From Phytoactinopolyspora mesophila (GTDB lineage: Bacteria > Actinomycetota > Actinomycetes > Jiangellales > Jiangellaceae), in the NCBI RefSeq assembly GCF_010122465.1, contig NZ_WLZY01000005.1, positions 431,010 to 495,009 of the forward strand: 64,000 nucleotides of DNA, written 5' to 3'. Below are positions 1 through 64,000 of the stretch, piece after piece; position 1 is the first letter of the stretch; every line of letters starts with the position of its first letter. Below the pieces are notes generated by a model. That model was not told where the DNA came from, ran no database searches, and saw only the letters and a program-made list of their open reading frames with translations. The position numbers were made by a program, and so were the translations under genes.

Positions 1-77
<77 letters not shown>

Positions 78-95
78 ACCCCACTGACGATCACC
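78..95. repeat. Truncated 3' arm of the GGTGATC-family palindrome
   Basis: The bases ACTGACGATCACC (83-95) are identical to the outer end of the 3' arm of the complete palindrome at 38553-38641. The rest of this copy is replaced by the poly-C tract. It is therefore read as the surviving edge of another member of the same dispersed repeat. Confidence 0.55.
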
Positions 96-121
96 GGGAA
101 GCGGGGCGCGTTCGATCTGGG

Positions 122-127
122 TACAGT
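122..127 (+). promoter_or_regulatory. Candidate -10 box of a leaderless promoter ahead of valS
   Basis: TACAGT fits the actinobacterial TAnnnT -10 pattern. It lies six bases before the ATG at 134, which places the expected transcription start on that ATG. No good -35 hexamer is visible at the usual distance. Confidence 0.4.
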
Positions 128-133
128 AGTGGC

Positions 134-205
134 ATGTCGTTCGTTCGGTTGATGATCCGCGCCCGCCTCGGCTCCGCCCGGGCGCGAGTATCCGTGCGCC
201 GCTGA
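134..205 (+). CDS. Possible leaderless leader peptide (23 aa) upstream of valS
   Basis: A short open frame from ATG 134 to TGA 203-205 encodes MSFVRLMIRARLGSARARVS plus VRR. It has three valine codons (GTT, GTA, GTG) and is rich in arginine. The ATG coincides with the start predicted from the -10 box at 122-127, so it could be translated without a ribosome binding site. It ends 81 bases before valS. A valine-sensing attenuator would normally carry more valine codons, so a regulatory role is only a suggestion. The frame could also be chance. Confidence 0.3.
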   Translation: MSFVRLMIRARLGSARARVSVRR

Positions 206-286
206 GCGCCTCCTCCGTCCGAACCGTTCATCCCGGCACGCACCGACGGGGCGTGCCCGCGACCTCCTGTCAGGTGGAGCCACACC

Positions 287-2902
287 ATGCCACGAAACGC
301 GCCAGCCAAACCCACCCTTGAAGGCCTCGAGACAGCTTGGTCCCAGCGCTGGGACGAGCAGCGGACCTACCGGTTCGATCGCTCGGCGCCCCGTTCCCGC
401 GTCTACTCGATCAATACACCCCCGCCGACTGCGTCGGGTGATCTTCATGTCGGGCACGTCTTCTCATACACCCATACCGACATCGTCGCCCGCTATCAGC
501 GCATGCGGGGGCGCACCGTGTTCTACCCGATGGGCTGGGACGACAACGGCCTGCCCACCGAGCGGCGGGTGCAGAACTACTACGGTGTCCGCTGCGATCC
601 GGCGCTGCCGTACGATCCGGACCTCACCGTCGCGGAGCCGGCCGCCGCCCCGCGGAAGGTGCGCCCGGATGAACAGAAGCTGATCTCCCGGCGTAACTTC
701 ATCGAACTCTGCGAGCGTTTGACCGCGAGAGATGAAGAGGCCTTCGAGCAACTCTGGCGCCAGCTTGGTCTGTCGGTCGACTGGTCTCTGACGTACACGA
801 CCATCGGAGAGAACGCCCGTACAGCTGCCCAGCGGGCATTCCTGCGCAATCTCGCCCGTGGCGAGGCATACCAGATGGAAGCACCGACATTGTGGGATGT
901 CACATTCCAGACCGCTGTCGCCCAAGCTGAGCTGGTCGAGCATGAACGTCCCGGCGCGTACCACCGGCTGGCGTTCAGCGGGCCGGATGCGACAACGATC
1001 GAAGTGGACACGACGCGTCCGGAACTGCTGCCGGCGTGTGTGGCCGTTGTCGTGCATCCCGACGACGAGCGCTACGCCGCGATGGTCGGTTCAGCTCTGC
1101 GAACTCCGCTGTTCGACGTGGCGGTGCCGGTGGTTGCGCACCCACTGGCTGAGCCGGCCAAGGGCACTGGAGCGGCCATGGTCTGTACCTTCGGCGACAC
1201 GAGCGACGTCGTCTGGTGGCGAGAGATGAACCTGCCGGTCCGGGCCGTGATCGGGCGCGATGGCCGGCTGATGGCCGAAGCTCCAGCCGGTGTGCCGGAG
1301 GAGCCGTACCGCGAACTCGCCGGTCTGAGCGCCGCGGCCGCCCGGCGCCGGGTGGTGGAACTTCTTCGGGACGCCGGGCAGCTGCTGGGGGAGCCGCGGC
1401 CGATCCAGCATCAGGTGAAGTTCTACGAGAAGGGTGATCGGCCGCTGGAGATCGTGACCAGCCGCCAGTGGTACATCCGCAATGGCGGGCGCGACGCAGG
1501 CCTGCGGGACGAACTGCTGGCCCGCGGCCGCGAACTGGCCTGGGTGCCGGATCACATGCGGCATCGGTATGAACACTGGGTCGGCGGCCTGACGGGGGAC
1601 TGGTTGATCAGCCGTCAGCGCTTCTTCGGTGTGGCGATCCCGGTCTGGTATCCGCTCGACGAGGCCGGGTATCCCCGTTACGACGCTGCGCTGGTCCCCC
1701 GGGAAGACGAGCTTCCGGTGGATCCGGCCGCGCAGGCACCGGCGGGGTACGACGAGGCCCAGCGCGGTGTCCCCGGCGGGTTCGTCGGCGAGTCCGATGT
1801 GATGGACACCTGGGCGACGTCGTCGCTAGCTCCGCAGATCGTGTGTGGCTGGGAACGTGATCCCGATCTTTTCTCGCGTACTTTTCCGATGGACCTGCAT
1901 GCTCAGGCGCACGAGATCATCCGGACCTGGTTGTTCTCGTGTGTGCTTCGGGCGCATCTGGAGCATGGGGTGCTGCCGTGGCGGCGCGCCGCCATCTCGG
2001 GGTTCGTGGTGGATCCTGATCGCAAGAAGATGGGGAAGTCGACGGGCAACGCGACGACGCCGGTTGGGGTGATCGAGCGGTTCGGCGCGGACGCGGTTCG
2101 CTGGCGGGCGGCCGGAGCCCGTCCTGGCCGCGACACGCCGTTCGACGAGGCGCAGATGAAAGTCGGCCGCCGCCTGGCGACCAAGGTGCTGAACGCGGGC
2201 AAGTTCGTGCTGCGGCTGGCCGATGACGGCTCGGCCCGAGAACGCGGCCGGGGCAGGGACTTGGTGACCGAGCCACTCGACGCCGGCATGCTGGCCGCAC
2301 TGCGCGACGTGGTCCGGTCGGCTACGGCGGCCATGGAGGCGTATGACTACACCTCCGCGCTCGAGGTGACCGAGAGGTTCTTCTGGACCTTCTGTGACGA
2401 CTATCTGGAACTCGTCAAAGACCGGGCTTATGGAACGACGAGCCGGCGGACGAGGGACGAGGGAGCCGGGGAGGGTGACCATGGGGAAGGAACGGCTTAC
2501 GCGGACGTCGCGACGGCGTCCGCTCGTGCCGCCCTGGAAATGGCATTGTCAGTGCAGCTGAGGTTACTCGCGCCGGTGATCCCGTTCGTGACCGAGGAGG
2601 TGTGGTCGTGGTGGCATGACGGCTCGGTTCATCGCGCGACGTGGCCGGACCCGGCCGAGCTGCCCGACTGGGGCGAAGCAGGCTTGTTGGAGACGGCTGG
2701 TGCGGCCCTTTCAGGCATCCGGACCCTCAAGAACGCCAAGCAGTTGTCGGTGGGCGCGCCGCTGGAACGCGCGACGGTGTGTGTCCCGGAAGCCGAGTTC
2801 GGCCGGCTGCGGGCTATTCATGGTGACCTTGCGGCCGCGGGCCGGATCAAGGAGCTGGATGTGGTCGCCGAACCTGGTCTGGAGGAGATCTCCGTGCTCT
2901 AG
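287..2902 (+). CDS. valS: Valyl-tRNA synthetase
   Basis: Cytoplasmic class I aminoacyl-tRNA synthetase that charges tRNA-Val. The 871-residue protein has the HIGH-type signature as HVGH at residues 54-57 inside PPPTASGDLHVGH, and the KMSKS-type signature as KMGKS at 581-585, followed by GNATTP. The editing (CP1) domain occupies about residues 200-400, and a helical anticodon-binding domain follows the catalytic core. The stretch MGWDDNGLPTERRVQNYYGV after the first signature is characteristic of ValS. The ATG at 287 has a GGTGGAG ribosome binding site seven bases upstream. The product is close to the usual length for the shorter ValS type without a long C-terminal coiled coil. A cation-transport set follows after a 207-base gap and probably has its own promoter. 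Confidence 0.95.
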   Translation: MPRNAPAKPTLEGLETAWSQRWDEQRTYRFDRSAPRSRVYSINTPPPTASGDLHVGHVFSYTHTDIVARYQRMRGRTVFYPMGWDDNGLPTERRVQNYYGVRCDPALPYDPDLTVAEPAAAPRKVRPDEQKLISRRNFIELCERLTARDEEAFEQLWRQLGLSVDWSLTYTTIGENARTAAQRAFLRNLARGEAYQMEAPTLWDVTFQTAVAQAELVEHERPGAYHRLAFSGPDATTIEVDTTRPELLPACVAVVVHPDDERYAAMVGSALRTPLFDVAVPVVAHPLAEPAKGTGAAMVCTFGDTSDVVWWREMNLPVRAVIGRDGRLMAEAPAGVPEEPYRELAGLSAAAARRRVVELLRDAGQLLGEPRPIQHQVKFYEKGDRPLEIVTSRQWYIRNGGRDAGLRDELLARGRELAWVPDHMRHRYEHWVGGLTGDWLISRQRFFGVAIPVWYPLDEAGYPRYDAALVPREDELPVDPAAQAPAGYDEAQRGVPGGFVGESDVMDTWATSSLAPQIVCGWERDPDLFSRTFPMDLHAQAHEIIRTWLFSCVLRAHLEHGVLPWRRAAISGFVVDPDRKKMGKSTGNATTPVGVIERFGADAVRWRAAGARPGRDTPFDEAQMKVGRRLATKVLNAGKFVLRLADDGSARERGRGRDLVTEPLDAGMLAALRDVVRSATAAMEAYDYTSALEVTERFFWTFCDDYLELVKDRAYGTTSRRTRDEGAGEGDHGEGTAYADVATASARAALEMALSVQLRLLAPVIPFVTEEVWSWWHDGSVHRATWPDPAELPDWGEAGLLETAGAALSGIRTLKNAKQLSVGAPLERATVCVPEAEFGRLRAIHGDLAAAGRIKELDVVAEPGLEEISVL

Positions 2903-2971
2903 GCATGGGCGAGTCAGCAAGTTTCTTCAGTGGGGCTCCCGGTCCGTGCGACCTCCGGGTCGGGACGGCGC

Positions 2972-3109
2972 TACGCTAGTTTCCTACGCCCCAACGTCAT
3001 TGGGGGGCATGTCTGTGGAAGGAGCTGTGTCCGCCGTGTCGGACAGTTCAAGTCGTACGCCCGCTTGTCTATGCGTATGCACCCCCCGTCATGTTCGGGG
3101 TGAACAGCG
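2972..3109 (+). promoter_or_regulatory. Structured 5' leader of the CNNM/SAM-hydrolase operon
   Basis: A -10-like TACGCT lies at 2972-2977. Downstream are three separate stem-loops: CCCCAA/TTGGGG at 2989-3005, TGTCCG/CGGACA at 3028-3045, and CCCCG/CGGGG at 3084-3100. The last stem includes part of the GGGGTGA (3097-3103) that is the best ribosome binding site for the gene at 3110, so the start could be masked. A small ORF runs through the leader. I do not recognise an M-box or yybP-ykoY signature. A cation- or cysteine-responsive leader is an inference. Confidence 0.45.
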
Positions 3110-3113
3110 GTGA
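3009..3113 (+). CDS. Candidate upstream ORF with Cys-x-Cys-x-Cys, coupled to the CNNM gene
   Basis: A 34-codon frame starts at ATG 3009, with alternative starts at GTG 3015 and GTG 3027 (the last preceded by GGAAGGAG). Its TGA (3111-3113) overlaps the GTG start of the next gene (3110-3112). The C-terminal part reads ACLCVCTPRHVRGEQR, with three cysteines in alternate positions. Mycobacterial polycysteine upstream ORFs are known to act as cysteine-responsive attenuators, and RHV-type motifs occur in other actinobacterial leader peptides. Only about half of the third codon positions are G or C, unlike the neighbouring genes, so this is a leader peptide at best or a chance frame. Confidence 0.35.
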   Translation: MSVEGAVSAVSDSSSRTPACLCVCTPRHVRGEQR

Positions 3114-4441
3114 GTGCCGTGTTGGGCATCGCCGCGATCTTTCTGCTCACGTTCGGCACCGCCTACTTCGTTGCGCAGGAGTTCGCTTACGTCTCCGCTG
3201 ACCGGATCGAGTTGTCCCGCCAAGCGGCCGCCGGCGACAAACGGGCCGCGTCAGCGGTCCGGGTGATGCAACGCCTTTCCTTCATGCTGTCGGCGGCTCA
3301 GGTCGGTATCACCGTGACAGCGCTGATGGTCGGTTTCATCGCTGAACCCGCGTTCTCTCAGTTGTTGCGCCCGGCCCTGGAGTGGGCAGGGTTGCCGGAC
3401 GCGGCGATCTCGGGAATCGCGGTGGCCATCGCCTTCGGTCTGGCGACCGTCATTCAGATGGTCCTCGGGGAGTTGTTCCCGAAGAATCTCGCGCTGGCGA
3501 AGCCGGAAGCACTGGCCAAGGCGTTGGCCGCCTCGACACATATCTACCTTGCCGTCAGCGGTCCGGTGATCCGGATGTTCGACAACTCAGCGAACCGGTT
3601 GTTGCGCGCGGTCGGTATCCAGCCGGTCGAGGAGCTACACCACGGTGCCACGCTCGAGGAACTTGGCCACATCATTGACGAGGCCAAAGCACAGGGTTCC
3701 CTGTCAGCGCACCTCTCGGCTCTGCTGGCCCGAGCCGTCAGCTTCACCGAGCACACCGCGGGGGAGGCGATGGTGCCGAGACCGGACGTCGTGAGTGTTC
3801 AGGCGAGCGCCCCGGCCTCCGCGGTCATCGACCTGATCCGGGCACACGGGCACACGACGTATCCAGTGCTGGGCGAGACCACGGACGACATTGTCGGCGT
3901 GGTCGGTGTCCGCGAGCTGATGCGCCTGCCGGAGCAGATGATGGCCAACTCGACCGCCGGCGATCTCGCCCGGCTGCCGTTCCTGGTTCCGGACAGCCTT
4001 GCCCTGTTGCCACTTACCCGCCGGATGGAGGAACGTGGCGACGAGTTCGCGTGTGTGGTGGACGAATACGGCGGGCTGGCCGGCATCATCACGCTCGAGG
4101 ACATCGCCGAGGAACTCGTGGGAGAGATCGAGGACGAGTCGGACCGGGAAGCTGTCGCCGCGACGCTCATCGGCGGGTGGTGGGAGCTGGACGCCGGCCT
4201 GCGTGTCGACGAGGCGGCCGCCTACACCGGGGTCGGGCTACCGGAATCCGAGGACTATGACACCGTGGGCGGCCTGATCGCCGCCGAGCTGGGCCGGCTC
4301 GCGCAGCCCGGAGATCACCTCACCATTGACCTTCCGCGCTCAGGCGATGAGGTCGAAAGTGTGCAGATCGAGGTCCTCTCCGTCGAGCGCAGGGTGGCTG
4401 AACGGATCCGTCTTCGCGCGGTAGTGGAGGTGCAGCAATGA
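3110..4441 (+). CDS. CNNM/CorC-type membrane protein with CBS pair (first paralogue)
   Basis: A 443-residue member of the HlyC/CorC (TlyC) family, involved in transport or homeostasis of divalent cations such as Mg or Co. An N-terminal DUF21/CNNM membrane domain (about residues 1-180) has several hydrophobic helices and the conserved pattern FFVAQEF-like YFVAQEFAYVS near the start. A CBS pair follows at about 205-330, with the typical VVDEYGGLAGIITLEDIAEE segment, and a CorC/HlyC transporter-associated domain closes the protein. The GTG start fits a GGGGTGA site and the overlapping upstream ORF. It overlaps the next paralogue by four bases (ATGA), so the two are translated together and may form a heteromer. 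The older name haemolysin is historical. Confidence 0.88.
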   Translation: MSAVLGIAAIFLLTFGTAYFVAQEFAYVSADRIELSRQAAAGDKRAASAVRVMQRLSFMLSAAQVGITVTALMVGFIAEPAFSQLLRPALEWAGLPDAAISGIAVAIAFGLATVIQMVLGELFPKNLALAKPEALAKALAASTHIYLAVSGPVIRMFDNSANRLLRAVGIQPVEELHHGATLEELGHIIDEAKAQGSLSAHLSALLARAVSFTEHTAGEAMVPRPDVVSVQASAPASAVIDLIRAHGHTTYPVLGETTDDIVGVVGVRELMRLPEQMMANSTAGDLARLPFLVPDSLALLPLTRRMEERGDEFACVVDEYGGLAGIITLEDIAEELVGEIEDESDREAVAATLIGGWWELDAGLRVDEAAAYTGVGLPESEDYDTVGGLIAAELGRLAQPGDHLTIDLPRSGDEVESVQIEVLSVERRVAERIRLRAVVEVQQ

Positions 4442-5457
4442 ACGCCAGCACCGCTCTGCTGATCACCGGGCTTCTCTTCGTGGCCAGCGCCTTCTTCGTC
4501 GCGTCCGAGTTCGCGTTGGTCGGGGCAGCCCGGCACCGGCTCGAACGAGCCGCGGCACAGCAGAAACGTGGAGCGAAGGCGGCACTGAAAGGGGTACGAG
4601 AACTCACACTCATGCTGGCCGGGGCTCAGCTCGGTATCACGATGGTCATGATCGGGCTGGGCATGGTCTCCGAACCTGCGCTACATCACCTCCTGGAACC
4701 ACCGGTTCTTGCCCTGGGGCTGCCGGAAGCAGCCGCTCGGGTGGCAGCGCTGGTGATCGCGTTGGCGATCGTGACCTTCCTGCACGTAGTGGTCGGCGAG
4801 ATGGCGCCGAAGTCGTGGGCGATCGCCCATCCGGAACGCTCCGCGATGCTGCTGGCGCCGTCGTTCCGGGCATACACCTGGCTGGTCAGATGGCTGCTGG
4901 TGGCACTGAACGCGGTCACCAACACCCTGGTGCGGATGGTGCGGGTCCAACCGCGGGACGAGATCGTCACAGTGCGCAACCGGGAGCAGATCCACCAGCT
5001 CGTGTCCGAATCCCGCAGGCTGGGGCTGATCCGGCCGGACGACCACGGTCTGCTCACCCGTACCTTGGGGGCACCTGGGGCCGCTGTCGGCCGGATCATG
5101 GTGCCGGTCGAGCGGATCCTGAGTGTCGACGCCTCGGCCGGGCCCCAGGAGGTCCTGGACGCGGCCGCGGGACACCGGCGCACCCGGCTCGTCGTGCAGG
5201 ACGAAACGGGGGCGATCGTCGGGGCCGTACATGCCCGCGAAGCGCTGGCCGGCCGGGGACTCGACACGCCGTGGACCGCCGGCGAGATGGCCAGACCGAT
5301 TCCTTCGGTGGACACCGGCGACGACCTGGCGACCGCCGCTGAGACCTTGCGGCGCAACCGCGCCCAGCTCGGCCTGGTCCGCGACAGCTCCCACCGAGTT
5401 GTCGGAATGGTCAGTATGGACGACCTCGTGACCAACATCCTGGTGAGTGAGAAGTGA
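4438..5457 (+). CDS. CNNM/CorC-type membrane protein with CBS pair (second, shorter paralogue)
   Basis: This 339-residue protein repeats the architecture of its upstream neighbour: a DUF21/CNNM membrane domain (FFVASEFALVG near the N terminus, then VVGEMAPKSWAIAHPE) and a CBS pair at about 210-335. It ends after the second CBS motif and has no CorC/HlyC domain, so it is naturally shorter rather than visibly broken. The start overlaps the previous stop by four bases, and its own stop overlaps the SAM hydrolase start in the same way. The paired long and short CNNM genes are common in actinobacteria and suggest a two-subunit assembly in the membrane. Confidence 0.85.
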   Translation: MNASTALLITGLLFVASAFFVASEFALVGAARHRLERAAAQQKRGAKAALKGVRELTLMLAGAQLGITMVMIGLGMVSEPALHHLLEPPVLALGLPEAAARVAALVIALAIVTFLHVVVGEMAPKSWAIAHPERSAMLLAPSFRAYTWLVRWLLVALNAVTNTLVRMVRVQPRDEIVTVRNREQIHQLVSESRRLGLIRPDDHGLLTRTLGAPGAAVGRIMVPVERILSVDASAGPQEVLDAAAGHRRTRLVVQDETGAIVGAVHAREALAGRGLDTPWTAGEMARPIPSVDTGDDLATAAETLRRNRAQLGLVRDSSHRVVGMVSMDDLVTNILVSEK

Positions 5458-6281
5458 GCCGGAACAGCATCTTCTTCCTGACCGATTACGGCCGCCGCGA
5501 TGGTTTCGTGGCAGCCTGTCACGGTGTCATGATGTCGATCGCGCCGGACGTGCGGGTTGTTGATCTCACCCATGACGTGCCGCCGCAGGATGTCCGCCAT
5601 GGAGCCGTAGTGCTGGCGCAGACCCTGCCCTATCTGCCGCCGTGTGTCGTCGTCGGCGTCGTGGATCCAGGTGTGGGATCCGAGCGCCGTGGCATTGCGG
5701 TAGTAGCCGGAGACCACGTGCTCGTAGGGCCGGACAACGGGTTGCTGCCCTGGGCGGCGGCAGCGGCCGGCGGTGTCGCGGAGGCCGTGGAACTGGTCTC
5801 GCCCAAGTACCGGTTGGCGGGCGAGGCGATGACATTCCACGGGCGCGACATCTTCGCCCCGGCGGCCGCACACGTGGCGGTAGGGGTGCCGGTGAGCAGG
5901 CTCGGCCCCGCCGTCGGCGCTGGCGACCTCGTCCGGTTGCCGGAGCCGAAGGTCCGGGCACGGCCCGGAGTGCTCGAGACGGAGGTGCATGTCGTCGACC
6001 ATTTCGGCAACGTGGCCCTGGCCGCTGGGCCGGATGATCTCGCCGCGAGCGGCGTGGGCGCCGGCCAGCGGGCCAGCATCGTCCGCGGTGGGCCCGCCGG
6101 GCCGGACAGCGCCACGGAGGTAGTGGTGGGCCGAGTGTTCGCCGACGTCGCCCCTGGCGAGATGCTCCTGTACGTCGACTCACACCGCCACGTCGCGCTG
6201 GCCGTCAACCACGGGAGCGCCGCCGCCCGGCTCGGCGTCGAACCGGGCGACCAGGTGACGATCCGGGTTCTCGCGCCTTAG
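5454..6281 (+). CDS. SAM hydrolase (SAM hydroxide adenosyltransferase, DUF62 family)
   Basis: A 275-residue protein of the fluorinase/chlorinase superfamily. Most bacterial members use water to split S-adenosylmethionine into adenosine and methionine. The N-terminal signature FFLTDYGRRDGFVAACHGVM is followed by DLTHDVPPQDVRHGA, VDPGVGSERRGI and GPDNGLL, all typical of the family. The conserved FHGRDIFAPAAAHVA and the C-terminal DHFGNVALA barrel domain are also present. The halogenation-specific features of the fluorinase are not evident, so hydroxide use is expected. The GTG start overlaps the CNNM stop by four bases, which makes it the third gene of the operon. Why SAM hydrolysis is coupled to cation transport is not explained by the sequence. 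Confidence 0.88.
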   Translation: MSRNSIFFLTDYGRRDGFVAACHGVMMSIAPDVRVVDLTHDVPPQDVRHGAVVLAQTLPYLPPCVVVGVVDPGVGSERRGIAVVAGDHVLVGPDNGLLPWAAAAAGGVAEAVELVSPKYRLAGEAMTFHGRDIFAPAAAHVAVGVPVSRLGPAVGAGDLVRLPEPKVRARPGVLETEVHVVDHFGNVALAAGPDDLAASGVGAGQRASIVRGGPAGPDSATEVVVGRVFADVAPGEMLLYVDSHRHVALAVNHGSAAARLGVEPGDQVTIRVLAP

Positions 6282-6284
6282 AAG

Positions 6285-6410
6285 GCCGCGGCCGATGGGA
6301 CCTCTCCCCGGCCAGCAGACTCGGTCGGAGAGGGGCGTCGCCATAGACCTCCCTCGCTGATGCCCGCCACACCATGGAGAGGTCCCATCGCCCGCGGCCA
6401 TCGGCCGCGG
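6285..6410. repeat. Long inverted repeat, conserved-core family, copy 1
   Basis: The arm at 6285-6307 is complementary to 6376-6398 over 22 of 23 bases. The inner part carries CCAGCAGACTCG (6312-6323) and CTCGCTGATGCCCGCCAC (6353-6370), both found unchanged in the copy at 23224-23324. A second perfect hairpin, CCGCGGCC-ATC-GGCCGCGG, follows at 6392-6410. It sits between two convergent genes and could also work as a bidirectional terminator. Confidence 0.75.
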
Positions 6411-6415
6411 ACTCC

Positions 6416-7657
6416 TCACCCCCTAATGTCCGGGTGGAGTGCGGCGTGTATCCGGTCGCGCAGGGTGTTGGCCTCGTCGCTGGTCAGGGTCCGGTCCGTG
6501 GGCCGGATGGTGATGCGGACGAGGAAATTCACCTGACCGGGCCGGATCCCGAGCCGATCACGGGCGCTCTGCGGGAGGTCATCGTAGTTGGTGGCGGAAA
6601 CGACGTTGATGTCCTCGACGAGTTCGGCGTCGTTGCCGAGGTCTTCTCGGATCCGGTCGCCCAGGATTTCCACGTCGGTGTCCGAGTCGACGGCGATGGA
6701 GATGTCACGGACGGCAGGTGGCAGGTCGGATACCGGGCGGTAAGGCTCGAGGTCGGTCATTTGTGCTGACACTCGCGGGTCGGCCGAGCGCAGCAACCGG
6801 ATGTCCGGGATGCCCTTGCGGAGCATGAGCATCCGGTCCAGCCCCATGCCCAGCGCGAGTCCATCCCACTCGGCTGGGTCAAGACCGGCGCCGGCCAGGA
6901 CGTGCGGCGCGGCCAGACCGCATTCGGCGATCTCGACCGCCTCACCGTGCTGGATGGCGTCGACCTGACGCCCGCCGGTGGTGTACGGGTGTTCGGCCGC
7001 CGTCCACCTCCAATGGACTCCGGGCAACATAGTGCTGACCAGAGCGCTGACCATCTCGTGCAGGTCGTCGTGGTCCAGGCGGCGCCCGCAGCGGCGAAGC
7101 AGCCAGATGTCCATTTGGTGCGGCGTGCCGGTGTGGATCCGGTCGATAGTGTCGCGGCGGTGGCAGATGCCGGGAAGCACCAGCAGGATCGGAGCGGCCT
7201 CCGGCCCGTGCTCCCTGGCCGGCCGGCGCGCGGCCGCCGCCAGGCGGCGCAACGCCGGCGGGATGCCGGCCGAGGTGTGGCTGCGCAGCATGGTGGTTTC
7301 GCTGACGTACCGGGTGTATCTGACGTCGCGTGACACGGCATCGGCGGCATAGCCGAGCCGGTCGTAGTTGTCCTCGAGCGTGACGATCGGACGGGACCGT
7401 TCGATGTGAAGCTCGGCGTCCCACAACGTGCGCATGGCCGCCGATGCGTCGTCGATGAGGATCTGCAGCGCATGGGCACCTTGACGCGGATCGGTGAGGT
7501 CACGCACCGACAAGGCGTCGAGAAGTGCCGCCAAGGGTAGTGGACGCGGCGCCGGAGGAGAGGCGGACGTGCGAGCGGATGGCGACGTGCGGGTACCGAG
7601 CGTCGCGCTGCCGACGTCTTCTGGACGGGACGTTCGCGCTTCAGTGGAAGCAGACAT
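6416..7657 (-). CDS. PheRS-alpha-like class II ligase with fused anticodon-binding domain
   Basis: A 413-residue class II synthetase paralogue. After a low-complexity N-terminal tail (about 50 residues) comes a PheS-type catalytic core. Motif 2 reads CHRRDTIDRIHTGTPHQMD, and motif 3 is GLALGMGLDRMLMLRKGIPD. The C-terminal 100 residues (from DLEPYRPVSDLPPAVRDISI) are a ferredoxin-fold anticodon-binding domain, normally found at the end of PheT. This core-plus-FDX-ACB order is that of the monomeric mitochondrial PheRS, not of the bacterial alpha2-beta2 enzyme. The N-terminal coiled coil of bacterial PheS is absent. Similar actinobacterial proteins have been labelled a PheS-related mystery ligase. 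Its substrate is unknown: it may charge a tRNA or aminoacylate something else. Confidence 0.8.
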   Translation of the reverse strand: MSASTEARTSRPEDVGSATLGTRTSPSARTSASPPAPRPLPLAALLDALSVRDLTDPRQGAHALQILIDDASAAMRTLWDAELHIERSRPIVTLEDNYDRLGYAADAVSRDVRYTRYVSETTMLRSHTSAGIPPALRRLAAAARRPAREHGPEAAPILLVLPGICHRRDTIDRIHTGTPHQMDIWLLRRCGRRLDHDDLHEMVSALVSTMLPGVHWRWTAAEHPYTTGGRQVDAIQHGEAVEIAECGLAAPHVLAGAGLDPAEWDGLALGMGLDRMLMLRKGIPDIRLLRSADPRVSAQMTDLEPYRPVSDLPPAVRDISIAVDSDTDVEILGDRIREDLGNDAELVEDINVVSATNYDDLPQSARDRLGIRPGQVNFLVRITIRPTDRTLTSDEANTLRDRIHAALHPDIRG

Positions 7658-7668
7658 GAAAGTACCTT

Positions 7669-7725
7669 CTTCGCGGGAGGCGGCGGGTGGTCTCGAAACT
7701 CCCCCGGCCGGTGCTGTCCGCGAAG
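7669..7725 (-). promoter_or_regulatory. Stem-loop in the leader of the PheS-like gene
   Basis: CTTCGCGG (7669-7676) pairs exactly with CCGCGAAG (7718-7725), with a second GGGAG/CTCCC pairing inside. The structure lies 11 bases upstream of the start of the minus-strand PheS-like gene. The T-box core GGTGGNACCGCG was looked for and not found. It might be an attenuator or just part of the divergent promoter region 7658-7873, which shows nothing else I can name. Confidence 0.35.
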
Positions 7726-7873
7726 GGTGACTGCTTAGGTGCGCAAACCCTCCGGGCGGCGAACGCTCGCCGACCGGGGGCAGATAAACAGGCGCAGACC
7801 TGGCATGTGGTCGAGAATAGCCTGGAACTCGCTATTGATCCACCCCGGAAAACCAGGTGCGCATCGCGGTGGG

Positions 7874-8755
7874 ATGGACTTTGATCAGGGGATGACGATT
7901 GCGCTGGGCAAGCCAGGGGTCGACGACCTGGACGAGGCGGTGGGCGTGCTGCGTCAGTGGCAGTACGACGGAGCGCCGATGCAACTGCATCCGGGGGATG
8001 TGGGCTGGTACTGGCAGTCAGGGGCGGCGGCAACGGCCGCGGCGCTTCGGACATGGAGCCGGAACGGACAGATTCTCGCCGTCGGACTGCTGGACGGTCC
8101 CACGCTGTTGCGGCTGACGACCACGCCGGAAGGTCAGCGGGACGAGGAGCTGGCGCGGCAGCTGGTCGCGGACGTGACCGAGCCGGAGCGCGGCGTACTT
8201 CCCGAGGGGAAAGTGGCGGTCGAGGCGCCCACGGGTGCGCTGATCCAGGATCTGCTGTCCGAGAGCGGCTGGAAGGTCGACGAGCCGTGGACGCCGCTGA
8301 GCCGCGACCTCTCCGAGCCGGTGGAGGATCCGGGCGTGCGGGTCGAGGTGACCGGGCCGGAGAAGGCACACGAGTTCGCCGCCGTACATCGGTCCGCGTT
8401 CAACGGGAGGTTCACCGAAGAGCGCTGGCGTGCGATGGCGGCAGGACTGCCGTATGCGGACGCCCGGAGCCTCGTGGCGTATGACGGCCAAGGCGACGCG
8501 GTGGCGGCGGTGACAGTGTGGTCGGTTGGTCCGGGGAAGCCCGGGTTGCTCGAGCCGATGGGGGTGCATGCCGATCATCGCCGCCGTGGATATGGCAAGG
8601 CCATCAGTGTCGCCGCGGCGGCCGCACTCCAGGAGCTGGGTTCATCCAGCGCGACCGTTTGCGCCTTGAACTCCCAGCCGGGCGTCGTCGGCACCTATGA
8701 ATCAGCCGGCTTCCGGCCGCTGCCCGAGAGACGGGACCGATACCGCGACGCCTAA
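7874..8755 (+). CDS. GNAT family N-acetyltransferase
   Basis: A 293-residue protein with the acetyl-CoA-binding motif A of the GNAT fold near the C terminus: EPMGVHADHRRRGYGKAISV, where RRGYGK binds the pyrophosphate. The N-terminal half (about residues 1-150) resembles a degenerate second GNAT domain, which is common in actinobacterial two-domain members. The substrate cannot be told. I chose ATG 7874, with GGTGGG just before it; ATG 7892 is an alternative. The open frame reaches back to 7739, but the extra 45 residues are basic and do not look like the family. It is divergent from the PheS-like gene and convergent with the LuxR regulator. Confidence 0.75.
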   Translation: MDFDQGMTIALGKPGVDDLDEAVGVLRQWQYDGAPMQLHPGDVGWYWQSGAAATAAALRTWSRNGQILAVGLLDGPTLLRLTTTPEGQRDEELARQLVADVTEPERGVLPEGKVAVEAPTGALIQDLLSESGWKVDEPWTPLSRDLSEPVEDPGVRVEVTGPEKAHEFAAVHRSAFNGRFTEERWRAMAAGLPYADARSLVAYDGQGDAVAAVTVWSVGPGKPGLLEPMGVHADHRRRGYGKAISVAAAAALQELGSSSATVCALNSQPGVVGTYESAGFRPLPERRDRYRDA

Positions 8756-8831
8756 GTGTGTGCTACACCCCCTGATGGGGAGCAAATCGAACTTGATCAC
8801 CGACATCCGGGGATGAACGGGTGGCTTCGGC

Positions 8832-11800
8832 TTACGAGGTTTCGTCGAGCAGCCCACGCTGGTAGGCGATAGCGACGGCCTCGGTACGGCCGGCGGCGCC
8901 GAGCTTGGCCATCACCCGGGACAGGTGGACACTGACTGTCTTCTCGCTGATGTACAGCTCTTCACCGATCCGGCGATTGGTGTGCCCGCGGGCGACGAGT
9001 TCCAGCACCGAGGTCTCGCGCGGGGTGAGGATCTTCACGGATGTGACGGGTGCCCCGGGTACGGCGATCCGTGCCCTGCGTGCCAGCGAACGGAGCGCGT
9101 CACCCAGGGGTTTGGCGTCGAGGCGGACGGCCACTTTCAAGGCTTCGGCCAGTTCGGTCGCGGCATCGTCCCGCTGCCCGGCCGAGACCAGGACCTCAGC
9201 CAGCCGCCATCGGGCGATGGCTTGCTGGTATACGTCGCCGTAGCCGAAGGCCTCCACGACGTCTCGCCATGGAGCGGGGTCGGAGAAGCCGAGGAGACGA
9301 GCATGTTCGGCCCGGGCACGCAGCAGCCAGGCATGCCCTTCGGGTCCCATGTTGGCCGCGCGGACGTCGCCGTGGACCGCCGTCTGCTCGGCGCGCTCCA
9401 GCAGATGCTCACCGGCGGCCACGGCCTCCTCGATGGTGCCGGGGGCGACAGCTGGACCGAGTGGACGTACGTGGTCGGCATGAGCGGCCAGGGCGAGAGT
9501 GGCCAGGCGGATGCCGCCCATGGGCCATTCTTCGCCGGAGCAGACCCGGATCGCCTTGACCGCGGCTTCGGCTACCTGGACGGCGTCGTCGTACTGCGAC
9601 CTCCAGCTCGCCAGCTCGGCTCCGGCGATCCCGGCCAGCAACGCAATCTGTTCGTTCTCGTTGCGGTACCACTCCGTGCGGAGCTCGTTGAGGCTGCGCT
9701 CAGCCTGCTCGAACTGCCCGCGCCCCACCTGGACGAGGGCTGCGGCGGCCATCAAGAGGCCGGTGACGACGTCGGACACGGGTTCGCCGGGAGGCGCGGC
9801 GGCGTCGGCAGCGGCGTCCCAGTCGCCGCGAGCGTAATGGGTCATGCTGCGCAGCCACCTGATGTTCAGGCCGTATGCACTCCACGTGAGTCCGACGTCG
9901 GCGGCGCGTTGAGCGGCTTCGTCGGCTATCTGAGCAGCCTGCTCCAGTTGCCCTTGGTCGAATCGGCCGAAAATGAGGTTGAATCTGGCCCGGAGTTCGA
10001 CATCCAGCGCTCCGGCCTCGATAGCGCGTTGTTTGGCACGCTCGAGCAAGGAGGCAGCTTCTTCTGAATTTCCGGCGCGGTTCTCGCAGTACGAGAGCGA
10101 GATGAGAGTGTCTGCCTCGACAGAGGCGGCACCGGAAGCGCGGGCGTCGGCGGCGGCCGCTTCGGCCAGCGAACGGCGCTGACTGTTCGACGTGGTCAGC
10201 CGGGCCGACAACGCGAGCACCCACGCCCGTTCGCTGCTGGCCGGACTGTCTTTGATCAGCTCCCAGGCCTCGCTGATGACACGCTCGGCTTCGGTCCAGT
10301 TGCCGTTGGCCAGCAGCGCCTGGGCCAGCTGGCGGCGGACGTCGGCCGACAGGACGGGGTCCTCGCGAGCGTCGGCCAATGGAACGGCGTTGCGCATGAA
10401 TGCCAGTGCGCGTTCGGGCAGCCCGGCCGAACTGGCCGCGTGGGCGGCCTTGCGGGTGAGCTCGAGCTCACCGGTGCCGGCGTGACTCTCGGGATCGTCC
10501 ACGGCGTCCCACAGCTCCAGCGCCCGCTCGGTGTGCTGCAGAGCGAAGCCGATGGCGCCTTTCTTCCACGCTTCCTTCACCGCACGCACGGAGGCGGAGA
10601 GTGCCGTGGGGAGATCGTTGGCGTGCCGGCTGTGGTAAGCGATGGCGGCGGCCATGCCGGGGTCGTCCCGGCCCGCCAGGAGTTCGGCATAAGCCGCATG
10701 CAGCCTGACCCTCTCGCCGGGCAGGAGGTCGGCATAGATCGCTTCGCGCAGCAGGGCGTGCCGGAAGGTGTAGGCGTCTTTCATCCCCGGCACGAGGATG
10801 TTGTGCTGGATCGCTTCACGCAGCGCGGTGTCCAGCTCAGCGGCGCCGAGCTCGACGACGGCGTCCAGTGTCGGGTGGCGGACATGCCATTGGCCGGTGA
10901 CTGATGCGGCGCGAACCACCCGCTGCGCGACCGGGCTGAGTTTCTCGACTCGGGCCAGCAAGACATCGGCCAGCACCGACGGGATACCGTCCGCACCGAA
11001 CGAACTGGCTTCGAGGAGCTCTTCGGCGAAGAACGCGTTTCCTTCGGAACGGGCCGCCACGCTGGTGATGAGTTCTTCAGAGATGCTGTCTTTCGCCAGC
11101 GTGCGGACGAACTCCTCGGCGTCGGCCGGACGGAACGGTTCGAGATCGAGGCGCTCGACGACAGGCAGCCGGACCAGCTCTGCCAGTAATGGCCGGAAAG
11201 GATGGCGGCGATGCAGGTCGTCCGACCGGTAGCTGGCGACGATCAGCAGCCGCTGGTCTCCCAGCCTTGAGAAAAGGAAGGAGAGAAGGTCTCGGGTCGA
11301 GGGATCGCTCCAGTGCAGGTCTTCGATCTGCAGGACGACTACGCCGTGCTGTGTGAGGTCGTTCAGGGCGCCGAGCACCGCGTCGAAGAGCTGAAGCTGA
11401 TCGAAACGCTGGACGTGGGCATGGCCGCTGTCGAGGTCGGGATGAGCCGTGCCGTTGCCGGTGGGTGTCTCCGTGATGGGCCGAGCTGGCTCCCGGGGAA
11501 CCACGCCGGCCAGAGTGGCCAGCTGAGGCCGCCTAGTGATTATCTCCGGTGAGAGAGCGCGAATCTGCTCGGCGATATCGGTGAAGGGGAGGTAAGGGAA
11601 ACTCGCCTCATTGATGTCGACACAACGGCCAACGAGAACCTGCGCGCCGGCCGACCGGGCGACGTCGGCCATCTCGGCAAGTAGGCGGCTCTTCCCCACG
11701 CCGGCTTCACCTGACACGAGAACGGCCCCGGCCGTACCCGAACGGGCACGCTCCAGGGCCGTCCGCAGCTGTTCTACCTCTTTGCTGCGAGCGACGAGCG

Positions 11801-11867
11801 GGAAGTTGGATCCGAGCCTAGGCACGGATCCAATCCTCGCACGTGGCGGCGACAAGGTCGCTGGCAT
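8832..11867 (-). CDS. Large ATP-binding LuxR-type (LAL) transcriptional regulator
   Basis: A 1011-residue signal-transduction ATPase. A P-loop SGEAGVGKS lies at about 52-60 and a Walker B-like VVLQIEDLHWSD at about 175. The long middle (about 400-930) is alpha-helical with TPR-like repeats. The C-terminal HTH starts at about 945 with LTPRETSVLELVARGHTNRR and continues IGEELYISEKTVSVHLSRVM, a clear LuxR DNA-binding domain. This is the MalT/LAL arrangement, in which nucleotide and inducer binding drive oligomerisation. The inducer and target genes are unknown. The start at 11867 lacks a clear ribosome binding site; the GTG opening VPRLGSNFPLV, about 14 codons later and preceded by GAGG, is an alternative. 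Confidence 0.88.
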   Translation of the reverse strand: MPATLSPPRARIGSVPRLGSNFPLVARSKEVEQLRTALERARSGTAGAVLVSGEAGVGKSRLLAEMADVARSAGAQVLVGRCVDINEASFPYLPFTDIAEQIRALSPEIITRRPQLATLAGVVPREPARPITETPTGNGTAHPDLDSGHAHVQRFDQLQLFDAVLGALNDLTQHGVVVLQIEDLHWSDPSTRDLLSFLFSRLGDQRLLIVASYRSDDLHRRHPFRPLLAELVRLPVVERLDLEPFRPADAEEFVRTLAKDSISEELITSVAARSEGNAFFAEELLEASSFGADGIPSVLADVLLARVEKLSPVAQRVVRAASVTGQWHVRHPTLDAVVELGAAELDTALREAIQHNILVPGMKDAYTFRHALLREAIYADLLPGERVRLHAAYAELLAGRDDPGMAAAIAYHSRHANDLPTALSASVRAVKEAWKKGAIGFALQHTERALELWDAVDDPESHAGTGELELTRKAAHAASSAGLPERALAFMRNAVPLADAREDPVLSADVRRQLAQALLANGNWTEAERVISEAWELIKDSPASSERAWVLALSARLTTSNSQRRSLAEAAAADARASGAASVEADTLISLSYCENRAGNSEEAASLLERAKQRAIEAGALDVELRARFNLIFGRFDQGQLEQAAQIADEAAQRAADVGLTWSAYGLNIRWLRSMTHYARGDWDAAADAAAPPGEPVSDVVTGLLMAAAALVQVGRGQFEQAERSLNELRTEWYRNENEQIALLAGIAGAELASWRSQYDDAVQVAEAAVKAIRVCSGEEWPMGGIRLATLALAAHADHVRPLGPAVAPGTIEEAVAAGEHLLERAEQTAVHGDVRAANMGPEGHAWLLRARAEHARLLGFSDPAPWRDVVEAFGYGDVYQQAIARWRLAEVLVSAGQRDDAATELAEALKVAVRLDAKPLGDALRSLARRARIAVPGAPVTSVKILTPRETSVLELVARGHTNRRIGEELYISEKTVSVHLSRVMAKLGAAGRTEAVAIAYQRGLLDETS

Positions 11868-11899
11868 TTCGCCGGTAGCCGAGCGTCCGCACCGACGCG

Positions 11900-12163
11900 C
11901 TAGACCTTGACCCGGCGCCCGCTGTGCTTGGCACGGCGAGGACCGCCGTGGGCGGGTTCTGGCGCACGAGCCGGGAGCGGTTGCGTTTCGGTTGTGGTGT
12001 CGGTGGTCCGCGGTGCGGGCGCCGCGACCGTTCGAGGCGCGGGCACCTCGTCCTTCGACGTCTTGATCGTCGGGCTTGTATAGCGGCGCTTGCGGCCGAA
12101 GCCCCGCATACCCTCTCGGCGGTACGCGACCTCAGCGCTGATGGCTTCGATGCTCAGATACAT
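11900..12163 (-). CDS. Small basic hypothetical protein
   Basis: An 87-residue protein that I do not recognise. It begins MYLSIEAISAEVAYRREGMR, then becomes rich in Arg, Lys, Pro and Ala, and ends HSGRRVKV. It has no membrane segment or cysteine motif. The ATG at 12163 has a GGAGAG site five to six bases upstream, which supports translation. A hairpin lies in its 5' leader (12178-12216). It sits alone between the LuxR regulator and the ABC operon. The basic tail could bind nucleic acid, but this is a guess from composition. Confidence 0.55.
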   Translation of the reverse strand: MYLSIEAISAEVAYRREGMRGFGRKRRYTSPTIKTSKDEVPAPRTVAAPAPRTTDTTTETQPLPARAPEPAHGGPRRAKHSGRRVKV

Positions 12164-12177
12164 TGTCTCTCCAGTCC

Positions 12178-12216
12178 CCGTGACCTTCTCGTCCTGCTAC
12201 AACACGAGAATCACGG
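12178..12216. other. Imperfect hairpin in the leader of the small basic gene
   Basis: CCGTGA-cc-TTCTCGT pairs with ACGAGAA-TCACGG across an 11-base loop, with a small bulge. It lies 15 bases upstream of the start at 12163 and just before its ribosome binding site. Its role is unknown. Confidence 0.35.
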
Positions 12217-12265
12217 TGAGGCCCGGGTGTAGACATCAGCGGTTCACGTACGTTGCGACGCAGAA

Positions 12266-12290
12266 GGCCTTACCCGGAGCGGGTAAGGCC
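12266..12290. terminator. Perfect 10-bp hairpin, probable terminator of the ABC operon
   Basis: GGCCTTACCC and GGGTAAGGCC pair exactly around the loop GGAGC. It lies 89 bases past the end of the minus-strand ABC operon at 12379 and before the small basic gene. No U-tract follows on either strand, as is usual in GC-rich actinobacteria. Confidence 0.65.
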
Positions 12291-12378
12291 CCCGAAATGT
12301 CCGTAAGGGCACCTCAGCCAGGGCCTTAGAGGCCGCGTGCACCCGCCGGGCGTAGGCCGGCCGGTGGGAGGAGGCCGG

Positions 12379-14238
12379 TCAGCGGGTGGGAGACGACCGA
12401 TCGGATGTCCCGGCTGTGGGACCCGGCGTGGCGGTGGCCGTCTGCAGGCGCCACTGGGTGGCCCGTTCGCGCTCGGTCCACAGGTCGGCATAGCGGCCGC
12501 CGGCAGCCAGAAGTTCTTCATGCCGGCCGCGTTCCACCGCCCGTCCTTCGTCGAGGACCACGATCTGATCAGCCGAGCGAATGGTGCTCAGCCGGTGTGC
12601 GACGACGACGAGGGTCCGATCACGGACGAGTTCGGCGAAGGCTCGCTGGACAGCCCGTTCGTTGATGGGATCCAGCGCGGCGGTGACCTCGTCGAGGAGC
12701 ACGATCGGGGCGTCCTTGAGGATGGCCCGGGCGATCGAGATCCGCTGCCGTTCGCCACCGGACAGTGTCGCGCCGCCCTCGCCGACCGGGGTGTCGTAGC
12801 CCTGCGGGAGTGCGGTGATGAACTCATGGGCCTGGGCTTGGCGAGCCGCGGCCTCGACGGCTTCGTCGGTGGCGCTGTTCCGGCCGAAGGCGATGTTGTC
12901 GCGGATGGTGCCCTGGAACAGATAGACGTCTTGGAAGACGACGGTGACGGCGTCGAAGAGTTGTTCCGCGGTCAGGTCGCGCACGTCGACTCCGCCCAGC
13001 CGGACGGCACCGGAGTCGACGTCCCAGAACCGGGAGATGAGCGCCAGCACGGTGCTCTTCCCGGCGCCGGACGGACCGACCAGTGCGGTCATCGTTTTGG
13101 GCGCCACCTCGATGGTGAGGTCCCGGATCACCGGCTCGTCGGGCGTATAGCCGAATGTCACGTCGTCGAGCTGGATGGAGGGACGGCTCACGCCCGCGGC
13201 CGGTGTCCGAGGCTCCGGCTGTGGCTGCAGGTCGTGGACAGCGCCGATCCGGCGCAATGCGGCGTCGGCGAGGCGGGACTGCTCGGCGCTTCCGGCCACC
13301 TCCAGGATAGGGGTGTATACGCGGAGCACCAGGACGAGGAAGATCAGCATGGTCCCGGCATCGAGCCTGCCTCCGGTGTACCAATACCCCAGGGCGGCGA
13401 TGGTGAGCGGGATACCGAGCTGGACCACACCCATGGTCGCCAGAGCCGCGGGCACCAGCTTGACCGCCATCCGGTCGTTGATCCTGCGGAGGTCGTCGAC
13501 GGCGTCGCGGAACCAGTTCACGCGGGCGCCGGTGCGGTCGAATGCCCGGATGACGGCGATGCCCCGTACGTATTCGACGATCCGGCTGTTCGCGGTGGCC
13601 ATCAGGTTGCCACGGGTGAAGGCATGGCGGCCGAAATGACGCGAGATCCACCGAACCAGGGGCACGGCGACGACGACACTCACGGCGACGGCGACCGCCA
13701 TCGGAGCGTCGATGACGAGCAGCCCGGCGAACACGAACGCGGGCATGGACAGCGCGCTGAAATATTGCGGGAGTCCGTGGTGGGCGTATGTGGAGACCGC
13801 CTCCATGTCCGCCGTCAGCGTCGCGGAGACGTCGCCCACCCCACGCTCGTGCACCGTGCCGAGTGGTAGCCGCTGGACGTGGTCGAGCGTCCGGATTCGC
13901 GCCGCGCCGACGGCGTAGAACGTCGACGTCCACACGAGGCGGTTCGAGGCGTAGCTGAAGCAGTACTGACCTGCGACGCCGCCGATGACGACCGCCACAG
14001 CCACGAGGGCCCGCTGGCCGGTGAGCTCCCCCGTGCGGAGGAGCTCGACGACCCACACCAGCATCACGACGGGAACCGCGGCCGACAACGACATGAGGAC
14101 CCGCATGAGGAGCGCTGTGGCGAACGCGCGCCGGTACGGCTCGAACAGCCGCCAGATGGTACGTACGGTGCCGGCGTAGAAGCCGGCTGGAGGCGGGGTA
14201 TCCGCACCGGTCGGATGGGCGGGTGCCGGCATGGTCAT
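12379..14238 (-). CDS. ABC transporter, fused membrane and ATPase domains (YbtP/YbtQ or IrtAB-like)
   Basis: A 619-residue half-transporter: an N-terminal six-helix exporter-type membrane domain (about 25-330), then an ATPase domain with Walker A GPSGAGKST, signature LSGGERQRISIARAI and Walker B IVLLDEVTAALDPINE. Both nucleotide motifs are intact. It overlaps the preceding paralogue (14235-16121) by four bases, so the two should form a heterodimer. In Yersinia YbtPQ and mycobacterial IrtAB, proteins of this fold import metal-siderophore complexes rather than export them. The association here with an Opp-type importer and a Fur-like operator suggests the same. It is the last gene of its operon. 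Confidence 0.8.
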   Translation of the reverse strand: MTMPAPAHPTGADTPPPAGFYAGTVRTIWRLFEPYRRAFATALLMRVLMSLSAAVPVVMLVWVVELLRTGELTGQRALVAVAVVIGGVAGQYCFSYASNRLVWTSTFYAVGAARIRTLDHVQRLPLGTVHERGVGDVSATLTADMEAVSTYAHHGLPQYFSALSMPAFVFAGLLVIDAPMAVAVAVSVVVAVPLVRWISRHFGRHAFTRGNLMATANSRIVEYVRGIAVIRAFDRTGARVNWFRDAVDDLRRINDRMAVKLVPAALATMGVVQLGIPLTIAALGYWYTGGRLDAGTMLIFLVLVLRVYTPILEVAGSAEQSRLADAALRRIGAVHDLQPQPEPRTPAAGVSRPSIQLDDVTFGYTPDEPVIRDLTIEVAPKTMTALVGPSGAGKSTVLALISRFWDVDSGAVRLGGVDVRDLTAEQLFDAVTVVFQDVYLFQGTIRDNIAFGRNSATDEAVEAAARQAQAHEFITALPQGYDTPVGEGGATLSGGERQRISIARAILKDAPIVLLDEVTAALDPINERAVQRAFAELVRDRTLVVVAHRLSTIRSADQIVVLDEGRAVERGRHEELLAAGGRYADLWTERERATQWRLQTATATPGPTAGTSDRSSPTR

Positions 14239-16121
14239 GTGAGTTCCTCCGATGGCGTGGCTGTGCCGCTATCCGGGGACGCGGCGTTCGCCCGGACCGC
14301 ATCACCCAAGGCGATGTCCTCGATCGATTGGAAGGCCGCCCACATCCGGGTGTAGAGGCCTCCCCGGCTGACGAGATCGCCATGCTGGCCGCACTCCACG
14401 ATCCGGCCTTCGTCGACCACCAGGATCTGATCGGCGCCGGCGATCGTGGACAGCCGATGCGCGATCATGATCACTGTGCGATCGCTGATCAGCGCATTGA
14501 TGGCCTCTTGAAGGGCGACCTCGTTCTCCGGATCGACGAAAGCCGTGGCCTCGTCCAGAACCACGATGTCAGTGTGTTTCAGCAGAGTCCGGGCGATGGC
14601 CAGGCGCTGCCGCTGTCCGCCGGACAACCGTGCTCCTTGCGCGCCGATGCGAGTGCGGTAGCCGTCGGGCAACGCACTGATGAACTCGTGGGCGCGGGCC
14701 GAGCGGCAGGCCGTGACGAGTTCGGCTTCGGTGGCGTCCGCCTTGGCGAGCCGGAGGTTGGCCTCGACAGTGTCGTCGAACAGGAACGTGTCTTGGAAGA
14801 CGAACGACACGTGCTCCATCAGCTGGGAGGACGGGATGTCCCGGAGGTCGGCGCCACCAACCCGGACGGCTCCCTCGTCGACATCGAAGAAACGGCAGAT
14901 GAGCTGGCCGACCGTGGTCTTGCCGGCCCCGGAGGGCCCGACAAGGGCGGTGATGGTGCGCGGCTCCGCCCGGAAGCTGACGCGGTCGAGGGTGGGCCGC
15001 CCGGCGCCGGCATGGCGGAAGGACACGTCCTCGAACTCGACCGATGTATCACTCAACTCAGCCGGCTGGTCGGCCTCGGGAAGTACGTCCGCGTCCTTCA
15101 GTTCGTTGACCAGTTCCGCGCCGTAGGTCAGGTGGCTCATGTTCGCGCCGAAGTCGAGCAGTTTCACGACGGGTGCGCCGTAGCCCAGCCCGATGACGAA
15201 GAAGAACAGCAACTCCGCGGTGCCGATCGCGTCGTTCGTCCATAACACCAGCCCGACGGGAACGATAGTGACGATGGTGGCCGAGGTCAGCGTGAAGAAC
15301 GCGGTGTACAAGGGCAGGAATGCCCGGCCCCAGTCAGCCTGGTACTTGGCGGCGGCCTCGATGGCGTCCTTGGTTTCGGTGAACGTGTCGCCGGTCCGGT
15401 TGAACATCCGCACGACCGGCAGTCCACGCACCATTTCGACGATGGACCCGTTCATTCGGGCCATCGATGCCGCGTAGCCGCCCATCAAGGCCTGACTGCT
15501 GGTCATCGCCCGGCCCATGAGGATGACCGCGACGATCAGGCATGCCACGGCAGCCAGGGCCATCCGCCAGTCGACAAGGAACAGCCACGTGGTGGTGGCG
15601 AGCACGACGACGACGGCGGAGACGAGGTCGGGGATGGCATGGCCGAGGAACGACTCAAGGCGTTCCACATCTTCGGAGATGGTCCGCTGGATTTCGCCCG
15701 ACCGCTTGCCGGTGACCCGTCCCAGAGGTACCCGGCCGAGCCGGTCGCCGGACTGGATGCGAAGCCGGTACAGCGTGCCGAACGCCGCGCGATGGGATAC
15801 CAGCATGGCCAGGGCCATGAGGACGTACTGGCTGACGACGAAGGCCAGAGCGGCCAACGCAAGACCGTACATACGCGACCCGCTGACGGAGCCGTCGAGG
15901 ATGTCGCGAATGGCGAGATAGATCACGTAGAAAGGACCGAGCTGGCTCAATGTCCCCAGCGTGGCCAGGACGGCGGATAGCAGGTAGCGCCCGGCGTCGT
16001 CGCGGGCGAACGGAAGCAAGAGCGCGATTCGCGAGCGCAGTGTGCTTTCCGGGGGCGGTGGCGCGGAGGCCGTCTCCTCCGGAGCTTGATCGTGGGTCTG
16101 TTCGGCTGTACCTGTGCTCAT
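14235..16121 (-). CDS. ABC transporter, fused membrane and ATPase domains (IrtAB/YbtPQ-like partner)
   Basis: A 628-residue half-transporter with membrane helices at about 30-345 and an ATPase domain with Walker A GPSGAGKTT, signature LSGGQRQRLAIARTLL and Walker B IVVLDEATAFVDPENE. The Walker B variant DEATAF(A/V)DPE is typical, to my knowledge, of the siderophore-importing YbtP/YbtQ and IrtA/IrtB group. It overlaps its neighbours on both sides by four bases (16118-16121 and 14235-14238). With the following gene it probably makes a heterodimeric inner-membrane transporter for a metal chelate. Export of a peptide or drug cannot be excluded from the sequence alone. Confidence 0.8.
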   Translation of the reverse strand: MSTGTAEQTHDQAPEETASAPPPPESTLRSRIALLLPFARDDAGRYLLSAVLATLGTLSQLGPFYVIYLAIRDILDGSVSGSRMYGLALAALAFVVSQYVLMALAMLVSHRAAFGTLYRLRIQSGDRLGRVPLGRVTGKRSGEIQRTISEDVERLESFLGHAIPDLVSAVVVVLATTTWLFLVDWRMALAAVACLIVAVILMGRAMTSSQALMGGYAASMARMNGSIVEMVRGLPVVRMFNRTGDTFTETKDAIEAAAKYQADWGRAFLPLYTAFFTLTSATIVTIVPVGLVLWTNDAIGTAELLFFFVIGLGYGAPVVKLLDFGANMSHLTYGAELVNELKDADVLPEADQPAELSDTSVEFEDVSFRHAGAGRPTLDRVSFRAEPRTITALVGPSGAGKTTVGQLICRFFDVDEGAVRVGGADLRDIPSSQLMEHVSFVFQDTFLFDDTVEANLRLAKADATEAELVTACRSARAHEFISALPDGYRTRIGAQGARLSGGQRQRLAIARTLLKHTDIVVLDEATAFVDPENEVALQEAINALISDRTVIMIAHRLSTIAGADQILVVDEGRIVECGQHGDLVSRGGLYTRMWAAFQSIEDIALGDAVRANAASPDSGTATPSEELT

Positions 16122-17680
16122 GATTGTGCTCCGAGTGGTGTCGAACTTCTGGCCGAAGGTGCTCTCACCGCGTTGAGCAGTGAAGCGGTCGCGGGGTGCC
16201 GCGGTGCGGTGAAGATGTCGGTGACCGTTCCGTACTCTCGGACCCGGCCGTCGTCGATGACGACGACGCGGTCGCCGATCCGACGCACGAGGTCCATCTC
16301 ATGGGTGATGAACAGCACGGTGAGATCGAGCTCCGCGCGAAGCCGGGCGATGGTCTCCATGACCGAGCCGGCGACGGTCGCGTCCAAGGCCGAGGTGATC
16401 TCGTCGCAGATCAGGACGGTGGGCCGGGCAGCCAACGCGCGAGCGATGACGACCCGCTGGCGTTGGCCACCGGACATCTCGTCCGGGCGTCGCCGGCTCA
16501 GTGCGGCATCGATGCCCACCCGGTCCAGCAGCTCGGTGGCGATGGCAGCCGCAGCGTGGCGAGTCTCGTTGTGCAGCACCCGGATCGGGCGGATCACCGA
16601 TGCTAAGGCGGAACGGCGTGGATGCAGCGCTCCGTACGGGTCCTGCGGGATGAGCTGGACCGCCGCTCGCTGTTCTCGAGTACGGTCGCGGGCAAGCGGG
16701 GCGGCGTCGTCACCGTTCACCTCGATCCGGCCGCCGCTGGGTGGGTGCAGGCCCGCGACCGTGCGAGCCAATGTGCTCTTGCCGGATCCGCTGGTTCCGA
16801 CGATGGCCACACACTCGCCGCGCCGGGCGTCGAAGGAGACACCGTGCAAGGTGGCGCGGGCACCGTAGGCGGCGTGGAGGTTGTCGACCCGCAGTGCCGC
16901 GCCTGGAGGAGCCGAAAGCGTGGCAGCGTCGCGGCCCTGGCGTGGCGTCGAGGGTGCCACGGGCGGTGAGGGTGCGGGGGCGGTCGGCGGTTCTTCCTGG
17001 GCGGCGACATGGCTGCGCGGCTGCGGACCGAGGACGAGCTGCTCGTCGCATCGCTCGGCGAGTACGGGGTCATGGGTGACGACGAGCAACGCGAATCCGA
17101 ACTCGTTGTGCAGCCGGTCGAGCTCGGCCATGATCGCGTGGCTGGTGACGGGATCGAGCCCCGCCGTCGGCTCGTCGAGTACCACGAGACGCGGCCGGCC
17201 GGCCATCGCCCGGGCGAGCGCCACCCGGCGTTGCTGCCCGCCGGACAGCTGACCGGGTAGCCGGCGCTGGAACTCCGGATCGGTGGGCAGCATCGCGGAG
17301 CGCAGGCGCTCGGTGATCTCGTCGTCCGATGGATCGTCGAGAAGCTCGGCGATCTGCCGGGCTACCGGCATCGTGGGTGTGAGCGTCGCGGCCGGATCCT
17401 GTCCCAGCCAGGCCGTGCTCTGCCGTCGTAACCGGCGCCGTGCTTTCTCAGTATGGCTGAAGACGTCGTGCCCGGTGAGCCGCACCGTTCCGGTCACCAG
17501 GCGCAGACCTGGACGCAGGACGCCCAGAGCAGCGAGCGCCAGGGTGGTCTTGCCCGCGCCGGATTGCCCCACCACGGCCAGCCGCACACCAGCTCGCAGA
17601 CGGCACGAGACGTCGGTCAGTACCGGCGTGCCGTCCGCGGCGGTGATCGTCAGCCCATCGACAGCTAGGATCCCGGTCAT
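16118..17680 (-). CDS. Fused double ATPase of an Opp/Dpp/Nik-type ABC importer
   Basis: A 520-residue protein with two complete ABC ATPase domains, corresponding to DppD and DppF joined in one chain. The first has Walker A GQSGAGKTT and signature LSGGQQRRVALARAM. The second has Walker A GTSGSGKST and signature MSGGQRQRVVIARALA. A Pro/Ala-rich linker (about 245-275) separates them. The correct start is ATG 17680 (MTGILAVDGLTITAADG), which overlaps the permease stop by four bases; the frame stays open far upstream but that part is antisense to the permease. It powers the two permeases encoded just before it. Confidence 0.87.
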   Translation of the reverse strand: MTGILAVDGLTITAADGTPVLTDVSCRLRAGVRLAVVGQSGAGKTTLALAALGVLRPGLRLVTGTVRLTGHDVFSHTEKARRRLRRQSTAWLGQDPAATLTPTMPVARQIAELLDDPSDDEITERLRSAMLPTDPEFQRRLPGQLSGGQQRRVALARAMAGRPRLVVLDEPTAGLDPVTSHAIMAELDRLHNEFGFALLVVTHDPVLAERCDEQLVLGPQPRSHVAAQEEPPTAPAPSPPVAPSTPRQGRDAATLSAPPGAALRVDNLHAAYGARATLHGVSFDARRGECVAIVGTSGSGKSTLARTVAGLHPPSGGRIEVNGDDAAPLARDRTREQRAAVQLIPQDPYGALHPRRSALASVIRPIRVLHNETRHAAAAIATELLDRVGIDAALSRRRPDEMSGGQRQRVVIARALAARPTVLICDEITSALDATVAGSVMETIARLRAELDLTVLFITHEMDLVRRIGDRVVVIDDGRVREYGTVTDIFTAPRHPATASLLNAVRAPSARSSTPLGAQS

Positions 17681-18501
17681 CTGAGCGACCCCCGGTAGGT
17701 GTCCGCGAGGCGGTCGGCGAGGAGATTCACCGAGACGGCGAGCGCAACGAGGCACACCGCCGGCGCCACCATCGCCCACGGATTGAGTGGAACGCCAACG
17801 ACATTGTCGGCGACCATGCCTGCCCAGCTGGACTCCAGCACCGCGCCGCCGAGCCCGAGGAAGCCGACCGAAGCGATGAGATAGAGGGCCCCCACCAGCC
17901 GGAGGCCGGCATCGGCGAGCACCGGCGCGATGATCGTGGGCAAGACTTCGCGAACCAGGATCGCCGGTCCACGTGTGCCCAGGGCGACAGCATGGTCGAT
18001 GTAGCCGCGGGCGACGACGGTGGAGGTCGCGGCTCGAGTGAATCGCATGGTCGCCGGCACCCCAAGCACCGCGATCACCGCCACGATGGCCGCGATGCCG
18101 GAGCCGCTGACGGCGTTGAACGCCAGCACCGCGATCAACAACGGCGGGACGACGAGCATGAGCTCGCTGATACGCAGACCCATGGCGCTGAGCCTGCCGC
18201 CGTACCATCCGGTGAGCATCCCGAAGGCTGTTCCGGCCGCGGTGCCGAACAGTGTCGCGAGAAGCGGCAGGGCCACCAGAGTCACACCGGAGTCGAGTAG
18301 TACCGACCACACGTCGCGGCCGAGATGATCGGTACCGAGCGGCAGCCCTCGCTCCGGTGAGAGGAAGGGCCGTCCTCGCGAGGTTGTGGCGTCATCATCG
18401 ACGACGAATGGCCCGGCGAGCGCGATCGTGACCGCCAACCCTCCCGGGACAGCCAAGGGCAGCCATCCCGGGACATGCCGGCGCCGAGGTAGCGGTCTCA
18501 T
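17677..18501 (-). CDS. Opp/Dpp/Nik-type ABC permease, DppC-like
   Basis: A 274-residue inner-membrane permease with about six hydrophobic segments. It carries the DppC-type segment GTDHLGRDVWSVLLDSGVTL after the first helix and the EAA-like loop near VLVREVLPTIIAPVLAD. It overlaps the DppB-like gene before it and the ATPase gene after it by four bases each. It forms the translocation channel with the DppB-like subunit. Substrate is inferred from context to be a metallophore or metal complex, as in Cnt/Nik systems, rather than a peptide. Confidence 0.85.
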   Translation of the reverse strand: MRPLPRRRHVPGWLPLAVPGGLAVTIALAGPFVVDDDATTSRGRPFLSPERGLPLGTDHLGRDVWSVLLDSGVTLVALPLLATLFGTAAGTAFGMLTGWYGGRLSAMGLRISELMLVVPPLLIAVLAFNAVSGSGIAAIVAVIAVLGVPATMRFTRAATSTVVARGYIDHAVALGTRGPAILVREVLPTIIAPVLADAGLRLVGALYLIASVGFLGLGGAVLESSWAGMVADNVVGVPLNPWAMVAPAVCLVALAVSVNLLADRLADTYRGSLR

Positions 18502-19493
18502 CGCGGTGCTCCAGCCTGGCGGACCGCGCGCGCGATGGATCCGTCCCGTCCGGCCAGTTCCGCGATGAGAAAGCCGGCGACGGCGACTGTAGCCAGCACC
18601 ATTCCAGCGCTGCCGAGCAGAACGGCATCGCGGCGGGCGGCCGCCTCAGCCGCGAGCGCGCCGAGTCCCGGATACCCGAACGCGGTCTCGACCACGAGTG
18701 CGCCACCCACGAGGTAGGGGATCGCGAGGGCGACCGCTTGCCAGATCGGCGCCCGGACCGACGGCAGCAGATGTCGGGCCAGCACGCCGGATTCCCGGAT
18801 TCCGGCCAGCCGGGCCGCCTCGACGTGGGCCGACGTGGACGCCTCGGCAACCGCGGAGCGGACCAGCCGGAACGTGAACGAACCCGCCACGGCCGCGAGC
18901 GTGAGTGTGGGCAGCACCAGCTTCTCGGGCGCCGTCAGTGCCTGCGTGCCGCTGCCAACCAGGGAGACGGGCGGAAACCAGCCCAGGCCGTGCGCGAACA
19001 CGGCGACGAGAAGTGTCGCGAGGACGAACTCCGGGACTGACAACACGGTGAGGGCGGTCAGGGAGCCGACACGGTCGCGGAGCGCACCAGGACGGCTGCC
19101 GGCGACGATCGCGGCCGGCACGGCGACACCGACCACGAGCACCAATGCCATCGTTGCCAGCACAGCGCTGCGGCCCGCGTACTCGGCCACGACCGGCCCG
19201 ACTGATCTGCCGGTGACCGCGCTGACCCCCGGATCGCCGGTGATCAGACCACCCACCCAGTCCAGGTAGCGCTCATACAGCGGCCGGTCGAGCCCGAGTT
19301 CGGCTCGTAACCGGGCTACCCGTTCCGGTTCGGCGTTCATCCCCAGCGCTTGGCTGGCGGGATCGCCGGGTAGTACCTCCACCGCGGCGAACAGGCCGAT
19401 GCTGACGACGCCGAGCAGGATCAGAGCCGCCGGTGCTCGACGAGCCGCTTCGGCCGCCCATTCGCCTCCGGCCCGGAACCGCAGCCGGCTCAC
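18498..19493 (-). CDS. Opp/Dpp/Nik-type ABC permease, DppB-like
   Basis: A 331-residue permease of the DppB/OppB family. It shows the first helix near LILLGVVSIGLFAAVEVLPG, the family motif LPGDPASQALGMNAEPERVA, and the EAA loop EAARLAGIRESGVLARHLLP. I place the start at GTG 19493 (VSRLRFRAGGEW), because it overlaps the preceding stop by four bases (GTGA) like every other junction in the operon. The open frame extends 40 codons further, but that region is antisense-like and overlaps the binding-protein gene. It pairs with the DppC-like permease. Confidence 0.83.
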   Translation of the reverse strand: MSRLRFRAGGEWAAEAARRAPAALILLGVVSIGLFAAVEVLPGDPASQALGMNAEPERVARLRAELGLDRPLYERYLDWVGGLITGDPGVSAVTGRSVGPVVAEYAGRSAVLATMALVLVVGVAVPAAIVAGSRPGALRDRVGSLTALTVLSVPEFVLATLLVAVFAHGLGWFPPVSLVGSGTQALTAPEKLVLPTLTLAAVAGSFTFRLVRSAVAEASTSAHVEAARLAGIRESGVLARHLLPSVRAPIWQAVALAIPYLVGGALVVETAFGYPGLGALAAEAAARRDAVLLGSAGMVLATVAVAGFLIAELAGRDGSIARAVRQAGAPR

Positions 19494-21073
19494 GTCATCC
19501 TGAGCTGGCCGAGCCGGGGCAGTGACTGGACGTAGGTGATGCCCTCGACGCCTGGCACGGTCGCGTCCAGTTGCTCGGCGAAGCCCCACAAGAGGTTGCC
19601 ACCCCGGTCCCAAAGCTCCCGCTGGATCTCGTCCAGGTGCACTTGGCGGGTTTCTTCGTCGAGACTTGAATGCAGTTCGTCGAGCAGTGCGTCGTACTCG
19701 GGGCCGCCCATGCCGGTCACGTTGAACGAGCCGGCGCTGCCGGTGAAAATCGACGTGAACGTCGCGGCGGGACGGTTGATCCAGAGAACCGATTGGAAGG
19801 GCGTGGACATGAGGGTCTCGTAGTCGGCGAAGAACGTGTCCGCGTCGGCGGTCTCGAGGGTGATGGTCAACCCCGCTTCAGCGGCCTGCTCGGCGAACAG
19901 CGTGGCCGCGTCCGTCATGCCAGGTGCGAGTTCGGCCACGCGGAGCGTCACCTCCGAGACGCCGGCCGTCTCGAGCAGTGATCGAGCCTCGTCCAAGTCG
20001 CGCTCGCGCTGGGGAATGTCGGTGTTGAAACCGACGAGACCTTGTCCCATGAGGTCGTTGCCGACGACGCCCTGACCGAACAAGACCGTCTCGACCAGCG
20101 CTTCACGGTCGACCAGGAGCTTCATGGCCAGCCGGACACCGGGGTCGTCGAACGGGGCCTGATTGACGTTCATCTCGAGGGCGAAGGTCTGGGAGTTGGC
20201 CGGTCCGCCCCGGACGACCGCCAGCGAGTCGTCTCTCTCGATCACGGCGGCACCGGCCGGGCTGATGGAGTGGGCATAGTCGATCTCGCCGCCGCGCAAC
20301 GCGTTCAGGCGGGTCTCGGCGTCGTTGATCGCGATGAGCTCGACCTCGTCGAGGAAAGCCGGCTCGCCCCAGTAATCGGGATTCCGCTCCAGGACATACG
20401 AGCCGCCGGAGGACGACGCGAGGCGCAGGGGGCCGCTGCCGATGCCCTCCTCCCACTGCTCGCCGGCCGTGTCGGCGGGGAAGATCATCGAGAACGTGGC
20501 CAGGCTGGTGGTCACGAAGTCCGCGCGGGGCCGGTGCAGTGCTATCCGCAGCGTGTGCTCATCGATGACATCGAGGTTCGCAACGTCGAGGTCAGAGTAG
20601 AACTGGCTGAAGTTCGGGCTCTGGTCCGGATCGGCGAGTGTGGCCAGACTGTAGCGGACGTCGTGCGCGGTACACGGCCGCCCGTCGTGGAAGGTCGCGT
20701 CGCTGCGGATGCCGACGGTGAACTCGGTGGCGTCGGCATTGGCCTCGAACGATTCGGCGAGCTGCAGCTCGATCTGATCGCCACGAAGTACCGCCAGCGA
20801 GTCGTATAGCGAGAACATCGCGATGTAGTCGACCATCCCCGTAGCGGTCAGCACATTGAGTGTGGGCGTGGCGGCGCCGGCCGCGCCCAGGCGAAGCCGG
20901 CCGCCGCTGGCGCCGCCGCTGCCCGGTGACTGGGCCGGCGTTTCGCTGGTGGCTGGGGTGTCGTCGGAGCCACATGCGGCCAGCGGGCCGGCCGTGGCCA
21001 GAGCAGCGAACCCGAGTGTGCCGCGGATCAAGGTGCGGCGGCTGGGTCTCGGGGCAGTATTCTCGGGCAGCAT
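19490..21073 (-). CDS. Family-5 extracellular substrate-binding lipoprotein of the metallophore-type importer
   Basis: A 527-residue SBP_bac_5 protein that captures the substrate outside the cell. The N terminus carries a twin-arginine-like SRRTLIRG and a lipobox ending LAAC, so it should be exported by Tat and anchored as a lipoprotein. The family signature around DGRPCTAHDVRYSLATLAD is present. I chose ATG 21073 (MLPENTAP) over the in-frame ATG 21091, because the stretch between them holds a Fur-like operator and a -10 box. First gene of a six-gene minus-strand operon in which all junctions overlap by four bases. Family-5 proteins bind peptides, nickel, opine metallophores or sugars; the operator and the YbtPQ-like partners favour a metal chelate. 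Confidence 0.82.
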   Translation of the reverse strand: MLPENTAPRPSRRTLIRGTLGFAALATAGPLAACGSDDTPATSETPAQSPGSGGASGGRLRLGAAGAATPTLNVLTATGMVDYIAMFSLYDSLAVLRGDQIELQLAESFEANADATEFTVGIRSDATFHDGRPCTAHDVRYSLATLADPDQSPNFSQFYSDLDVANLDVIDEHTLRIALHRPRADFVTTSLATFSMIFPADTAGEQWEEGIGSGPLRLASSSGGSYVLERNPDYWGEPAFLDEVELIAINDAETRLNALRGGEIDYAHSISPAGAAVIERDDSLAVVRGGPANSQTFALEMNVNQAPFDDPGVRLAMKLLVDREALVETVLFGQGVVGNDLMGQGLVGFNTDIPQRERDLDEARSLLETAGVSEVTLRVAELAPGMTDAATLFAEQAAEAGLTITLETADADTFFADYETLMSTPFQSVLWINRPAATFTSIFTGSAGSFNVTGMGGPEYDALLDELHSSLDEETRQVHLDEIQRELWDRGGNLLWGFAEQLDATVPGVEGITYVQSLPRLGQLRMT

Positions 21074-21095
21074 AATTAGAACGATTATCATGTTT
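21074..21095 (-). promoter_or_regulatory. Fur/Zur-like operator overlapping the promoter of the metallophore operon
   Basis: On the minus strand the -10 box GATAAT (21084-21089) lies ten bases before the chosen start ATG 21073. The 19 bases at 21077-21095 match 13 of 19 positions of the E. coli Fur consensus, with an unbroken TGATAATC core. It is one of the few AT-rich spots in the window. A repressor bound here would cover the promoter. Iron, zinc or nickel control cannot be separated from the sequence; there is no IdeR/DmdR-type TTAGG box. Confidence 0.55.
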
Positions 21096-21205
21096 GCCAG
21101 AGATGCGCCAGGGCGCGGATGCCAGAAGGTGGACTGCGCGCAGATGCGCGAACCCGGATCCTCTACGGTTGGTCATGCTCACACCGAAGTGATAGGAGTC
21201 CAACC

Positions 21206-22639
21206 GTGACCAGCGTGCCCAGCGTTTCGTACTCGATCACGGTCCGGCTCGAGGTGCCGGCCGGTGGTACTGCCGTCAGTTCGCTGACGGCAACGGTCGA
21301 GAGCGCCGGCGGCCTGGTCACCGCGTTGGATGTGACCGGATCCGGGCATGAGCGAATCCAGGTCGACGTCACGTGCGCGGCTACGTCGTCAGCCCATGCC
21401 GAAGAACTCGTAGAGGCGCTCCGCCTGGTGCCGGGCGTCGTCATCGGCAAGGTCAGCGACCGGACCTTCCTCGTTCACCTCGGGGGCAAGATCGAGGTCA
21501 AGTCGAAGGTTCCGATCCGCAACCGGGACGATCTTTCGCTGGTTTACACGCCGGGTGTCGCGCGGGTGTGTCAGGCCATCGCGAAGAACCCGGAGGACGC
21601 GCGCCGCCTGACCATCAAGCGGAACACAGTGGCCGTCGTCACCGACGGCTCGGCGGTGCTCGGTCTCGGCAACATCGGCGCGACCGCGGCGCTGCCGGTC
21701 ATGGAGGGCAAGGCGGCCCTGTTCAAACGGTTCGCCGATATCGACGCCTTTCCCATCTGCCTGGACACGCAGGACACCGACGAGATCATCCGCACGGTCC
21801 AGAACATCGCGCCGGTCTTCGCCGGCATCAACCTCGAGGACATCTCCGCTCCGCGGTGCTTCGAGATCGAGGCCCGGCTGCGCCAGATCCTGGACATTCC
21901 GGTCTTCCACGACGACCAGCACGGCACCGCGATCGTGGTCCTGGCCGCGTTGATCAACGCCTTGAAGGTGGTCGGCAAGAGTCTCGGCTCGATCCGTGTG
22001 GCGATGTCGGGCGCGGGTGCTGCTGGGCATGCGATCGCTCAGCTGCTGTATGCCGCGGGTGTGCGAGACCTCGTCGCAACGGACATCCACGGCGTCATTC
22101 ATCCAAGCCGGGCAGACCTCACCGGGGTGCCCACGTGGTACCTCGAGCACAGCAATCCACGAGGTGTCGTCGGAACGCTCGGCGATGCCGTCGCGGGCGC
22201 CGACGTCTTCATCGGCGTGTCCGCGCCCAATATCCTGACCGCGGCCGACGTCGAGACGATGGCCAGCGATGCGATCGTGTTCGCGCTGGCCAATCCGGAG
22301 CCGGAGATCCAGCCGCAGGAGGCGAGCCGGTTCGCTGCCGTCGTGGCCACCGGGCGTAGTGACTACCCGAACCAGATCAACAACGTGCTGGCCTTCCCGG
22401 GGGTTTTCCGTGGGCTGCTCGACGCGCACAGTAGGAGCGTCACCACGGAGATGCTCACTGCCGCGGCGCGCGCGCTGGCGGAAACGGTGTCCGACGAGGA
22501 GCTCAACGCTGCCTATATCGTTCCCAGTGTGTTCCACCCGGGTATTGCGGACACAGTCGCGACGGCTGTGCGGGGAAGCGTCGAGAACATCCGGAAGACT
22601 GCTGCGGAGACCGGTGAGTTCCCTGCTGTTCGGGTCTAG
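21206..22639 (+). CDS. NAD(P)-dependent malic enzyme with N-terminal ACT domain
   Basis: A 477-residue cytoplasmic enzyme that oxidatively decarboxylates malate to pyruvate. An ACT-like regulatory domain spans about residues 1-85 ([20 protein letters not shown]). The catalytic part has [20 protein letters not shown], the metal-binding ED near [34 protein letters not shown], and the nucleotide-binding [17 protein letters not shown] start it at GTG 21206, which has TAGGAG at a good distance; an upstream extension to 21119 is not supported. It diverges from the metallophore operon across a 132-base shared promoter region. Cofactor preference is not certain. Confidence 0.9.
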
Positions 22640-22652
22640 GGCGTGAGGTCTG

Positions 22653-23210
22653 ATGGCAGGCGCGAAGCTGACCGGCCGGCTGCTGGTCGCGACTCCGCAG
22701 TTGCGTGACTCCACGTTCGACACCGCCGTCATCTTGATGTTGTCCCACGACGACGACGGTTCGCTCGGGGTCATGGTCAACCGGCCCACGGGCACCCCCG
22801 TCGGCGACCTGCTCCCTACCTGGAGTCATATCGCCTCCGAGCCGGGGGTCATTTTCGAAGGCGGCCCGGTCGATACCGACAGTGCGCTCGGCCTGGTACG
22901 CGTCGGCGGCCCCGCCGAGCCTCTGGGCGTGCGCCGGATCAGCGGGCAGGTCGGCGTCGTCGATCTCGACACACCCACGGAGGTTGTCGGGCCGGCGGTG
23001 CGTGGCATGCGAGTGTTCGCCGGGTATTCGGGCTGGGCGGCCGGCCAACTGCAGGACGAGATCGACGAGGGGTCCTGGTACGTCGTTGATGCCGAAGCCA
23101 CGGATCCGTTCCGGATCGATGCTCACGGCCTGTGGCGTACGGTTCTTCGGCGGCAGCCGGGTGAGCTGGCATTAATGGCGTCGTTTCCGGCGGACCCGAC
23201 GCTGAACTAG
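22653..23210 (+). CDS. YqgE/AlgH family protein (UPF0301, DUF179)
   Basis: A 185-residue protein with the YqgE hallmarks: GRLLVATPQLRDSTFDTAVI at the N terminus, LGVMVNRPTG, the FEGGPV block and the segment VFAGYSGWAAGQLQDEIDEG. The family is widespread; its molecular role is unsettled, though it has been linked to alginate or general regulation in proteobacteria. It follows the malic enzyme by 13 bases on the same strand and may be cotranscribed. A palindromic element lies directly after it. Confidence 0.9.
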   Translation: MAGAKLTGRLLVATPQLRDSTFDTAVILMLSHDDDGSLGVMVNRPTGTPVGDLLPTWSHIASEPGVIFEGGPVDTDSALGLVRVGGPAEPLGVRRISGQVGVVDLDTPTEVVGPAVRGMRVFAGYSGWAAGQLQDEIDEGSWYVVDAEATDPFRIDAHGLWRTVLRRQPGELALMASFPADPTLN

Positions 23211-23223
23211 GGGCCGCGACTTA

Positions 23224-23324
23224 GGGGCCCCGGGAAATGGAGTCTCTCCTCGCCCAGCAGACTCGCTCGTGCCTCGCTCGCTGATGCCCGCCACGCCATG
23301 GAGAGACCCCATTTCCCGGGCCCC
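23224..23324. repeat. Long inverted repeat, conserved-core family, copy 2
   Basis: The arm 23224-23249 pairs with 23300-23324, with one mismatch and one bulge. The inner sequences CCAGCAGACTCG (23254-23265) and CTCGCTGATGCCCGCCAC (23277-23294) are identical to the copy at 6285-6410. The arms differ between the two copies yet remain self-complementary, so base-pairing rather than arm sequence is kept. It begins 13 bases after the yqgE-like stop and may also end its transcript. Confidence 0.75.
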
Positions 23325-23418
23325 TGAACGGCGCCGGGGTCAGCGTGGGGGCGCGCCGGTGGGTTGTGCACAAATGGACGAGATGACATCTCGTCACGCC
23401 GGGTGTAGCGTCACATTA

Positions 23419-23443
23419 GTCAACTGTAGTCACAGTAGTTGAC
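23419..23443. promoter_or_regulatory. Nested dyad, candidate operator of the amidase gene
   Basis: GTCAACT and AGTTGAC form outer arms around an inner ACTGT-AGTC-ACAGT palindrome, giving 25 bases of overlapping twofold symmetry. It lies 25 bases upstream of the chosen amidase start. The right arm creates a TTGACA hexamer, but no -10 box follows at the right distance. A repressor of GntR or TetR type would suit such a site; none is encoded next to it. Confidence 0.45.
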
Positions 23444-23468
23444 ATGCTTCACACAGATGGGTGTCGCC

Positions 23469-24968
<1,500 letters not shown>

Positions 24969-24989
24969 CTTCCGGGCGCCTGCAGTCCA

Positions 24990-26051
24990 CTACGGAGCGA
25001 TCCGGACGTCGGCGTGCGGACCGTCCAGAACGGGACGGTCGTCGTCCCAGGTCAGCTCGGTGAGCCACATGGTGCGCCCGGGGACGGCCGACCCCACCGA
25101 ATCCGGTGGCCAGGCGTGATGAACCATCCAGGTACGGCCGTCGTGCTCAATCAGCATGCAGTGCCCCGGTCCTGCCGCGTCGTCGGTGGTGGCGAGGATT
25201 GGCTCGGAGCCGGGCTTGGTGCACGGTCCTAGTGGACCGTCGCACACCGCATAGCCCACGGCGTAGGAGGACGATCCGTAGTCGTTCGCCGAATAGAACA
25301 GGTAGTAACGGCCCTCGCGCAGCCACATGAACGGCGCCTCGACCAGATGGCCTTCCCACGGCTGGTCCTGCTTGATCAGCCGCACCGGGTCGCCGGTCAG
25401 CTCCAGACCGTCGTCGGCCAGCGGCTGCGCGTAGATCCAGGTGTCTACCCCGACCGCGTTGCCGTCGTTCTTCCACAACAGGTACCGGCGGCCGTCGGCG
25501 TCGGTGAACGGACTGGCGTCGATGGAGCCGCCGAGATCGTCCTGGCAGATCATCGGCCGGTCTGATTCGTCGACGAACGGTCCTTCCGGTGACGACGCCA
25601 CAGCCCGTCCGACGCACTGCCGCTGCGTCTTCGTATCCAGCGCCGTGTAATAGACGACAAAACGGTCCGGCGCATGCACAGCGACCTCGGGCGCCCAGGT
25701 CCGCCCCGCTGTCACCCAGGGAGCCAGCTCCGGCATGGCGTCGCCCGCGGCCACCCAGTCGACGAGATCGTCCGAGCGCAGCACCGGAAGGTGGCCGAGC
25801 GATGAGTTGGTGGCGTAGGCGAACCAGGCATCTTCTGCCCGGATGACGGCCGGATCCGGAAAGTCGCGATCGTAGACCGGATTGGTGAATCCCATGGTGC
25901 TGTTCTCCGTCGGTGTGGTGGGTGAAGCACTGGCGTGGTGGTCAGCGGCCGCGCCGGGGGAGGAGCCGGCGCGGCCGTCGTCCGAGTGGCCCGCACACCC
26001 GGTCACCACCAGGGCCGAGGCAGTCAACAGGGCCGTAACGCACGCTCTCAT
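24990..26051 (-). CDS. GH43 family glycoside hydrolase, lipoprotein
   Basis: A 353-residue five-bladed beta-propeller hydrolase, probably an arabinanase, arabinofuranosidase or xylosidase. The signal peptide ends in a lipobox (LVVTGCAG), so it should be anchored on the outside of the membrane. The three catalytic acids are visible: the Asp in RDFPDPAVIR, the pKa-modulating Asp in GSIDASPFTD, and the Glu in LVEAPFMWLR. A low-complexity Ser/Ala/His linker separates anchor and catalytic domain. It overlaps the larger GH43 gene by four bases and ends the arabinan operon. The exact linkage it cleaves is not readable. Confidence 0.87.
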   Translation of the reverse strand: MRACVTALLTASALVVTGCAGHSDDGRAGSSPGAAADHHASASPTTPTENSTMGFTNPVYDRDFPDPAVIRAEDAWFAYATNSSLGHLPVLRSDDLVDWVAAGDAMPELAPWVTAGRTWAPEVAVHAPDRFVVYYTALDTKTQRQCVGRAVASSPEGPFVDESDRPMICQDDLGGSIDASPFTDADGRRYLLWKNDGNAVGVDTWIYAQPLADDGLELTGDPVRLIKQDQPWEGHLVEAPFMWLREGRYYLFYSANDYGSSSYAVGYAVCDGPLGPCTKPGSEPILATTDDAAGPGHCMLIEHDGRTWMVHHAWPPDSVGSAVPGRTMWLTELTWDDDRPVLDGPHADVRIAP

Positions 26052-28411
26052 CTGATCTCGTGAATATGGAAGTACTCGAAGGCGGCGACAGTAGCGGGCT
26101 CGGCGCCGCCCCCGGCGTAGAGGCCGACGCGTGGGTCGGTGCCGGCTGGCAGCGTCAGGGTGGCGCCCCAGCGCCAGGTCTCACCGTCGCGGGAGCTGGT
26201 GGAACGGTAGAGCAGGTCGCCGGTGTCCGGATCGACGGTGTGAGCGATCCGCAGCCACATGGTCTCCGCGGCCGGCCCGCCCAGGTGCGCGCCCCAGTCG
26301 AGGCGGTCGCCGTCGGCCAGTTCCTTGCCGAATTCCACCTGACGCGAGCTCCAGATCGCGACGTTGCCCAAGCGTACGAAATGGTCGTCGTCGATGTGGA
26401 CGATCATGCCCGCCTGCTGGTAGTTGCGGATCGTGTCGACGCCGAGATCGAGATGCAGCCTGGTCTCCGCGATCCATGCCCCCTCCGGCGGCGTGCGCAG
26501 CAGAAGGGGCCCGTCGTTCGATTCACCGACGATGTCTACCGAGTCCAGCGGCCAGTGTAGGGCGCCGTCCGCGGTGCCGACCGAGTCGTCGGGTCGCACC
26601 CACTCCCATCCGGTGTCGAGGTCGGCGCCGAACTCCTCGGCGAACACGATGTCCGTGGCGATGGGCTCGGCGACCGGCTCGGTGACCGGGGTGTGCGCCG
26701 GCACCACCGTCAGATTGGTGACCTGGACCTCTCCGCCGGCGGCGGTGAGGCGCACCGGGCGTGGAATCTGCTGGGCGCTCGGTGGTAGATCGACGCTGAC
26801 CTCGGCATCGACGTCGCCCAGGCGGCTTTCGCTGAGCCGGGCGACTACCTGCCCGCCACGGGATTCGACCGCCAGCGACGTCCAGACGGACGGGTCGTAG
26901 CGCTCCGGCAGGTCCGCGACATCGTGGACGGTCGCCCGGGCGGCGCGGGCCTCAAGCCGCAGCTCTCCGGCCCTCGGATCCAACGTCACTGTGACACCGC
27001 TTCGGCCCGCCTCGGCCAGGGTGATGGTGAACGCGGCGGCGTGGCCCGGCCCGGGAACCCGGACGTCGGCTTCGACGCGCGTCTCTCTCGGTGCGTTCCG
27101 CTTGGTCGCGACGGTGGCGTCGCCGCCGTCGGGGATGAGACGACCGACGGAGCCGGCGTCACCGGTGGTGTCCTGGCCGGCGCGCCATACACCGGTGACC
27201 GGGGTGAGGGCGTCGTCGCCCGCCGGGTCGGAACTGTCGATGCCCAAACCGCTCGCGGTCACGGGCGCCGGCTGAGGTGTGTCGCTCGGTCCGGCTCCGG
27301 CCCGGGTGACCGGCCACCCGTCGATCCAGTCCAGCCGGTCGATCATGGCGGGCCGCCGGTTGATGCCGCCAGGCTCGTTCAGCCACGCCTCGTTGCGGTC
27401 AATACCGTGGTAGACGATGTAGTCCTGCCCAGATACGTCGGTGACGATGGCGTGGTGACCGACGCCGATCCACTGATTGCCGTTCTGGGCCAGCACCTGC
27501 GTGCCTCCCACCCGGGAGTCCGTCATGGAGACGCCCTCGTGATCGAGGAACGGGCCGAACGGGCTCTCCGACCGACCCGCGTACACGCTGTATCCGGTGG
27601 CCGGCCCGACGCAGCAGTGGGCAGACGACGCCGTCAGGTAGTAGTAGCCGTCGCGCTTGACGACGAAGGCGCCCTCGTACCGGTCCGGCCGGGCCACCTG
27701 GACCGGCTCGCCCACAGCGCGAGTGCCGGTTTCGTCCAGCTCGGTCGCCCATAGGCCGCCGTGGTACCCACCGAAGTAGAGGTAACGCGTGCCGTCGTCG
27801 TCGGCGAACAGGGCCGGATCGATCGTGTTGAAATAGCCGCCGCCACCGTCCGGCCGGGGCGCGACCACCGGGCCGCCGGAGTCCGTCCACGGCCCTGCCG
27901 GCGTGGGCGCCGTGGCCACGCCGATCGAATAGTTCCATGGGCCGGGATCGGCAACGGTCTCGGTCGCCGTGTAGTAGAGGAAGTACTGTCCGTTGACGTA
28001 GCGGATATCGGGCGCCCAGTAGTACGAATCCGACGTCGTCCATGCTGGCCGGTCGTCTTCGTCGAAGATGGTGCCGAGGTATTCCCAGTCAGCGAAATCT
28101 CGCGTGCGAGCCATGTGCATGAGGCCGAACTCGCTGGGTCCGCTGTGCAGGGGATCGCTCGTGGCATACATGTACCAGTAACCGTCTTTGCCACGCATGA
28201 TCGACGGGTCGGCGAATGTGTCGGAGAACGGTGCGGAGATCGGGTTCTGCGTCGTGACATTGGGTTCGGCATCCGGCCCGCCCGGGTTGGTACGCTCAGG
28301 CAGGCCGCCCGTCCCGGGTGCCGCGGCCGAAGCTGCCAGGACGGACACGACGAGCCCGCCGATCGCCGCCATGCTCCCGGTGGCCCGGAGTAAAGCTCTC
28401 CTCATGGACAT
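26048..28411 (-). CDS. Secreted GH43 glycoside hydrolase with C-terminal sandwich domain
   Basis: A 787-residue exported enzyme. The N-terminal signal peptide (MSMRRALLRATGSMAAIGGL) has no lipobox cysteine. The GH43 propeller covers about residues 55-370, with catalytic acids in FADPSIMRG, TIDPALFADD and YEGAFVVKRD. A middle region (about 400-560) looks like a beta-sandwich of concanavalin type, and the C-terminal 200 residues (FAEEFGADLDTGWEWVRPDD) match a DUF1349/GH43 C2-like sandwich often seen in beta-xylosidases and arabinofuranosidases. It follows the permease by six bases. It likely trims extracellular arabinan or arabinoxylan for the importer upstream. Confidence 0.85.
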   Translation of the reverse strand: MSMRRALLRATGSMAAIGGLVVSVLAASAAAPGTGGLPERTNPGGPDAEPNVTTQNPISAPFSDTFADPSIMRGKDGYWYMYATSDPLHSGPSEFGLMHMARTRDFADWEYLGTIFDEDDRPAWTTSDSYYWAPDIRYVNGQYFLYYTATETVADPGPWNYSIGVATAPTPAGPWTDSGGPVVAPRPDGGGGYFNTIDPALFADDDGTRYLYFGGYHGGLWATELDETGTRAVGEPVQVARPDRYEGAFVVKRDGYYYLTASSAHCCVGPATGYSVYAGRSESPFGPFLDHEGVSMTDSRVGGTQVLAQNGNQWIGVGHHAIVTDVSGQDYIVYHGIDRNEAWLNEPGGINRRPAMIDRLDWIDGWPVTRAGAGPSDTPQPAPVTASGLGIDSSDPAGDDALTPVTGVWRAGQDTTGDAGSVGRLIPDGGDATVATKRNAPRETRVEADVRVPGPGHAAAFTITLAEAGRSGVTVTLDPRAGELRLEARAARATVHDVADLPERYDPSVWTSLAVESRGGQVVARLSESRLGDVDAEVSVDLPPSAQQIPRPVRLTAAGGEVQVTNLTVVPAHTPVTEPVAEPIATDIVFAEEFGADLDTGWEWVRPDDSVGTADGALHWPLDSVDIVGESNDGPLLLRTPPEGAWIAETRLHLDLGVDTIRNYQQAGMIVHIDDDHFVRLGNVAIWSSRQVEFGKELADGDRLDWGAHLGGPAAETMWLRIAHTVDPDTGDLLYRSTSSRDGETWRWGATLTLPAGTDPRVGLYAGGGAEPATVAAFEYFHIHEIR

Positions 28412-28417
28412 GGGTGT

Positions 28418-29314
28418 TCATCCCTTCAGGCCGCTACGAGCGACGCCCTCGATGACATAACGCTGGGTGAAGATGAAGAGGATCAGGACAGGAACGCTGG
28501 CCACGAAAGCACCGGCCATCATCACCGGGTAGTCAGTGGTGTACGCCCCCTGGAGCAGCCGCAGCCCCGCGGGCAAGGTCAGCCGTTCCGGACTGAACAG
28601 CACGTAGATGGGCCAGATGAAGTCGTTCCAGTTGGTCAGGAAGGACAGCACCGCCAGCGTGGCCAGCGCCGGCTTGGCGTTGGGCAGCGCGACCTGGGTG
28701 AATATCTGCCATTGGTTCGCGCCGTCGATCAGCGCCGCCTCCTCCAGTTCATCGGGGAGCATGGCGAAGAACTGCCGGAGGAAGAACACGCCGAACGCGC
28801 CGGCGGCGCCCGGAACCACTAGCGCCCAGATGGTGTCCAGCCAGCCCAGCCGGTCGATGATCAGATAGTTGGGCATCAGGAAGATGAAGCCAGGCACGAA
28901 CAGCGTCGACACGATGACGGCGAAGAACACGCCCCGGAAGCGGAACCGCAGCCGCGCCAGCGCATAGGCGGCGGTCGACGCGACGAAAAGCACGAGCAGC
29001 ATGTGCAGCGTCGCAGCCAGGAGGCTGTTGAAGAACCAGCGCAGCACGGGATACGAGCCGTCCAGGCGCAGGAGCCCTTCATAAGCCGCCGTCGTCGGCT
29101 GTTCCGGCAAGATCGTCGGCGGCACCGACGTCGCTTCCGGATTCGTCTTCAATGAGGTCAGGAACATCCACAGAATGGGTCCGACGAACACGACAGTCAG
29201 CACGAGCAGCAGCGCCCAGAACGAGCCGGTGCGCACGAGGGACCGGGCGCGGACCGGCCGGTTGGACGGCGTCCGGTCCGGCTCTACCTCCTGCGCCGAG
29301 GTGGTGAGCGACAT
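28418..29314 (-). CDS. Carbohydrate ABC permease, MalG-like
   Basis: A 298-residue inner-membrane permease with six predicted helices. The EAA loop reads EEAALIDGANQWQIFTQVAL, typical of CUT1 sugar importers. The true start is ATG 29314, where the preceding permease stop overlaps by one base (TGATG). The frame is open far upstream, but that part is antisense to the next permease and not real. It works with the MalF-like subunit and the binding protein; no ATPase gene is in this operon, so a shared MsiK-type ATPase probably serves it. Confidence 0.88.
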   Translation of the reverse strand: MSLTTSAQEVEPDRTPSNRPVRARSLVRTGSFWALLLVLTVVFVGPILWMFLTSLKTNPEATSVPPTILPEQPTTAAYEGLLRLDGSYPVLRWFFNSLLAATLHMLLVLFVASTAAYALARLRFRFRGVFFAVIVSTLFVPGFIFLMPNYLIIDRLGWLDTIWALVVPGAAGAFGVFFLRQFFAMLPDELEEAALIDGANQWQIFTQVALPNAKPALATLAVLSFLTNWNDFIWPIYVLFSPERLTLPAGLRLLQGAYTTDYPVMMAGAFVASVPVLILFIFTQRYVIEGVARSGLKG

Positions 29315-30294
29315 CAGGATCGCCTCCTTCCGCGGACCAGGAGCACGTTGATGATCGAGACGATGCCGAGGAACACCGCAAGGAGGTACGACATTGCGGC
29401 GGCCGAACCCATCCGGAAGGATTCGAGGCCCTCTCCGAGGATCACCATGAGTGCCGTGCGGGTGGAGTCTCCGGGACCGCCGCCGGTGACCATGACCGAT
29501 TGCCCGAACATGTTGGCCGACGCCAGGGTGGTGATGATCACGACGAACAGGATGACGTTCCTCAGGCCGGGCAGCGTCACATGGCGGAATTGCTGCCACC
29601 CGGACGCGCCGTCGACTTTCGCCGCGTCGTAGAGCTCGCGGGGGATGTCTTGCAGACCGGCGAGATAGATGATCGTGTTGAACCCGAGTGTCCACCACAC
29701 GGTCATCAGAACCAGGCTGATCCACGCCCACGGCTGTGCCGTGATCCACGGGATGGGCGTGCTGATGCCCAGCGCGTTGAGCACCCCTTCCAGCCCGAGG
29801 GCGCTGATGCCGGCGTTGATGATGCCGATGTTCGGGTCGAGCGCGAACCGGAACAGCAGGCCGACCACGGCGACGCCCAGCACGTACGGCATGAAGAAGA
29901 CCGCGCGGAAGAACGTCCGTCCGGCGAAGCGCCGGTTCAACAGGACCGCCAGCGCCAATGGGACAGCCATCAGGAGCGGCACACTCGCCACGGTGAAGAT
30001 CGCGGTCGCCCGCATGCCGTTCCAGAACATCTGGTATGCCGCCGAGGCCGAGTCGAACAGGTTGAAGTAGTTCTCCAGCCCGACGAACGGCCTCACCTCG
30101 AACATGTAGTCCCAGTCGTGCAGGCTCATCCAGAGACCGAGCACCGCCGGCAGAGCCACGAACGTGATGAAGATCGCCAGGAACGGAGCCATGAACGCAT
30201 ACGGCGTCCAAACGGCATGACGACGGATCGGTCTTGGCGAACCGCCGTCTGACCTGCGCGTGCTCCGATCCGGCGACGTGATTGTGGTCGCCAC
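29314..30294 (-). CDS. Carbohydrate ABC permease, MalF-like
   Basis: A 326-residue permease of a CUT1 sugar importer. After a charged N terminus, the first helix is APFLAIFITFVALPAVLGLW, and the EAA loop is YDAAKVDGASGWQQFRHVTL. It lies seven bases after the binding-protein gene and shares one base with the MalG-like gene. In context it should import arabino-oligosaccharides released by the GH43 enzymes. Confidence 0.88.
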   Translation of the reverse strand: MATTITSPDRSTRRSDGGSPRPIRRHAVWTPYAFMAPFLAIFITFVALPAVLGLWMSLHDWDYMFEVRPFVGLENYFNLFDSASAAYQMFWNGMRATAIFTVASVPLLMAVPLALAVLLNRRFAGRTFFRAVFFMPYVLGVAVVGLLFRFALDPNIGIINAGISALGLEGVLNALGISTPIPWITAQPWAWISLVLMTVWWTLGFNTIIYLAGLQDIPRELYDAAKVDGASGWQQFRHVTLPGLRNVILFVVIITTLASANMFGQSVMVTGGGPGDSTRTALMVILGEGLESFRMGSAAAMSYLLAVFLGIVSIINVLLVRGRRRS

Positions 30295-30301
30295 GGCCGG
30301 A

Positions 30302-31654
30302 CTACTCCCCGAACCGGTTGCGGTTCTCTTCGAGCTTCTTGGCGGCGCGTTCGGCAGCGGAACGCAGCGCGTCGGCCGGTTCCTTGGTCAGCAGCACCGC
30401 CTCGTTGAGCGCCTGGTCGAAGTCTTCGAAGGCGTCCCCGATGCCCGGCACCGCCGGTGGGAAACGCAGGTAGTCGACCTGCTCGGCAAACGTTGCTTGA
30501 TCTGTGAGCTCGGCGAACTCCGCTGATTCGCGCACCGATGTGCGAGCCGGGACCTGACCGCCCTCCGCCCACGCCAGCGACTGCCGGCTGACCCAGTTGA
30601 TGAACACGCGTGCGGCATCCAGCTTGTTGTCGTCCGGACTCCGCTGCGTGGTCATCACGAAGTTGTGTGAGCCCGCCCAGGCGGCGGGGGCGCCACCGAT
30701 GTTGGGCAACGGGGCTACGCCCCATTCGAGGTCCGGCACCTCGTTGAGGTTGTTCATGTGCCAGATACCGTTCCAGTTGAAGGCCGCCTGGCCGTTCTGC
30801 AGCGCGATCGCGTCGGCGTCCTGGCCTACGTCGGTGGGGCTGTAACCGTCGTTTATGGCGTCGACCATCCAGGTCAATGCCTCGATAGCGGGATCCTGGT
30901 CCCAGAGCACCTCGGTGCCGTCGTCGTTGAACAGCGACCCGCCGAACTGCCAGATCAAGGACTGCAAGGTCATGCTGCCGGTGAACGCGTGCGGCGACAT
31001 CCAGTGACCGCTGATGCCCGCCGACTTCAGCGCTTCGAGCGCGTCCTCGTACGACGAGCGGTCCATGGGCGGCGCCTCTGGATCGAGGCCGGCCTCCTCG
31101 AGAACGGTCTTGTTGTAGTAGAAGCCCAAGGGGTGCACGTCCAGCGGAATACCGAAGCGCTGTCCCTTGTACTCACCGGCCGACCACACCGCATCCGCGA
31201 AGTCGGAGGAGTCGAGCTCCAGGGCGGTGGCGACGTCGTCGAGGGGCATGATCACGTTGCGCGCGGCGTTGGTGGATAACGAGTCGACGTGCATGATTCC
31301 GACGTCGGGACCGCGGCCCGAGGTCACCGCCGCCGGCAGCCGCGAGTAGTAGTCGGCCCACTCCATGACCGTCATCCGGACGGTGACCGCATCGTGCTCG
31401 GCGTTGAACTGGTCCACCAGTTGTTTCATGAATGGACCGTCGCCGCCGGTGAAACCATTCCAGAATTCAAGCTCGACGCTGGGTCCGTCGTAGGTGTCGG
31501 CAGCGGGCTCGGCGGGTGTGTCAGCACCCGGATTCGAGGGAGAAGAGCCCCCGCCGCAGGCGCTGAGCAAGGCGCCCGCGCCCATAGCTGCGGTTGCGGT
31601 GAGAAAGCGGCGGCGGGACAACGAGTATGCGGGGAAGATGTCGAGACGGTTCAC
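30302..31654 (-). CDS. Sugar ABC transporter substrate-binding lipoprotein
   Basis: A 450-residue family-1 solute-binding protein. The N terminus has a twin-arginine signal SRRRFLTATAAMGAGALL and a lipobox ending LSAC, followed by a Gly/Ser/Pro linker. The mature part begins VELEFWNGFTGGDGPFMKQL, the usual start of CUT1 sugar-binding proteins. It is placed between the GH51 gene and the two permeases, and would deliver arabinose-containing oligosaccharides. Confidence 0.88.
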   Translation of the reverse strand: MNRLDIFPAYSLSRRRFLTATAAMGAGALLSACGGGSSPSNPGADTPAEPAADTYDGPSVELEFWNGFTGGDGPFMKQLVDQFNAEHDAVTVRMTVMEWADYYSRLPAAVTSGRGPDVGIMHVDSLSTNAARNVIMPLDDVATALELDSSDFADAVWSAGEYKGQRFGIPLDVHPLGFYYNKTVLEEAGLDPEAPPMDRSSYEDALEALKSAGISGHWMSPHAFTGSMTLQSLIWQFGGSLFNDDGTEVLWDQDPAIEALTWMVDAINDGYSPTDVGQDADAIALQNGQAAFNWNGIWHMNNLNEVPDLEWGVAPLPNIGGAPAAWAGSHNFVMTTQRSPDDNKLDAARVFINWVSRQSLAWAEGGQVPARTSVRESAEFAELTDQATFAEQVDYLRFPPAVPGIGDAFEDFDQALNEAVLLTKEPADALRSAAERAAKKLEENRNRFGE

Positions 31655-31689
31655 AGCGGCTCCTTCTCAGGCTTTTGAGTGACTGCGCA

Positions 31690-33210
31690 TCAGGACTGTG
31701 CCGGGTGCAGGCGGATGAGGTGCCACGACGTGGGAGGCAGCGTGGCTTCGAGTTGACCGTCGCGGACCGTGGTGCCGTCGACTGGTCGCGGTGTCACCCG
31801 GTCGGGACGGTCGGCGGAATTCGTGGCGCCCGGGTCGGAATCGCCGAGCGTGAGGTGCTCCACCAGCCGGTGTCCCTCGCCGGCGAAGGCGCGTAGAGAC
31901 ACATTGAGTGCCGCTGGCCGGTGCCGGTCCCGGTTCGTGGCCAGCAGGGTCAGCCCGCCCGTCGCTGGATCGTGCACGGCGCTGACCCGGGTCGCGGGGA
32001 CGTCGCCATGCTGTCCGGTAGCGAGCAGCGGTCCGCGGACCTGGGTCTGCAGGACTGTGCCGCGGGCGTACTTGGCGGTGAGGGCGAACGGATGAAAGAT
32101 CGTCTGACGCCATGCCGAGTTGCCGGGTTCAGTGCGGATCGGTGCGATGACATTGACCAGCTGGGCCTGGTTCGCGATCGCGACTCGATCGGCGTTGTCC
32201 AGCAGGGCCATCAGTAGATCACCGACCACGACGGCGTCGGTGACGTCGTACACGTCCTCGATCAGCGGACCTCCCGGGCGGATGGCGAGGCCGGCTTCGC
32301 CCGGGAATCGGCTCTGGTACCAGACATTCCACTCGTCGAATGAGACGGTGATCCGTTTCCTGCTGCGTTTCACCGCGGCGACGTGGTCTGCTGTCGCGGT
32401 GACGGCGGAGATCATCCCGCGCATGTTCTCCGATGAGGTCAGAAAGCTGTCGATGTCGCCGGCCACCGGCTCGTAGTAGGCGTGCAGAGAGATGTGGTCC
32501 ACAAGGTCGTACGTGTGCTCGAGGACGGTCCGTTCCCAGCTGCCGAACGTCGGCATGCCGCTGTTGGAGCTGCCGCAGACGACGAGCTCGATGTCCGGGT
32601 CCGTACGTCGCATGGCGCGTGCCGTCTCCGCCGCCAGCCGGCCGTACTCGTCGGCGGTCTTGTGCCCGATCTGCCACGGACCGTCCATCTCGTTGCCGAG
32701 GCACCAGGTGCGGATGCCGTGTGGCTCGCGGCGCCCGTTGGCGGCGCGCCGGTCGGCGAGGCTCGTGGAGCCGGCCGGGAGATTGCAATATTCGAGCAGG
32801 TCGACGGCGGCCCGGACGCCGCGGGTGCCGAGGTTCACCGCCATCACCGGGTCGAGATCCAGCCCGCGGGTCCAATGCGCGAATTCGTCGACGCCCACGG
32901 TGTTCGGTTCGATCGACCGCCAGGCGAGGTCCAGACGTTTGGGCCGGTCCTGAACCGGTCCGACTCCGTCCTCCCAGCGGTAGTTGGACACGAAGTTGCC
33001 GCCGGGATAGCGGACGTTGGTCACGCCCAGCTCCCGGACCAGCTCGGCGACGTCCTTGCGGAAGCCGTGTTCGTCTGCCGTGGGGTGGTCCGGCTCGAAG
33101 ATCCCGCCGTAGACACATCTGCCCATGTGTTCGACGAAGCTGCCGTAGATGCGGGGGTCGACCGTTCCCACGGAGAAGGCTGGGTCGAGACCGACGTGGA
33201 CGTCGTACAC
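31690..33210 (-). CDS. Alpha-L-arabinofuranosidase, GH51
   Basis: A 506-residue intracellular enzyme that releases arabinose from imported oligosaccharides. It has the GH51 opening DPRIYGSFVEHMGRCVYGGI, the acid/base Glu in TWCLGNEMDGPW and the nucleophile Glu in ITVSFDEWNVWY. There is no signal peptide. I start it at GTG 33210 (VYDVHVGLDPAF), which has AGAGG five bases upstream; the open frame runs to 33267. It is the first gene of the arabinan operon, and a paired LacI-type operator lies about 70-125 bases upstream. Confidence 0.9.
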   Translation of the reverse strand: MYDVHVGLDPAFSVGTVDPRIYGSFVEHMGRCVYGGIFEPDHPTADEHGFRKDVAELVRELGVTNVRYPGGNFVSNYRWEDGVGPVQDRPKRLDLAWRSIEPNTVGVDEFAHWTRGLDLDPVMAVNLGTRGVRAAVDLLEYCNLPAGSTSLADRRAANGRREPHGIRTWCLGNEMDGPWQIGHKTADEYGRLAAETARAMRRTDPDIELVVCGSSNSGMPTFGSWERTVLEHTYDLVDHISLHAYYEPVAGDIDSFLTSSENMRGMISAVTATADHVAAVKRSRKRITVSFDEWNVWYQSRFPGEAGLAIRPGGPLIEDVYDVTDAVVVGDLLMALLDNADRVAIANQAQLVNVIAPIRTEPGNSAWRQTIFHPFALTAKYARGTVLQTQVRGPLLATGQHGDVPATRVSAVHDPATGGLTLLATNRDRHRPAALNVSLRAFAGEGHRLVEHLTLGDSDPGATNSADRPDRVTPRPVDGTTVRDGQLEATLPPTSWHLIRLHPAQS

Positions 33211-33280
33211 GTGTACCTCTTTCGTTCGGTTGAAACGCCCGGGACGTCGGTGGTTGGGCACATGCATCCCGAGGTCTTCG

Positions 33281-33336
33281 CTTTACAACGGATAACCGTG
33301 GCTCACATCCTGGACGTCTTTTCCTCCGTTGTAAAG
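33281..33336. promoter_or_regulatory. Paired LacI-type operator between the arabinan operon and its regulator
   Basis: CTTTACAACGGA (33281-33292) recurs as its exact reverse complement TCCGTTGTAAAG (33325-33336), 32 bases apart. This is the only striking repeat in the 260-base divergent gap. Two facing sites suit dimers of the adjacent LacI regulator, possibly bridged by a loop, controlling both directions. Confidence 0.65.
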
Positions 33337-33470
33337 GGTGTTGCAGGATTGTGTCCGAACGTGAACGTCGTGCCCGGCGTCTCCCTGACATCGGGACGGG
33401 TGAGTGGCACACGTGTCGCGCACCGGCGGCATAGACTCGAGAAGCTGCTCGGCGAGGTGGAAGGGGAACT

Positions 33471-34493
33471 GTGGGCGCCCGCTTGAAAGACGTGGCGGAT
33501 CGGGCTGGCGTGTCGTTCAAGACGGTCTCCAACGTCATCAACAACCATCCCAATGTCACGCCCCGGACCCGCGAGAAAGTCATGGCCGCCATAGCCGAGC
33601 TGCGCTACCGGCCGAACATGTCCGCCCGGAGCCTGCGGCACGGTCGTTCCGGCTTCCTGGCCCTCGCGCTGCCGGAACTCACGTCGCCGTACTTTGCCGC
33701 GCTCGCCTCCGAGATCGGATCGGCCGCCAAACGCGAAGGGCTTGTTGTGCTGATCGAAGAGACCGGGGGTGACCACGAGGGCGAGCAGATCGTCCTTGAA
33801 GGTCTCGCCTCACATCTGATCGACGGCATCATCTTCAGCCCAATGGCCACGCCGGCGGATGAGGTCGCCGCACGCTCGGACACCACCCCGATGGTGCTGC
33901 TAGGTGAACGCGGCTACCCGGCCGGCTACGACCACATCGCCGTGGACAACGTCCGGGCCGCGCGTGAGATCACCCAGCATCTCGTCGAGTGCGGCCGCAC
34001 CCGGATCGCGGCTATCGGCGCCGAGCACGGATCCGGCACCGGTGCGCTGCGGGCTCGCGGATACCGGGCGGCGTTGGACGCCGCCGGGCTGAAGGTCGAT
34101 CCGGACATCATCGTCTCGGGTGTGAGCTACGACCGTGCCGGCGGAGCACACGGGATGGCCGAGCTGCTCGACGGGGGGCAGCCCATCGATGCGGTCTTCT
34201 GCTTCAACGATGTCTTGGCTCTGGGGGCCGTGCGGACGCTGCACCAACGCGGATACCGGGTGCCGGAGGACGTCGCCGTCGCCGGGTTCGACGACATCGA
34301 AGACGGCCGGTACAGCTCGCCGTCCCTGACCACGGTGTCGCCGGACGTCCCGTTCCTCGCCGACGAAGCCGTCCGGTTGCTGGCCCGCCGGGTCGCCGAA
34401 CCCGATGCCGCCGCCGAAGATGTCGAGGTGCCGTTCACCATCGAGACCCGGGAGAGCACCATCGGGAAAAGCGACCTCACGCCCCGGCCCTGA
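33471..34493 (+). CDS. LacI family transcriptional regulator of the arabinan locus
   Basis: A 340-residue repressor. The N-terminal HTH and hinge are clear: LKDVADRAGVSFKTVSNVIN, then the YRPNMSARSLRHGRSG hinge. The rest is a periplasmic-binding-like effector domain, with DAVFCFNDVLALGAVRTLHQ and the closing VAVAGFDDIEDGRYSSPSLT. It starts at GTG 33471 with AAGGGGA before it. It diverges from the GH51 gene across the paired operator and is expected to respond to arabinose or a short arabino-oligosaccharide. Confidence 0.9.
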   Translation: MGARLKDVADRAGVSFKTVSNVINNHPNVTPRTREKVMAAIAELRYRPNMSARSLRHGRSGFLALALPELTSPYFAALASEIGSAAKREGLVVLIEETGGDHEGEQIVLEGLASHLIDGIIFSPMATPADEVAARSDTTPMVLLGERGYPAGYDHIAVDNVRAAREITQHLVECGRTRIAAIGAEHGSGTGALRARGYRAALDAAGLKVDPDIIVSGVSYDRAGGAHGMAELLDGGQPIDAVFCFNDVLALGAVRTLHQRGYRVPEDVAVAGFDDIEDGRYSSPSLTTVSPDVPFLADEAVRLLARRVAEPDAAAEDVEVPFTIETRESTIGKSDLTPRP

Positions 34494-34512
34494 CGTCACT
34501 CGCTATCGGGCG

Positions 34513-36312
34513 CTAGTGCCTGGCTGCCGCCCACTCGCGGATGGTGTCGATCCGGTTGCGGAGCTCCTCGGTGGTGGCCATGGCTGCCGGCGGGCCGCCG
34601 CATGCCTTGCGCAACTCGGTATGGATCACGCCGTGTGGTTTACCCGTACGGTGATGCCAGGCGCCGACCAGCCCGTTGAGTTCGCGCCGCAACGTCGCGA
34701 TCTGCTCGTGGGCGGGCACCTGGCCGTCGGAGGGGCCTCCCGCGCTGTCCGGTGAACCGCCGTCAGCCGTGGCGGCGCCGTTGCCTTCCCTGGCCCGGCC
34801 GGCTTCCTGCTGATCGGCCTGCCGCCGCCGCAGCAGCGCGGTGACTTGATCTGGTTCGAGTAGTCCCGGAATGCCGAGGTAATCGGCTTCTTCGGCAGAA
34901 CCGGCCTGGGCCTGAGTCCCGAACTCTCCGCCGTCGTACAGGACGCGATCGAATGCCGCGTCCGAGCCGAGCGCTTCGAACGGAACCTGCTCCTCGGTGC
35001 CGGTCTCCTCGCGCTGTGCAGCGGCCATCAGCGCTTCTTCGGCGGCCATGGGGTCGTCGTCGGGTGTGGTGGGTTTGCCGAGGACGTGGTCGCGCGAGAC
35101 CTCCATCTCATTGGCGAAGCCCAGCAGGGAAGGGACGGTGGGAAGGAAAATGGACGCGGTTTCGCCGCGCTTGCGGGCGCGGACGAATCGTCCGACGGCC
35201 TGGGCGAAGAACAGCGGCGTCTGGGTGGCGGTGGCGTAGACACCCACCGCCAGGCGGGGGACGTCCACACCTTCGGAGACCATTCGCACCGCGACCATCC
35301 AGCGGTCGCTGCTGTCGGTGAACTCGGCGATCTTCTTCGAGGCCCGCGGCTCGTCGGAGAGCACGACGGTGGGCCGTTCACCACAGATCTGGCCGAGCAG
35401 CTTGGCGTAGGCGCGGGCCTTGTCCTGATCGGTGGCGATCACCAGGCCGCCCGCGTCCGGCACATGGCGCCGGACCTCGGTGAGCCGGGTGTCCGCGGCG
35501 CGCAGCACCGACGGTATCCACTCGCCCTGCGGGTCGAGGGCGGTCCGCCAGGCTTGAGCGATGAGGTCTTTTGTCATCGGCTGACCGAGGCGGGCCGCGA
35601 CCTCGTCACCCGCCCGCGTGCGCCAGCGCATCTCGCCTGAGTACGCCATGAACAGCACCGGACGGACGACGCCGTCGCGCAGGGCTTCGGCGTAACCGTA
35701 CGTGAAGTCGGCGGCACTGCGCTGGGAGCCGTCGGCTTCGGGCACATAGGTGACGAAGGGAATGGGGTTGATGTCGGAGCGGAACGGGGTACCGGTGAGG
35801 GCCAGCCTGTACGCGGCCGGGTCGAAGGCCTCGCGGGTTGCCTCGCCCCAGGACAGGGAGTCGCCGGAGTGGTGCACCTCGTCGAGGATGACGAGCGTAC
35901 GACGGTTCTCACAGCGCGCTCGGTGCAGCATCGGGTGCGCGGCCACACCGGCATAGGTGACGGCGACGCCGGTGTAATCGCGGCTGGTGCGGCCCTTGCG
36001 GCCGGAGAAGGCCGGGTCGATGGTGATGCCGACCTTGTCCGCGGCGTCGGCCCATTGCCGTTTCAGGTGCTCGGTGGGGGCGACGATGGTCAGTTGATGA
36101 ACCGCTCGTTTGGCCAGGAGCTCCGCGGCGACCCGAAGCGCGAAGGTGGTCTTTCCGGCACCGGGGGTAGCAACGGCCAGGTAATCCTTGGGCTCACGCT
36201 CCATGTAGTCATCGAGCGCCGATTGCTGCCAGGCGCGCAGGCGTCCCGCGGTGCCCCAAGGCGCCCTGGCCGGATAAGCCGGAGGCAGATGCTGCGCTGC
36301 GGAGGTACTCAC
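34513..36312 (-). CDS. Superfamily 2 DEAD/DEAH-box helicase
   Basis: A 599-residue helicase of the ERCC3/UvrB-like type. Visible motifs are I ATPGAGKTTF, II LDEVHHSG, III ALTGTPFRSDINPI and VI QAVGRFVRARKRGE. A Gly/Ser/Ala-rich linker near 505-535 leads to a small C-terminal domain (HEQIATLRRELNGLVGAWHH). I place the start at GTG 36312, which has AGGAG five bases upstream; the 43-codon extension to 36441 would run through a palindromic repeat. In many actinobacteria a similar helicase lies close to a DUF3039 gene, as here, which suggests a linked but unknown role in nucleic-acid processing. Confidence 0.87.
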   Translation of the reverse strand: MSTSAAQHLPPAYPARAPWGTAGRLRAWQQSALDDYMEREPKDYLAVATPGAGKTTFALRVAAELLAKRAVHQLTIVAPTEHLKRQWADAADKVGITIDPAFSGRKGRTSRDYTGVAVTYAGVAAHPMLHRARCENRRTLVILDEVHHSGDSLSWGEATREAFDPAAYRLALTGTPFRSDINPIPFVTYVPEADGSQRSAADFTYGYAEALRDGVVRPVLFMAYSGEMRWRTRAGDEVAARLGQPMTKDLIAQAWRTALDPQGEWIPSVLRAADTRLTEVRRHVPDAGGLVIATDQDKARAYAKLLGQICGERPTVVLSDEPRASKKIAEFTDSSDRWMVAVRMVSEGVDVPRLAVGVYATATQTPLFFAQAVGRFVRARKRGETASIFLPTVPSLLGFANEMEVSRDHVLGKPTTPDDDPMAAEEALMAAAQREETGTEEQVPFEALGSDAAFDRVLYDGGEFGTQAQAGSAEEADYLGIPGLLEPDQVTALLRRRQADQQEAGRAREGNGAATADGGSPDSAGGPSDGQVPAHEQIATLRRELNGLVGAWHHRTGKPHGVIHTELRKACGGPPAAMATTEELRNRIDTIREWAAARH

Positions 36313-36364
36313 ATATCTCCTGTTGGGTCGACATCCGGGCAGAACAATGCCCGATTCGCTAAGA

Positions 36365-36511
36365 GGGCGCCCGGATAGGGAGTCACCGGGCTCGCGGGCC
36401 CAGGCATCCTGGATGGCTGCGTTGAAAGTCAGTCGACGCACAAACCCAGTGCGACTCCTTCCTCCGCCTTGCCATCCAGGCGCCTGACCCCGCTCGCTAT
36501 CCGGCGCCCCT
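36365..36511. repeat. Long two-part inverted repeat between MFS and helicase genes
   Basis: GGGCGCCCGGATAG (36365-36378) pairs with CTATCCGGCGCCCC (36498-36511) with one bulge. Further in, CCTGGATGGC (36408-36417) pairs perfectly with GCCATCCAGG (36471-36480). The 53-base loop contains nothing recognised. The rest of the gap 36313-36593 shows no gene. The element could end the MFS transcript or be a mobile palindrome; its sequence differs from the other families here. Confidence 0.65.
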
Positions 36512-36593
36512 ATCCGCGCGGCCTCTACACCGGCTGCGTTGCCAATGAAGCGAACCAGGCTGTCCTAAGACCTTAGCTGTCCACGGTGACAGT

Positions 36594-38003
36594 TCAAGGA
36601 CCGACGGCCTGCGCCAGGGGGTCGGGTTTGCGGATCCGTCCGGCCGCCCACGCGCCGAACGCCGCGAGTGCCGCCATGAGGGCGAGGATCACCGCATAAA
36701 CCCAGACCGGCACTGATGTGCCCGAGCTCGGTGCCGCTCCGTGAGCCGAACCGAAGATGGTGCCGGCCAGGCCGACGAAGGTGATCGTGCCGAGGTTGTC
36801 ACACATCTGCAGGGCGGCCGAGTTCGAACCGTGGTCCTCCACGGGCGAGAGCTGGAAAAGGAGAACACTGAGGCTGGACATCGCCATCCCCATGCCGACG
36901 GCACCGAGAGCCCATGCCACGGCCGCGACCGGCGCCGGTACCGCTGGCAGCAGAACCAGGCCGAGCGCGGCGATCGCCGCCGAGACGATGCCGCTGCCGG
37001 TCTGCACGAGTACATGGCGTGGAACCGTGGTCCGCGGGCGGCCTTGATACCAGGAGCCGGCAGCCCAGCCGAGGGCGCCGCCGGTCAGCGACAGCCCGGC
37101 CAGAGTAGAGGAAAGCCCACGTTCGGCCACCAGCAGGAGCGGTAGGAACGCCTCCGCTCCGAAGAAGGCGCCGGCGAGGACACCCCGCATGATCACCACG
37201 GTCGGCAGGCCGCGCCGGAGCCGGAGCACGCCCGGTGGCAGGAGGCGTGGCACGGTGGGAACCAGTACCCCGAGGGCGGCGATGGCCAGGATCAGCGCCA
37301 GCAGGTCGGGACGGGTTCCGGCGTATTGCAGTACTGCCATAGCCAGCGCGGTCGCGGCGGCCAGCGGCAGCCGTCGTCGTCGTGTGACGGGTCCGGACGG
37401 CGGCGGCCCGTCGATCGCCCGTACCGACGGAAGGATCAACATGATCGGGATCATCACGAAGGGCGCGAGACCGAGAAAGACCCAACGCCACGACGCGTGG
37501 TCGGCCAGCATGCCGGCAACCAGCGGCCCGACGATCGACGGAACGACCCACGCCGCGGACAGTGCCGCGAAGATGCGCGGGCGAAGATTCTCCGAGTAGG
37601 ACCGCCCGACGGTGACGTACAGCGCAACGATGACGAGACCGCCACCGAGCCCTTGCGCGGCGCGCCCGGCGATGAACGGCCACATCGACTGCGCCGCGCC
37701 GGCCAGCACAAGCCCCACACTGAACGTGACGGCGCCGGCGACCACCGGCAACCGGGGCCCGCGCCGGTCACAGATCTCGCCGGAGAGAACCAGGCCGAAG
37801 AGGCTGGCGGTGAAGAAGCCGGAGAAAGCCAGTGCGTAGAGAGGGACGCCGTCGAGATCGGGTACGGCCTTGGGCATCGCGGTTGCCACGGCCATGGCCT
37901 CGAAGGCGATGAAGACCACGGTGGCGACGATGCCGATGGTCAGATTCCGATGGGCTGGACCGAGGATGCCGGCGTCTGTTGTCTCCACCGGCTTGGATGT
38001 CAC
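36594..38003 (-). CDS. MFS transporter
   Basis: A 469-residue major facilitator with a run of hydrophobic helices across its length. The conserved loop after helix 2 reads GLVLSGEICDRRGPRLPVVA, the motif A equivalent. It resembles drug:H+ antiporters of the DHA type, but the substrate is unknown. I place the start at GTG 38003, because a -10 box TACTAT lies six bases upstream, so the mRNA would begin at the start codon. The open frame extends 21 codons further into an inverted repeat. Confidence 0.83.
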   Translation of the reverse strand: MTSKPVETTDAGILGPAHRNLTIGIVATVVFIAFEAMAVATAMPKAVPDLDGVPLYALAFSGFFTASLFGLVLSGEICDRRGPRLPVVAGAVTFSVGLVLAGAAQSMWPFIAGRAAQGLGGGLVIVALYVTVGRSYSENLRPRIFAALSAAWVVPSIVGPLVAGMLADHASWRWVFLGLAPFVMIPIMLILPSVRAIDGPPPSGPVTRRRRLPLAAATALAMAVLQYAGTRPDLLALILAIAALGVLVPTVPRLLPPGVLRLRRGLPTVVIMRGVLAGAFFGAEAFLPLLLVAERGLSSTLAGLSLTGGALGWAAGSWYQGRPRTTVPRHVLVQTGSGIVSAAIAALGLVLLPAVPAPVAAVAWALGAVGMGMAMSSLSVLLFQLSPVEDHGSNSAALQMCDNLGTITFVGLAGTIFGSAHGAAPSSGTSVPVWVYAVILALMAALAAFGAWAAGRIRKPDPLAQAVGP

Positions 38004-38009
38004 CAGCCA

Positions 38010-38015
38010 ATAGTA
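38010..38015 (-). promoter_or_regulatory. -10 box of a leaderless promoter for the MFS gene
   Basis: Minus-strand TACTAT is followed by six bases (TGGCTG) and then the GTG start at 38003. Transcription would therefore begin on the start codon. No ribosome binding site is visible, which agrees with a leaderless mRNA. Confidence 0.5.
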
Positions 38016-38045
38016 GGGACGCTCATGTCTGCGGTCCAATCGAAT

Positions 38046-38117
38046 TGCATGGCACGCTGAGTACACGCTGCAACCGCGTTTTCGGGCCTTTTCAACGTGT
38101 ACTCAACGTGCCATGCA
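38046..38117. repeat. Near-perfect 22-bp inverted repeat between divergent genes
   Basis: The arms 38046-38067 and 38096-38117 are complementary at 21 of 22 positions, around a 28-base loop with CCGCGTTTTCGGGCCTTTTC. It lies between the divergent leaderless promoters of the MFS gene and the DUF3039 gene. The arms share no sequence with the other families in this window. It may be an operator, an RNA hairpin or a mobile palindrome. Confidence 0.7.
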
Positions 38118-38157
38118 CCATCGCGCTGTGCGCGTGAGCGTGTGGGGCGCGAGTTCG

Positions 38158-38163
38158 TACACT
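38158..38163 (+). promoter_or_regulatory. -10 box of a probable leaderless promoter for the DUF3039 gene
   Basis: TACACT lies seven bases before GTG 38171, the spacing expected if transcription starts at the start codon. GTGGG just before the start is a poor ribosome binding site. Confidence 0.45.
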
Positions 38164-38170
38164 GGGTGGG

Positions 38171-38443
38171 GTGAGCACTCAGATGAGCCCGGGCACCGAG
38201 ACCATTGATGAACGCCTCACTCAGCCGACGGGTGGTGACGGCGACGGTGATCGCGATCGGTTCTCTCACTACGTACCCAAGAAGAAGCTGACCGAAGCGA
38301 TGATCAATGGCACCCCGGTCATCGCCTTGTGCGGCAAGGTCTGGGTGCCGAGCCGCGACCCGGAGAAATACCCGGTCTGCCCGGAGTGCAAGAAGAAGTG
38401 GGAGAAGATGAAGCCCGGCAAGGGTGGCGGCGACGACGCCTGA
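38171..38443 (+). CDS. DUF3039 domain protein
   Basis: A 90-residue actinobacterial protein of unknown function. The central DRFSHYVPKKKLTEAMINGT is followed by PVIALCGKVWVPSRDPEKYP and a CPECKKKWEKM motif, so three cysteines could bind zinc. The N terminus is acidic and the C terminus is rich in Lys and Gly. It is a conserved companion of the SF2 helicase found 2 kb upstream. It starts at GTG 38171 behind a possible leaderless promoter. Confidence 0.85.
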   Translation: MSTQMSPGTETIDERLTQPTGGDGDGDRDRFSHYVPKKKLTEAMINGTPVIALCGKVWVPSRDPEKYPVCPECKKKWEKMKPGKGGGDDA

Positions 38444-38452
38444 GGCGCCGGA

Positions 38453-38473
38453 CTCCAGCGACAAGTCCTGGAG
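38453..38473 (+). terminator. Short hairpin after the DUF3039 gene
   Basis: CTCCAG and CTGGAG pair around a nine-base loop, ten bases after the stop codon. It has no T-run. It is a plausible but weak terminator. Confidence 0.4.
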
Positions 38474-38552
38474 CCCTCGCTCCGCACGCACCTTTGTCGT
38501 GAACATGCTCGCGCACCTTATTCGCGGGAATCTGCGAAGAGCCAGATCTCAT

Positions 38553-38641
38553 GGTGATCGTCAGTACGTTGTGGCTGTTCCCCTGACCGATTCACACCAA
38601 TTTGCGCTGCCAGGAACAGCCACAACGTACTGACGATCACC
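38553..38641. repeat. Perfect 29-bp inverted repeat, GGTGATC family, complete copy
   Basis: Arms 38553-38581 and 38613-38641 are exactly complementary over 29 bases, around a 31-base loop. The arm begins GGTGATCGTCAGTACGTTGT. Related arms occur at 58523-58545, 63754-63777 and 63786-63808, and its outer end at 83-95. It lies in the 381-base gap between the DUF3039 gene and the next LacI gene; the remaining gap holds a short hairpin and operators. Confidence 0.85.
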
Positions 38642-38750
38642 GAAGAGGGGCGCTGCTCCTCCCGGGTAGGCGCCGTTGTCTGCGCGCCTGGCAACCGCGA
38701 AGAAATTCTTCGTTAACTATTGACTCGGTGTGCGACACCTCTTTAAGGTC

Positions 38751-38766
38751 GCTGCTACGAACCAGC
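38751..38766. promoter_or_regulatory. LacI-type operator, upstream site
   Basis: GCTGCTACGAACCAGC is a palindrome with arms GCTG/CAGC and core TACGAA. It repeats the pattern of the site at 38795-38814 in the same orientation, 44 bases before it. Confidence 0.6.
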
Positions 38767-38794
38767 AATTAAGCGTAAACACAATGCTAATAAG

Positions 38795-38814
38795 TTGCTG
38801 ATACGAAACAGCAA
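38795..38814. promoter_or_regulatory. LacI-type operator adjoining the regulator gene
   Basis: TTGCTGATACGAAACAGCAA has arms TTGCTG/CAGCAA around ATACGAAA. It ends ten bases before the regulator's GTG and would block its own translation or transcription start, so autoregulation is likely. The two sites define GCTGnTACGAAnCAGC as the motif to look for elsewhere. Confidence 0.65.
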
Positions 38815-38824
38815 GGAGTCGAGG

Positions 38825-39880
38825 GTGACGATCAAGAGCCGCCAGCAAGCACCGACACAGAGTGACGTCGCACGGCGTGCTGGTGTATCGCAGGCGACTG
38901 TCTCGGCTGTCATCAACGGCCGAGCCGCAACCCACCGGATTCCGGACGAGACGGTGCGCCGGGTCCGTGAAGCCGTCCGCGACTTGGGTTACATGGCGAA
39001 CCCGGCGGCTCGCAGCCTCAAGGGAAAGCGCAACCGGCTGCTCGGCGTGCACACCTTCGAGTCGGTGTTCCCCATCAGTCAGCGCGACTTCTACCACGAG
39101 TTCTTGATCGGCATCGAGGAACAAGCCGTCGCCGATGGCTACGATCTCGTCCTGTTCACATCCACCGAGGAGTCGAACGGTCAGCGCAGGATCTACCGCG
39201 ACGGCATGAACCGCCTGAACGTCGCCGATGGCAGCGTGCTGCTCGGTTTCACCCAGGACCGCAGCGGCATCGCCAAGCTCGCGGCGGAGGGCTACCCGTT
39301 CGTCCACGTGGGCCGCCGCGACGTTCCCGGCGTGGAGTTCCGGTGGGTGGGTGCCGATTACAAGAGCACCACCAGCCAGATCGTGGAACAGCTCAACGCG
39401 CTCGGTCACCAGCGCATCGGCTACGTGGGGCTCGCCCAGCGTATGGAGGCCCTGATCGATCGCGAGGAGGGGTACCGCGCCGGCTGCGAAGCCGTGGGCC
39501 TGCCGGCGCTGCCGCTCCTCATGGCTCCCCAGCACCTCACCGTGGAGTGGTTCGACCACGCCCTGGCCAGCGGCATGACAGCTTTCATCGCCGAGGACGA
39601 GGGATATGCGAGGCGGATCGGCGAGTTCGCTCGCGAACGCCGGCTCACAATTCCCGACGACGTGTCTGTGGTTGTGCTCCGCGGTACCACGGACGGCCCG
39701 TCGCCCGAGCGCCCGTGGAGTTCTATGGGCATCCCGCGAAACGAAATGGGCCGGATGGCGGTCCGCATGCTGGTGGAGATCCTCGAACACCCCGAGGCGT
39801 CGCGTGACGATCACGTGTTGCTGCCGTGCACACCACCCGCAGACACAACCATGGCCGCCGTCCCAGGGAGGACCGCATGA
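38825..39880 (+). CDS. LacI family regulator of the GH16/GH3/sulfatase locus
   Basis: A 351-residue repressor with a LacI HTH (SDVARRAGVSQATVSAVING) and hinge (MANPAARSLKGKRNRLLGVH), followed by a sugar-binding-like effector domain (TSTEESNGQRRIYRDGMNRL and later VSVVVLRGTTDGPSPERPWS). I start it at GTG 38825, which has AAGGAG upstream; the frame extends to 38795 but that part is the operator. Its stop overlaps the FAD oxidoreductase start by four bases, so regulator and enzyme are cotranslated at the head of the locus. The effector is presumably a sugar derived from the glycan the locus handles. Confidence 0.88.
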   Translation: MTIKSRQQAPTQSDVARRAGVSQATVSAVINGRAATHRIPDETVRRVREAVRDLGYMANPAARSLKGKRNRLLGVHTFESVFPISQRDFYHEFLIGIEEQAVADGYDLVLFTSTEESNGQRRIYRDGMNRLNVADGSVLLGFTQDRSGIAKLAAEGYPFVHVGRRDVPGVEFRWVGADYKSTTSQIVEQLNALGHQRIGYVGLAQRMEALIDREEGYRAGCEAVGLPALPLLMAPQHLTVEWFDHALASGMTAFIAEDEGYARRIGEFARERRLTIPDDVSVVVLRGTTDGPSPERPWSSMGIPRNEMGRMAVRMLVEILEHPEASRDDHVLLPCTPPADTTMAAVPGRTA

Positions 39881-41475
39881 CAGAGATCAGAGCCGATGTT
39901 GCCGTCATCGGCGGCGGCCTCGGCGGCGTGGCCGCCGCGCTCGCCGCGGCCCGGCACGGATTGACAGTGGTGCTCACCGAAGAAACCGATTGGGTGGGCG
40001 GTCAGCTGACCGCTCAGGGGGTGCCGCCGGACGAGCATCCCTGGATCGAGCAGTTCGGCTGTACCGCCAGCTATCGAGCCCTCCGCGAGGGCATCCGCGA
40101 CTACTATCGCCGGGCGTACCCGCTGACCGCCCTGGCCCGAGCACAGCGTTACCTCAACCCCGGCGGCGGCGCGGTCAGCCGCATCTGCGCCGAACCGCGC
40201 GTGGGCCTGGCCGTGATCGAGTCCATGCTCGCTCCATACCGGGCCGCGGGTCGGCTGGATCTGCGGGTTCGGCAGCGGCCGGTAGCGGCCACCACCGACG
40301 GCGACGTCGTCACCAGTGTCACCCTGGCTGACCAGGACACGGGTGAGCGCCTGACCGTCGTCGCCCCATACATCCTCGATGCCACCGAGACGGGTGAGCT
40401 GCTCCCGCTGACCGGCACCGAGTACGTCACCGGGTTCGAATCGGAGCACGACACCGGCGAGCCCAGCGCGCCGGCCGAACGTCAGCCGCTGAACATGCAG
40501 GCGGTGTCCTGGTGTTTCGCCATCGATCACATCGAAGGTGAAGACCACACGATCGACAAACCGGACGACTACCCGATCTGGCGCGACTTCCAGCCGCCGT
40601 ACTGGCCGGATCGCATGTTCAGCTTGGTGGCGCCGAAGCCGCACACCCTCGAGCCGATCCGACGCACGCTGGAGCCACATCACGACGCGGAGTTCACGAA
40701 GCAGCACGGTGGCGGCGACCTGGACCTTTGGGAGTTCCGCCGGATCGTCGCCCGGGACAATTTCGAGCCGGGGGCCTTCCCCAGCGATGTCGTCATCGTC
40801 AACTGGCCGATGATCGACTATCTGTCCGGGCCGGTATTCGAGGTCGATGACGACGACGCGGCCCATCATCTCGAAGGTGCCAAGCGGATGAGCCTGAGTT
40901 TCCTGTACTGGATGCAGACGGAAATGCCGCGCATCGATGGCGGCACGGGCTTGCCCGGCTTGCGGCTGCGCGGCGACGTCTTCGGTACCCGGGACGGCTT
41001 GGCGAAGTACCCCTACATCCGCGAGTCGCGCCGCATCGTCGCCGAGTACACGGTCGTCGAGCAGGACGTCTCGCAAGCCGTAAGAGGCAAGGACACCGCG
41101 GCACGCTACGACGACTCCGTGGGCATCGGCTCCTACCGGATCGACCTGCACCCGTCTACCGGCGGGGACAACTACATCGATGTCGGCTCGCTGCCCTTCC
41201 AGATCCCTCTGGGCGCACTGCTTCCCGTCCGTACCCGCAACCTGCTCCCTGCGGCGAAGAACATCGGAACGACGCACATCACCAACGGCTGCTACCGGCT
41301 GCACCCCGTCGAGTGGAACATCGGGGAGTCCGCCGCGCTGCTGGCCGCGTATTGCCTTCAGCACAAGGTCGCGCCTCATCACGTCCGCGCGGACGACGCT
41401 CATCGCCGCGCGTATCAGAAGGTGCTGACCGATCACGGCGTCGAGCTGTCATGGCCCGGCGTCCACGGCTACTAG
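39877..41475 (+). CDS. FAD-dependent oxidoreductase (PF12831-like), first copy
   Basis: A 532-residue flavoprotein without a signal peptide. The dinucleotide-binding motif is DVAVIGGGLGGVAAALAAAR, followed by VLTEETDWVGGQLTAQGVPP. Further conserved blocks are ILDATETGELLPLTGTEYVT and, near the end, LPAAKNIGTTHITNGCYRLH. This family occurs beside carbohydrate genes, but its reaction is not settled; oxidation of a sugar or of a glycan substituent is a guess. It overlaps the LacI gene by four bases. A second copy, by eye about three quarters identical, closes the locus at 53370. The two share a 44-base identical DNA run (41233-41276 and 54723-54766). Confidence 0.8.
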   Translation: MTEIRADVAVIGGGLGGVAAALAAARHGLTVVLTEETDWVGGQLTAQGVPPDEHPWIEQFGCTASYRALREGIRDYYRRAYPLTALARAQRYLNPGGGAVSRICAEPRVGLAVIESMLAPYRAAGRLDLRVRQRPVAATTDGDVVTSVTLADQDTGERLTVVAPYILDATETGELLPLTGTEYVTGFESEHDTGEPSAPAERQPLNMQAVSWCFAIDHIEGEDHTIDKPDDYPIWRDFQPPYWPDRMFSLVAPKPHTLEPIRRTLEPHHDAEFTKQHGGGDLDLWEFRRIVARDNFEPGAFPSDVVIVNWPMIDYLSGPVFEVDDDDAAHHLEGAKRMSLSFLYWMQTEMPRIDGGTGLPGLRLRGDVFGTRDGLAKYPYIRESRRIVAEYTVVEQDVSQAVRGKDTAARYDDSVGIGSYRIDLHPSTGGDNYIDVGSLPFQIPLGALLPVRTRNLLPAAKNIGTTHITNGCYRLHPVEWNIGESAALLAAYCLQHKVAPHHVRADDAHRRAYQKVLTDHGVELSWPGVHGY

Positions 41476-41546
41476 CCACACCCTGCTGCCTTTGATCGCG
41501 GCGCGACGAAGGTTTCGGCCACGAATCACCTGAGGGAGAGATCCTG

Positions 41547-43511
41547 ATGGACCTACACATCAATCGACGACACTTTCTGCGAGCCGGTGGCGCGTTCGCG
41601 GTGGTCGCCTTGGTTCCGGCGTGCAGTTCCTCGTCCGACGACGCGAACGACGCCGTCCCGAGCGCGCCGCCCGAGGGCGGCACCGGCGAGGCGCCCGAGT
41701 TGCAGGCGATGGTCGAGAATGGCGAACTTCCACCGCTGGCCGAGCGGCTGCCCGCGAATCCGATGGTGGTGCAGCCCATTGAGCAGATCGGAACCTACGG
41801 CGGCACCTGGCGCAACGGGATGGTCGGAACGGACGGTGGCCGTCTGAACTACAGCTTGGCATACGAGAATCTGGTGCGCTGGAATCTCGAGTGGACCGAG
41901 CCGATACCGAACGTGGCTGAGTCGGTCGATGTCAACGACGACGCCACGCTCTACACATTCCGGCTCCGAGAAGGGATGAGGTGGTCCGACGGCGAGCCGT
42001 TCACCGCGGAAGACATCGTCTTCGCCTACGACGACGTGCTGACCCATCCGGACATCAATCCGCATCCGTACGGTGTCTTCAGCGCGGGCGGGGAGATGGG
42101 CACGATCGAGAAGGTGGACGACGTGACGTTCACGTTCAGCTTCGCCGCACCGCACGGGCTGTTCCTCGATCAGATCGCCAGCGAGCCGAGCAACATGCTC
42201 ACCCGGCTGCCGAAACACTATCTGGAGCAGTTCCACGCCGACTACGACGAGCACGCCGACGACAACGCCACGGCCGCGGATTTCTCCGGGTGGATCGAGC
42301 TGGTTCAAACGGCGCTCTGGGGTGGTGCCCTCTGGCATGACATCGAGTTGCCGCGGCTGCACGCCTGGGTGCCGATCGATCCCGTCTCCGACGCCACCCA
42401 GATGAGATTCGAGCGGAACCCCTACTACTGGAAGATCGACCCGGAAGGCAACCAGCTGCCGTATCTGGACGGCATCCGGTTCGGCATCTACCAGGACGCT
42501 GAGGTGCTTCTGCTGAGCACACTTCAGGGTGAGATCGACATGATCGACCGGGTGGTGACGACCACGACGAACAAGCCGGTTCTCGCCCGCGACCGTGAGT
42601 CCGGCGGCTACGAATTCTTCGACTTGGTACCCGACAAGATCAACACGATGACGATCTTGCTGAACCAGAACTGCCAGGACGAGGTGCAGCGGGAGATCTT
42701 CCAGAATCGCGACTTCCGGATCGGGCTCTCGCACGCGATCAACCGTGAAGAGATCATCGAGGCGGTGTACGCCCGTCAGGGTGAACCGTGGCAGCCAGCG
42801 CCGCTTCCGGAGAGTGAACTGTACGACGAGGAGATGGGCAAGCAGTACACCGAGTACGACGTCGACCTGGCCAACGAGCACCTCGACGCCGCCGGATACG
42901 CCGAGCGGAACTCGGACGGGCTGCGTCTCGGGCCCGACGGCGAGCCGATCTCGTTCCGGATCCTCGTGGCCACGGACGCCGGCAAGCCGGAGATGGTCGA
43001 CTCCCTAGAGCTCATCCGCCGCTACTGGCGTGAGGTAGGCATCGACATGCGGATGCAGACCGAGGCCAACGAGTTGCGCTACGAGATCATCCAGGCCAAC
43101 GAGCACGAGGCCCATGTGTGGGACGGCGACGGCGCGCTCGACCCGGTGGGCTCTCCAACGTTCTACCTGCCGCAATGGGGCATCGACAACGTCTTCGCCC
43201 CGTTGTGGGCCAACTGGCTCGACTCGGACGGAGAAGCCGAGGGCAGCCTCGAACCTCCGGAACCGGTGAAGGAGCAATACCGCCTGTATGAAGAAATCCG
43301 CACTGAACCGGATCCCGGCCGCCGCAACGAACTGATGGCGCAGGTGCTGGCCATAGCCAAGGAGCAGTTCTTCCTCATCGGCATCAGCACCCCGGTGCCT
43401 CCGTACGGCGTGGTGAAGAACAACTTCCACAACATGGTCGAAGCGACGTTTTTCGCCGCGAAGTTCCCGTACCCGGGCGTCACCAACCCTGAGCAGTACT
43501 ACATCTCCTGA
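41547..43511 (+). CDS. Family-5 substrate-binding lipoprotein of an Opp-type importer
   Basis: A 654-residue SBP_bac_5 protein, about 100 residues longer than typical peptide-binding members. It has a Tat motif NRRHFLRAGGAF and a lipobox ending LVPAC. The signature DGEPFTAEDIVFAYDDVLTH is clear. The long subtype with QIGTYGGTWRNG near the N terminus is related to binding proteins for sugars, such as AgpA of rhizobia (alpha-galactosides) and cellobiose proteins of Thermotoga, so an oligosaccharide ligand is reasonable here. It starts at ATG 41547 with GGGAGAG upstream, and the four other transporter genes follow. Confidence 0.87.
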   Translation: MDLHINRRHFLRAGGAFAVVALVPACSSSSDDANDAVPSAPPEGGTGEAPELQAMVENGELPPLAERLPANPMVVQPIEQIGTYGGTWRNGMVGTDGGRLNYSLAYENLVRWNLEWTEPIPNVAESVDVNDDATLYTFRLREGMRWSDGEPFTAEDIVFAYDDVLTHPDINPHPYGVFSAGGEMGTIEKVDDVTFTFSFAAPHGLFLDQIASEPSNMLTRLPKHYLEQFHADYDEHADDNATAADFSGWIELVQTALWGGALWHDIELPRLHAWVPIDPVSDATQMRFERNPYYWKIDPEGNQLPYLDGIRFGIYQDAEVLLLSTLQGEIDMIDRVVTTTTNKPVLARDRESGGYEFFDLVPDKINTMTILLNQNCQDEVQREIFQNRDFRIGLSHAINREEIIEAVYARQGEPWQPAPLPESELYDEEMGKQYTEYDVDLANEHLDAAGYAERNSDGLRLGPDGEPISFRILVATDAGKPEMVDSLELIRRYWREVGIDMRMQTEANELRYEIIQANEHEAHVWDGDGALDPVGSPTFYLPQWGIDNVFAPLWANWLDSDGEAEGSLEPPEPVKEQYRLYEEIRTEPDPGRRNELMAQVLAIAKEQFFLIGISTPVPPYGVVKNNFHNMVEATFFAAKFPYPGVTNPEQYYIS

Positions 43512-43620
43512 TCCTGTGCGGGCTTCGTGGTCCGCAGACTCCCGACATCACTGACCCGCGCGAGGGCTCGCCTTCGCCTACCCGAAAACAGTTGGCCCGC
43601 GACGTACGAGGAGGTGCGGT

Positions 43621-44562
43621 GTGCTGAAGTATGTCGGTCGTCGGTTCGTGTACATGGTGCCCACGCTGTTCGCCATCTCGATCGTGGCGTTCGCCATCAT
43701 CCAGCTCCCACCGGGAGATTTTCTCACCACCTTCGTCACCCGGCTGGAGGCGCAGGGCGAGCAGGTGGACCCAGCGATGTTGGAAGGGCTACGGCAACGG
43801 TACGGCCTGGGCGAGCCGATCCACGCCCAGTACACGAAGTGGATCACCGGCATCCTCTTCCACGGTGACTTCGGGGAGTCATTCGAGTACGGGCGCAGCG
43901 TGGCTAGCCTGGTGGCCGACCGGCTGCCGTGGTCAATGGCACTGACCATATTCGCCCTGGTCTTCACCTGGGTGGTCGCCTTCCCGATCGGTCTGTACTC
44001 GGCCGTTCGCCAGTACTCGTTCGGTGACTACCTGGCCACCACCATCGGCTTCCTGGGCCTGGCGATCCCGAACTTCATGCTGGCGCTGGCCATGATGTAC
44101 ATCGCGTACAGCGTGTTCGGGTTGAGCACCAGCGGCATCTCGCCGCTGACCCTCGGCATCGCCGTCGTGGTGCTCGGCACCAGCGGGACGGCCGGGATGA
44201 TCCGGATCCTGCGCGCCAACCTGCTCGACGAGCTGAAGAAGCCGTACGTCGTGGCCGCGCGGGCCCGTGGCGTGTCAGAGAACATGCTGGTGGTCAAGTA
44301 TCCGGTCCGGATGGCGTTGAACCCGTTCGTCTCGACGGTGGGCTGGGTGCTGCCGGGGTTGGTGGGCGGTGAGGTGATCGTCGCCCAGGTGCTCAACCTG
44401 CCCACCACCGGTCCGTTGCTCTTTGGGGCGCTGCGCAGCCAGGACATGTATCTGGCCGGCTCGATCATCTTGATCATCAGCGTGCTGACCGTGATCGGCA
44501 CTCTGCTGTCCGACATCCTTCTCGCCTGGCTCGATCCGCGAGTCCGGCTGGGTTACCGGTAG
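43621..44562 (+). CDS. Opp-type ABC permease, DppB-like
   Basis: A 313-residue inner-membrane permease. It begins MLKYVGRRFVYMVPTLFAIS, has QLPPGDFLTTFVTRLEAQGE in place of the usual DppB motif, and the EAA-type loop ARARGVSENMLVVKYPVRMA. The GTG start has GAGGAGGTGC directly upstream. The 109-base gap before it shows nothing else. It pairs with the next gene to form the channel of the oligosaccharide-type importer. Confidence 0.88.
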   Translation: MLKYVGRRFVYMVPTLFAISIVAFAIIQLPPGDFLTTFVTRLEAQGEQVDPAMLEGLRQRYGLGEPIHAQYTKWITGILFHGDFGESFEYGRSVASLVADRLPWSMALTIFALVFTWVVAFPIGLYSAVRQYSFGDYLATTIGFLGLAIPNFMLALAMMYIAYSVFGLSTSGISPLTLGIAVVVLGTSGTAGMIRILRANLLDELKKPYVVAARARGVSENMLVVKYPVRMALNPFVSTVGWVLPGLVGGEVIVAQVLNLPTTGPLLFGALRSQDMYLAGSIILIISVLTVIGTLLSDILLAWLDPRVRLGYR

Positions 44563-44572
44563 GAGGCGACCC

Positions 44573-45715
44573 ATGGCACACGTGCTTCCCGACGCCGACA
44601 CCGCCGCGGCACCGCCGGTGACTCCCGACCAGACCGACGACGCCGGCCAGCGCAACGCCACCCAGTGGCGGCTGGTGTGGTGGAAGTTCCGGCATCACAA
44701 GCTGGCCATGGTCGGCCTGTTCATCATGATCGGCATCTACCTGATCGCCGTGTTCGCGGAGTTCCTGGCGCCGGTGAGCGCGAGCACGTTCGACTCCGAA
44801 TACACCTACGCTCCTCCGCAGCAGCTGCACATCGACTGGGGTGAGGGCCTCTACGTCAACGGCTACACCTCGACCGTCGATCCGGAAACCTTCGAGCCGG
44901 CCTTCGAGGTCGACGAGACCCAGAGGATCCCGGTCGGGTTGTTCGTCAAAGGCGAGGAGTACGAGCTGTTCGGGTTGATCCCGTGGGACCGGCACCTGAT
45001 CGGGCCCAAAGAACCAGGCCAGCCGATGTATCTACTGGGGGCGAACCGCAACGGATACGACCTGCTCTCCCGAATGATCCACGGCACCCGCATCTCGATG
45101 ACGATCGGCCTGGTGGGTGTCGCCATGGCGCTGGTGCTCGGGGTGATCCTCGGCGGGGTGTCCGGGTATTTCGGCGGCAAGACGGACACGATCATCCAGC
45201 GCATCGTGGAGTTCTTCATGTCCATCCCCGGTATCCCGCTGTGGATGGGCTTGTCGGCGGCGCTCCCGCGGGACTGGGGCCCGATGCAGCGATATTTCGC
45301 CATCACGGTGATCCTGGCCATCATCGGCTGGACGGATATGGCGCGGGTGGTGCGTGGACGTTTCCTGTCGTTGCGCCAGGAGGAATTCGTCACCTCCGCT
45401 CATCTCGACGGGTGCGGCCGGCCGCGGGTGATCTTCCGGCACATGCTTCCGTCGTTCACCAGCCACATGATCGCGGTGATCACGCTGTCGATCCCGGCGA
45501 TGATCCTGGCCGAGACCGCACTCAGCTTCCTCGGCCTCGGCCTGCAACCGCCGGTGGTCAGCTGGGGCGTGCTGCTGCAGGACGCGCAGAACGTCAGGGT
45601 TCTCGCCACCGCGCCGTGGCTGATGCTCCCCGGCGTCGCTGTGATCATTTCCGTGCTCGCCTTGAACTTCGTGGGCGACGGTCTCCGCGACGCGGCCGAC
45701 CCGTACAAGAGGTAG
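44573..45715 (+). CDS. Opp-type ABC permease, DppC-like
   Basis: A 380-residue permease, longer than usual because of a 120-residue extracytoplasmic insert (about 65-165) between the first and second helices, rich in acidic and aromatic residues. The DppC motif appears as LLGANRNGYDLLSRMIHGTR, and the EAA loop is SAHLDGCGRPRVIFRHMLPS. It follows the DppB-like gene by ten bases. Long inserts of this sort occur in the sugar-related Opp subfamily and might contact the large binding protein. Confidence 0.87.
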   Translation: MAHVLPDADTAAAPPVTPDQTDDAGQRNATQWRLVWWKFRHHKLAMVGLFIMIGIYLIAVFAEFLAPVSASTFDSEYTYAPPQQLHIDWGEGLYVNGYTSTVDPETFEPAFEVDETQRIPVGLFVKGEEYELFGLIPWDRHLIGPKEPGQPMYLLGANRNGYDLLSRMIHGTRISMTIGLVGVAMALVLGVILGGVSGYFGGKTDTIIQRIVEFFMSIPGIPLWMGLSAALPRDWGPMQRYFAITVILAIIGWTDMARVVRGRFLSLRQEEFVTSAHLDGCGRPRVIFRHMLPSFTSHMIAVITLSIPAMILAETALSFLGLGLQPPVVSWGVLLQDAQNVRVLATAPWLMLPGVAVIISVLALNFVGDGLRDAADPYKR

Positions 45716-45726
45716 GGACGACGCCT

Positions 45727-46758
45727 ATGCATGCCACCGACAACCTATTGGCCATCAAGGGCCTGAAAACTCATTTCTTCATCAGAGAAGGTGCGGTCCG
45801 CGCCGTCGACGGCGTCACGCTCTCGGTTCCGCGTGGCAAGACGGTGTGCGTGGTGGGTGAGTCCGGGTGCGGGAAGAGTGTGACGGCGCGTTCGGTGCTC
45901 GGCCTGGTCGACGAGCCAGGCCGGATCGTGGCCGGTGAGATCTGGTGGCGCCGCGAGGGCGGTGAGCCCGTGGACCTGGCGTCCCTGGATCCGAAGAGCG
46001 AGCAGATGCGGCGGGTGCGCGGTGGTGAGATCTCGATGGTGTTCCAGGAGCCGATGGCGTCGTTGTCGCCGATGTACACGGTGGGCGCGCAGCTGGTGGA
46101 GGCGATCCAGCTGCACCTGCCCCTTGACAAGGACCAGGCCCGGGAGCGGGCGATCGGGTTGCTGCGGCGGGTCGGCATACCGCGTCCTGAGCAGCGGTTC
46201 GATGCGTACTCGTTCCAGCTGTCCGGCGGGATGTGTCAGCGGGTGATGATCGCGATAGCGCTGGCCTGTGATCCAGCGCTGCTGATCGCCGACGAGCCCA
46301 CCACCGCACTTGACGTGACGACGCAGGCACGGGTTGTCGACTTGTTGCGGGAGTTGCAGGCCGACACGGGGATGTCGGTGTTGTTCATCACCCATGACCT
46401 GGGCGTGGTGGCGGAGATCGCCGACGAGGTGGTGGTTATGTATCTGGGCACGGTGGTGGAGCGCGGAGGCGTGGACGAGATCTTCCACGATCCCAAGCAT
46501 CCGTACACGAAGGCGCTGCTGGGTTCCATTCCGCGCATGGGGGCCGGTACGCGGCAGCGGCTCACCACGATCCGGGGCAACGTTCCGCATCCGTCCGACC
46601 GGCCCGCCGGGTGCCCGTTCCATCCACGCTGCGACTCCGCCATCGTCGGCGTGTGCGACGCGGCCGAACCACCCGACGTCGTGCTCGGACCGGGCCGTAC
46701 GGCCCGCTGCGTGCTGCACGAGCACGACCGCTCGTCCCTCAAGGAGGTGCGGATATGA
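45727..46758 (+). CDS. Opp-type ABC ATPase, DppD-like
   Basis: A 343-residue ATPase with Walker A GESGCGKS, signature [20 protein letters not shown] and Walker [13 protein letters not shown]. The C-terminal oligopeptide-type extension has CPFHPRC...C cysteines, which in some DppD relatives hold an iron-sulfur cluster. The start is ATG 45727, 11 bases after the permease stop; the frame is open upstream but that part is antisense-like. It overlaps the DppF-like gene by four bases. Confidence 0.88.
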
Positions 46759-47789
46759 CCGAGCCGATCCTGGAGGTTCAGGAGCTGTCCGTCCGGTTTC
46801 CGGTCAAGGCCGGGTTCATCGGTCGCACCGTCGGCCACGTCCGCGCCGTCGAGGGCGTGGACCTGACGATCCGTCCGGGGGAGACGCTCGGACTGGTCGG
46901 CGAGTCCGGATGCGGCAAGACCACACTGGGCCGGTCGATCTCGCGCATCATCAAACCGACTGCGGGCCGGATCCAGTACCGAAGGCCCGACGGCGCCATC
47001 ACCGACCTGGCCGGGCTGCGTCACCGCCAGCTGAAACCATTCCAGCGGCAGATCCGGGTGGTGTTCCAGGATCCGTTCTCGTCGCTGAATCCGCGGATGA
47101 CGATTCTGCAGATCGTCGGTGAGCCGTTGCGGGCCAACGGCATCGCCACCGGTGGTGAGCTGGAGCGCCGGGTGGCGCGGATGCTCTCCCGGGTCGGGTT
47201 GTCGCCCAAGTACATGGACCGGTTTCCGCATGCGTTCTCCGGTGGTGAGCGGCAGCGAGTGAACATTGCCAGGGCGTTGATCCTCGAGCCGCGGCTGGTG
47301 ATCGCCGATGAGCCGGTCTCCGCGCTGGACGTGTCGGTGCGGGCGCAGATCCTGAATCTCCTGCGCGACTTGCAGGACGACTTCGAGCTGACCTACCTGT
47401 TCATCTCCCATGACCTGTCCGTGGTGGAGAGCATCTGCAACCGGGTCGCTGTCATGTACCTCGGCAAGATCGTGGAGTTGGCGGACACGGCCGAGCTCTA
47501 CGCTCGGCCGCGGCACCCGTACACCGAAGCGCTGCTCTCGGCAGTGCCGCGCCCAGACCCACGCCTACGCGACGCCGGGCGCCGGATCCGCCTGGCCGAC
47601 GACCTCCCCGATCCTTCGAATCCTCCGCCGGGCTGCTACTTCCACACCCGGTGCCCGTACGCGGTGCCGGGCGTCTGCGACGTCGCTGAACAGGGCCCCG
47701 CTCTGACCGAGACCACACCCGGACATCCGGCTGCCTGCCTGCGGACCGACGACCTCAGCCTGGCCGGCGTCGAGCACGAACCCGCCTGA
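46755..47789 (+). CDS. Opp-type ABC ATPase, DppF-like
   Basis: A 344-residue ATPase, partner of the DppD-like protein. It has Walker A GESGCGKT, signature [20 protein letters not shown] and Walker [15 protein letters not shown]. The C-terminal extension carries [15 protein letters not shown]. The ATG overlaps the previous stop by four bases and has AAGGAGG before it. It completes a five-gene Opp-type importer between the FAD enzyme and the secreted GH16-like protein. Confidence 0.88.
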
Positions 47790-47868
47790 TGTCCCGCGCG
47801 AGAGGAGGCCCCTATCCCCGACCCTCCAACGCCCCCCAGATTCCGCACGTGAAGAAAGGACCCGCATC

Positions 47869-49407
47869 ATGCGAACGCAACGACGGATTGCCCTCGCTGC
47901 CGCTGCCTCGGCCGCGTTGGTTCTCTCGGTCATCACCGCCACGACGACGCAGGCCGACGATGCGCCGACGCAGGCCGACGACGCGCCGACGCAGGCCCAG
48001 ACCGGCGGGGACTCCTTTGTGGAGGAGTTCGACCAACCCATCGACGAGAGCTTCTGGTTCATCAACGACGGTTACCGCAACGGCGAACATCAGAACTGCA
48101 TGTTCAACGCGGACAACCTGGCCGTCGCGGACGGGATACTGACCCTCACGCTGGACGACACCCCGCTCGGAGGCCTCGACTACTCCTGTGCGGCCATGCA
48201 GACCCACCAGCGGTACGGCTACGGCACCTATGAGACCCGGATGCGTGTCACCGAGGCCAGTGGCACCAATCAGTCCCTGTTCACCTACATCGGTCCGTAT
48301 CAGGGGCACCCGTGGCATGAGATAGACGTCGAGGTCCTCGGCAAGGACACCACGGAGGTGGAGATCAACACGTGGGTGGACGGCGTACCGTCCGGCGGCG
48401 GTCCGGTGGACATCGGGGTGGACAACAGCGAGGAGTTCGTCCACTACGCGTTCGCGTGGGAGCCGCACCAGGTCCGCTTCTTCATCAACGGTGAGCTCGT
48501 CCGCACGTACACCGAGCCGTCCCAGGTTCCCTCCATCAACCAGCAGATCTTCACCATGACGTGGAGCACGGACATGCTCACCGACTGGATGGGCCCGTTC
48601 GAATACGACGGCGAGCCGATCATCACCGAGTACGAGTATGTGGCGTTCACCAGGGCGGAAGAGGAATGTCAGTTCGAGGACTCGATCGTGTGCGACATCG
48701 ACGTGGAGATCCCATCGTCGTCGTTCGTGGATGACTTCGACACCTTCGACACCAACCGCTGGCAGCGGTCGAACGGCTGGAACAACGGTCCGCAGCAGAA
48801 CTGCACCTGGGCCGCTGACCAGGCCACGGTGGCTGAGGGCACGCTCAACCTCACTTTCGTCGAGCAGGCCACCGGTGACCGCGACTACGCATGCGCCGAA
48901 GTGCAGCACCGGAGCAGATTGGGCTACGGAACCTATGAGGTGCGGATGAAAGGCGTCGAAGGCTCGGGTGTGATGGCGACCTTCTTCACCTGGGCCGGCG
49001 CGTCCGGCGAGCAGCCGTCGGAAGCTATCGACATCGCCAAACTGCTCGGTCTGGACACCAGCCAGGTCAAACTCAACACCTGGCGGAACAACCAGCCGCT
49101 CGATCCGGTGTTCGCCGACCTGCCGGCACCGGCGGACCAGGAGTTCCACGACTACGGAATGGTCTGGTCGGCCGAGCAGCTCGACTTCTACCTGAACGGC
49201 GATCTCGTGCACTCGATCACCGACGAGGACAAGATCCCCAGCCAGGCGACGAACATGTTCCTGAACATCTGGGCCAGCGAGTCGACCCCGGAGATGGGTG
49301 AATTCGTGCCGCCGGACGGCCCGCTCACCATGCAGGTCGACCGGGTCGCCTACACCGAGCCGGGCGACGACTGCCAGTTCGCCGAGTCGATCGCCTGCGA
49401 CCTCTGA
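47869..49407 (+). CDS. Secreted tandem GH16-like protein, second domain catalytically dead
   Basis: A 512-residue exported protein. The signal peptide is MRTQRRIALAAAASAALVLS, followed by a short QADDAPT tandem repeat. Two similar beta-sandwich domains follow (about 45-280 and 285-512), each with an internal Cys pair and ending with CQF(E/A)(D/E)SI(V/A)CD. Domain 1 has the GH16 catalytic motif HEIDVEVLG with Glu151, Asp153 and Glu155. In domain 2 the same place reads EAIDIAKLLG: both catalytic glutamates are alanine (Ala386, Ala390) and only Asp388 is kept. Domain 2 is therefore probably a glycan-binding module born from duplication. GH16 enzymes cleave beta-1,3/1,4-glucans or galactans such as laminarin, agar and carrageenan; which applies here is not readable. 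RBS AAAGGA. Confidence 0.82.
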   Translation: MRTQRRIALAAAASAALVLSVITATTTQADDAPTQADDAPTQAQTGGDSFVEEFDQPIDESFWFINDGYRNGEHQNCMFNADNLAVADGILTLTLDDTPLGGLDYSCAAMQTHQRYGYGTYETRMRVTEASGTNQSLFTYIGPYQGHPWHEIDVEVLGKDTTEVEINTWVDGVPSGGGPVDIGVDNSEEFVHYAFAWEPHQVRFFINGELVRTYTEPSQVPSINQQIFTMTWSTDMLTDWMGPFEYDGEPIITEYEYVAFTRAEEECQFEDSIVCDIDVEIPSSSFVDDFDTFDTNRWQRSNGWNNGPQQNCTWAADQATVAEGTLNLTFVEQATGDRDYACAEVQHRSRLGYGTYEVRMKGVEGSGVMATFFTWAGASGEQPSEAIDIAKLLGLDTSQVKLNTWRNNQPLDPVFADLPAPADQEFHDYGMVWSAEQLDFYLNGDLVHSITDEDKIPSQATNMFLNIWASESTPEMGEFVPPDGPLTMQVDRVAYTEPGDDCQFAESIACDL

Positions 49408-49425
49408 TCACCTGGAGCCGTTGAG

Positions 49426-51903
49426 ATGAGCCAGACCCATCCACGCCCCGCCGGCGTCGACGACGAAACGTTGCCGGCGCTGGTGGCCCGGCTGACCCTC
49501 GAGCAGAAGGTCCGGCTGCTGACCGGCGCCGACATGTGGGGCCTGTACGACGAGCCGGCGATCGGCCTGCGCCGGATGGTGCTCTCCGACGGGCCGTCCG
49601 GAATCCGCGGAGAGCACTTCGACGGACGCGAGACGTCGATCAACCTGCCCTCGGCCACCGCCCTGGGCGCGTCCTGGGACGTCGAGCTCGCGTACCGGTA
49701 CGGCGCCCTGCTGGTGGTCGAGGCGCGCCGCCGCGGTGCCGACGTCGTCCTCGGACCTACCATCAACCTGCACCGCAGCCCGCTCGGGGGACGGCATTTC
49801 GAGGCCTACTCCGAGGATCCGCTCCTGACGTCCCGGCTGGCGGCGGCCTACGTCCGCGCGGTTCAGGACGGAGGTGTGGGCGCGTGCCCGAAGCACTACA
49901 TCGCCAACGACTTCGAGACGGAGCGATTCACCGCCGACGTCGTGGTGAGCGAGCGTGCGTTGCGGGAGCTGTACCTGGCGGCGTTCGAGAACATCGTCCG
50001 CCAGGAGCGGCCGTGGATGGTCATGGCGGCGTACAACTCGGTCAACGGAGCCACCATGACGGAGAACCCGCTGCTGGGTGAGCCGCTGCGGGGCGAATGG
50101 GGCTTCGACGGCGTGGTGGTCTCGGACTGGTGGGCGACCCAGACGACGGAAGGCGCTGCCCTCGGGGAGCTGGACCTGGTGATGCCCGGCCCGGACGGTC
50201 CGTGGGGTGACAAGCTCGTCGAAGCGGTCAGCACCGGACGCGTCCCCGAGGTTGTCATCGACCGCAAGGTGCTTCACCTCCTGAGTCTCGCCGGCCGGGT
50301 AGGTGCGCTCGATGGAGTGGCCCCAGCCGTCGTTGTGCCATCCAAGGAAGACGGGCGGGCGCCAGTAGAAGACGGACCGGCGCTCGTGCGAGAGGCCGCA
50401 GCGGCCGGCATGGTACTCGTGCGAAACGCTGGCGGTGAGTTGCCCTGGCAGGCCGCCTCGCTGGGGCGAGTGGCCGTGATCGGCCACAACGCCTTTCACG
50501 CCCGGACTCAGGGCGGCGGCAGCGCGGTGGTCGAGCCCGATTACACGGTGGCGCCGCTGGACGGGCTGCGCGGCGCACTTCCCGGCACGGAGGTGGTCTG
50601 GGCGCTCGGAGCGGCCATCCAGCGCGCCGTCGTTCCGTTACCTGAGCAGGACCTGACCGACCCGGTGACGGGCGAGCGCGGGGTTCGCGTCATCTTCCGG
50701 GACCCGGACGGCGCGGAGATCCTCAGCGAGTGGCGACGCGGGGCCGATCTGGCGCGGCTCGCCTCTCCCCGGCTCCTTGACCACGCGCGGGTGCAGCTCT
50801 GCACTCGCTACCGGCCGACGCGCACGGAGGATGTGCGCTTGGGGGTGGCCGGTGCGGGACGGGTACGGATGCACGTGGACGGGCGCCTGGTGCTCGACGC
50901 AGAACTGGTGCATGAGGGGCAGGTCTTCGCCGGAGGCCTGCTGGCACCGCCTGTGGCGAGTGTGCCGGTGTCGCTGACGGCCGGCACACCGATCGACATC
51001 GAGATCAGTCTCGAGGTGCCCGCTGACCGGCCCGAAGGGGCGGCTACCCTCACCCTCGGCTTCGACCTCGAAACGGCCGAGCCTGATCAGTTGATGGCCG
51101 AAGCCGTCGAGACCGCCCGCACCGCCGACGCGGCGGTCGTCGTGGTCGGCACTAGCTCGGATGTGGAGAGCGAGGGCTTCGACCGGAAGAGCCTCGCATT
51201 GCCGGGCCGGCAGGACGAGCTGGTCCACGCGGTGGCGGCGGTCAACCCTCGCACCGTAGTGGTCGTGAACTCGGGCGCGCCGGTGACCATGCCATGGCGA
51301 GACGAGGTGGCGGCCGTACTGCTCACCTGGTTCGGGGGGCAGGAGTACGGCAACGCCCTCGCCGACGTCCTGCTCGGCGTGAGAGAACCCGGCGGCCGGC
51401 TGCCGACCACGTGGCCGGCCGCCGAGTCCGACGTCCCGATCCTGGACACCACGCCGGTGAACGGCACGCTGCGCTACGACGAGGGCATCCACATCGGCTA
51501 CCGCGCCTGGCTGCGCTCCGGTGTGTCTCCGGCGTACCCGTTCGGCTACGGCCTCGGCTACACCACCTGGGACCTGACCGATCTGACTGTGTCTCGTCCT
51601 GCTGGAGACCGGTGGGAGGCCCAGGTGCGGGTCCGCAATACCGGGATGCGGGTGGGTAAGCATGTGGTGCAGGTGTATCTGTCCAGGCCGGGCAGTGGCG
51701 TCGAGCGGCAGGAGCGGTGGCTGGCTGGGTTCGCTGTGGTGAGAGCGGAGCCGGGGGAGGAGCAGAACGCGGTGATCGAGATCGCGTCGCGTGCTTTTCA
51801 GCATTGGGACGGCGGTTGGCAGGTCGAGCCCGGCAGCTACACCCTGTACGCCGGATCGCACGTGGCCGATCTCCCGCTGAGCACGCGGGTCGACGTCGAA
51901 TGA
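49426..51903 (+). CDS. GH3 family beta-glycosidase with PA14-like insert
   Basis: An 825-residue enzyme without signal peptide, so it acts inside the cell on imported oligosaccharides. The (beta/alpha)8 domain holds the nucleophile Asp234 in GVVVSDWWATQ and KHYIANDFETERF. A PA14-like insert covers about 415-560. The second domain continues with VVVVGTSSDVESEGFDRKSL, with the likely acid/base Glu in this loop, and a fibronectin-III-like C-terminal domain closes it. It follows the GH16-like gene by 18 bases and overlaps the sulfatase by four. A beta-glucosidase or a related exo-beta-glycosidase is expected. Confidence 0.9.
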   Translation: MSQTHPRPAGVDDETLPALVARLTLEQKVRLLTGADMWGLYDEPAIGLRRMVLSDGPSGIRGEHFDGRETSINLPSATALGASWDVELAYRYGALLVVEARRRGADVVLGPTINLHRSPLGGRHFEAYSEDPLLTSRLAAAYVRAVQDGGVGACPKHYIANDFETERFTADVVVSERALRELYLAAFENIVRQERPWMVMAAYNSVNGATMTENPLLGEPLRGEWGFDGVVVSDWWATQTTEGAALGELDLVMPGPDGPWGDKLVEAVSTGRVPEVVIDRKVLHLLSLAGRVGALDGVAPAVVVPSKEDGRAPVEDGPALVREAAAAGMVLVRNAGGELPWQAASLGRVAVIGHNAFHARTQGGGSAVVEPDYTVAPLDGLRGALPGTEVVWALGAAIQRAVVPLPEQDLTDPVTGERGVRVIFRDPDGAEILSEWRRGADLARLASPRLLDHARVQLCTRYRPTRTEDVRLGVAGAGRVRMHVDGRLVLDAELVHEGQVFAGGLLAPPVASVPVSLTAGTPIDIEISLEVPADRPEGAATLTLGFDLETAEPDQLMAEAVETARTADAAVVVVGTSSDVESEGFDRKSLALPGRQDELVHAVAAVNPRTVVVVNSGAPVTMPWRDEVAAVLLTWFGGQEYGNALADVLLGVREPGGRLPTTWPAAESDVPILDTTPVNGTLRYDEGIHIGYRAWLRSGVSPAYPFGYGLGYTTWDLTDLTVSRPAGDRWEAQVRVRNTGMRVGKHVVQVYLSRPGSGVERQERWLAGFAVVRAEPGEEQNAVIEIASRAFQHWDGGWQVEPGSYTLYAGSHVADLPLSTRVDVE

Positions 51904-53366
51904 CAGCACCGAACATCCTCCTGCTCATGGCCGACCAGTGGCGGGGTGACTGCCTGAGCGTCGCCGGGCACCCGGTGGTGCACACGCCGTTCCTCGACCA
52001 GCTGGCCTCGCGGGGCGTGCGCTTCAGCCGGGCCTACTCGGCGTCGCCCACGTGTATCCCGGCGCGGGCGTCGTTGCATACCGGGATGACACCCGCGAGC
52101 CATGGGCGGGTGGGCTACCAGGACTACGTGCCGTGGGACTACGACGTGACGCTGGCCGGCGAGCTGACCCGCGCCGGGTACCAGACGCAGGCGGTGGGGA
52201 AGATGCACGTCTATCCCGAGCGCAGCCAGCTCGGGTTCCAGAACGTCATCCTGCACAGCCCCACCGGGATCGTGCGGATGGCTCGTCAGCAGGGCCGCGA
52301 CCCCGGCCTGGTGGATGACTATCTGCCCTGGCTGCGCCAGCAGCTGGGGCGAGACGCCACGTTCTTCGACCATGGCATCGACAGCAACTCCTACGTGGCC
52401 CGGCCGTGGGACAAACCGGAGCACACTCACCCGACCACCTTCGTGGCCACCCAGGCGGCCGATTTCCTGCGGCGGCGCGACCCACGCAAGCCGTTCTTCC
52501 TGTTCGCCTCGTTCAACGCGCCGCACCCGCCGTACGATCCGCCGGGGTGGGCGTTCGAGCAGTATCTCGACCGGGAGATGCCCGATCCGCCGGTGGGCGA
52601 CTGGGTGGAGCTCTTCGCGAGGCACGCGAAACCGGCCGATCCCACGGCATGGGTGGCCGACGTCGACGCGGCAACGTTGCGGCGCGCCCGGGCCGGCTAC
52701 TACGGGCACATGACCCACGTCGACCACCAGATCGCGTATCTGCTGGCTGAACTGGAGCACCACGGGGTACGGGAGAACACATACATCTGTTTCATTTCCG
52801 ATCATGGCGAGATGATGGGTGACCATCACCTGTACCGGAAGGGCTTTCCCTACGAGGGGTCCGCGCGGATTCCGCTGCTCTTCGCCGGACCGGGCGTGCC
52901 CGGCGGTTCGGTACGCGATGAGCTCGTCGAACTGCGCGACATCATGCCGACGCTGCTCGAGTGCGCTGGCGTCGACCCGCCCGCGTCGGTCGAGGGCGAG
53001 AGCTTCCTCGGGCGCGTGCGCGGAGAAGTAGGCGTGTCTGGTGAGGATTCCCAGTGGCGGGGCGACCTGCACGGCGAGCACGTGATGTTCGGCGAGTCGC
53101 AGCAGTGGCTCACCGATGGCCGTTCCAAGTACGTGTGGTTCTCCGGGTCCGGCCACGAACAGCTCTTCGACCTGGTCGCCGACCCGGAAGAGACTCGCGA
53201 CCTGGCGCGCGACCCGTCGTCGGCCGACACGCTTGCCTGGTGGCGCGCCCGCCTGGTCGCTGAGCTCGACGGCCGCGAAGAAGGCTTCACCGACGGCCGG
53301 CGGCTGATTCCCGGCCGGCCGGTCCGAGCCTGCCTGGCCCACGTAACCGACCACCGCCAGGAGTAG
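51900..53366 (+). CDS. Cys-type sulfatase (S1 family)
   Basis: A 488-residue cytoplasmic sulfatase. The N terminus NILLLMADQWRGDCLSVAGH supplies metal-binding aspartates. The modification site is SPTCIPARASLHTG with Cys52, which must be converted to formylglycine. The C-terminal half has ICFISDHGEMMGDHHLYRKG with further ligands, and YEGSARIPLLFAGPG. No signal peptide, so it desulfates imported oligosaccharides or a small sulfate ester. Its ATG overlaps the GH3 stop by four bases, which ties sulfate removal directly to glycosidic cleavage. A formylglycine-generating enzyme is not encoded in this window. Confidence 0.9.
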   Translation: MTAPNILLLMADQWRGDCLSVAGHPVVHTPFLDQLASRGVRFSRAYSASPTCIPARASLHTGMTPASHGRVGYQDYVPWDYDVTLAGELTRAGYQTQAVGKMHVYPERSQLGFQNVILHSPTGIVRMARQQGRDPGLVDDYLPWLRQQLGRDATFFDHGIDSNSYVARPWDKPEHTHPTTFVATQAADFLRRRDPRKPFFLFASFNAPHPPYDPPGWAFEQYLDREMPDPPVGDWVELFARHAKPADPTAWVADVDAATLRRARAGYYGHMTHVDHQIAYLLAELEHHGVRENTYICFISDHGEMMGDHHLYRKGFPYEGSARIPLLFAGPGVPGGSVRDELVELRDIMPTLLECAGVDPPASVEGESFLGRVRGEVGVSGEDSQWRGDLHGEHVMFGESQQWLTDGRSKYVWFSGSGHEQLFDLVADPEETRDLARDPSSADTLAWWRARLVAELDGREEGFTDGRRLIPGRPVRACLAHVTDHRQE

Positions 53367-53369
53367 AGC

Positions 53370-54965
53370 ATGAGCGAAGACAGGGAGATACACACCGACG
53401 TCGTGGTCGTGGGCGCTGGCCTGGGCGGGGTGGCCGCCGCGCTGGCCGCGGCACGGGCTGGACTGCGCGTCGTTCTCGCCGAGGAGACCGATTGGATCGG
53501 CGGACAGTTGACGGCCCAGGGCGTGCCGTCGGATGAGCACCCGTGGATCGAGCAGTTCGGCTGCACCGCGAGTTATCGTCAGCTGCGCGACGGCATCCGG
53601 GACTATTACCGCCGCTGGTACCCGCTAACACCCGAGGCTCGGGCACGACGCGCGCTGAATCCCGGCAACGGAAAGGTCAGCCCGCTGTGCGCGGAGCCGC
53701 GGGTCAGCCTGGCCGTGCTGGAGGGGATGCTCGCGCCGAGCCGCGCCGACGGACGCCTCGACGTGCGGCTGCGCCACCGGCCGGTCGCGGCCACCGTCGA
53801 CGATGACACCGTTACCAGCGTCACGCTCCATGACCTGGACGGCAACCGCACGCTCACTGTCACCGCCCCGTATGTTCTGGACGCCACCGAGACCGGAGAG
53901 CTGTTGCCTCTGACCGGCACGGAGTACATCACCGGTTTCGAGTCCCAGGACGACACCGGCGAGCCCAGTGCTCCCCGGGAGCGGCAACCGCTGAACATGC
54001 AGGCTGTGTCCTGGTGTTTCGCCGTGGATCACCGGCCGGGCGAAGACCACACGATCGACAAGCCCGACCAGTACGGCTTCTGGCGGGACTATCAGCCGCC
54101 GTATTGGCCGGATCGGATGTTCAGCATGGTGGCGCCGTCGCCGCAGACGCTGGAACCGGCGCCGCGTTATTTCCTTCCGCATGACGACGATCCGGCTCGT
54201 GGCGCCGACCGGGACCTGTGGGCGTTCCGGCGGATCCTCGCGCGGGACAACTTCGCGCCCGGTGCGTTTGCCAGCGACGTGGTGATCGTGAATTGGCCGA
54301 TGATCGACTACCTGGAGGGGCCGTTGTTCGAGGTGGACGCCGACGAAGCGGCGAAGCACGCCGTCGGCGCCCGGCAGATGAGCCGGAGCTTCCTGTACTG
54401 GATGCAGACCGAGATGCCGACACCGGACGGCGGAACCGGCCTGCGCGGGTTGCGGTTGCGCGGCGACGTGTTCGGCACCACGCACGGGCTGGCGAAGGCC
54501 CCATACATCCGGGAGTCGCGGCGGATCGCCGCCGAGTACACGATCGTCGAACAGGACGTCTCGCTTGCGCTACGTGGACAGCAGGGCGCGAAGGCGTACC
54601 CGGACTCGGTCGGGATCGGTTCGTACCGCATCGACCTGCACCCGTCCACGGGCGGGGACAACTACATCGACGTCGGCTCGCTGCCGTTCCAGATCCCGCT
54701 GGGCGCTCTGCTGCCGGTCCGCACCCGCAACCTGCTCCCTGCGGCGAAGAACATCGGAACGACGCATATCACCAACGGCTGCTACCGGCTTCACCCGGTG
54801 GAATGGAACGTCGGCGAGTCGGCGGGTCTGCTGGCGGCGTACTGCCTCACCCACAAGGTCACCCCGCACCAGGTCCGCGCCGACGACATCCACCTCGCGG
54901 CGTATCAGAAGGCACTGACCGAGCACGGCGTCGAACTGGCCTGGCCGACGGTCTACGGCTATTGA
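53370..54965 (+). CDS. FAD-dependent oxidoreductase (PF12831-like), second copy
   Basis: A 531-residue paralogue of the enzyme at 39877, matching it along the whole length. The FAD motif is DVVVVGAGLGGVAAALAAAR, followed by VLAEETDWIGGQLTAQGVPS; LDATETGELLPLTGTEYITG and LPAAKNIGTTHITNGCYRLH are nearly unchanged. The two differ most around residues 265-285 of each protein. It starts three bases after the sulfatase stop and ends the plus-strand locus. The two copies are direct repeats of about 1.6 kb flanking 12 kb of transporter and glycosidase genes. Confidence 0.8.
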   Translation: MSEDREIHTDVVVVGAGLGGVAAALAAARAGLRVVLAEETDWIGGQLTAQGVPSDEHPWIEQFGCTASYRQLRDGIRDYYRRWYPLTPEARARRALNPGNGKVSPLCAEPRVSLAVLEGMLAPSRADGRLDVRLRHRPVAATVDDDTVTSVTLHDLDGNRTLTVTAPYVLDATETGELLPLTGTEYITGFESQDDTGEPSAPRERQPLNMQAVSWCFAVDHRPGEDHTIDKPDQYGFWRDYQPPYWPDRMFSMVAPSPQTLEPAPRYFLPHDDDPARGADRDLWAFRRILARDNFAPGAFASDVVIVNWPMIDYLEGPLFEVDADEAAKHAVGARQMSRSFLYWMQTEMPTPDGGTGLRGLRLRGDVFGTTHGLAKAPYIRESRRIAAEYTIVEQDVSLALRGQQGAKAYPDSVGIGSYRIDLHPSTGGDNYIDVGSLPFQIPLGALLPVRTRNLLPAAKNIGTTHITNGCYRLHPVEWNVGESAGLLAAYCLTHKVTPHQVRADDIHLAAYQKALTEHGVELAWPTVYGY

Positions 54966-54997
54966 TGGTTTCAGGCGTATCGGTTGCGAGCCCGGTT

Positions 54998-55396
54998 TCA
55001 GAGCTTGCGCATCGCCCAGCCCTGTTCAGCGCTGTGCGCTACGGCCTCCAGGTCGGCTCCGGTGGAGGCCAGCACGGCAGCGGCCACGGCACCTTCGACG
55101 AACGGTGCGTCGGCAAGGCGGACCACGGGAGCGTTGTCCTCGTCTTCGAGGTCGGCGAGCAATGTCTTGGCCGTCAGCACCGAACTGCCCATATCCATCA
55201 GGATGAGCACGCCGTCACCCTTGTCCGCCTCAGTCACAGCGGCGCTGATCAGGTCGATGCTCGTTCCCATGCCGCCATCTTCAGTTCCTCCGGCGGGTGC
55301 GATCGGAACCTCCGCGCCGGCCAGAGAACTCGCCAGCTCCGCGGTGGCTGCCGCGAGCGCCGGACTGTGAGAGACCAGAACGATCCCCACACTCAT
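54998..55396 (-). CDS. dhaM: Dihydroxyacetone kinase phosphotransferase subunit DhaM
   Basis: A 132-residue EIIA-Man-like protein that takes phosphate from the PTS protein HPr and passes it to DhaL-bound ADP. The N terminus GIVLVSHSPALAAATAELAS carries the active histidine at about position 10. The GDGVLILMDMGSSVLTAKTL block is typical. It is a single-domain DhaM without the HPr and EI domains of the E. coli protein. Its start overlaps dhaL by four bases. It is the last gene of dhaKLM, convergent with the FAD oxidoreductase. Confidence 0.92.
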   Translation of the reverse strand: MSVGIVLVSHSPALAAATAELASSLAGAEVPIAPAGGTEDGGMGTSIDLISAAVTEADKGDGVLILMDMGSSVLTAKTLLADLEDEDNAPVVRLADAPFVEGAVAAAVLASTGADLEAVAHSAEQGWAMRKL

Positions 55397-56019
55397 GGCG
55401 CGGTCACCTCAGCTAATGCACGCAGGATGAGAACGGTGGAGGCGGCCCCGGGATCCTCGTGGCCGATACTGCGTTTGCCGAGATAGCTTGCGCGGCCTTT
55501 CCGGGCCTGCATCGGTATTGTCTCGGCCAGCCCGGCCTCGGCGGCCTTCGTGGCATTGACGGCGGCGGTGTGCAGGTCGGACGTGCTGCGAGCTGCTTCC
55601 TGGAACGCGGCGACGGCGGGAGCCAGCGCGTCCACCATGGTCTTGTCGCCGTGTAAGGCTCCGCCGAGTTCCTCGATGCCCCGGAGCATCGCTTCGAGCG
55701 CATCGGCTACCGCGGTGACGTCGCCCTCGTCGCGTAGTTCTTTGCCGAACTGCCGGAACCCGTTGCCGTACAACGGCCCGGACGCTCCGCCGGTCTTGGA
55801 GATCAGCGCGCGCCCGGCGGTGATCAGCGTCTTTGCGGCGCTGTCCGGCGTCTTCTCGTCGATGTCAACGACGGCCGCGAGCAGGCCACGCGTCAAGTTG
55901 GCGCCGTGGTCGCCATCGCCGATCTCGGCGTCCAGCCGGGTGAGGCGTGGCTCGTCGGTGCGCACCAATTCCGCGGCGCGGCTGACCCAGGCGATGGCCG
56001 TAGCTGTGTCGAGGATCAT
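55393..56019 (-). CDS. dhaL: Dihydroxyacetone kinase ADP-binding subunit DhaL
   Basis: A 208-residue subunit that holds ADP as a permanent cofactor. The metal-binding aspartates are in LDAEIGDGDHGANLTRG. SKTGGASGPLYGNGFRQFGK and KGRASYLGKRSIGHEDPGAA are the expected nucleotide-binding loops. It starts one base after the dhaK stop and overlaps dhaM by four bases. The complex phosphorylates dihydroxyacetone, from glycerol oxidation, using PEP rather than ATP. Confidence 0.93.
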   Translation of the reverse strand: MILDTATAIAWVSRAAELVRTDEPRLTRLDAEIGDGDHGANLTRGLLAAVVDIDEKTPDSAAKTLITAGRALISKTGGASGPLYGNGFRQFGKELRDEGDVTAVADALEAMLRGIEELGGALHGDKTMVDALAPAVAAFQEAARSTSDLHTAAVNATKAAEAGLAETIPMQARKGRASYLGKRSIGHEDPGAASTVLILRALAEVTAP

Positions 56020-56020
56020 G

Positions 56021-57010
56021 TCACATCCCCCACCTCAGCGCGGGGGTGGAGACCGGTGCGTCCCATAGCCGGGCCAGCTCGTCGGTCAGCGACGTGACGG
56101 TGATCGAGAAACCGGCTTGGTCGAGGCTGGTGATGTAGTTGCCGACCAGGCTGCGTGCGACCGTAATGCCGTGACCGTTCAACCACTCGTCCGCCTCTGC
56201 GTATGCGCCGTACAGCTCGATGAGTGGTGTGCCTCCGTGGCCGTTCATGATGACCAGGACATCGCCGGAGATCGGCCGGTCGGCGTGGATGGCGTCCAGC
56301 GCGTAGGCGACCAGATCCCGTACGGGCGCGATCTCCCCGCGTTCACGTCCGGGTTCGCCGTGGATACCGACTCCCAGCTCGATCTCGTTCTCGGCGAGAT
56401 CGAAACCAGGCTTGCCGGCAGCCGGGACCGTGCCGGCGTGCAACGCGATACCGAATGAACGAGAGCGTTCGTTGACCTCGGTGGCCAGCTGGGCGACCGT
56501 GTCGAGATCGGCGCCTTCTTCGGCGGCCGCTCCCGCGACCTTCTCGACGACGATCGTCCCGCCGGTGCCGCGTCGGCCGGCGGTGAATGTGGAGTCCTCG
56601 ACCGCGACGTCGTCGTTGGTGACCACCGAAACGACCCGGATGTCCTCGTCTTCGGCCAGCTCGGCCGCCATCCGGAAGTTGAGGACATCGCCGGTGTAGT
56701 TCTTCACGATGTGCAGGACACCCTGGCCGGAGTCGGCCGCCTGGGTGGCGGCGATGATCTGGTCTGGAACCGGGGAGGTGTAGACCTCGCCGGGGGCGGC
56801 GGCGTCGAGCATGCCGTGCCCGACGTACCCGCCGTGCAGGGGCTCGTGACCGGAACCGCCGCCCGAGACGAGCCCGACCTTGCTCGTGGCCCGCTCAGCG
56901 CGCGAAATGATGCGGTTCTCGATGTCGACGGCGAGGCCGGGATGCGCAGCGGCCACACCACGCAACGCATCCGGGATGACAGTGTCTGGGGAGTTGATCA
57001 GCTTCTTCAT
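56021..57010 (-). CDS. dhaK: Dihydroxyacetone kinase substrate-binding subunit DhaK
   Basis: A 329-residue subunit that binds dihydroxyacetone covalently through a histidine. It begins MKKLINSPDTVIPDALRGVA, then VGLVSGGGSGHEPLHGGYVG. The hemiaminal-forming His lies in the conserved ELGVGIHGEPG. I start it at ATG 57010, with GGAG six bases upstream; the open frame extends 24 codons further without support. First gene of the dhaKLM operon. No dhaR-type or DeoR-type regulator is adjacent. Confidence 0.93.
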   Translation of the reverse strand: MKKLINSPDTVIPDALRGVAAAHPGLAVDIENRIISRAERATSKVGLVSGGGSGHEPLHGGYVGHGMLDAAAPGEVYTSPVPDQIIAATQAADSGQGVLHIVKNYTGDVLNFRMAAELAEDEDIRVVSVVTNDDVAVEDSTFTAGRRGTGGTIVVEKVAGAAAEEGADLDTVAQLATEVNERSRSFGIALHAGTVPAAGKPGFDLAENEIELGVGIHGEPGRERGEIAPVRDLVAYALDAIHADRPISGDVLVIMNGHGGTPLIELYGAYAEADEWLNGHGITVARSLVGNYITSLDQAGFSITVTSLTDELARLWDAPVSTPALRWGM

Positions 57011-57297
57011 CGAACGCTCCAACTCTGAGCTCGGCGACTTGTCCGGCCGCTTCAGCTGGTCCGGAACCACTCGTAGCCTCACCCTACGCCCGAATTGCCA
57101 AGATCATCGGTACTTGCGGCCATCATTCCCACCCGGCGACGCGCCGGCGGCGGGGTATGAGCAGGCTCTCGAGGATCGGGCGGCCGTGCGACACAACCGG
57201 ACGAGGTGGCCCGGGCGTCTGCATGGTAGAGGCATCAATCGAAGACGGGACGGATCCGGCACGATGCGTTCGATGCGGAACGGTAGGGGCGGTGCAG

Positions 57298-57882
57298 ATG
57301 AGAGAAGAGCTGCGGGAGTCGTTCGTCGCCATGGCGACGAGTGAACTGAACCAGCTTCGGCGCTTCGCGTATGCGGTGTGCGGTGACTGGCACCGGGCCG
57401 ACGACCTCGTGCAGGCCGCGCTGGAGCGGATGTATGTCGCCTGGCCACGTGCACACGATGTCGGCGACCACGGTGCGTATGCCCGTAAGGTGCTGGTGCG
57501 GCTGGCGATCAGTGAGACACGCCGGCCATGGTGGCGCCGGGAACGCGTCGCCGACAACATGCCGGAGACCTCCGGCGCCGATATCGCAGCTGATGCCGCC
57601 GAACGCCACGATCTCGCGCAGGCGCTGGCCGGGCTGACAGCCAAGCAGCGGGCGATCGTCGTGTTGCGCTTCATGGAAGACCGGACCGTGGCCGACGTCG
57701 CGCAGATCCTGGGTATTGCGCCCGGCACCGTGAAGCGGCAGAGCCACGACGCCATCGGCCATCTCCGGCGCCACCTTTTGTCAAACGATGCTGTCGCACC
57801 AGCGACGGCTGATGAGCGCTCGGGCTCAGCCAGTCCAGCAGATCGAACTGGCGCCCACGGTGCCACAGGCGGAGGGATCTAA
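57298..57882 (+). CDS. SigE-family ECF RNA polymerase sigma factor
   Basis: A 194-residue sigma factor. Region 2 (FVAMATSELNQLRRFAYAVC, then ADDLVQAALERMYVAWPRAH) binds core and the -10 element; region 4 (ALAGLTAKQRAIVVLRFMED, then VADVAQILGIAPGTVKRQSH) has the HTH for the -35 element. A Ser/Ala/Gly-rich tail follows. I start it at ATG 57298, preceded by AGGGGCGG; longer starts at 57223 and 57157 are possible but add low-complexity sequence. It lies two bases before a membrane protein that may be its regulator. The gap 57011-57297 shows no other gene. Confidence 0.88.
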   Translation: MREELRESFVAMATSELNQLRRFAYAVCGDWHRADDLVQAALERMYVAWPRAHDVGDHGAYARKVLVRLAISETRRPWWRRERVADNMPETSGADIAADAAERHDLAQALAGLTAKQRAIVVLRFMEDRTVADVAQILGIAPGTVKRQSHDAIGHLRRHLLSNDAVAPATADERSGSASPADRTGAHGATGGGI

Positions 57883-57884
57883 CG

Positions 57885-58499
57885 ATGGAAGACGTACTCC
57901 AGAAGTTGCGTTCGGCAGACGAGCGCACCTCGCCACCGCGCGCATTCGATTTGGAAGCGACTGTTCGACGTGGACAGGCGAGACTGCGGCGGCGCCGGTT
58001 CGTCCAGGCGAGCGTGGGGGTCGCGGCCGTCGTCGGAGCCGTGGCCGGAGCGTTCGTGGTCACCCCATTGTCCGGGGGTAGCGGCGAGTTGACGGCTGCC
58101 GGCGACCCCTCGCCCGAGGACGCCTTGAGCCTGTTGGCGGAGCCCGCGGGGATTGACGACGAACTGCCAGCGATGCTGGGTGAACAGGTAAGCCAACAAG
58201 GACTGGTTGCCTCGACGGCCCGAGTGGTCACGGAAACGGAGGACACCAAGTTCTGGGCCGCGGTCAATCTTCGCGGTGAGATCTGCTTCGTGGCGTACAC
58301 CAAGCACCCGTACAACCGGTCAGCGACAGGTTGCGCTGAAGTTGCGGCTTTCCTGGACGACGGACTCGCGATTCCGGCCGGCCCATCGCCGAGATGGGGA
58401 GATGCTTTGCTCGTGCCGGATGGATACGAGCTAAGTGCTGGCCAAGCCGCGGACAGGACACTCGTCACGCCGAACCTGGCCGTCCCCCGTGACGAGTGA
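57885..58499 (+). CDS. Membrane protein, possible anti-sigma partner
   Basis: A 204-residue protein with a basic cytoplasmic N terminus (VRRGQARLRRRRFVQAS), one transmembrane helix (about 40-62, VGVAAVVGAVAGAFVVT) and an extracytoplasmic domain with two cysteines (EICFVAYTK, ATGCAEVAAF). The two-base spacing to the sigma gene suggests cotranslation. The arrangement fits an anti-sigma factor or a surface sensor, but it has no ZAS zinc motif. I do not recognise a named family. Confidence 0.65.
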   Translation: MEDVLQKLRSADERTSPPRAFDLEATVRRGQARLRRRRFVQASVGVAAVVGAVAGAFVVTPLSGGSGELTAAGDPSPEDALSLLAEPAGIDDELPAMLGEQVSQQGLVASTARVVTETEDTKFWAAVNLRGEICFVAYTKHPYNRSATGCAEVAAFLDDGLAIPAGPSPRWGDALLVPDGYELSAGQAADRTLVTPNLAVPRDE

Positions 58500-58522
58500 C
58501 CCGCATCCTGCTCCCAGCCCCC

Positions 58523-58545
58523 GGTGATCATCAGCGCATTGTCGC
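58523..58545. repeat. Single arm of the GGTGATC-family palindrome
   Basis: GGTGATCATCAGCGCATTGT followed by CGC matches the 5' arms at 38553 and 63786, with a few changes. No complementary 3' arm is found nearby, so this is a solo or decayed copy. It lies 24 bases after the putative anti-sigma gene. Confidence 0.6.
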
Positions 58546-58590
58546 TGTTGGATCGCCTTGAATGGGTGTGCGGAGGTGGAGCTCCGGACG

Positions 58591-58773
58591 TTAAGCGGCC
58601 GCTTGCTCGTGCGGCGTGACGACAGGCCACTCGTTGTCGACCTGGCCCAGATTGTTGCTGTAGTTGGTCAGGATGTTCACGGCCACGTGGCCGACGGTCT
58701 CGATGGTCGCGTGGGTGCGGGCGTCGTCGCTGTGGCCGTGCCCGCAGTCATGGTGAGGCACGAGAAAACCCAC
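58591..58773 (-). CDS. Small His-rich hypothetical protein downstream of coxG
   Basis: A 60-residue frame on the minus strand that starts at GTG 58773, ten bases after the coxG stop. It opens MGFLVPHHDCGHGHSDDART with clustered His and Cys, a possible metal site, and continues TIETVGHVAVNILTNYSNNL. Of its 60 codons 52 end in G or C, as expected for a real gene in this genome; the opposite frame scores only about 70 percent. No ribosome binding site is visible, so it may be translated by coupling. I do not recognise the family. Confidence 0.5.
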   Translation of the reverse strand: MGFLVPHHDCGHGHSDDARTHATIETVGHVAVNILTNYSNNLGQVDNEWPVVTPHEQAAA

Positions 58774-58782
58774 CGAACATGA

Positions 58783-59547
58783 TCATTTAGAGCGGCGGCG
58801 GAGGATGATCCAGAGCAGGATGGCGAGCAGGGCGGCGCCGGCGGCGTAAGGACCGTACCGGCGCAGGGCATCCTGGGCGCCGGTGATCTCGAGCAGATCG
58901 ATCGGTTCGACCTCGAACTCGGCGTTCTCGGCCTCGGCTTCCTCGACCGCTGCGCGTTCGGGATGCGCGAATCGGCCAGTCTCGGCTCTGGTGCCGCTGG
59001 GAGCAGCTGGGCTGCTCGCCGCGTCGCTGCCGCTCGCCGTGGCGGGGGCTGCTTCCGTAGCCTGGCCCGAGGTGGATGTTGTGGGGGTGCCGGCTTGCTG
59101 GCCGGTGTCGCCCAGCGTCGTGGCGAGGCAGTCGGAGAACTGCCCTAGCAGCTTCCCGCCGACGTCGTTCAGCATCCCCCGGCCGAACTGCGCCGGGCGT
59201 CCGGTGATGCGCAGGTCGGTGGTCACGTTCACGTGAGTGGAGTCACCGTCGGCCACCATGCTCGCGGTCACGGTCGCCGCGGCCGTGCCGGAGCCCCGAG
59301 CCTCTTTGCCTGAAGCCTCCATGACGACGCGGTGAGCGGCATCGTCGGTCTCGATGAACCGGCCGGTGCCACGGTAGAGGAGTGAGATGGGGCCGAGCTT
59401 GACCTTGACCGAGCCGCTGAAGGTCTCGCCGTCGAACTCGTCGAGTGTGGCACCCGGCATACACGGCGCCACTCGCGGCACATCGAGCAGTACCTTCCAG
59501 GCATCGGCGATCGGCACCGGAACGGTGAACTGGTGATCCAGCTGCAT
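58783..59547 (-). CDS. coxG: CoxG-like SRPBCC protein with C-terminal membrane anchor
   Basis: A 254-residue protein. Residues 1-150 are the CoxG/SRPBCC lipid- or ligand-binding fold (MQLDHQFTVPVPIADAWKVL, then CMPGATLDEFDGETFSGSVK and GRGMLNDVGGKLLGQFSDCL). A long Ser/Thr/Ala-rich, then acidic, linker follows. The end is a single transmembrane helix (YAAGAALLAILLWIILRRRSK region). CoxG proteins are thought to recruit CO dehydrogenase to the membrane. It sits 198 bases after coxM, separated by a complex palindromic repeat. A gene symbol by similarity only. Confidence 0.85.
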   Translation of the reverse strand: MQLDHQFTVPVPIADAWKVLLDVPRVAPCMPGATLDEFDGETFSGSVKVKLGPISLLYRGTGRFIETDDAAHRVVMEASGKEARGSGTAAATVTASMVADGDSTHVNVTTDLRITGRPAQFGRGMLNDVGGKLLGQFSDCLATTLGDTGQQAGTPTTSTSGQATEAAPATASGSDAASSPAAPSGTRAETGRFAHPERAAVEEAEAENAEFEVEPIDLLEITGAQDALRRYGPYAAGAALLAILLWIILRRRSK

Positions 59548-59627
59548 GTCTTCCCTCTCCCTCTTCCGATTTACGGGCTCCGGCTGAGCGCGACGCGCGC
59601 GTGCAGGGCTGTTCCTGCCCGCGTACG

Positions 59628-59750
59628 CGGTGATCGTGAGCAGATATCTGTGCTTGTCCTCTGTGATCGTGAGCGGATCGCTGTCGCCAGAGCGACATAA
59701 ATCTGCTCACGATCACTGACGATGAGGGCGGATGCTGCTCACGATCACCG
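59628..59750. repeat. Compound nested palindrome, GGTGATCGTGAG subfamily
   Basis: Two left-hand arms, CGGTGATCGTGAGCAGAT (59628-59645) and GTGATCGTGAGCGGAT (59663-59678), face two right-hand arms, ATCTGCTCACGATCAC (59701-59716) and TGCTCACGATCACCG (59736-59750). Arm 1 pairs perfectly with both right arms. A TGTCGC/GCGACA hairpin sits in the middle. It fills the gap between coxM and coxG, and its last bases supply the coxM stop codon. Confidence 0.75.
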
Positions 59751-60602
59751 AGATGTTGCGGCAGCCTGCAGGGCACGGCGAGTGAGCACCGTCGCCAGGT
59801 GGGCTCTGTACTCAGCCGATGCCGATACATCGCCGGTGGGGGAGGTACCTTCACCTGCCCGTTCCGCGGCCGCTTGTAGCGCGCCCTGCTCCGCTGGTGC
59901 GCCGACCATGGCCTCTTCGACGGCGTGCGCCCGGATGGGGGTGGGGCCCATGTTGGTCAGCGCGACGCGTGCCTCGGCGATATCGCCGTTGGACCGGCGA
60001 ACCGCTGCCGCCACTCCGACCATGGCCCACGCTTGGGCCATTCGGTTGAACTTCTCGTAGTGCGTGCCCCACCCGGTGAGCTTCGGCACGCGCACCGACA
60101 CCAGCAGCTCGTCGGGCTCCATGGCGGTGGTGAGGTAGTCCACGAAGAACTCCGACGCCGGCACCGACCGGCGCCCCGACGGCCCCGCGACCTCGAACGA
60201 GGCATCGAGCGCGGATGCCACGCTGGGCAGATCGCCGGCCGGGTCGGCGTGCGCCAGCGAACCGCCGAAGGTGCCCAGGTGGCGGACCTGGCGGTCGGCG
60301 ACCGTGGCCGTGGCCTGAGCGATCAGCGGAGCGTGTTCCTGGACGAGAGAACTCTTCATGACGTCGTCATGGGTGGTCATAGCGCCGATGACGAGAGCAT
60401 CGCCGTCGTCGTGGATGCCACGCATCGCATCCACAGCGCCGAGGTCGACGAGAGTGGTGGGCACGGCGAAACGCAGCCTGAGCATCGGGATCAGGCTTTG
60501 CCCTCCGGCCAGGACCTTGGCGTCCTCGCCGCCGTCAGCGAGCGCCCGGACGGCGTCGTCGACACTTGTGGGCCGGGTGTAGTCGAATGCGGCCGGGATC
60601 AT
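59745..60602 (-). CDS. coxM: CO-dehydrogenase-like medium subunit, FAD-binding (CoxM)
   Basis: A 285-residue flavoprotein of the molybdenum hydroxylase family that passes electrons from the iron-sulfur subunit onward. It starts [20 protein letters not shown] and has the FAD motifs AGGQSLIPMLRLRFAVPT and TFGGSLAHADPAGDLPSVA. The ATG overlaps the coxL stop by four bases. The TGA stop falls inside the outer end (GGTGATCG) of the palindromic repeat at 59628-59750, so the C terminus (LQAAATSR) may have been set by insertion of that element. The length is close to normal, so function should be kept. Confidence 0.88.
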   Translation of the reverse strand: MIPAAFDYTRPTSVDDAVRALADGGEDAKVLAGGQSLIPMLRLRFAVPTTLVDLGAVDAMRGIHDDGDALVIGAMTTHDDVMKSSLVQEHAPLIAQATATVADRQVRHLGTFGGSLAHADPAGDLPSVASALDASFEVAGPSGRRSVPASEFFVDYLTTAMEPDELLVSVRVPKLTGWGTHYEKFNRMAQAWAMVGVAAAVRRSNGDIAEARVALTNMGPTPIRAHAVEEAMVGAPAEQGALQAAAERAGEGTSPTGDVSASAEYRAHLATVLTRRALQAAATSR

Positions 60603-62992
60603 GACCGCTCACCCCCATCGGTAGCGCTGCGAATGGCCTGCCACACCCGCTCTGGTGTACACGGCATCTGCACGTCGGAGACGCCGAGCGGGCGAAGCGC
60701 GTCGACGACGGCATTGACGACGGCCGGTGTCGAGGCGATGGTGCCGGCCTCTCCGACACCCTTGGCTCCGAGCGGATGCCCGGGGGCCGGTGTCTCGGTG
60801 CGGTCGGTGACGAACTCGGGCAGGTCCGCCGAACTGGGAACGGTGTAGTCCACGAACGTGCCGGTCAATAGGTTTCCGTCGGCGTCGTAGACAGCTCCTT
60901 CGAATAGCGCCTGGGCCATGCCCTGGGCGATCCCGCCGTGTACCTGCCCCTCCACGATCATCGGGTTGACCACTCGACCGACGTCGTCGACCGCGACGTA
61001 CTTGCGGATCCGTACGTGGCCGGTCTCGGTGTCGACCTCGGCCGCGCACAGGTGCGTGCCGTGCGGGAAGGAGAAGTTGTCCGGGTCGAACGTGGCGTCG
61101 GCATCGAGCGTGGGCTCGACTCCGTCTGGCATCTCGTGCGACGTGAACACCGCGAGCGCGCAGTCCGCGAGTGTCTTGCCGGTTCCAGGTGTGCCCTTGA
61201 TGCGGTACTGGCCCTCGGCGAACTCGAGGTCGGCTGGGTCGCATTCGAGCAGGTGCGCCGCGATCGGCCGGGCCTTGTCGACGACCTTCTGGCAGGCCTG
61301 CACCAGCGCGATGCCGCCGACGGCGAGTGAGCGGGAGCCGTATGTGTCCAGACCCTTGTGGGATGTTCGGGTGTCCCCGTGCAGAACCTCGACATCCTCG
61401 AACGGCACCCCCAGCTGGTCGGCGACGATCTGGCTCCACGCGGTCTCGTGTCCCTGGCCGTGCGGCGAGGTGCCTGTCACGACTTCGACCTTCCCGGTCG
61501 GCAGCATCCGGACCGCCGCGTTCTCCCAGCCGCCGGCCCCGTAGCGCAACTGCCCGAGGATCCTGGACGGGGCCAGTCCGCACATCTCGGTGTACGTGGA
61601 AACTCCGATGCCGAGCTGGACAGGGTCACCGGAGTCGCGACGTTGTTGCTGTTCGCGACGGAGCTCGTCGTAGCCAAGCAGGCCGAGGGCTTTGTCGGTG
61701 GCGGCCTCGTAGTTGCCGGAGTCGTAGGTGAGGCCGGCAACGGTGCTGAAGGGGAACTCGTCGTGATTGATCCAGTTCCTCCGTCGCACCTCGATTGGAT
61801 CCATGCCGAGCTCGTTGGCGAGCTCGTCCATGATCCGCTCGATCGCGTAGGTGGCTTCCGGCCGCCCGGCGCCGCGGTAGGCGTCGGTCTTGGTGGTGTT
61901 GGTGAACACACCCGAGCATTCGAACCGATAGGCCGGGATCTTGTAGATCGCGTTGAACATGAAGGCGCCGAGGATCGGCACTCCGGGGGTGACGATGCCG
62001 AGGTATGCGCCCATGTTCGCGAGCAGTTTCACCGACAACCCGGTGACGGTGCCGTCGCGCCGGGCACTGAGCGTGATGTCCTGGATCTGGTCGCGTCCGT
62101 GATGTGCCGAGAGCATCGACTCGGAGCGCGATTCCACGTACTTGACTGGGCGCCCGAGCCTGCGGGCGGCGGCGAATGCGATGAACTCCTCCGGCGTGAT
62201 CTGCAGTTTCCCGCCGAAACCGCCGCCGACGTCGGGGGCAATCACCCGGATCTTGTGTTCTGCCACTCCTGTGCACATCGCCAGCATGAGGCGCAGGATG
62301 TGCGGGATCTGAGTGGCCGACCACATGGTGATCTGCTCGCCTGTGGGGTCGACGACGACGCCACGCGGCTCCATGAAGGCCGGGATCAGCCGCTGCTGAA
62401 CGTAGCGCCGGTTGATCACGAGCTCCGCCTCGGACTCCGCGTGCGTGACGGACTCCCCGGTGCCGGCCTCGGCGGAGTCGAAGATCCAGGTGTAGCTCTT
62501 GTTCGTCCCCTTCGCTTCGTGCACGAGCGGGGCGTCGTCGGCCAGGGCGGCTTCCATGTCCAAGACGACCGGCAGGGGTTCGTAGTCGATCTCGATGGCC
62601 TCCAGCGCGTCCAGGGCGCTGGCGCGGTCGCGGGCCGCGACCACGGCCACCGGCTCCCCGGTATGGCGGACTTCGTCGACGGCCAGTGGGGGGTAGTCGG
62701 GCACCACGGTGTCTTCGGTGACCGGCCAGGCGCAGGCGAGCGTTCCTTGGATGTCGGCGATGTCCTGACCGCTGAAGGCGTCGATGGCTCCGGGGAGATG
62801 CCGCGCCGGGGCGACGTCGACATGGGTGATCCGGGCATGTGCCATGGGACTGCGCAGGATGGCCAGGTGCAGCATGCCTGGCAGGCTGATGTTCTCCGTC
62901 CACAACGTCCGGCCGGTGATCAGGCGAGCGTCTTCTTTGCGGCGCCGGTCCCGGCCGACCTCTGCGCCGGCATGTGGCTCGGTGACGGTCAT
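60599..62992 (-). CDS. coxL: CO-dehydrogenase-like large subunit, form II (CoxL)
   Basis: A 797-residue molybdopterin-binding subunit. Conserved blocks include [20 protein letters not shown] and the active-site loop AYRGAGR at about 371-377. This loop is the form II (BMS) signature; true form I CO dehydrogenases have AYxCSFR. The catalytic Glu lies in [15 protein letters not shown] near residue 749. I start it at ATG 62992 (MTVTEPHAG), overlapping coxS by four bases. Form II enzymes may oxidise CO poorly or act on another aldehyde or heterocycle, so the substrate is open. Confidence 0.9.
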
Positions 62993-63534
62993 GTCGTCAC
63001 CTCCTGGCTGGCGCCGGGCTGCGCGGGCTGTGACTGCTGGGCGGTTTCCGGAGTGGTGGGAACGTCCGTGCGCATGGTCGAAGCGGCGTGCTGGACGGCG
63101 CGGACGATGTTCTGGTAGCCGGTGCACCTGCACAGGTTGCCCTCGAGGCCCTCGCGGATTTCCTCGTCACTGGGGTCGGGGTTCTCGTTGAGCAGGTCGA
63201 CCGCGGCCATGATCATGCCGGGTGTGCAGAACCCGCACTGCAGCGCGTGGGTCTCGTGGAACGACTGCTGGACCGGGTGTAGGGCACCACCTGGTGTGGA
63301 CAATCCTTCGACCGTCGTGACGTCCATGCCGTCAGCCTGTGCCGCGAGGACAGTGCAGCTCTTGACGCTCTTCCCGGCCAGCAGGACCGTACATGAACCG
63401 CAGTTGCTCGTGTCGCAGCCGACAACCGTGCCGATTTTGCCGAGGCGCTCCCGTAGGTGGTGCACGAGCAGGGTGCGGGGCTCGACATCGTCGTCGTATC
63501 GGACACCGTCGACCGTCATGCTGATTTTGGTCAT
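62989..63534 (-). CDS. coxS: CO-dehydrogenase-like small subunit, [2Fe-2S] protein (CoxS)
   Basis: A 181-residue iron-sulfur subunit. The plant-type cluster is bound by [14 protein letters not shown] (with an earlier part of the domain), and the second cluster by QCGFCTPG and [11 protein letters not shown] Pro/Gln/Ala-rich tail of about 25 residues is unusual. The ATG at 63534 has a strong GGGAGGAGGG upstream. First gene of the S-L-M order, followed by coxG; the classic order is M-S-L. No regulator or maturation gene is in view. Confidence 0.92.
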
Positions 63535-63753
63535 AGGGCCCTCCTCCCGTACGCAGTGGCCGATCGAAGACATGTCGGCCCGATGGTGCGCATCGGTCGG
63601 TCCCGCAGCGCGCTCCACCTCCTTGTGTCTGGCGATCTCCGATCCGCCTGACGGCGACCAGATCCCGGTGCGCGCTTGTTGACACCAGCAAAGTCCACCG
63701 CGCCCGGTCACCGCAAGAGGTTCCGCCTATCTGTCTCGGGACACGCGTGTATT

Positions 63754-63844
63754 CGGTGATCGACAGTGCGTTGTGGTCGCTGAGGGGTGATCATCAGGGC
63801 GTTGTGGTCGCGGGTTCACCACCACAACGCACTGTCGATCACCG
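63754..63844. repeat. GGTGATC-family palindrome with a duplicated left arm
   Basis: The arm 63754-63777 is exactly complementary to 63821-63844 over 24 bases. Between them lies a second, diverged left arm, GGTGATCATCAGGGCGTTGT (63786-63805), a direct repeat of the first. The flanks 63535-63753 and 63845-64000 hold no gene that I can recognise. Confidence 0.85.
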
Positions 63845-64000
63845 GGTGTGGGGAGGCCTGGTGTGACGGGCGACACGGGCGCGTGTACTGGCGATCATGG
63901 GCAAGGACGCGCCAATATGGCGATTTGGATTGGTTTCTGCCGATTGGGCGTCAGGCTCAGCGGAGAACAATCCGCCAGAAGGAATCGGTCAGGCTCGCGG

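Follow-up and report, generated by a model that had tools for sequence, protein, structure and literature searches.

A dispersed family of GGTGATC-ended palindromes in Phytoactinopolyspora mesophila and a bracketed AbiEi-nuclease gene as its candidate partner

Described repeat systems and the present elements

Bacterial genomes commonly contain short palindromic repeats. Insertion sequences of the IS200/IS605 group carry a single gene between two hairpin ends, with neither terminal inverted repeats nor a target-site duplication. In the REPIN/RAYT systems, as outlined in PMC3116915, a genome holds several families of high-copy extragenic palindromes, and every family has one partner gene located in the midst of its repeats. 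The REP tag is described in PMC3733652 as an unpaired GTAG or CGTC at one end of the palindrome; GTAG-type REPs are tied to RAYTs, whereas the CGTC-type repeats surveyed in that paper are stated to have apparently no dedicated transposase. Two further protein groups are relevant to the present work: AbiEi, which binds at a pair of 23-bp inverted repeats separated by 3 bp (PMC7319586), and the EDxHD (Vsr-like) homing endonucleases, of which I-Bth0305I forms a dimer on its target, nearly 60 bp in length (PMC3943268).

The palindromes studied here, called GGTGATC elements in the following, and the further hairpin families described with them resemble REPIN/RAYT systems in that many extragenic inverted copies occur beside a dedicated gene. 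They differ in the size of the units (49, 88-90 or 120-124 bp), in the complete hairpin present on each side of the gene and in the partner itself, which is not a Y1 HUH enzyme: the RAYT/Y1 profile PF01797 had no match in the five genomes of the genus, and the control matched in 5 of 14 known genomes. Unlike those of REPs, the ends are paired (GGTGATC/GATCACC or TGATCA) and the GTAG/CGTC tag is absent. A single gene between two hairpins is also the arrangement of IS200/IS605, but the enzyme found here is unrelated, in a genus without a PF01797 match. In the predicted fold of its catalytic domain the partner protein resembles EDxHD homing endonucleases such as I-Bth0305I; unlike for these, no intron or intein was present in the loci read, and palindrome brackets and dispersed single palindromes were found instead. 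In its predicted two-domain DNA-binding fold it resembles AbiEi and Rv2827c, antitoxins of type IV toxin-antitoxin systems, from which it differs by a fused nuclease domain and, in the two loci that were closely read, by brackets that enclose no toxin gene. Two AbiEi repeats of 23 bp with a gap of 3 bp make 49 bp, the usual hairpin length of the second family. Among the papers listed for searches of the open-access literature, none was seen to link this AbiEi-nuclease protein family to palindromic repeats.

Copies, anatomy and location of the elements

The window, i.e. the whole 64-kb stretch (64,000 nucleotides) of DNA that was analysed, had been credited in a first-pass annotation with five places sharing the same outer sequence, three of them with long perfect arms of 16-29 bases. 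These three are full elements (Table 1), and the lengths of their perfect arms were confirmed, with 24 nt read at 63754-63844 and 16 nt in the outer arms at 59628-59750 besides the longest ones at 38553-38641. The two remaining places did not qualify: 58523-58545 holds a lone unit and 78-95 an end fragment only. The element at 38553-38641 has as its neighbours a minus-strand gene for an MFS transporter (36594-38066) on one side and a plus-strand gene of LacI type (38795-39880) on the other. The FAD-binding (CO-dehydrogenase flavoprotein-like) gene at 59745-60602 on the minus strand takes its TGA stop codon from the right end of the 121-bp element. Single-stranded folding of the three full elements gave z = -10.6, -9.7 and -7.5. 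The motif GGTGATCNNCAG occurred nine times in the window as compared to 0.35 expected, a count reached in none of 100 shuffles; two of these matches (4456 and 17642) lie within called genes and look like chance.

Table 1. Coordinates of the elements in the window and of the partner gene elsewhere in the same genome
Feature	Position	Strand	Remarks
89-bp GGTGATC element, two-unit type	38553..38641	.	perfect 29-nt arms, 31-nt loop
121-bp GGTGATC element, A+B+A' type	59629..59749	.	outer arms around inner hairpin, apex GTCGCCAGAGCGAC
89-bp GGTGATC element, three-unit type	63755..63843	.	direct second unit at 63786, inverted unit 63824-63843
Lone GGTGATC-family unit, partner arm absent	58523..58545	+	
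End fragment GGTGATCGTCAG, 12 bp, beside poly-C tract	84..95	-	doubtful as element
AbiEi-nuclease partner gene	G000:C2:324064-325092		

The window's own genome (G000; 6.51 Mb, 27 contigs) was compared with four congeners (G001 to G004). For one protein of the window, the best named relatives include Saccharopolyspora, Amycolatopsis and Actinokineospora at about 70% identity, which would suggest a position in or near Pseudonocardiaceae. Across G000, GGTGATCNNCAGNRCRTTGT had 77 exact matches and its reversed control none. The loose end pattern GGTGATCN{46,76}GATCACC occurred at 144 places, a number raised by elements of 120-122 bp counted twice and by some pairs that arose by chance, with again no match for the reversed control; 72 distinct copies were read. 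The family is thus far from a handful of copies, and the initial description of dispersed, mostly intergenic palindromes that have spread within the genome was borne out. The same loose pattern was found at 97 places in G003 and at 0-52 in 58 other relatives searched. Among the 72 distinct copies, 51 were 89 bp and eight 88 bp long, with a few of 57-58, 90 and 115-122 bp, the usual size being 88-90 or 120-122 bp. The elements are made of units of about 31 bp in the orders A+B, B+A' or A+B+A'.

Copies of equal length were at most 93% identical in pairwise comparison, and their flanks outside the borders were unrelated. Among the 51 copies that are 89 bp long, Watson-Crick pairs made up 82% of outer-arm cells as compared to at most 77.8% in 1000 shuffles that ignored the kinship of copies, and paired positions co-varied, as at columns 9/81, where T-A changes to A-T. 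For the inner unit no such pairing excess was seen (80.1%; shuffle maximum 81.7%, kinship again ignored). The exact arm matches had previously been taken as a sign of recent spread or strong selection; since the copies do not exceed 93% identity and have unrelated flanks, we attribute the perfect arms to co-variation and not to recent copying.

The flanks of 59 elements were C-rich on the left side and G-rich on the right side, a pyrimidine/purine bias that was absent from 44 strong gene-end hairpins without an element. Target-site duplications were not found. Direct repeats of 4, 5, 6 or 8 bp were no more frequent in the flanks of 72 GGTGATC and 50 second-family copies than after re-pairing of these flanks. 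One copy of the 72 and one of the 50 had a 4-bp direct repeat at the borders, as compared to re-paired means of 1.07 and 0.91, and none of 5, 6 or 8 bp was present. Insertion into the loop of existing terminators was considered and rejected because flank complementarity was barely above that of re-paired flanks (2.48 versus 2.16, sd 0.17, largest of 500 shuffles 2.80) and ordinary gene-end hairpins were unbiased. A known RNA family as the identity of the elements was also rejected, the window and five loci having no Rfam match at gathering score. A 25-base pattern had no match in the genome-contig collection, from which G000 itself was possibly left out, and the 89-bp element had none in the plasmid collection.

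A second family, with the ends TGATCATGAACA...TGTTCATGATCA, was found at 43 places in G000, 99 in G001, 34 in G002, 91 in G003 and none in G004, the control being zero. Its length was 49 bp in 51 of 54 sampled copies, and in its variable stem columns 86% of cells were paired as compared to at most 77% in shuffles that ignored kinship.

Both families are located mainly at gene ends. Mapping the copies against genes, as the first-pass annotation had proposed, and using a codon-usage gene caller written for this analysis, we found 69% of 51 GGTGATC elements within 50 bp of a called stop codon as compared to 22% of random intergenic positions in the same loci. Divergent regions held 8% of these elements and 26% of the random positions. 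For 17 elements of G003, the proportion within the same 50 bp of a stop codon was 76% versus 20%, and for 53 copies of the second family it was 91% (null 41%). Elements also supply stop codons: the TGA inside GG[TGA]TC was used by nine gene ends in the G000 set, and in 19 copies of the second family the first three bases are the stop codon of a gene.

Single hairpins are inserted cleanly, with empty sites in relatives. At one gene junction (X/Y), G001 and G002 have an ATGA overlap where G000 has an 89-bp element, whose TGA terminates the first gene. The third gene of this cluster reads in frame through a 90-bp element in G000, and its orthologues stop about there. A copy of the second family within a coding sequence of G001 and G002 forms a 51-bp in-frame insertion that is missing from G000 and G003; the two copies differ by one compensatory pair change.

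The bracketed AbiEi-nuclease gene

The partner search was an all-against-all comparison of the open frames located no further than 1.5 kb from an element. One homologous gene sits between two GGTGATC elements in G000 (L211, L242) and in G003 (L225, L241), with the downstream element close behind its stop codon; the window itself holds no homologue of this gene. It was the sole sizeable gene between the brackets of L211 and L225, where no toxin gene was seen. The two loci had no other called gene in common at E 1e-15, and the partner genes occupy unrelated neighbourhoods.

Hairpins of the second family bracket an AbiEi-nuclease homologue in G000 to G003; G004 lacks both. These bracketed genes, too, had no called neighbour in common at E 1e-15. 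Among 19 single copies of the second family, 16 had their nearest relatives in the copies from the partner locus of the same species, and the other three swapped G001 and G002; the partner-locus sets of these two genomes each hold one further copy from the same locus.

The congeners provided a comparison of presence and absence. The pattern GGTGATCN{72,76}GATCACC was found at 67 places in G003, 1 in G001, 2 in G002 and 6 in G004, and the class-A arm motif was present in none of the four. G003 carries its own diverged version of the GGTGATC family, so that matches in relatives do exist. The few places in G001, G002 and G004, judged by eye, look like chance with one exception: an 88-bp stretch between genes of G004, in which 17 of 24 arm bases match, is a probable decayed copy. 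Multi-copy GGTGATC hairpins and a GGTGATC-bracketed gene were both present in G000 and G003, and neither in G001, G002 and G004. Over both families, hairpins and bracketed gene agreed in 10 of 10 family-by-genome cells (p 0.005, the cells not being fully independent), which falls to 9 of 10 (p 7/210, calculated by hand) if the decayed copy of G004 is counted as presence.

Fourteen members of the protein family were compared with profile collections. AbiEi_4 of Pfam was matched by 12, DUF559 by six (best E 0.00077, below the curated cut-off) and MTES_1575 by three; the PADLOC AbiEi profile matched all 14 and NCBIfam none. The AlphaFold model of the partner protein had a pLDDT of 90. Residues 1-229 of this model aligned to AbiEi 6y8q (Z 11.3, rmsd 5.6, 190 aligned), and residues 232-338 to the catalytic domain of I-Bth0305I 3r3p (Z 13.2, rmsd 2.1, 97 aligned) and to Vsr 1cw0 (Z 10.7, rmsd 2.6, 101 aligned). 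A second subfamily, modelled at a pLDDT of 81, gave a Z of 12.7 to AbiEi 6y8q and of 9.4 and 7.8 to 3r3p and 1cw0 for its nuclease domain, part of which had a low pLDDT of 53-69. Four residues of the nuclease domain, E237, D268, E279 and H286, were invariant in the 14 sequences. The partner is therefore predicted from these models to be an AbiEi-like DNA-binding region fused to a Vsr/EDxHD-type endonuclease domain, with a putative nuclease activity.

At E 1e-8, 110 of the 148 genomes searched in the class had homologues, as did 64 of the 81 genera covered. The bracket test compared upstream and downstream flanks by blastn with a threshold of 40 bits. It was passed by 14 of 22 homologues in a first set from the genus, where 8 of 30 loci had been dropped as overlapping, by 13 of 20 in a further set and by 19 of 29 class-wide, where one of 30 loci (L301) had no open frame. 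With the duplicates L269/L281, L254/L286 and L251/L291 each counted once and flank windows varying slightly among the three sets, 44 of 68 distinct genes were bracketed as compared to 4 of 204 control genes (Fisher p 1.5e-28); all four passing controls are flanked by GGTGATC elements on either side. The remaining 24 homologues were below the threshold, and the clade of L271, L279 and L282 had no bracket. Two passes of the first set were of another kind, L265 by a distant non-hairpin inverted repeat and L252 by tandem repeats, and 12 of 22 remain without them. L254 and L270 were scored as misses despite hairpins on both sides further out; the gene of L270, rescored as L340, reached 96 bits, and L339 (44.6 bits) is outside the pool. 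The bracketing hairpins were mostly gene-specific, many of them with a CTATAG-like apex. The homologue of L290 (G003:C7:68000-73500) is bracketed by a 192-bp inverted pair (285 bits) made of several TGATC-containing units in place of simple hairpins.

Outside the genus, the homologue WP_029540190.1 of Rhodococcus ruber NZ_CP145323.1, annotated as a hypothetical protein, is bracketed by hairpins as well. This 74-kb record has six hairpins of equal length, of which two bracket the homologue. Each of the six follows an annotated stop codon at a distance of no more than 50 bp, and four are situated between convergent genes. The record (L389-L391) is labelled plasmid pmega_4 and looks like a piece of chromosome, since it carries serS, glf, fadD32, pks13 and arabinosyltransferase genes. 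A protein search of the plasmid collection with the partner family returned one record, from R. ruber, and with the second subfamily protein nothing; the phage collection gave two partial matches. By tblastn, no homologue of the partner family was found in 80 named loci (1.63 Mb). A third family, defined by a bracket hairpin from another genus, was found in 3 of 15 genomes searched, with two places in each, so bracketing without amplification occurs. One of these places (G015:C1:7653516) lies between two convergent gene ends with no homologue within 2.5 kb.

Mobility, alternatives and wider meaning

The GGTGATC elements are probably short non-autonomous palindromic mobile elements with the bracketed AbiEi-nuclease as their partner in trans. 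The choice of this partner is strongly supported by its position and its co-occurrence with the hairpins, and the hairpins are likely moved by its product. The data point to short DNA hairpins that spread by an undescribed route. By analogy with AbiEi on inverted repeats, the AbiEi-like part may read both arms as one symmetric site. The nuclease domain would nick or cut the palindrome or its target, and repair or replication could then copy the hairpin into a new site, C-rich on the left and G-rich on the right. The hairpin-gene-hairpin unit would constitute the autonomous form, and copies would survive mainly right after stop codons, where the damage would be small and a stop codon or a terminator may be gained. 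On a larger scale, an AbiEi-type reader joined to an EDxHD/Vsr-type nuclease that copies its cognate palindrome, of 49 bp in the simplest families, into gene ends could represent a new class of mobile elements widespread in Actinomycetes, with families of up to about 100 or more hairpins per genome and co-divergence of reader and palindrome in each lineage; for this wider claim we see belief and doubt in even balance.

Since the promoters of AbiEi and Rv2827c contain 23-bp inverted repeats to which these proteins themselves bind (PMC7319586) and the hairpins concentrate at gene ends, the palindromes might also be binding sites and terminators. The AbiEi-like protein would then repress itself from the upstream copy, the downstream copy would terminate and the dispersed copies would have spread otherwise. 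We regard this as rather unlikely: an operator copy is not needed after the stop codon, yet both sides matched in nearly two thirds of the distinct genes (44/68), precise single-copy insertions occurred, one of them inside a coding sequence, and multi-copy families were present only where the bracketed gene was, in the five genomes compared. Selection for immobile transcription terminators would account for the closeness of the copies to stop codons (69% and 91% at 50 bp or less) and for the avoidance of divergent intergenic regions. This explanation is nevertheless highly improbable, as it is at odds with the 44 element-free gene-end hairpins, which lack the 5'-arm pyrimidine bias of the element flanks, with nearest copies that are up to 93% identical amid unrelated flanks, and with insertions beside empty sites of relatives.

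The elements have defined ends and fixed lengths and are dispersed in discrete units, as would be expected of MITEs belonging to an ordinary insertion sequence with a DDE transposase and similar ends. The lack of a target-site duplication in 72 and 50 copies makes this very unlikely, as does the gene bracketed in both species, which is the AbiEi-nuclease; among the loci read, the unit carrying it was the only full-length one with GGTGATC ends. A RAYT/TnpA-REP transposase had been suggested as a partner at the outset, and REP/REPIN elements moved by such a Y1 tyrosine transposase are outwardly alike, being high-copy palindromes beside a partner gene (PMC3116915). With PF01797 silent in all five genus genomes and a Vsr-like predicted fold of the partner, RAYT was rejected for this role, and we consider its involvement close to negligible. 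The evidence agrees with the more general suggestion that an enzyme acts in trans; the class to which that enzyme would belong is one that had not been named.

If the AbiEi-nuclease does move the hairpins, a second, unrelated enzyme class would serve such repeats, and this life style would have arisen more than once. The large group of AbiEi/DUF559-like orphan proteins would gain a function, and AbiEi-like nucleases whose present annotation is hypothetical protein or antitoxin would be enzymes of a new class. The partners of orphan repeats could be found by seeking a gene that the repeats bracket, and the natural pairs of DNA reader and palindrome would be useful for studying DNA recognition. 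The findings also bear on the gain of stop codons and terminators at gene ends.

Several other hairpins and repeats were noticed alongside. In the window, a poly-G run followed by a poly-C run at 7-70 could form a long hairpin upstream of a gene at 287, which matches class I tRNA synthetases. At 38046-38117 lies a different dispersed palindrome, TGCATGGCACG...CGTGCCATGCA, of 72 bp with 22-nt arms; a DNA search found similar stretches of about 70 bp at twelve further places in the genome. Two long hairpins at 6284-6399 and 23225-23324 have their inner sequence in common (CCAGCAGACTCG ... CTCGCTGATGCCCGCCA) and are perhaps one more repeat family. In another genome of the class (G050:C1), a stretch of 82 bp with GGTGATC/GATCACC ends, identical as far as printed, occurs at five places in both orientations (near 1085493, 1258869, 1984686, 2297612 and 2780156). 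Long-armed hairpins of other sequence in G001 and G002, at L237 5594-5661 (18 nt perfect arms) and L238 5257-5328 (25 nt), are possibly further families of a similar kind.
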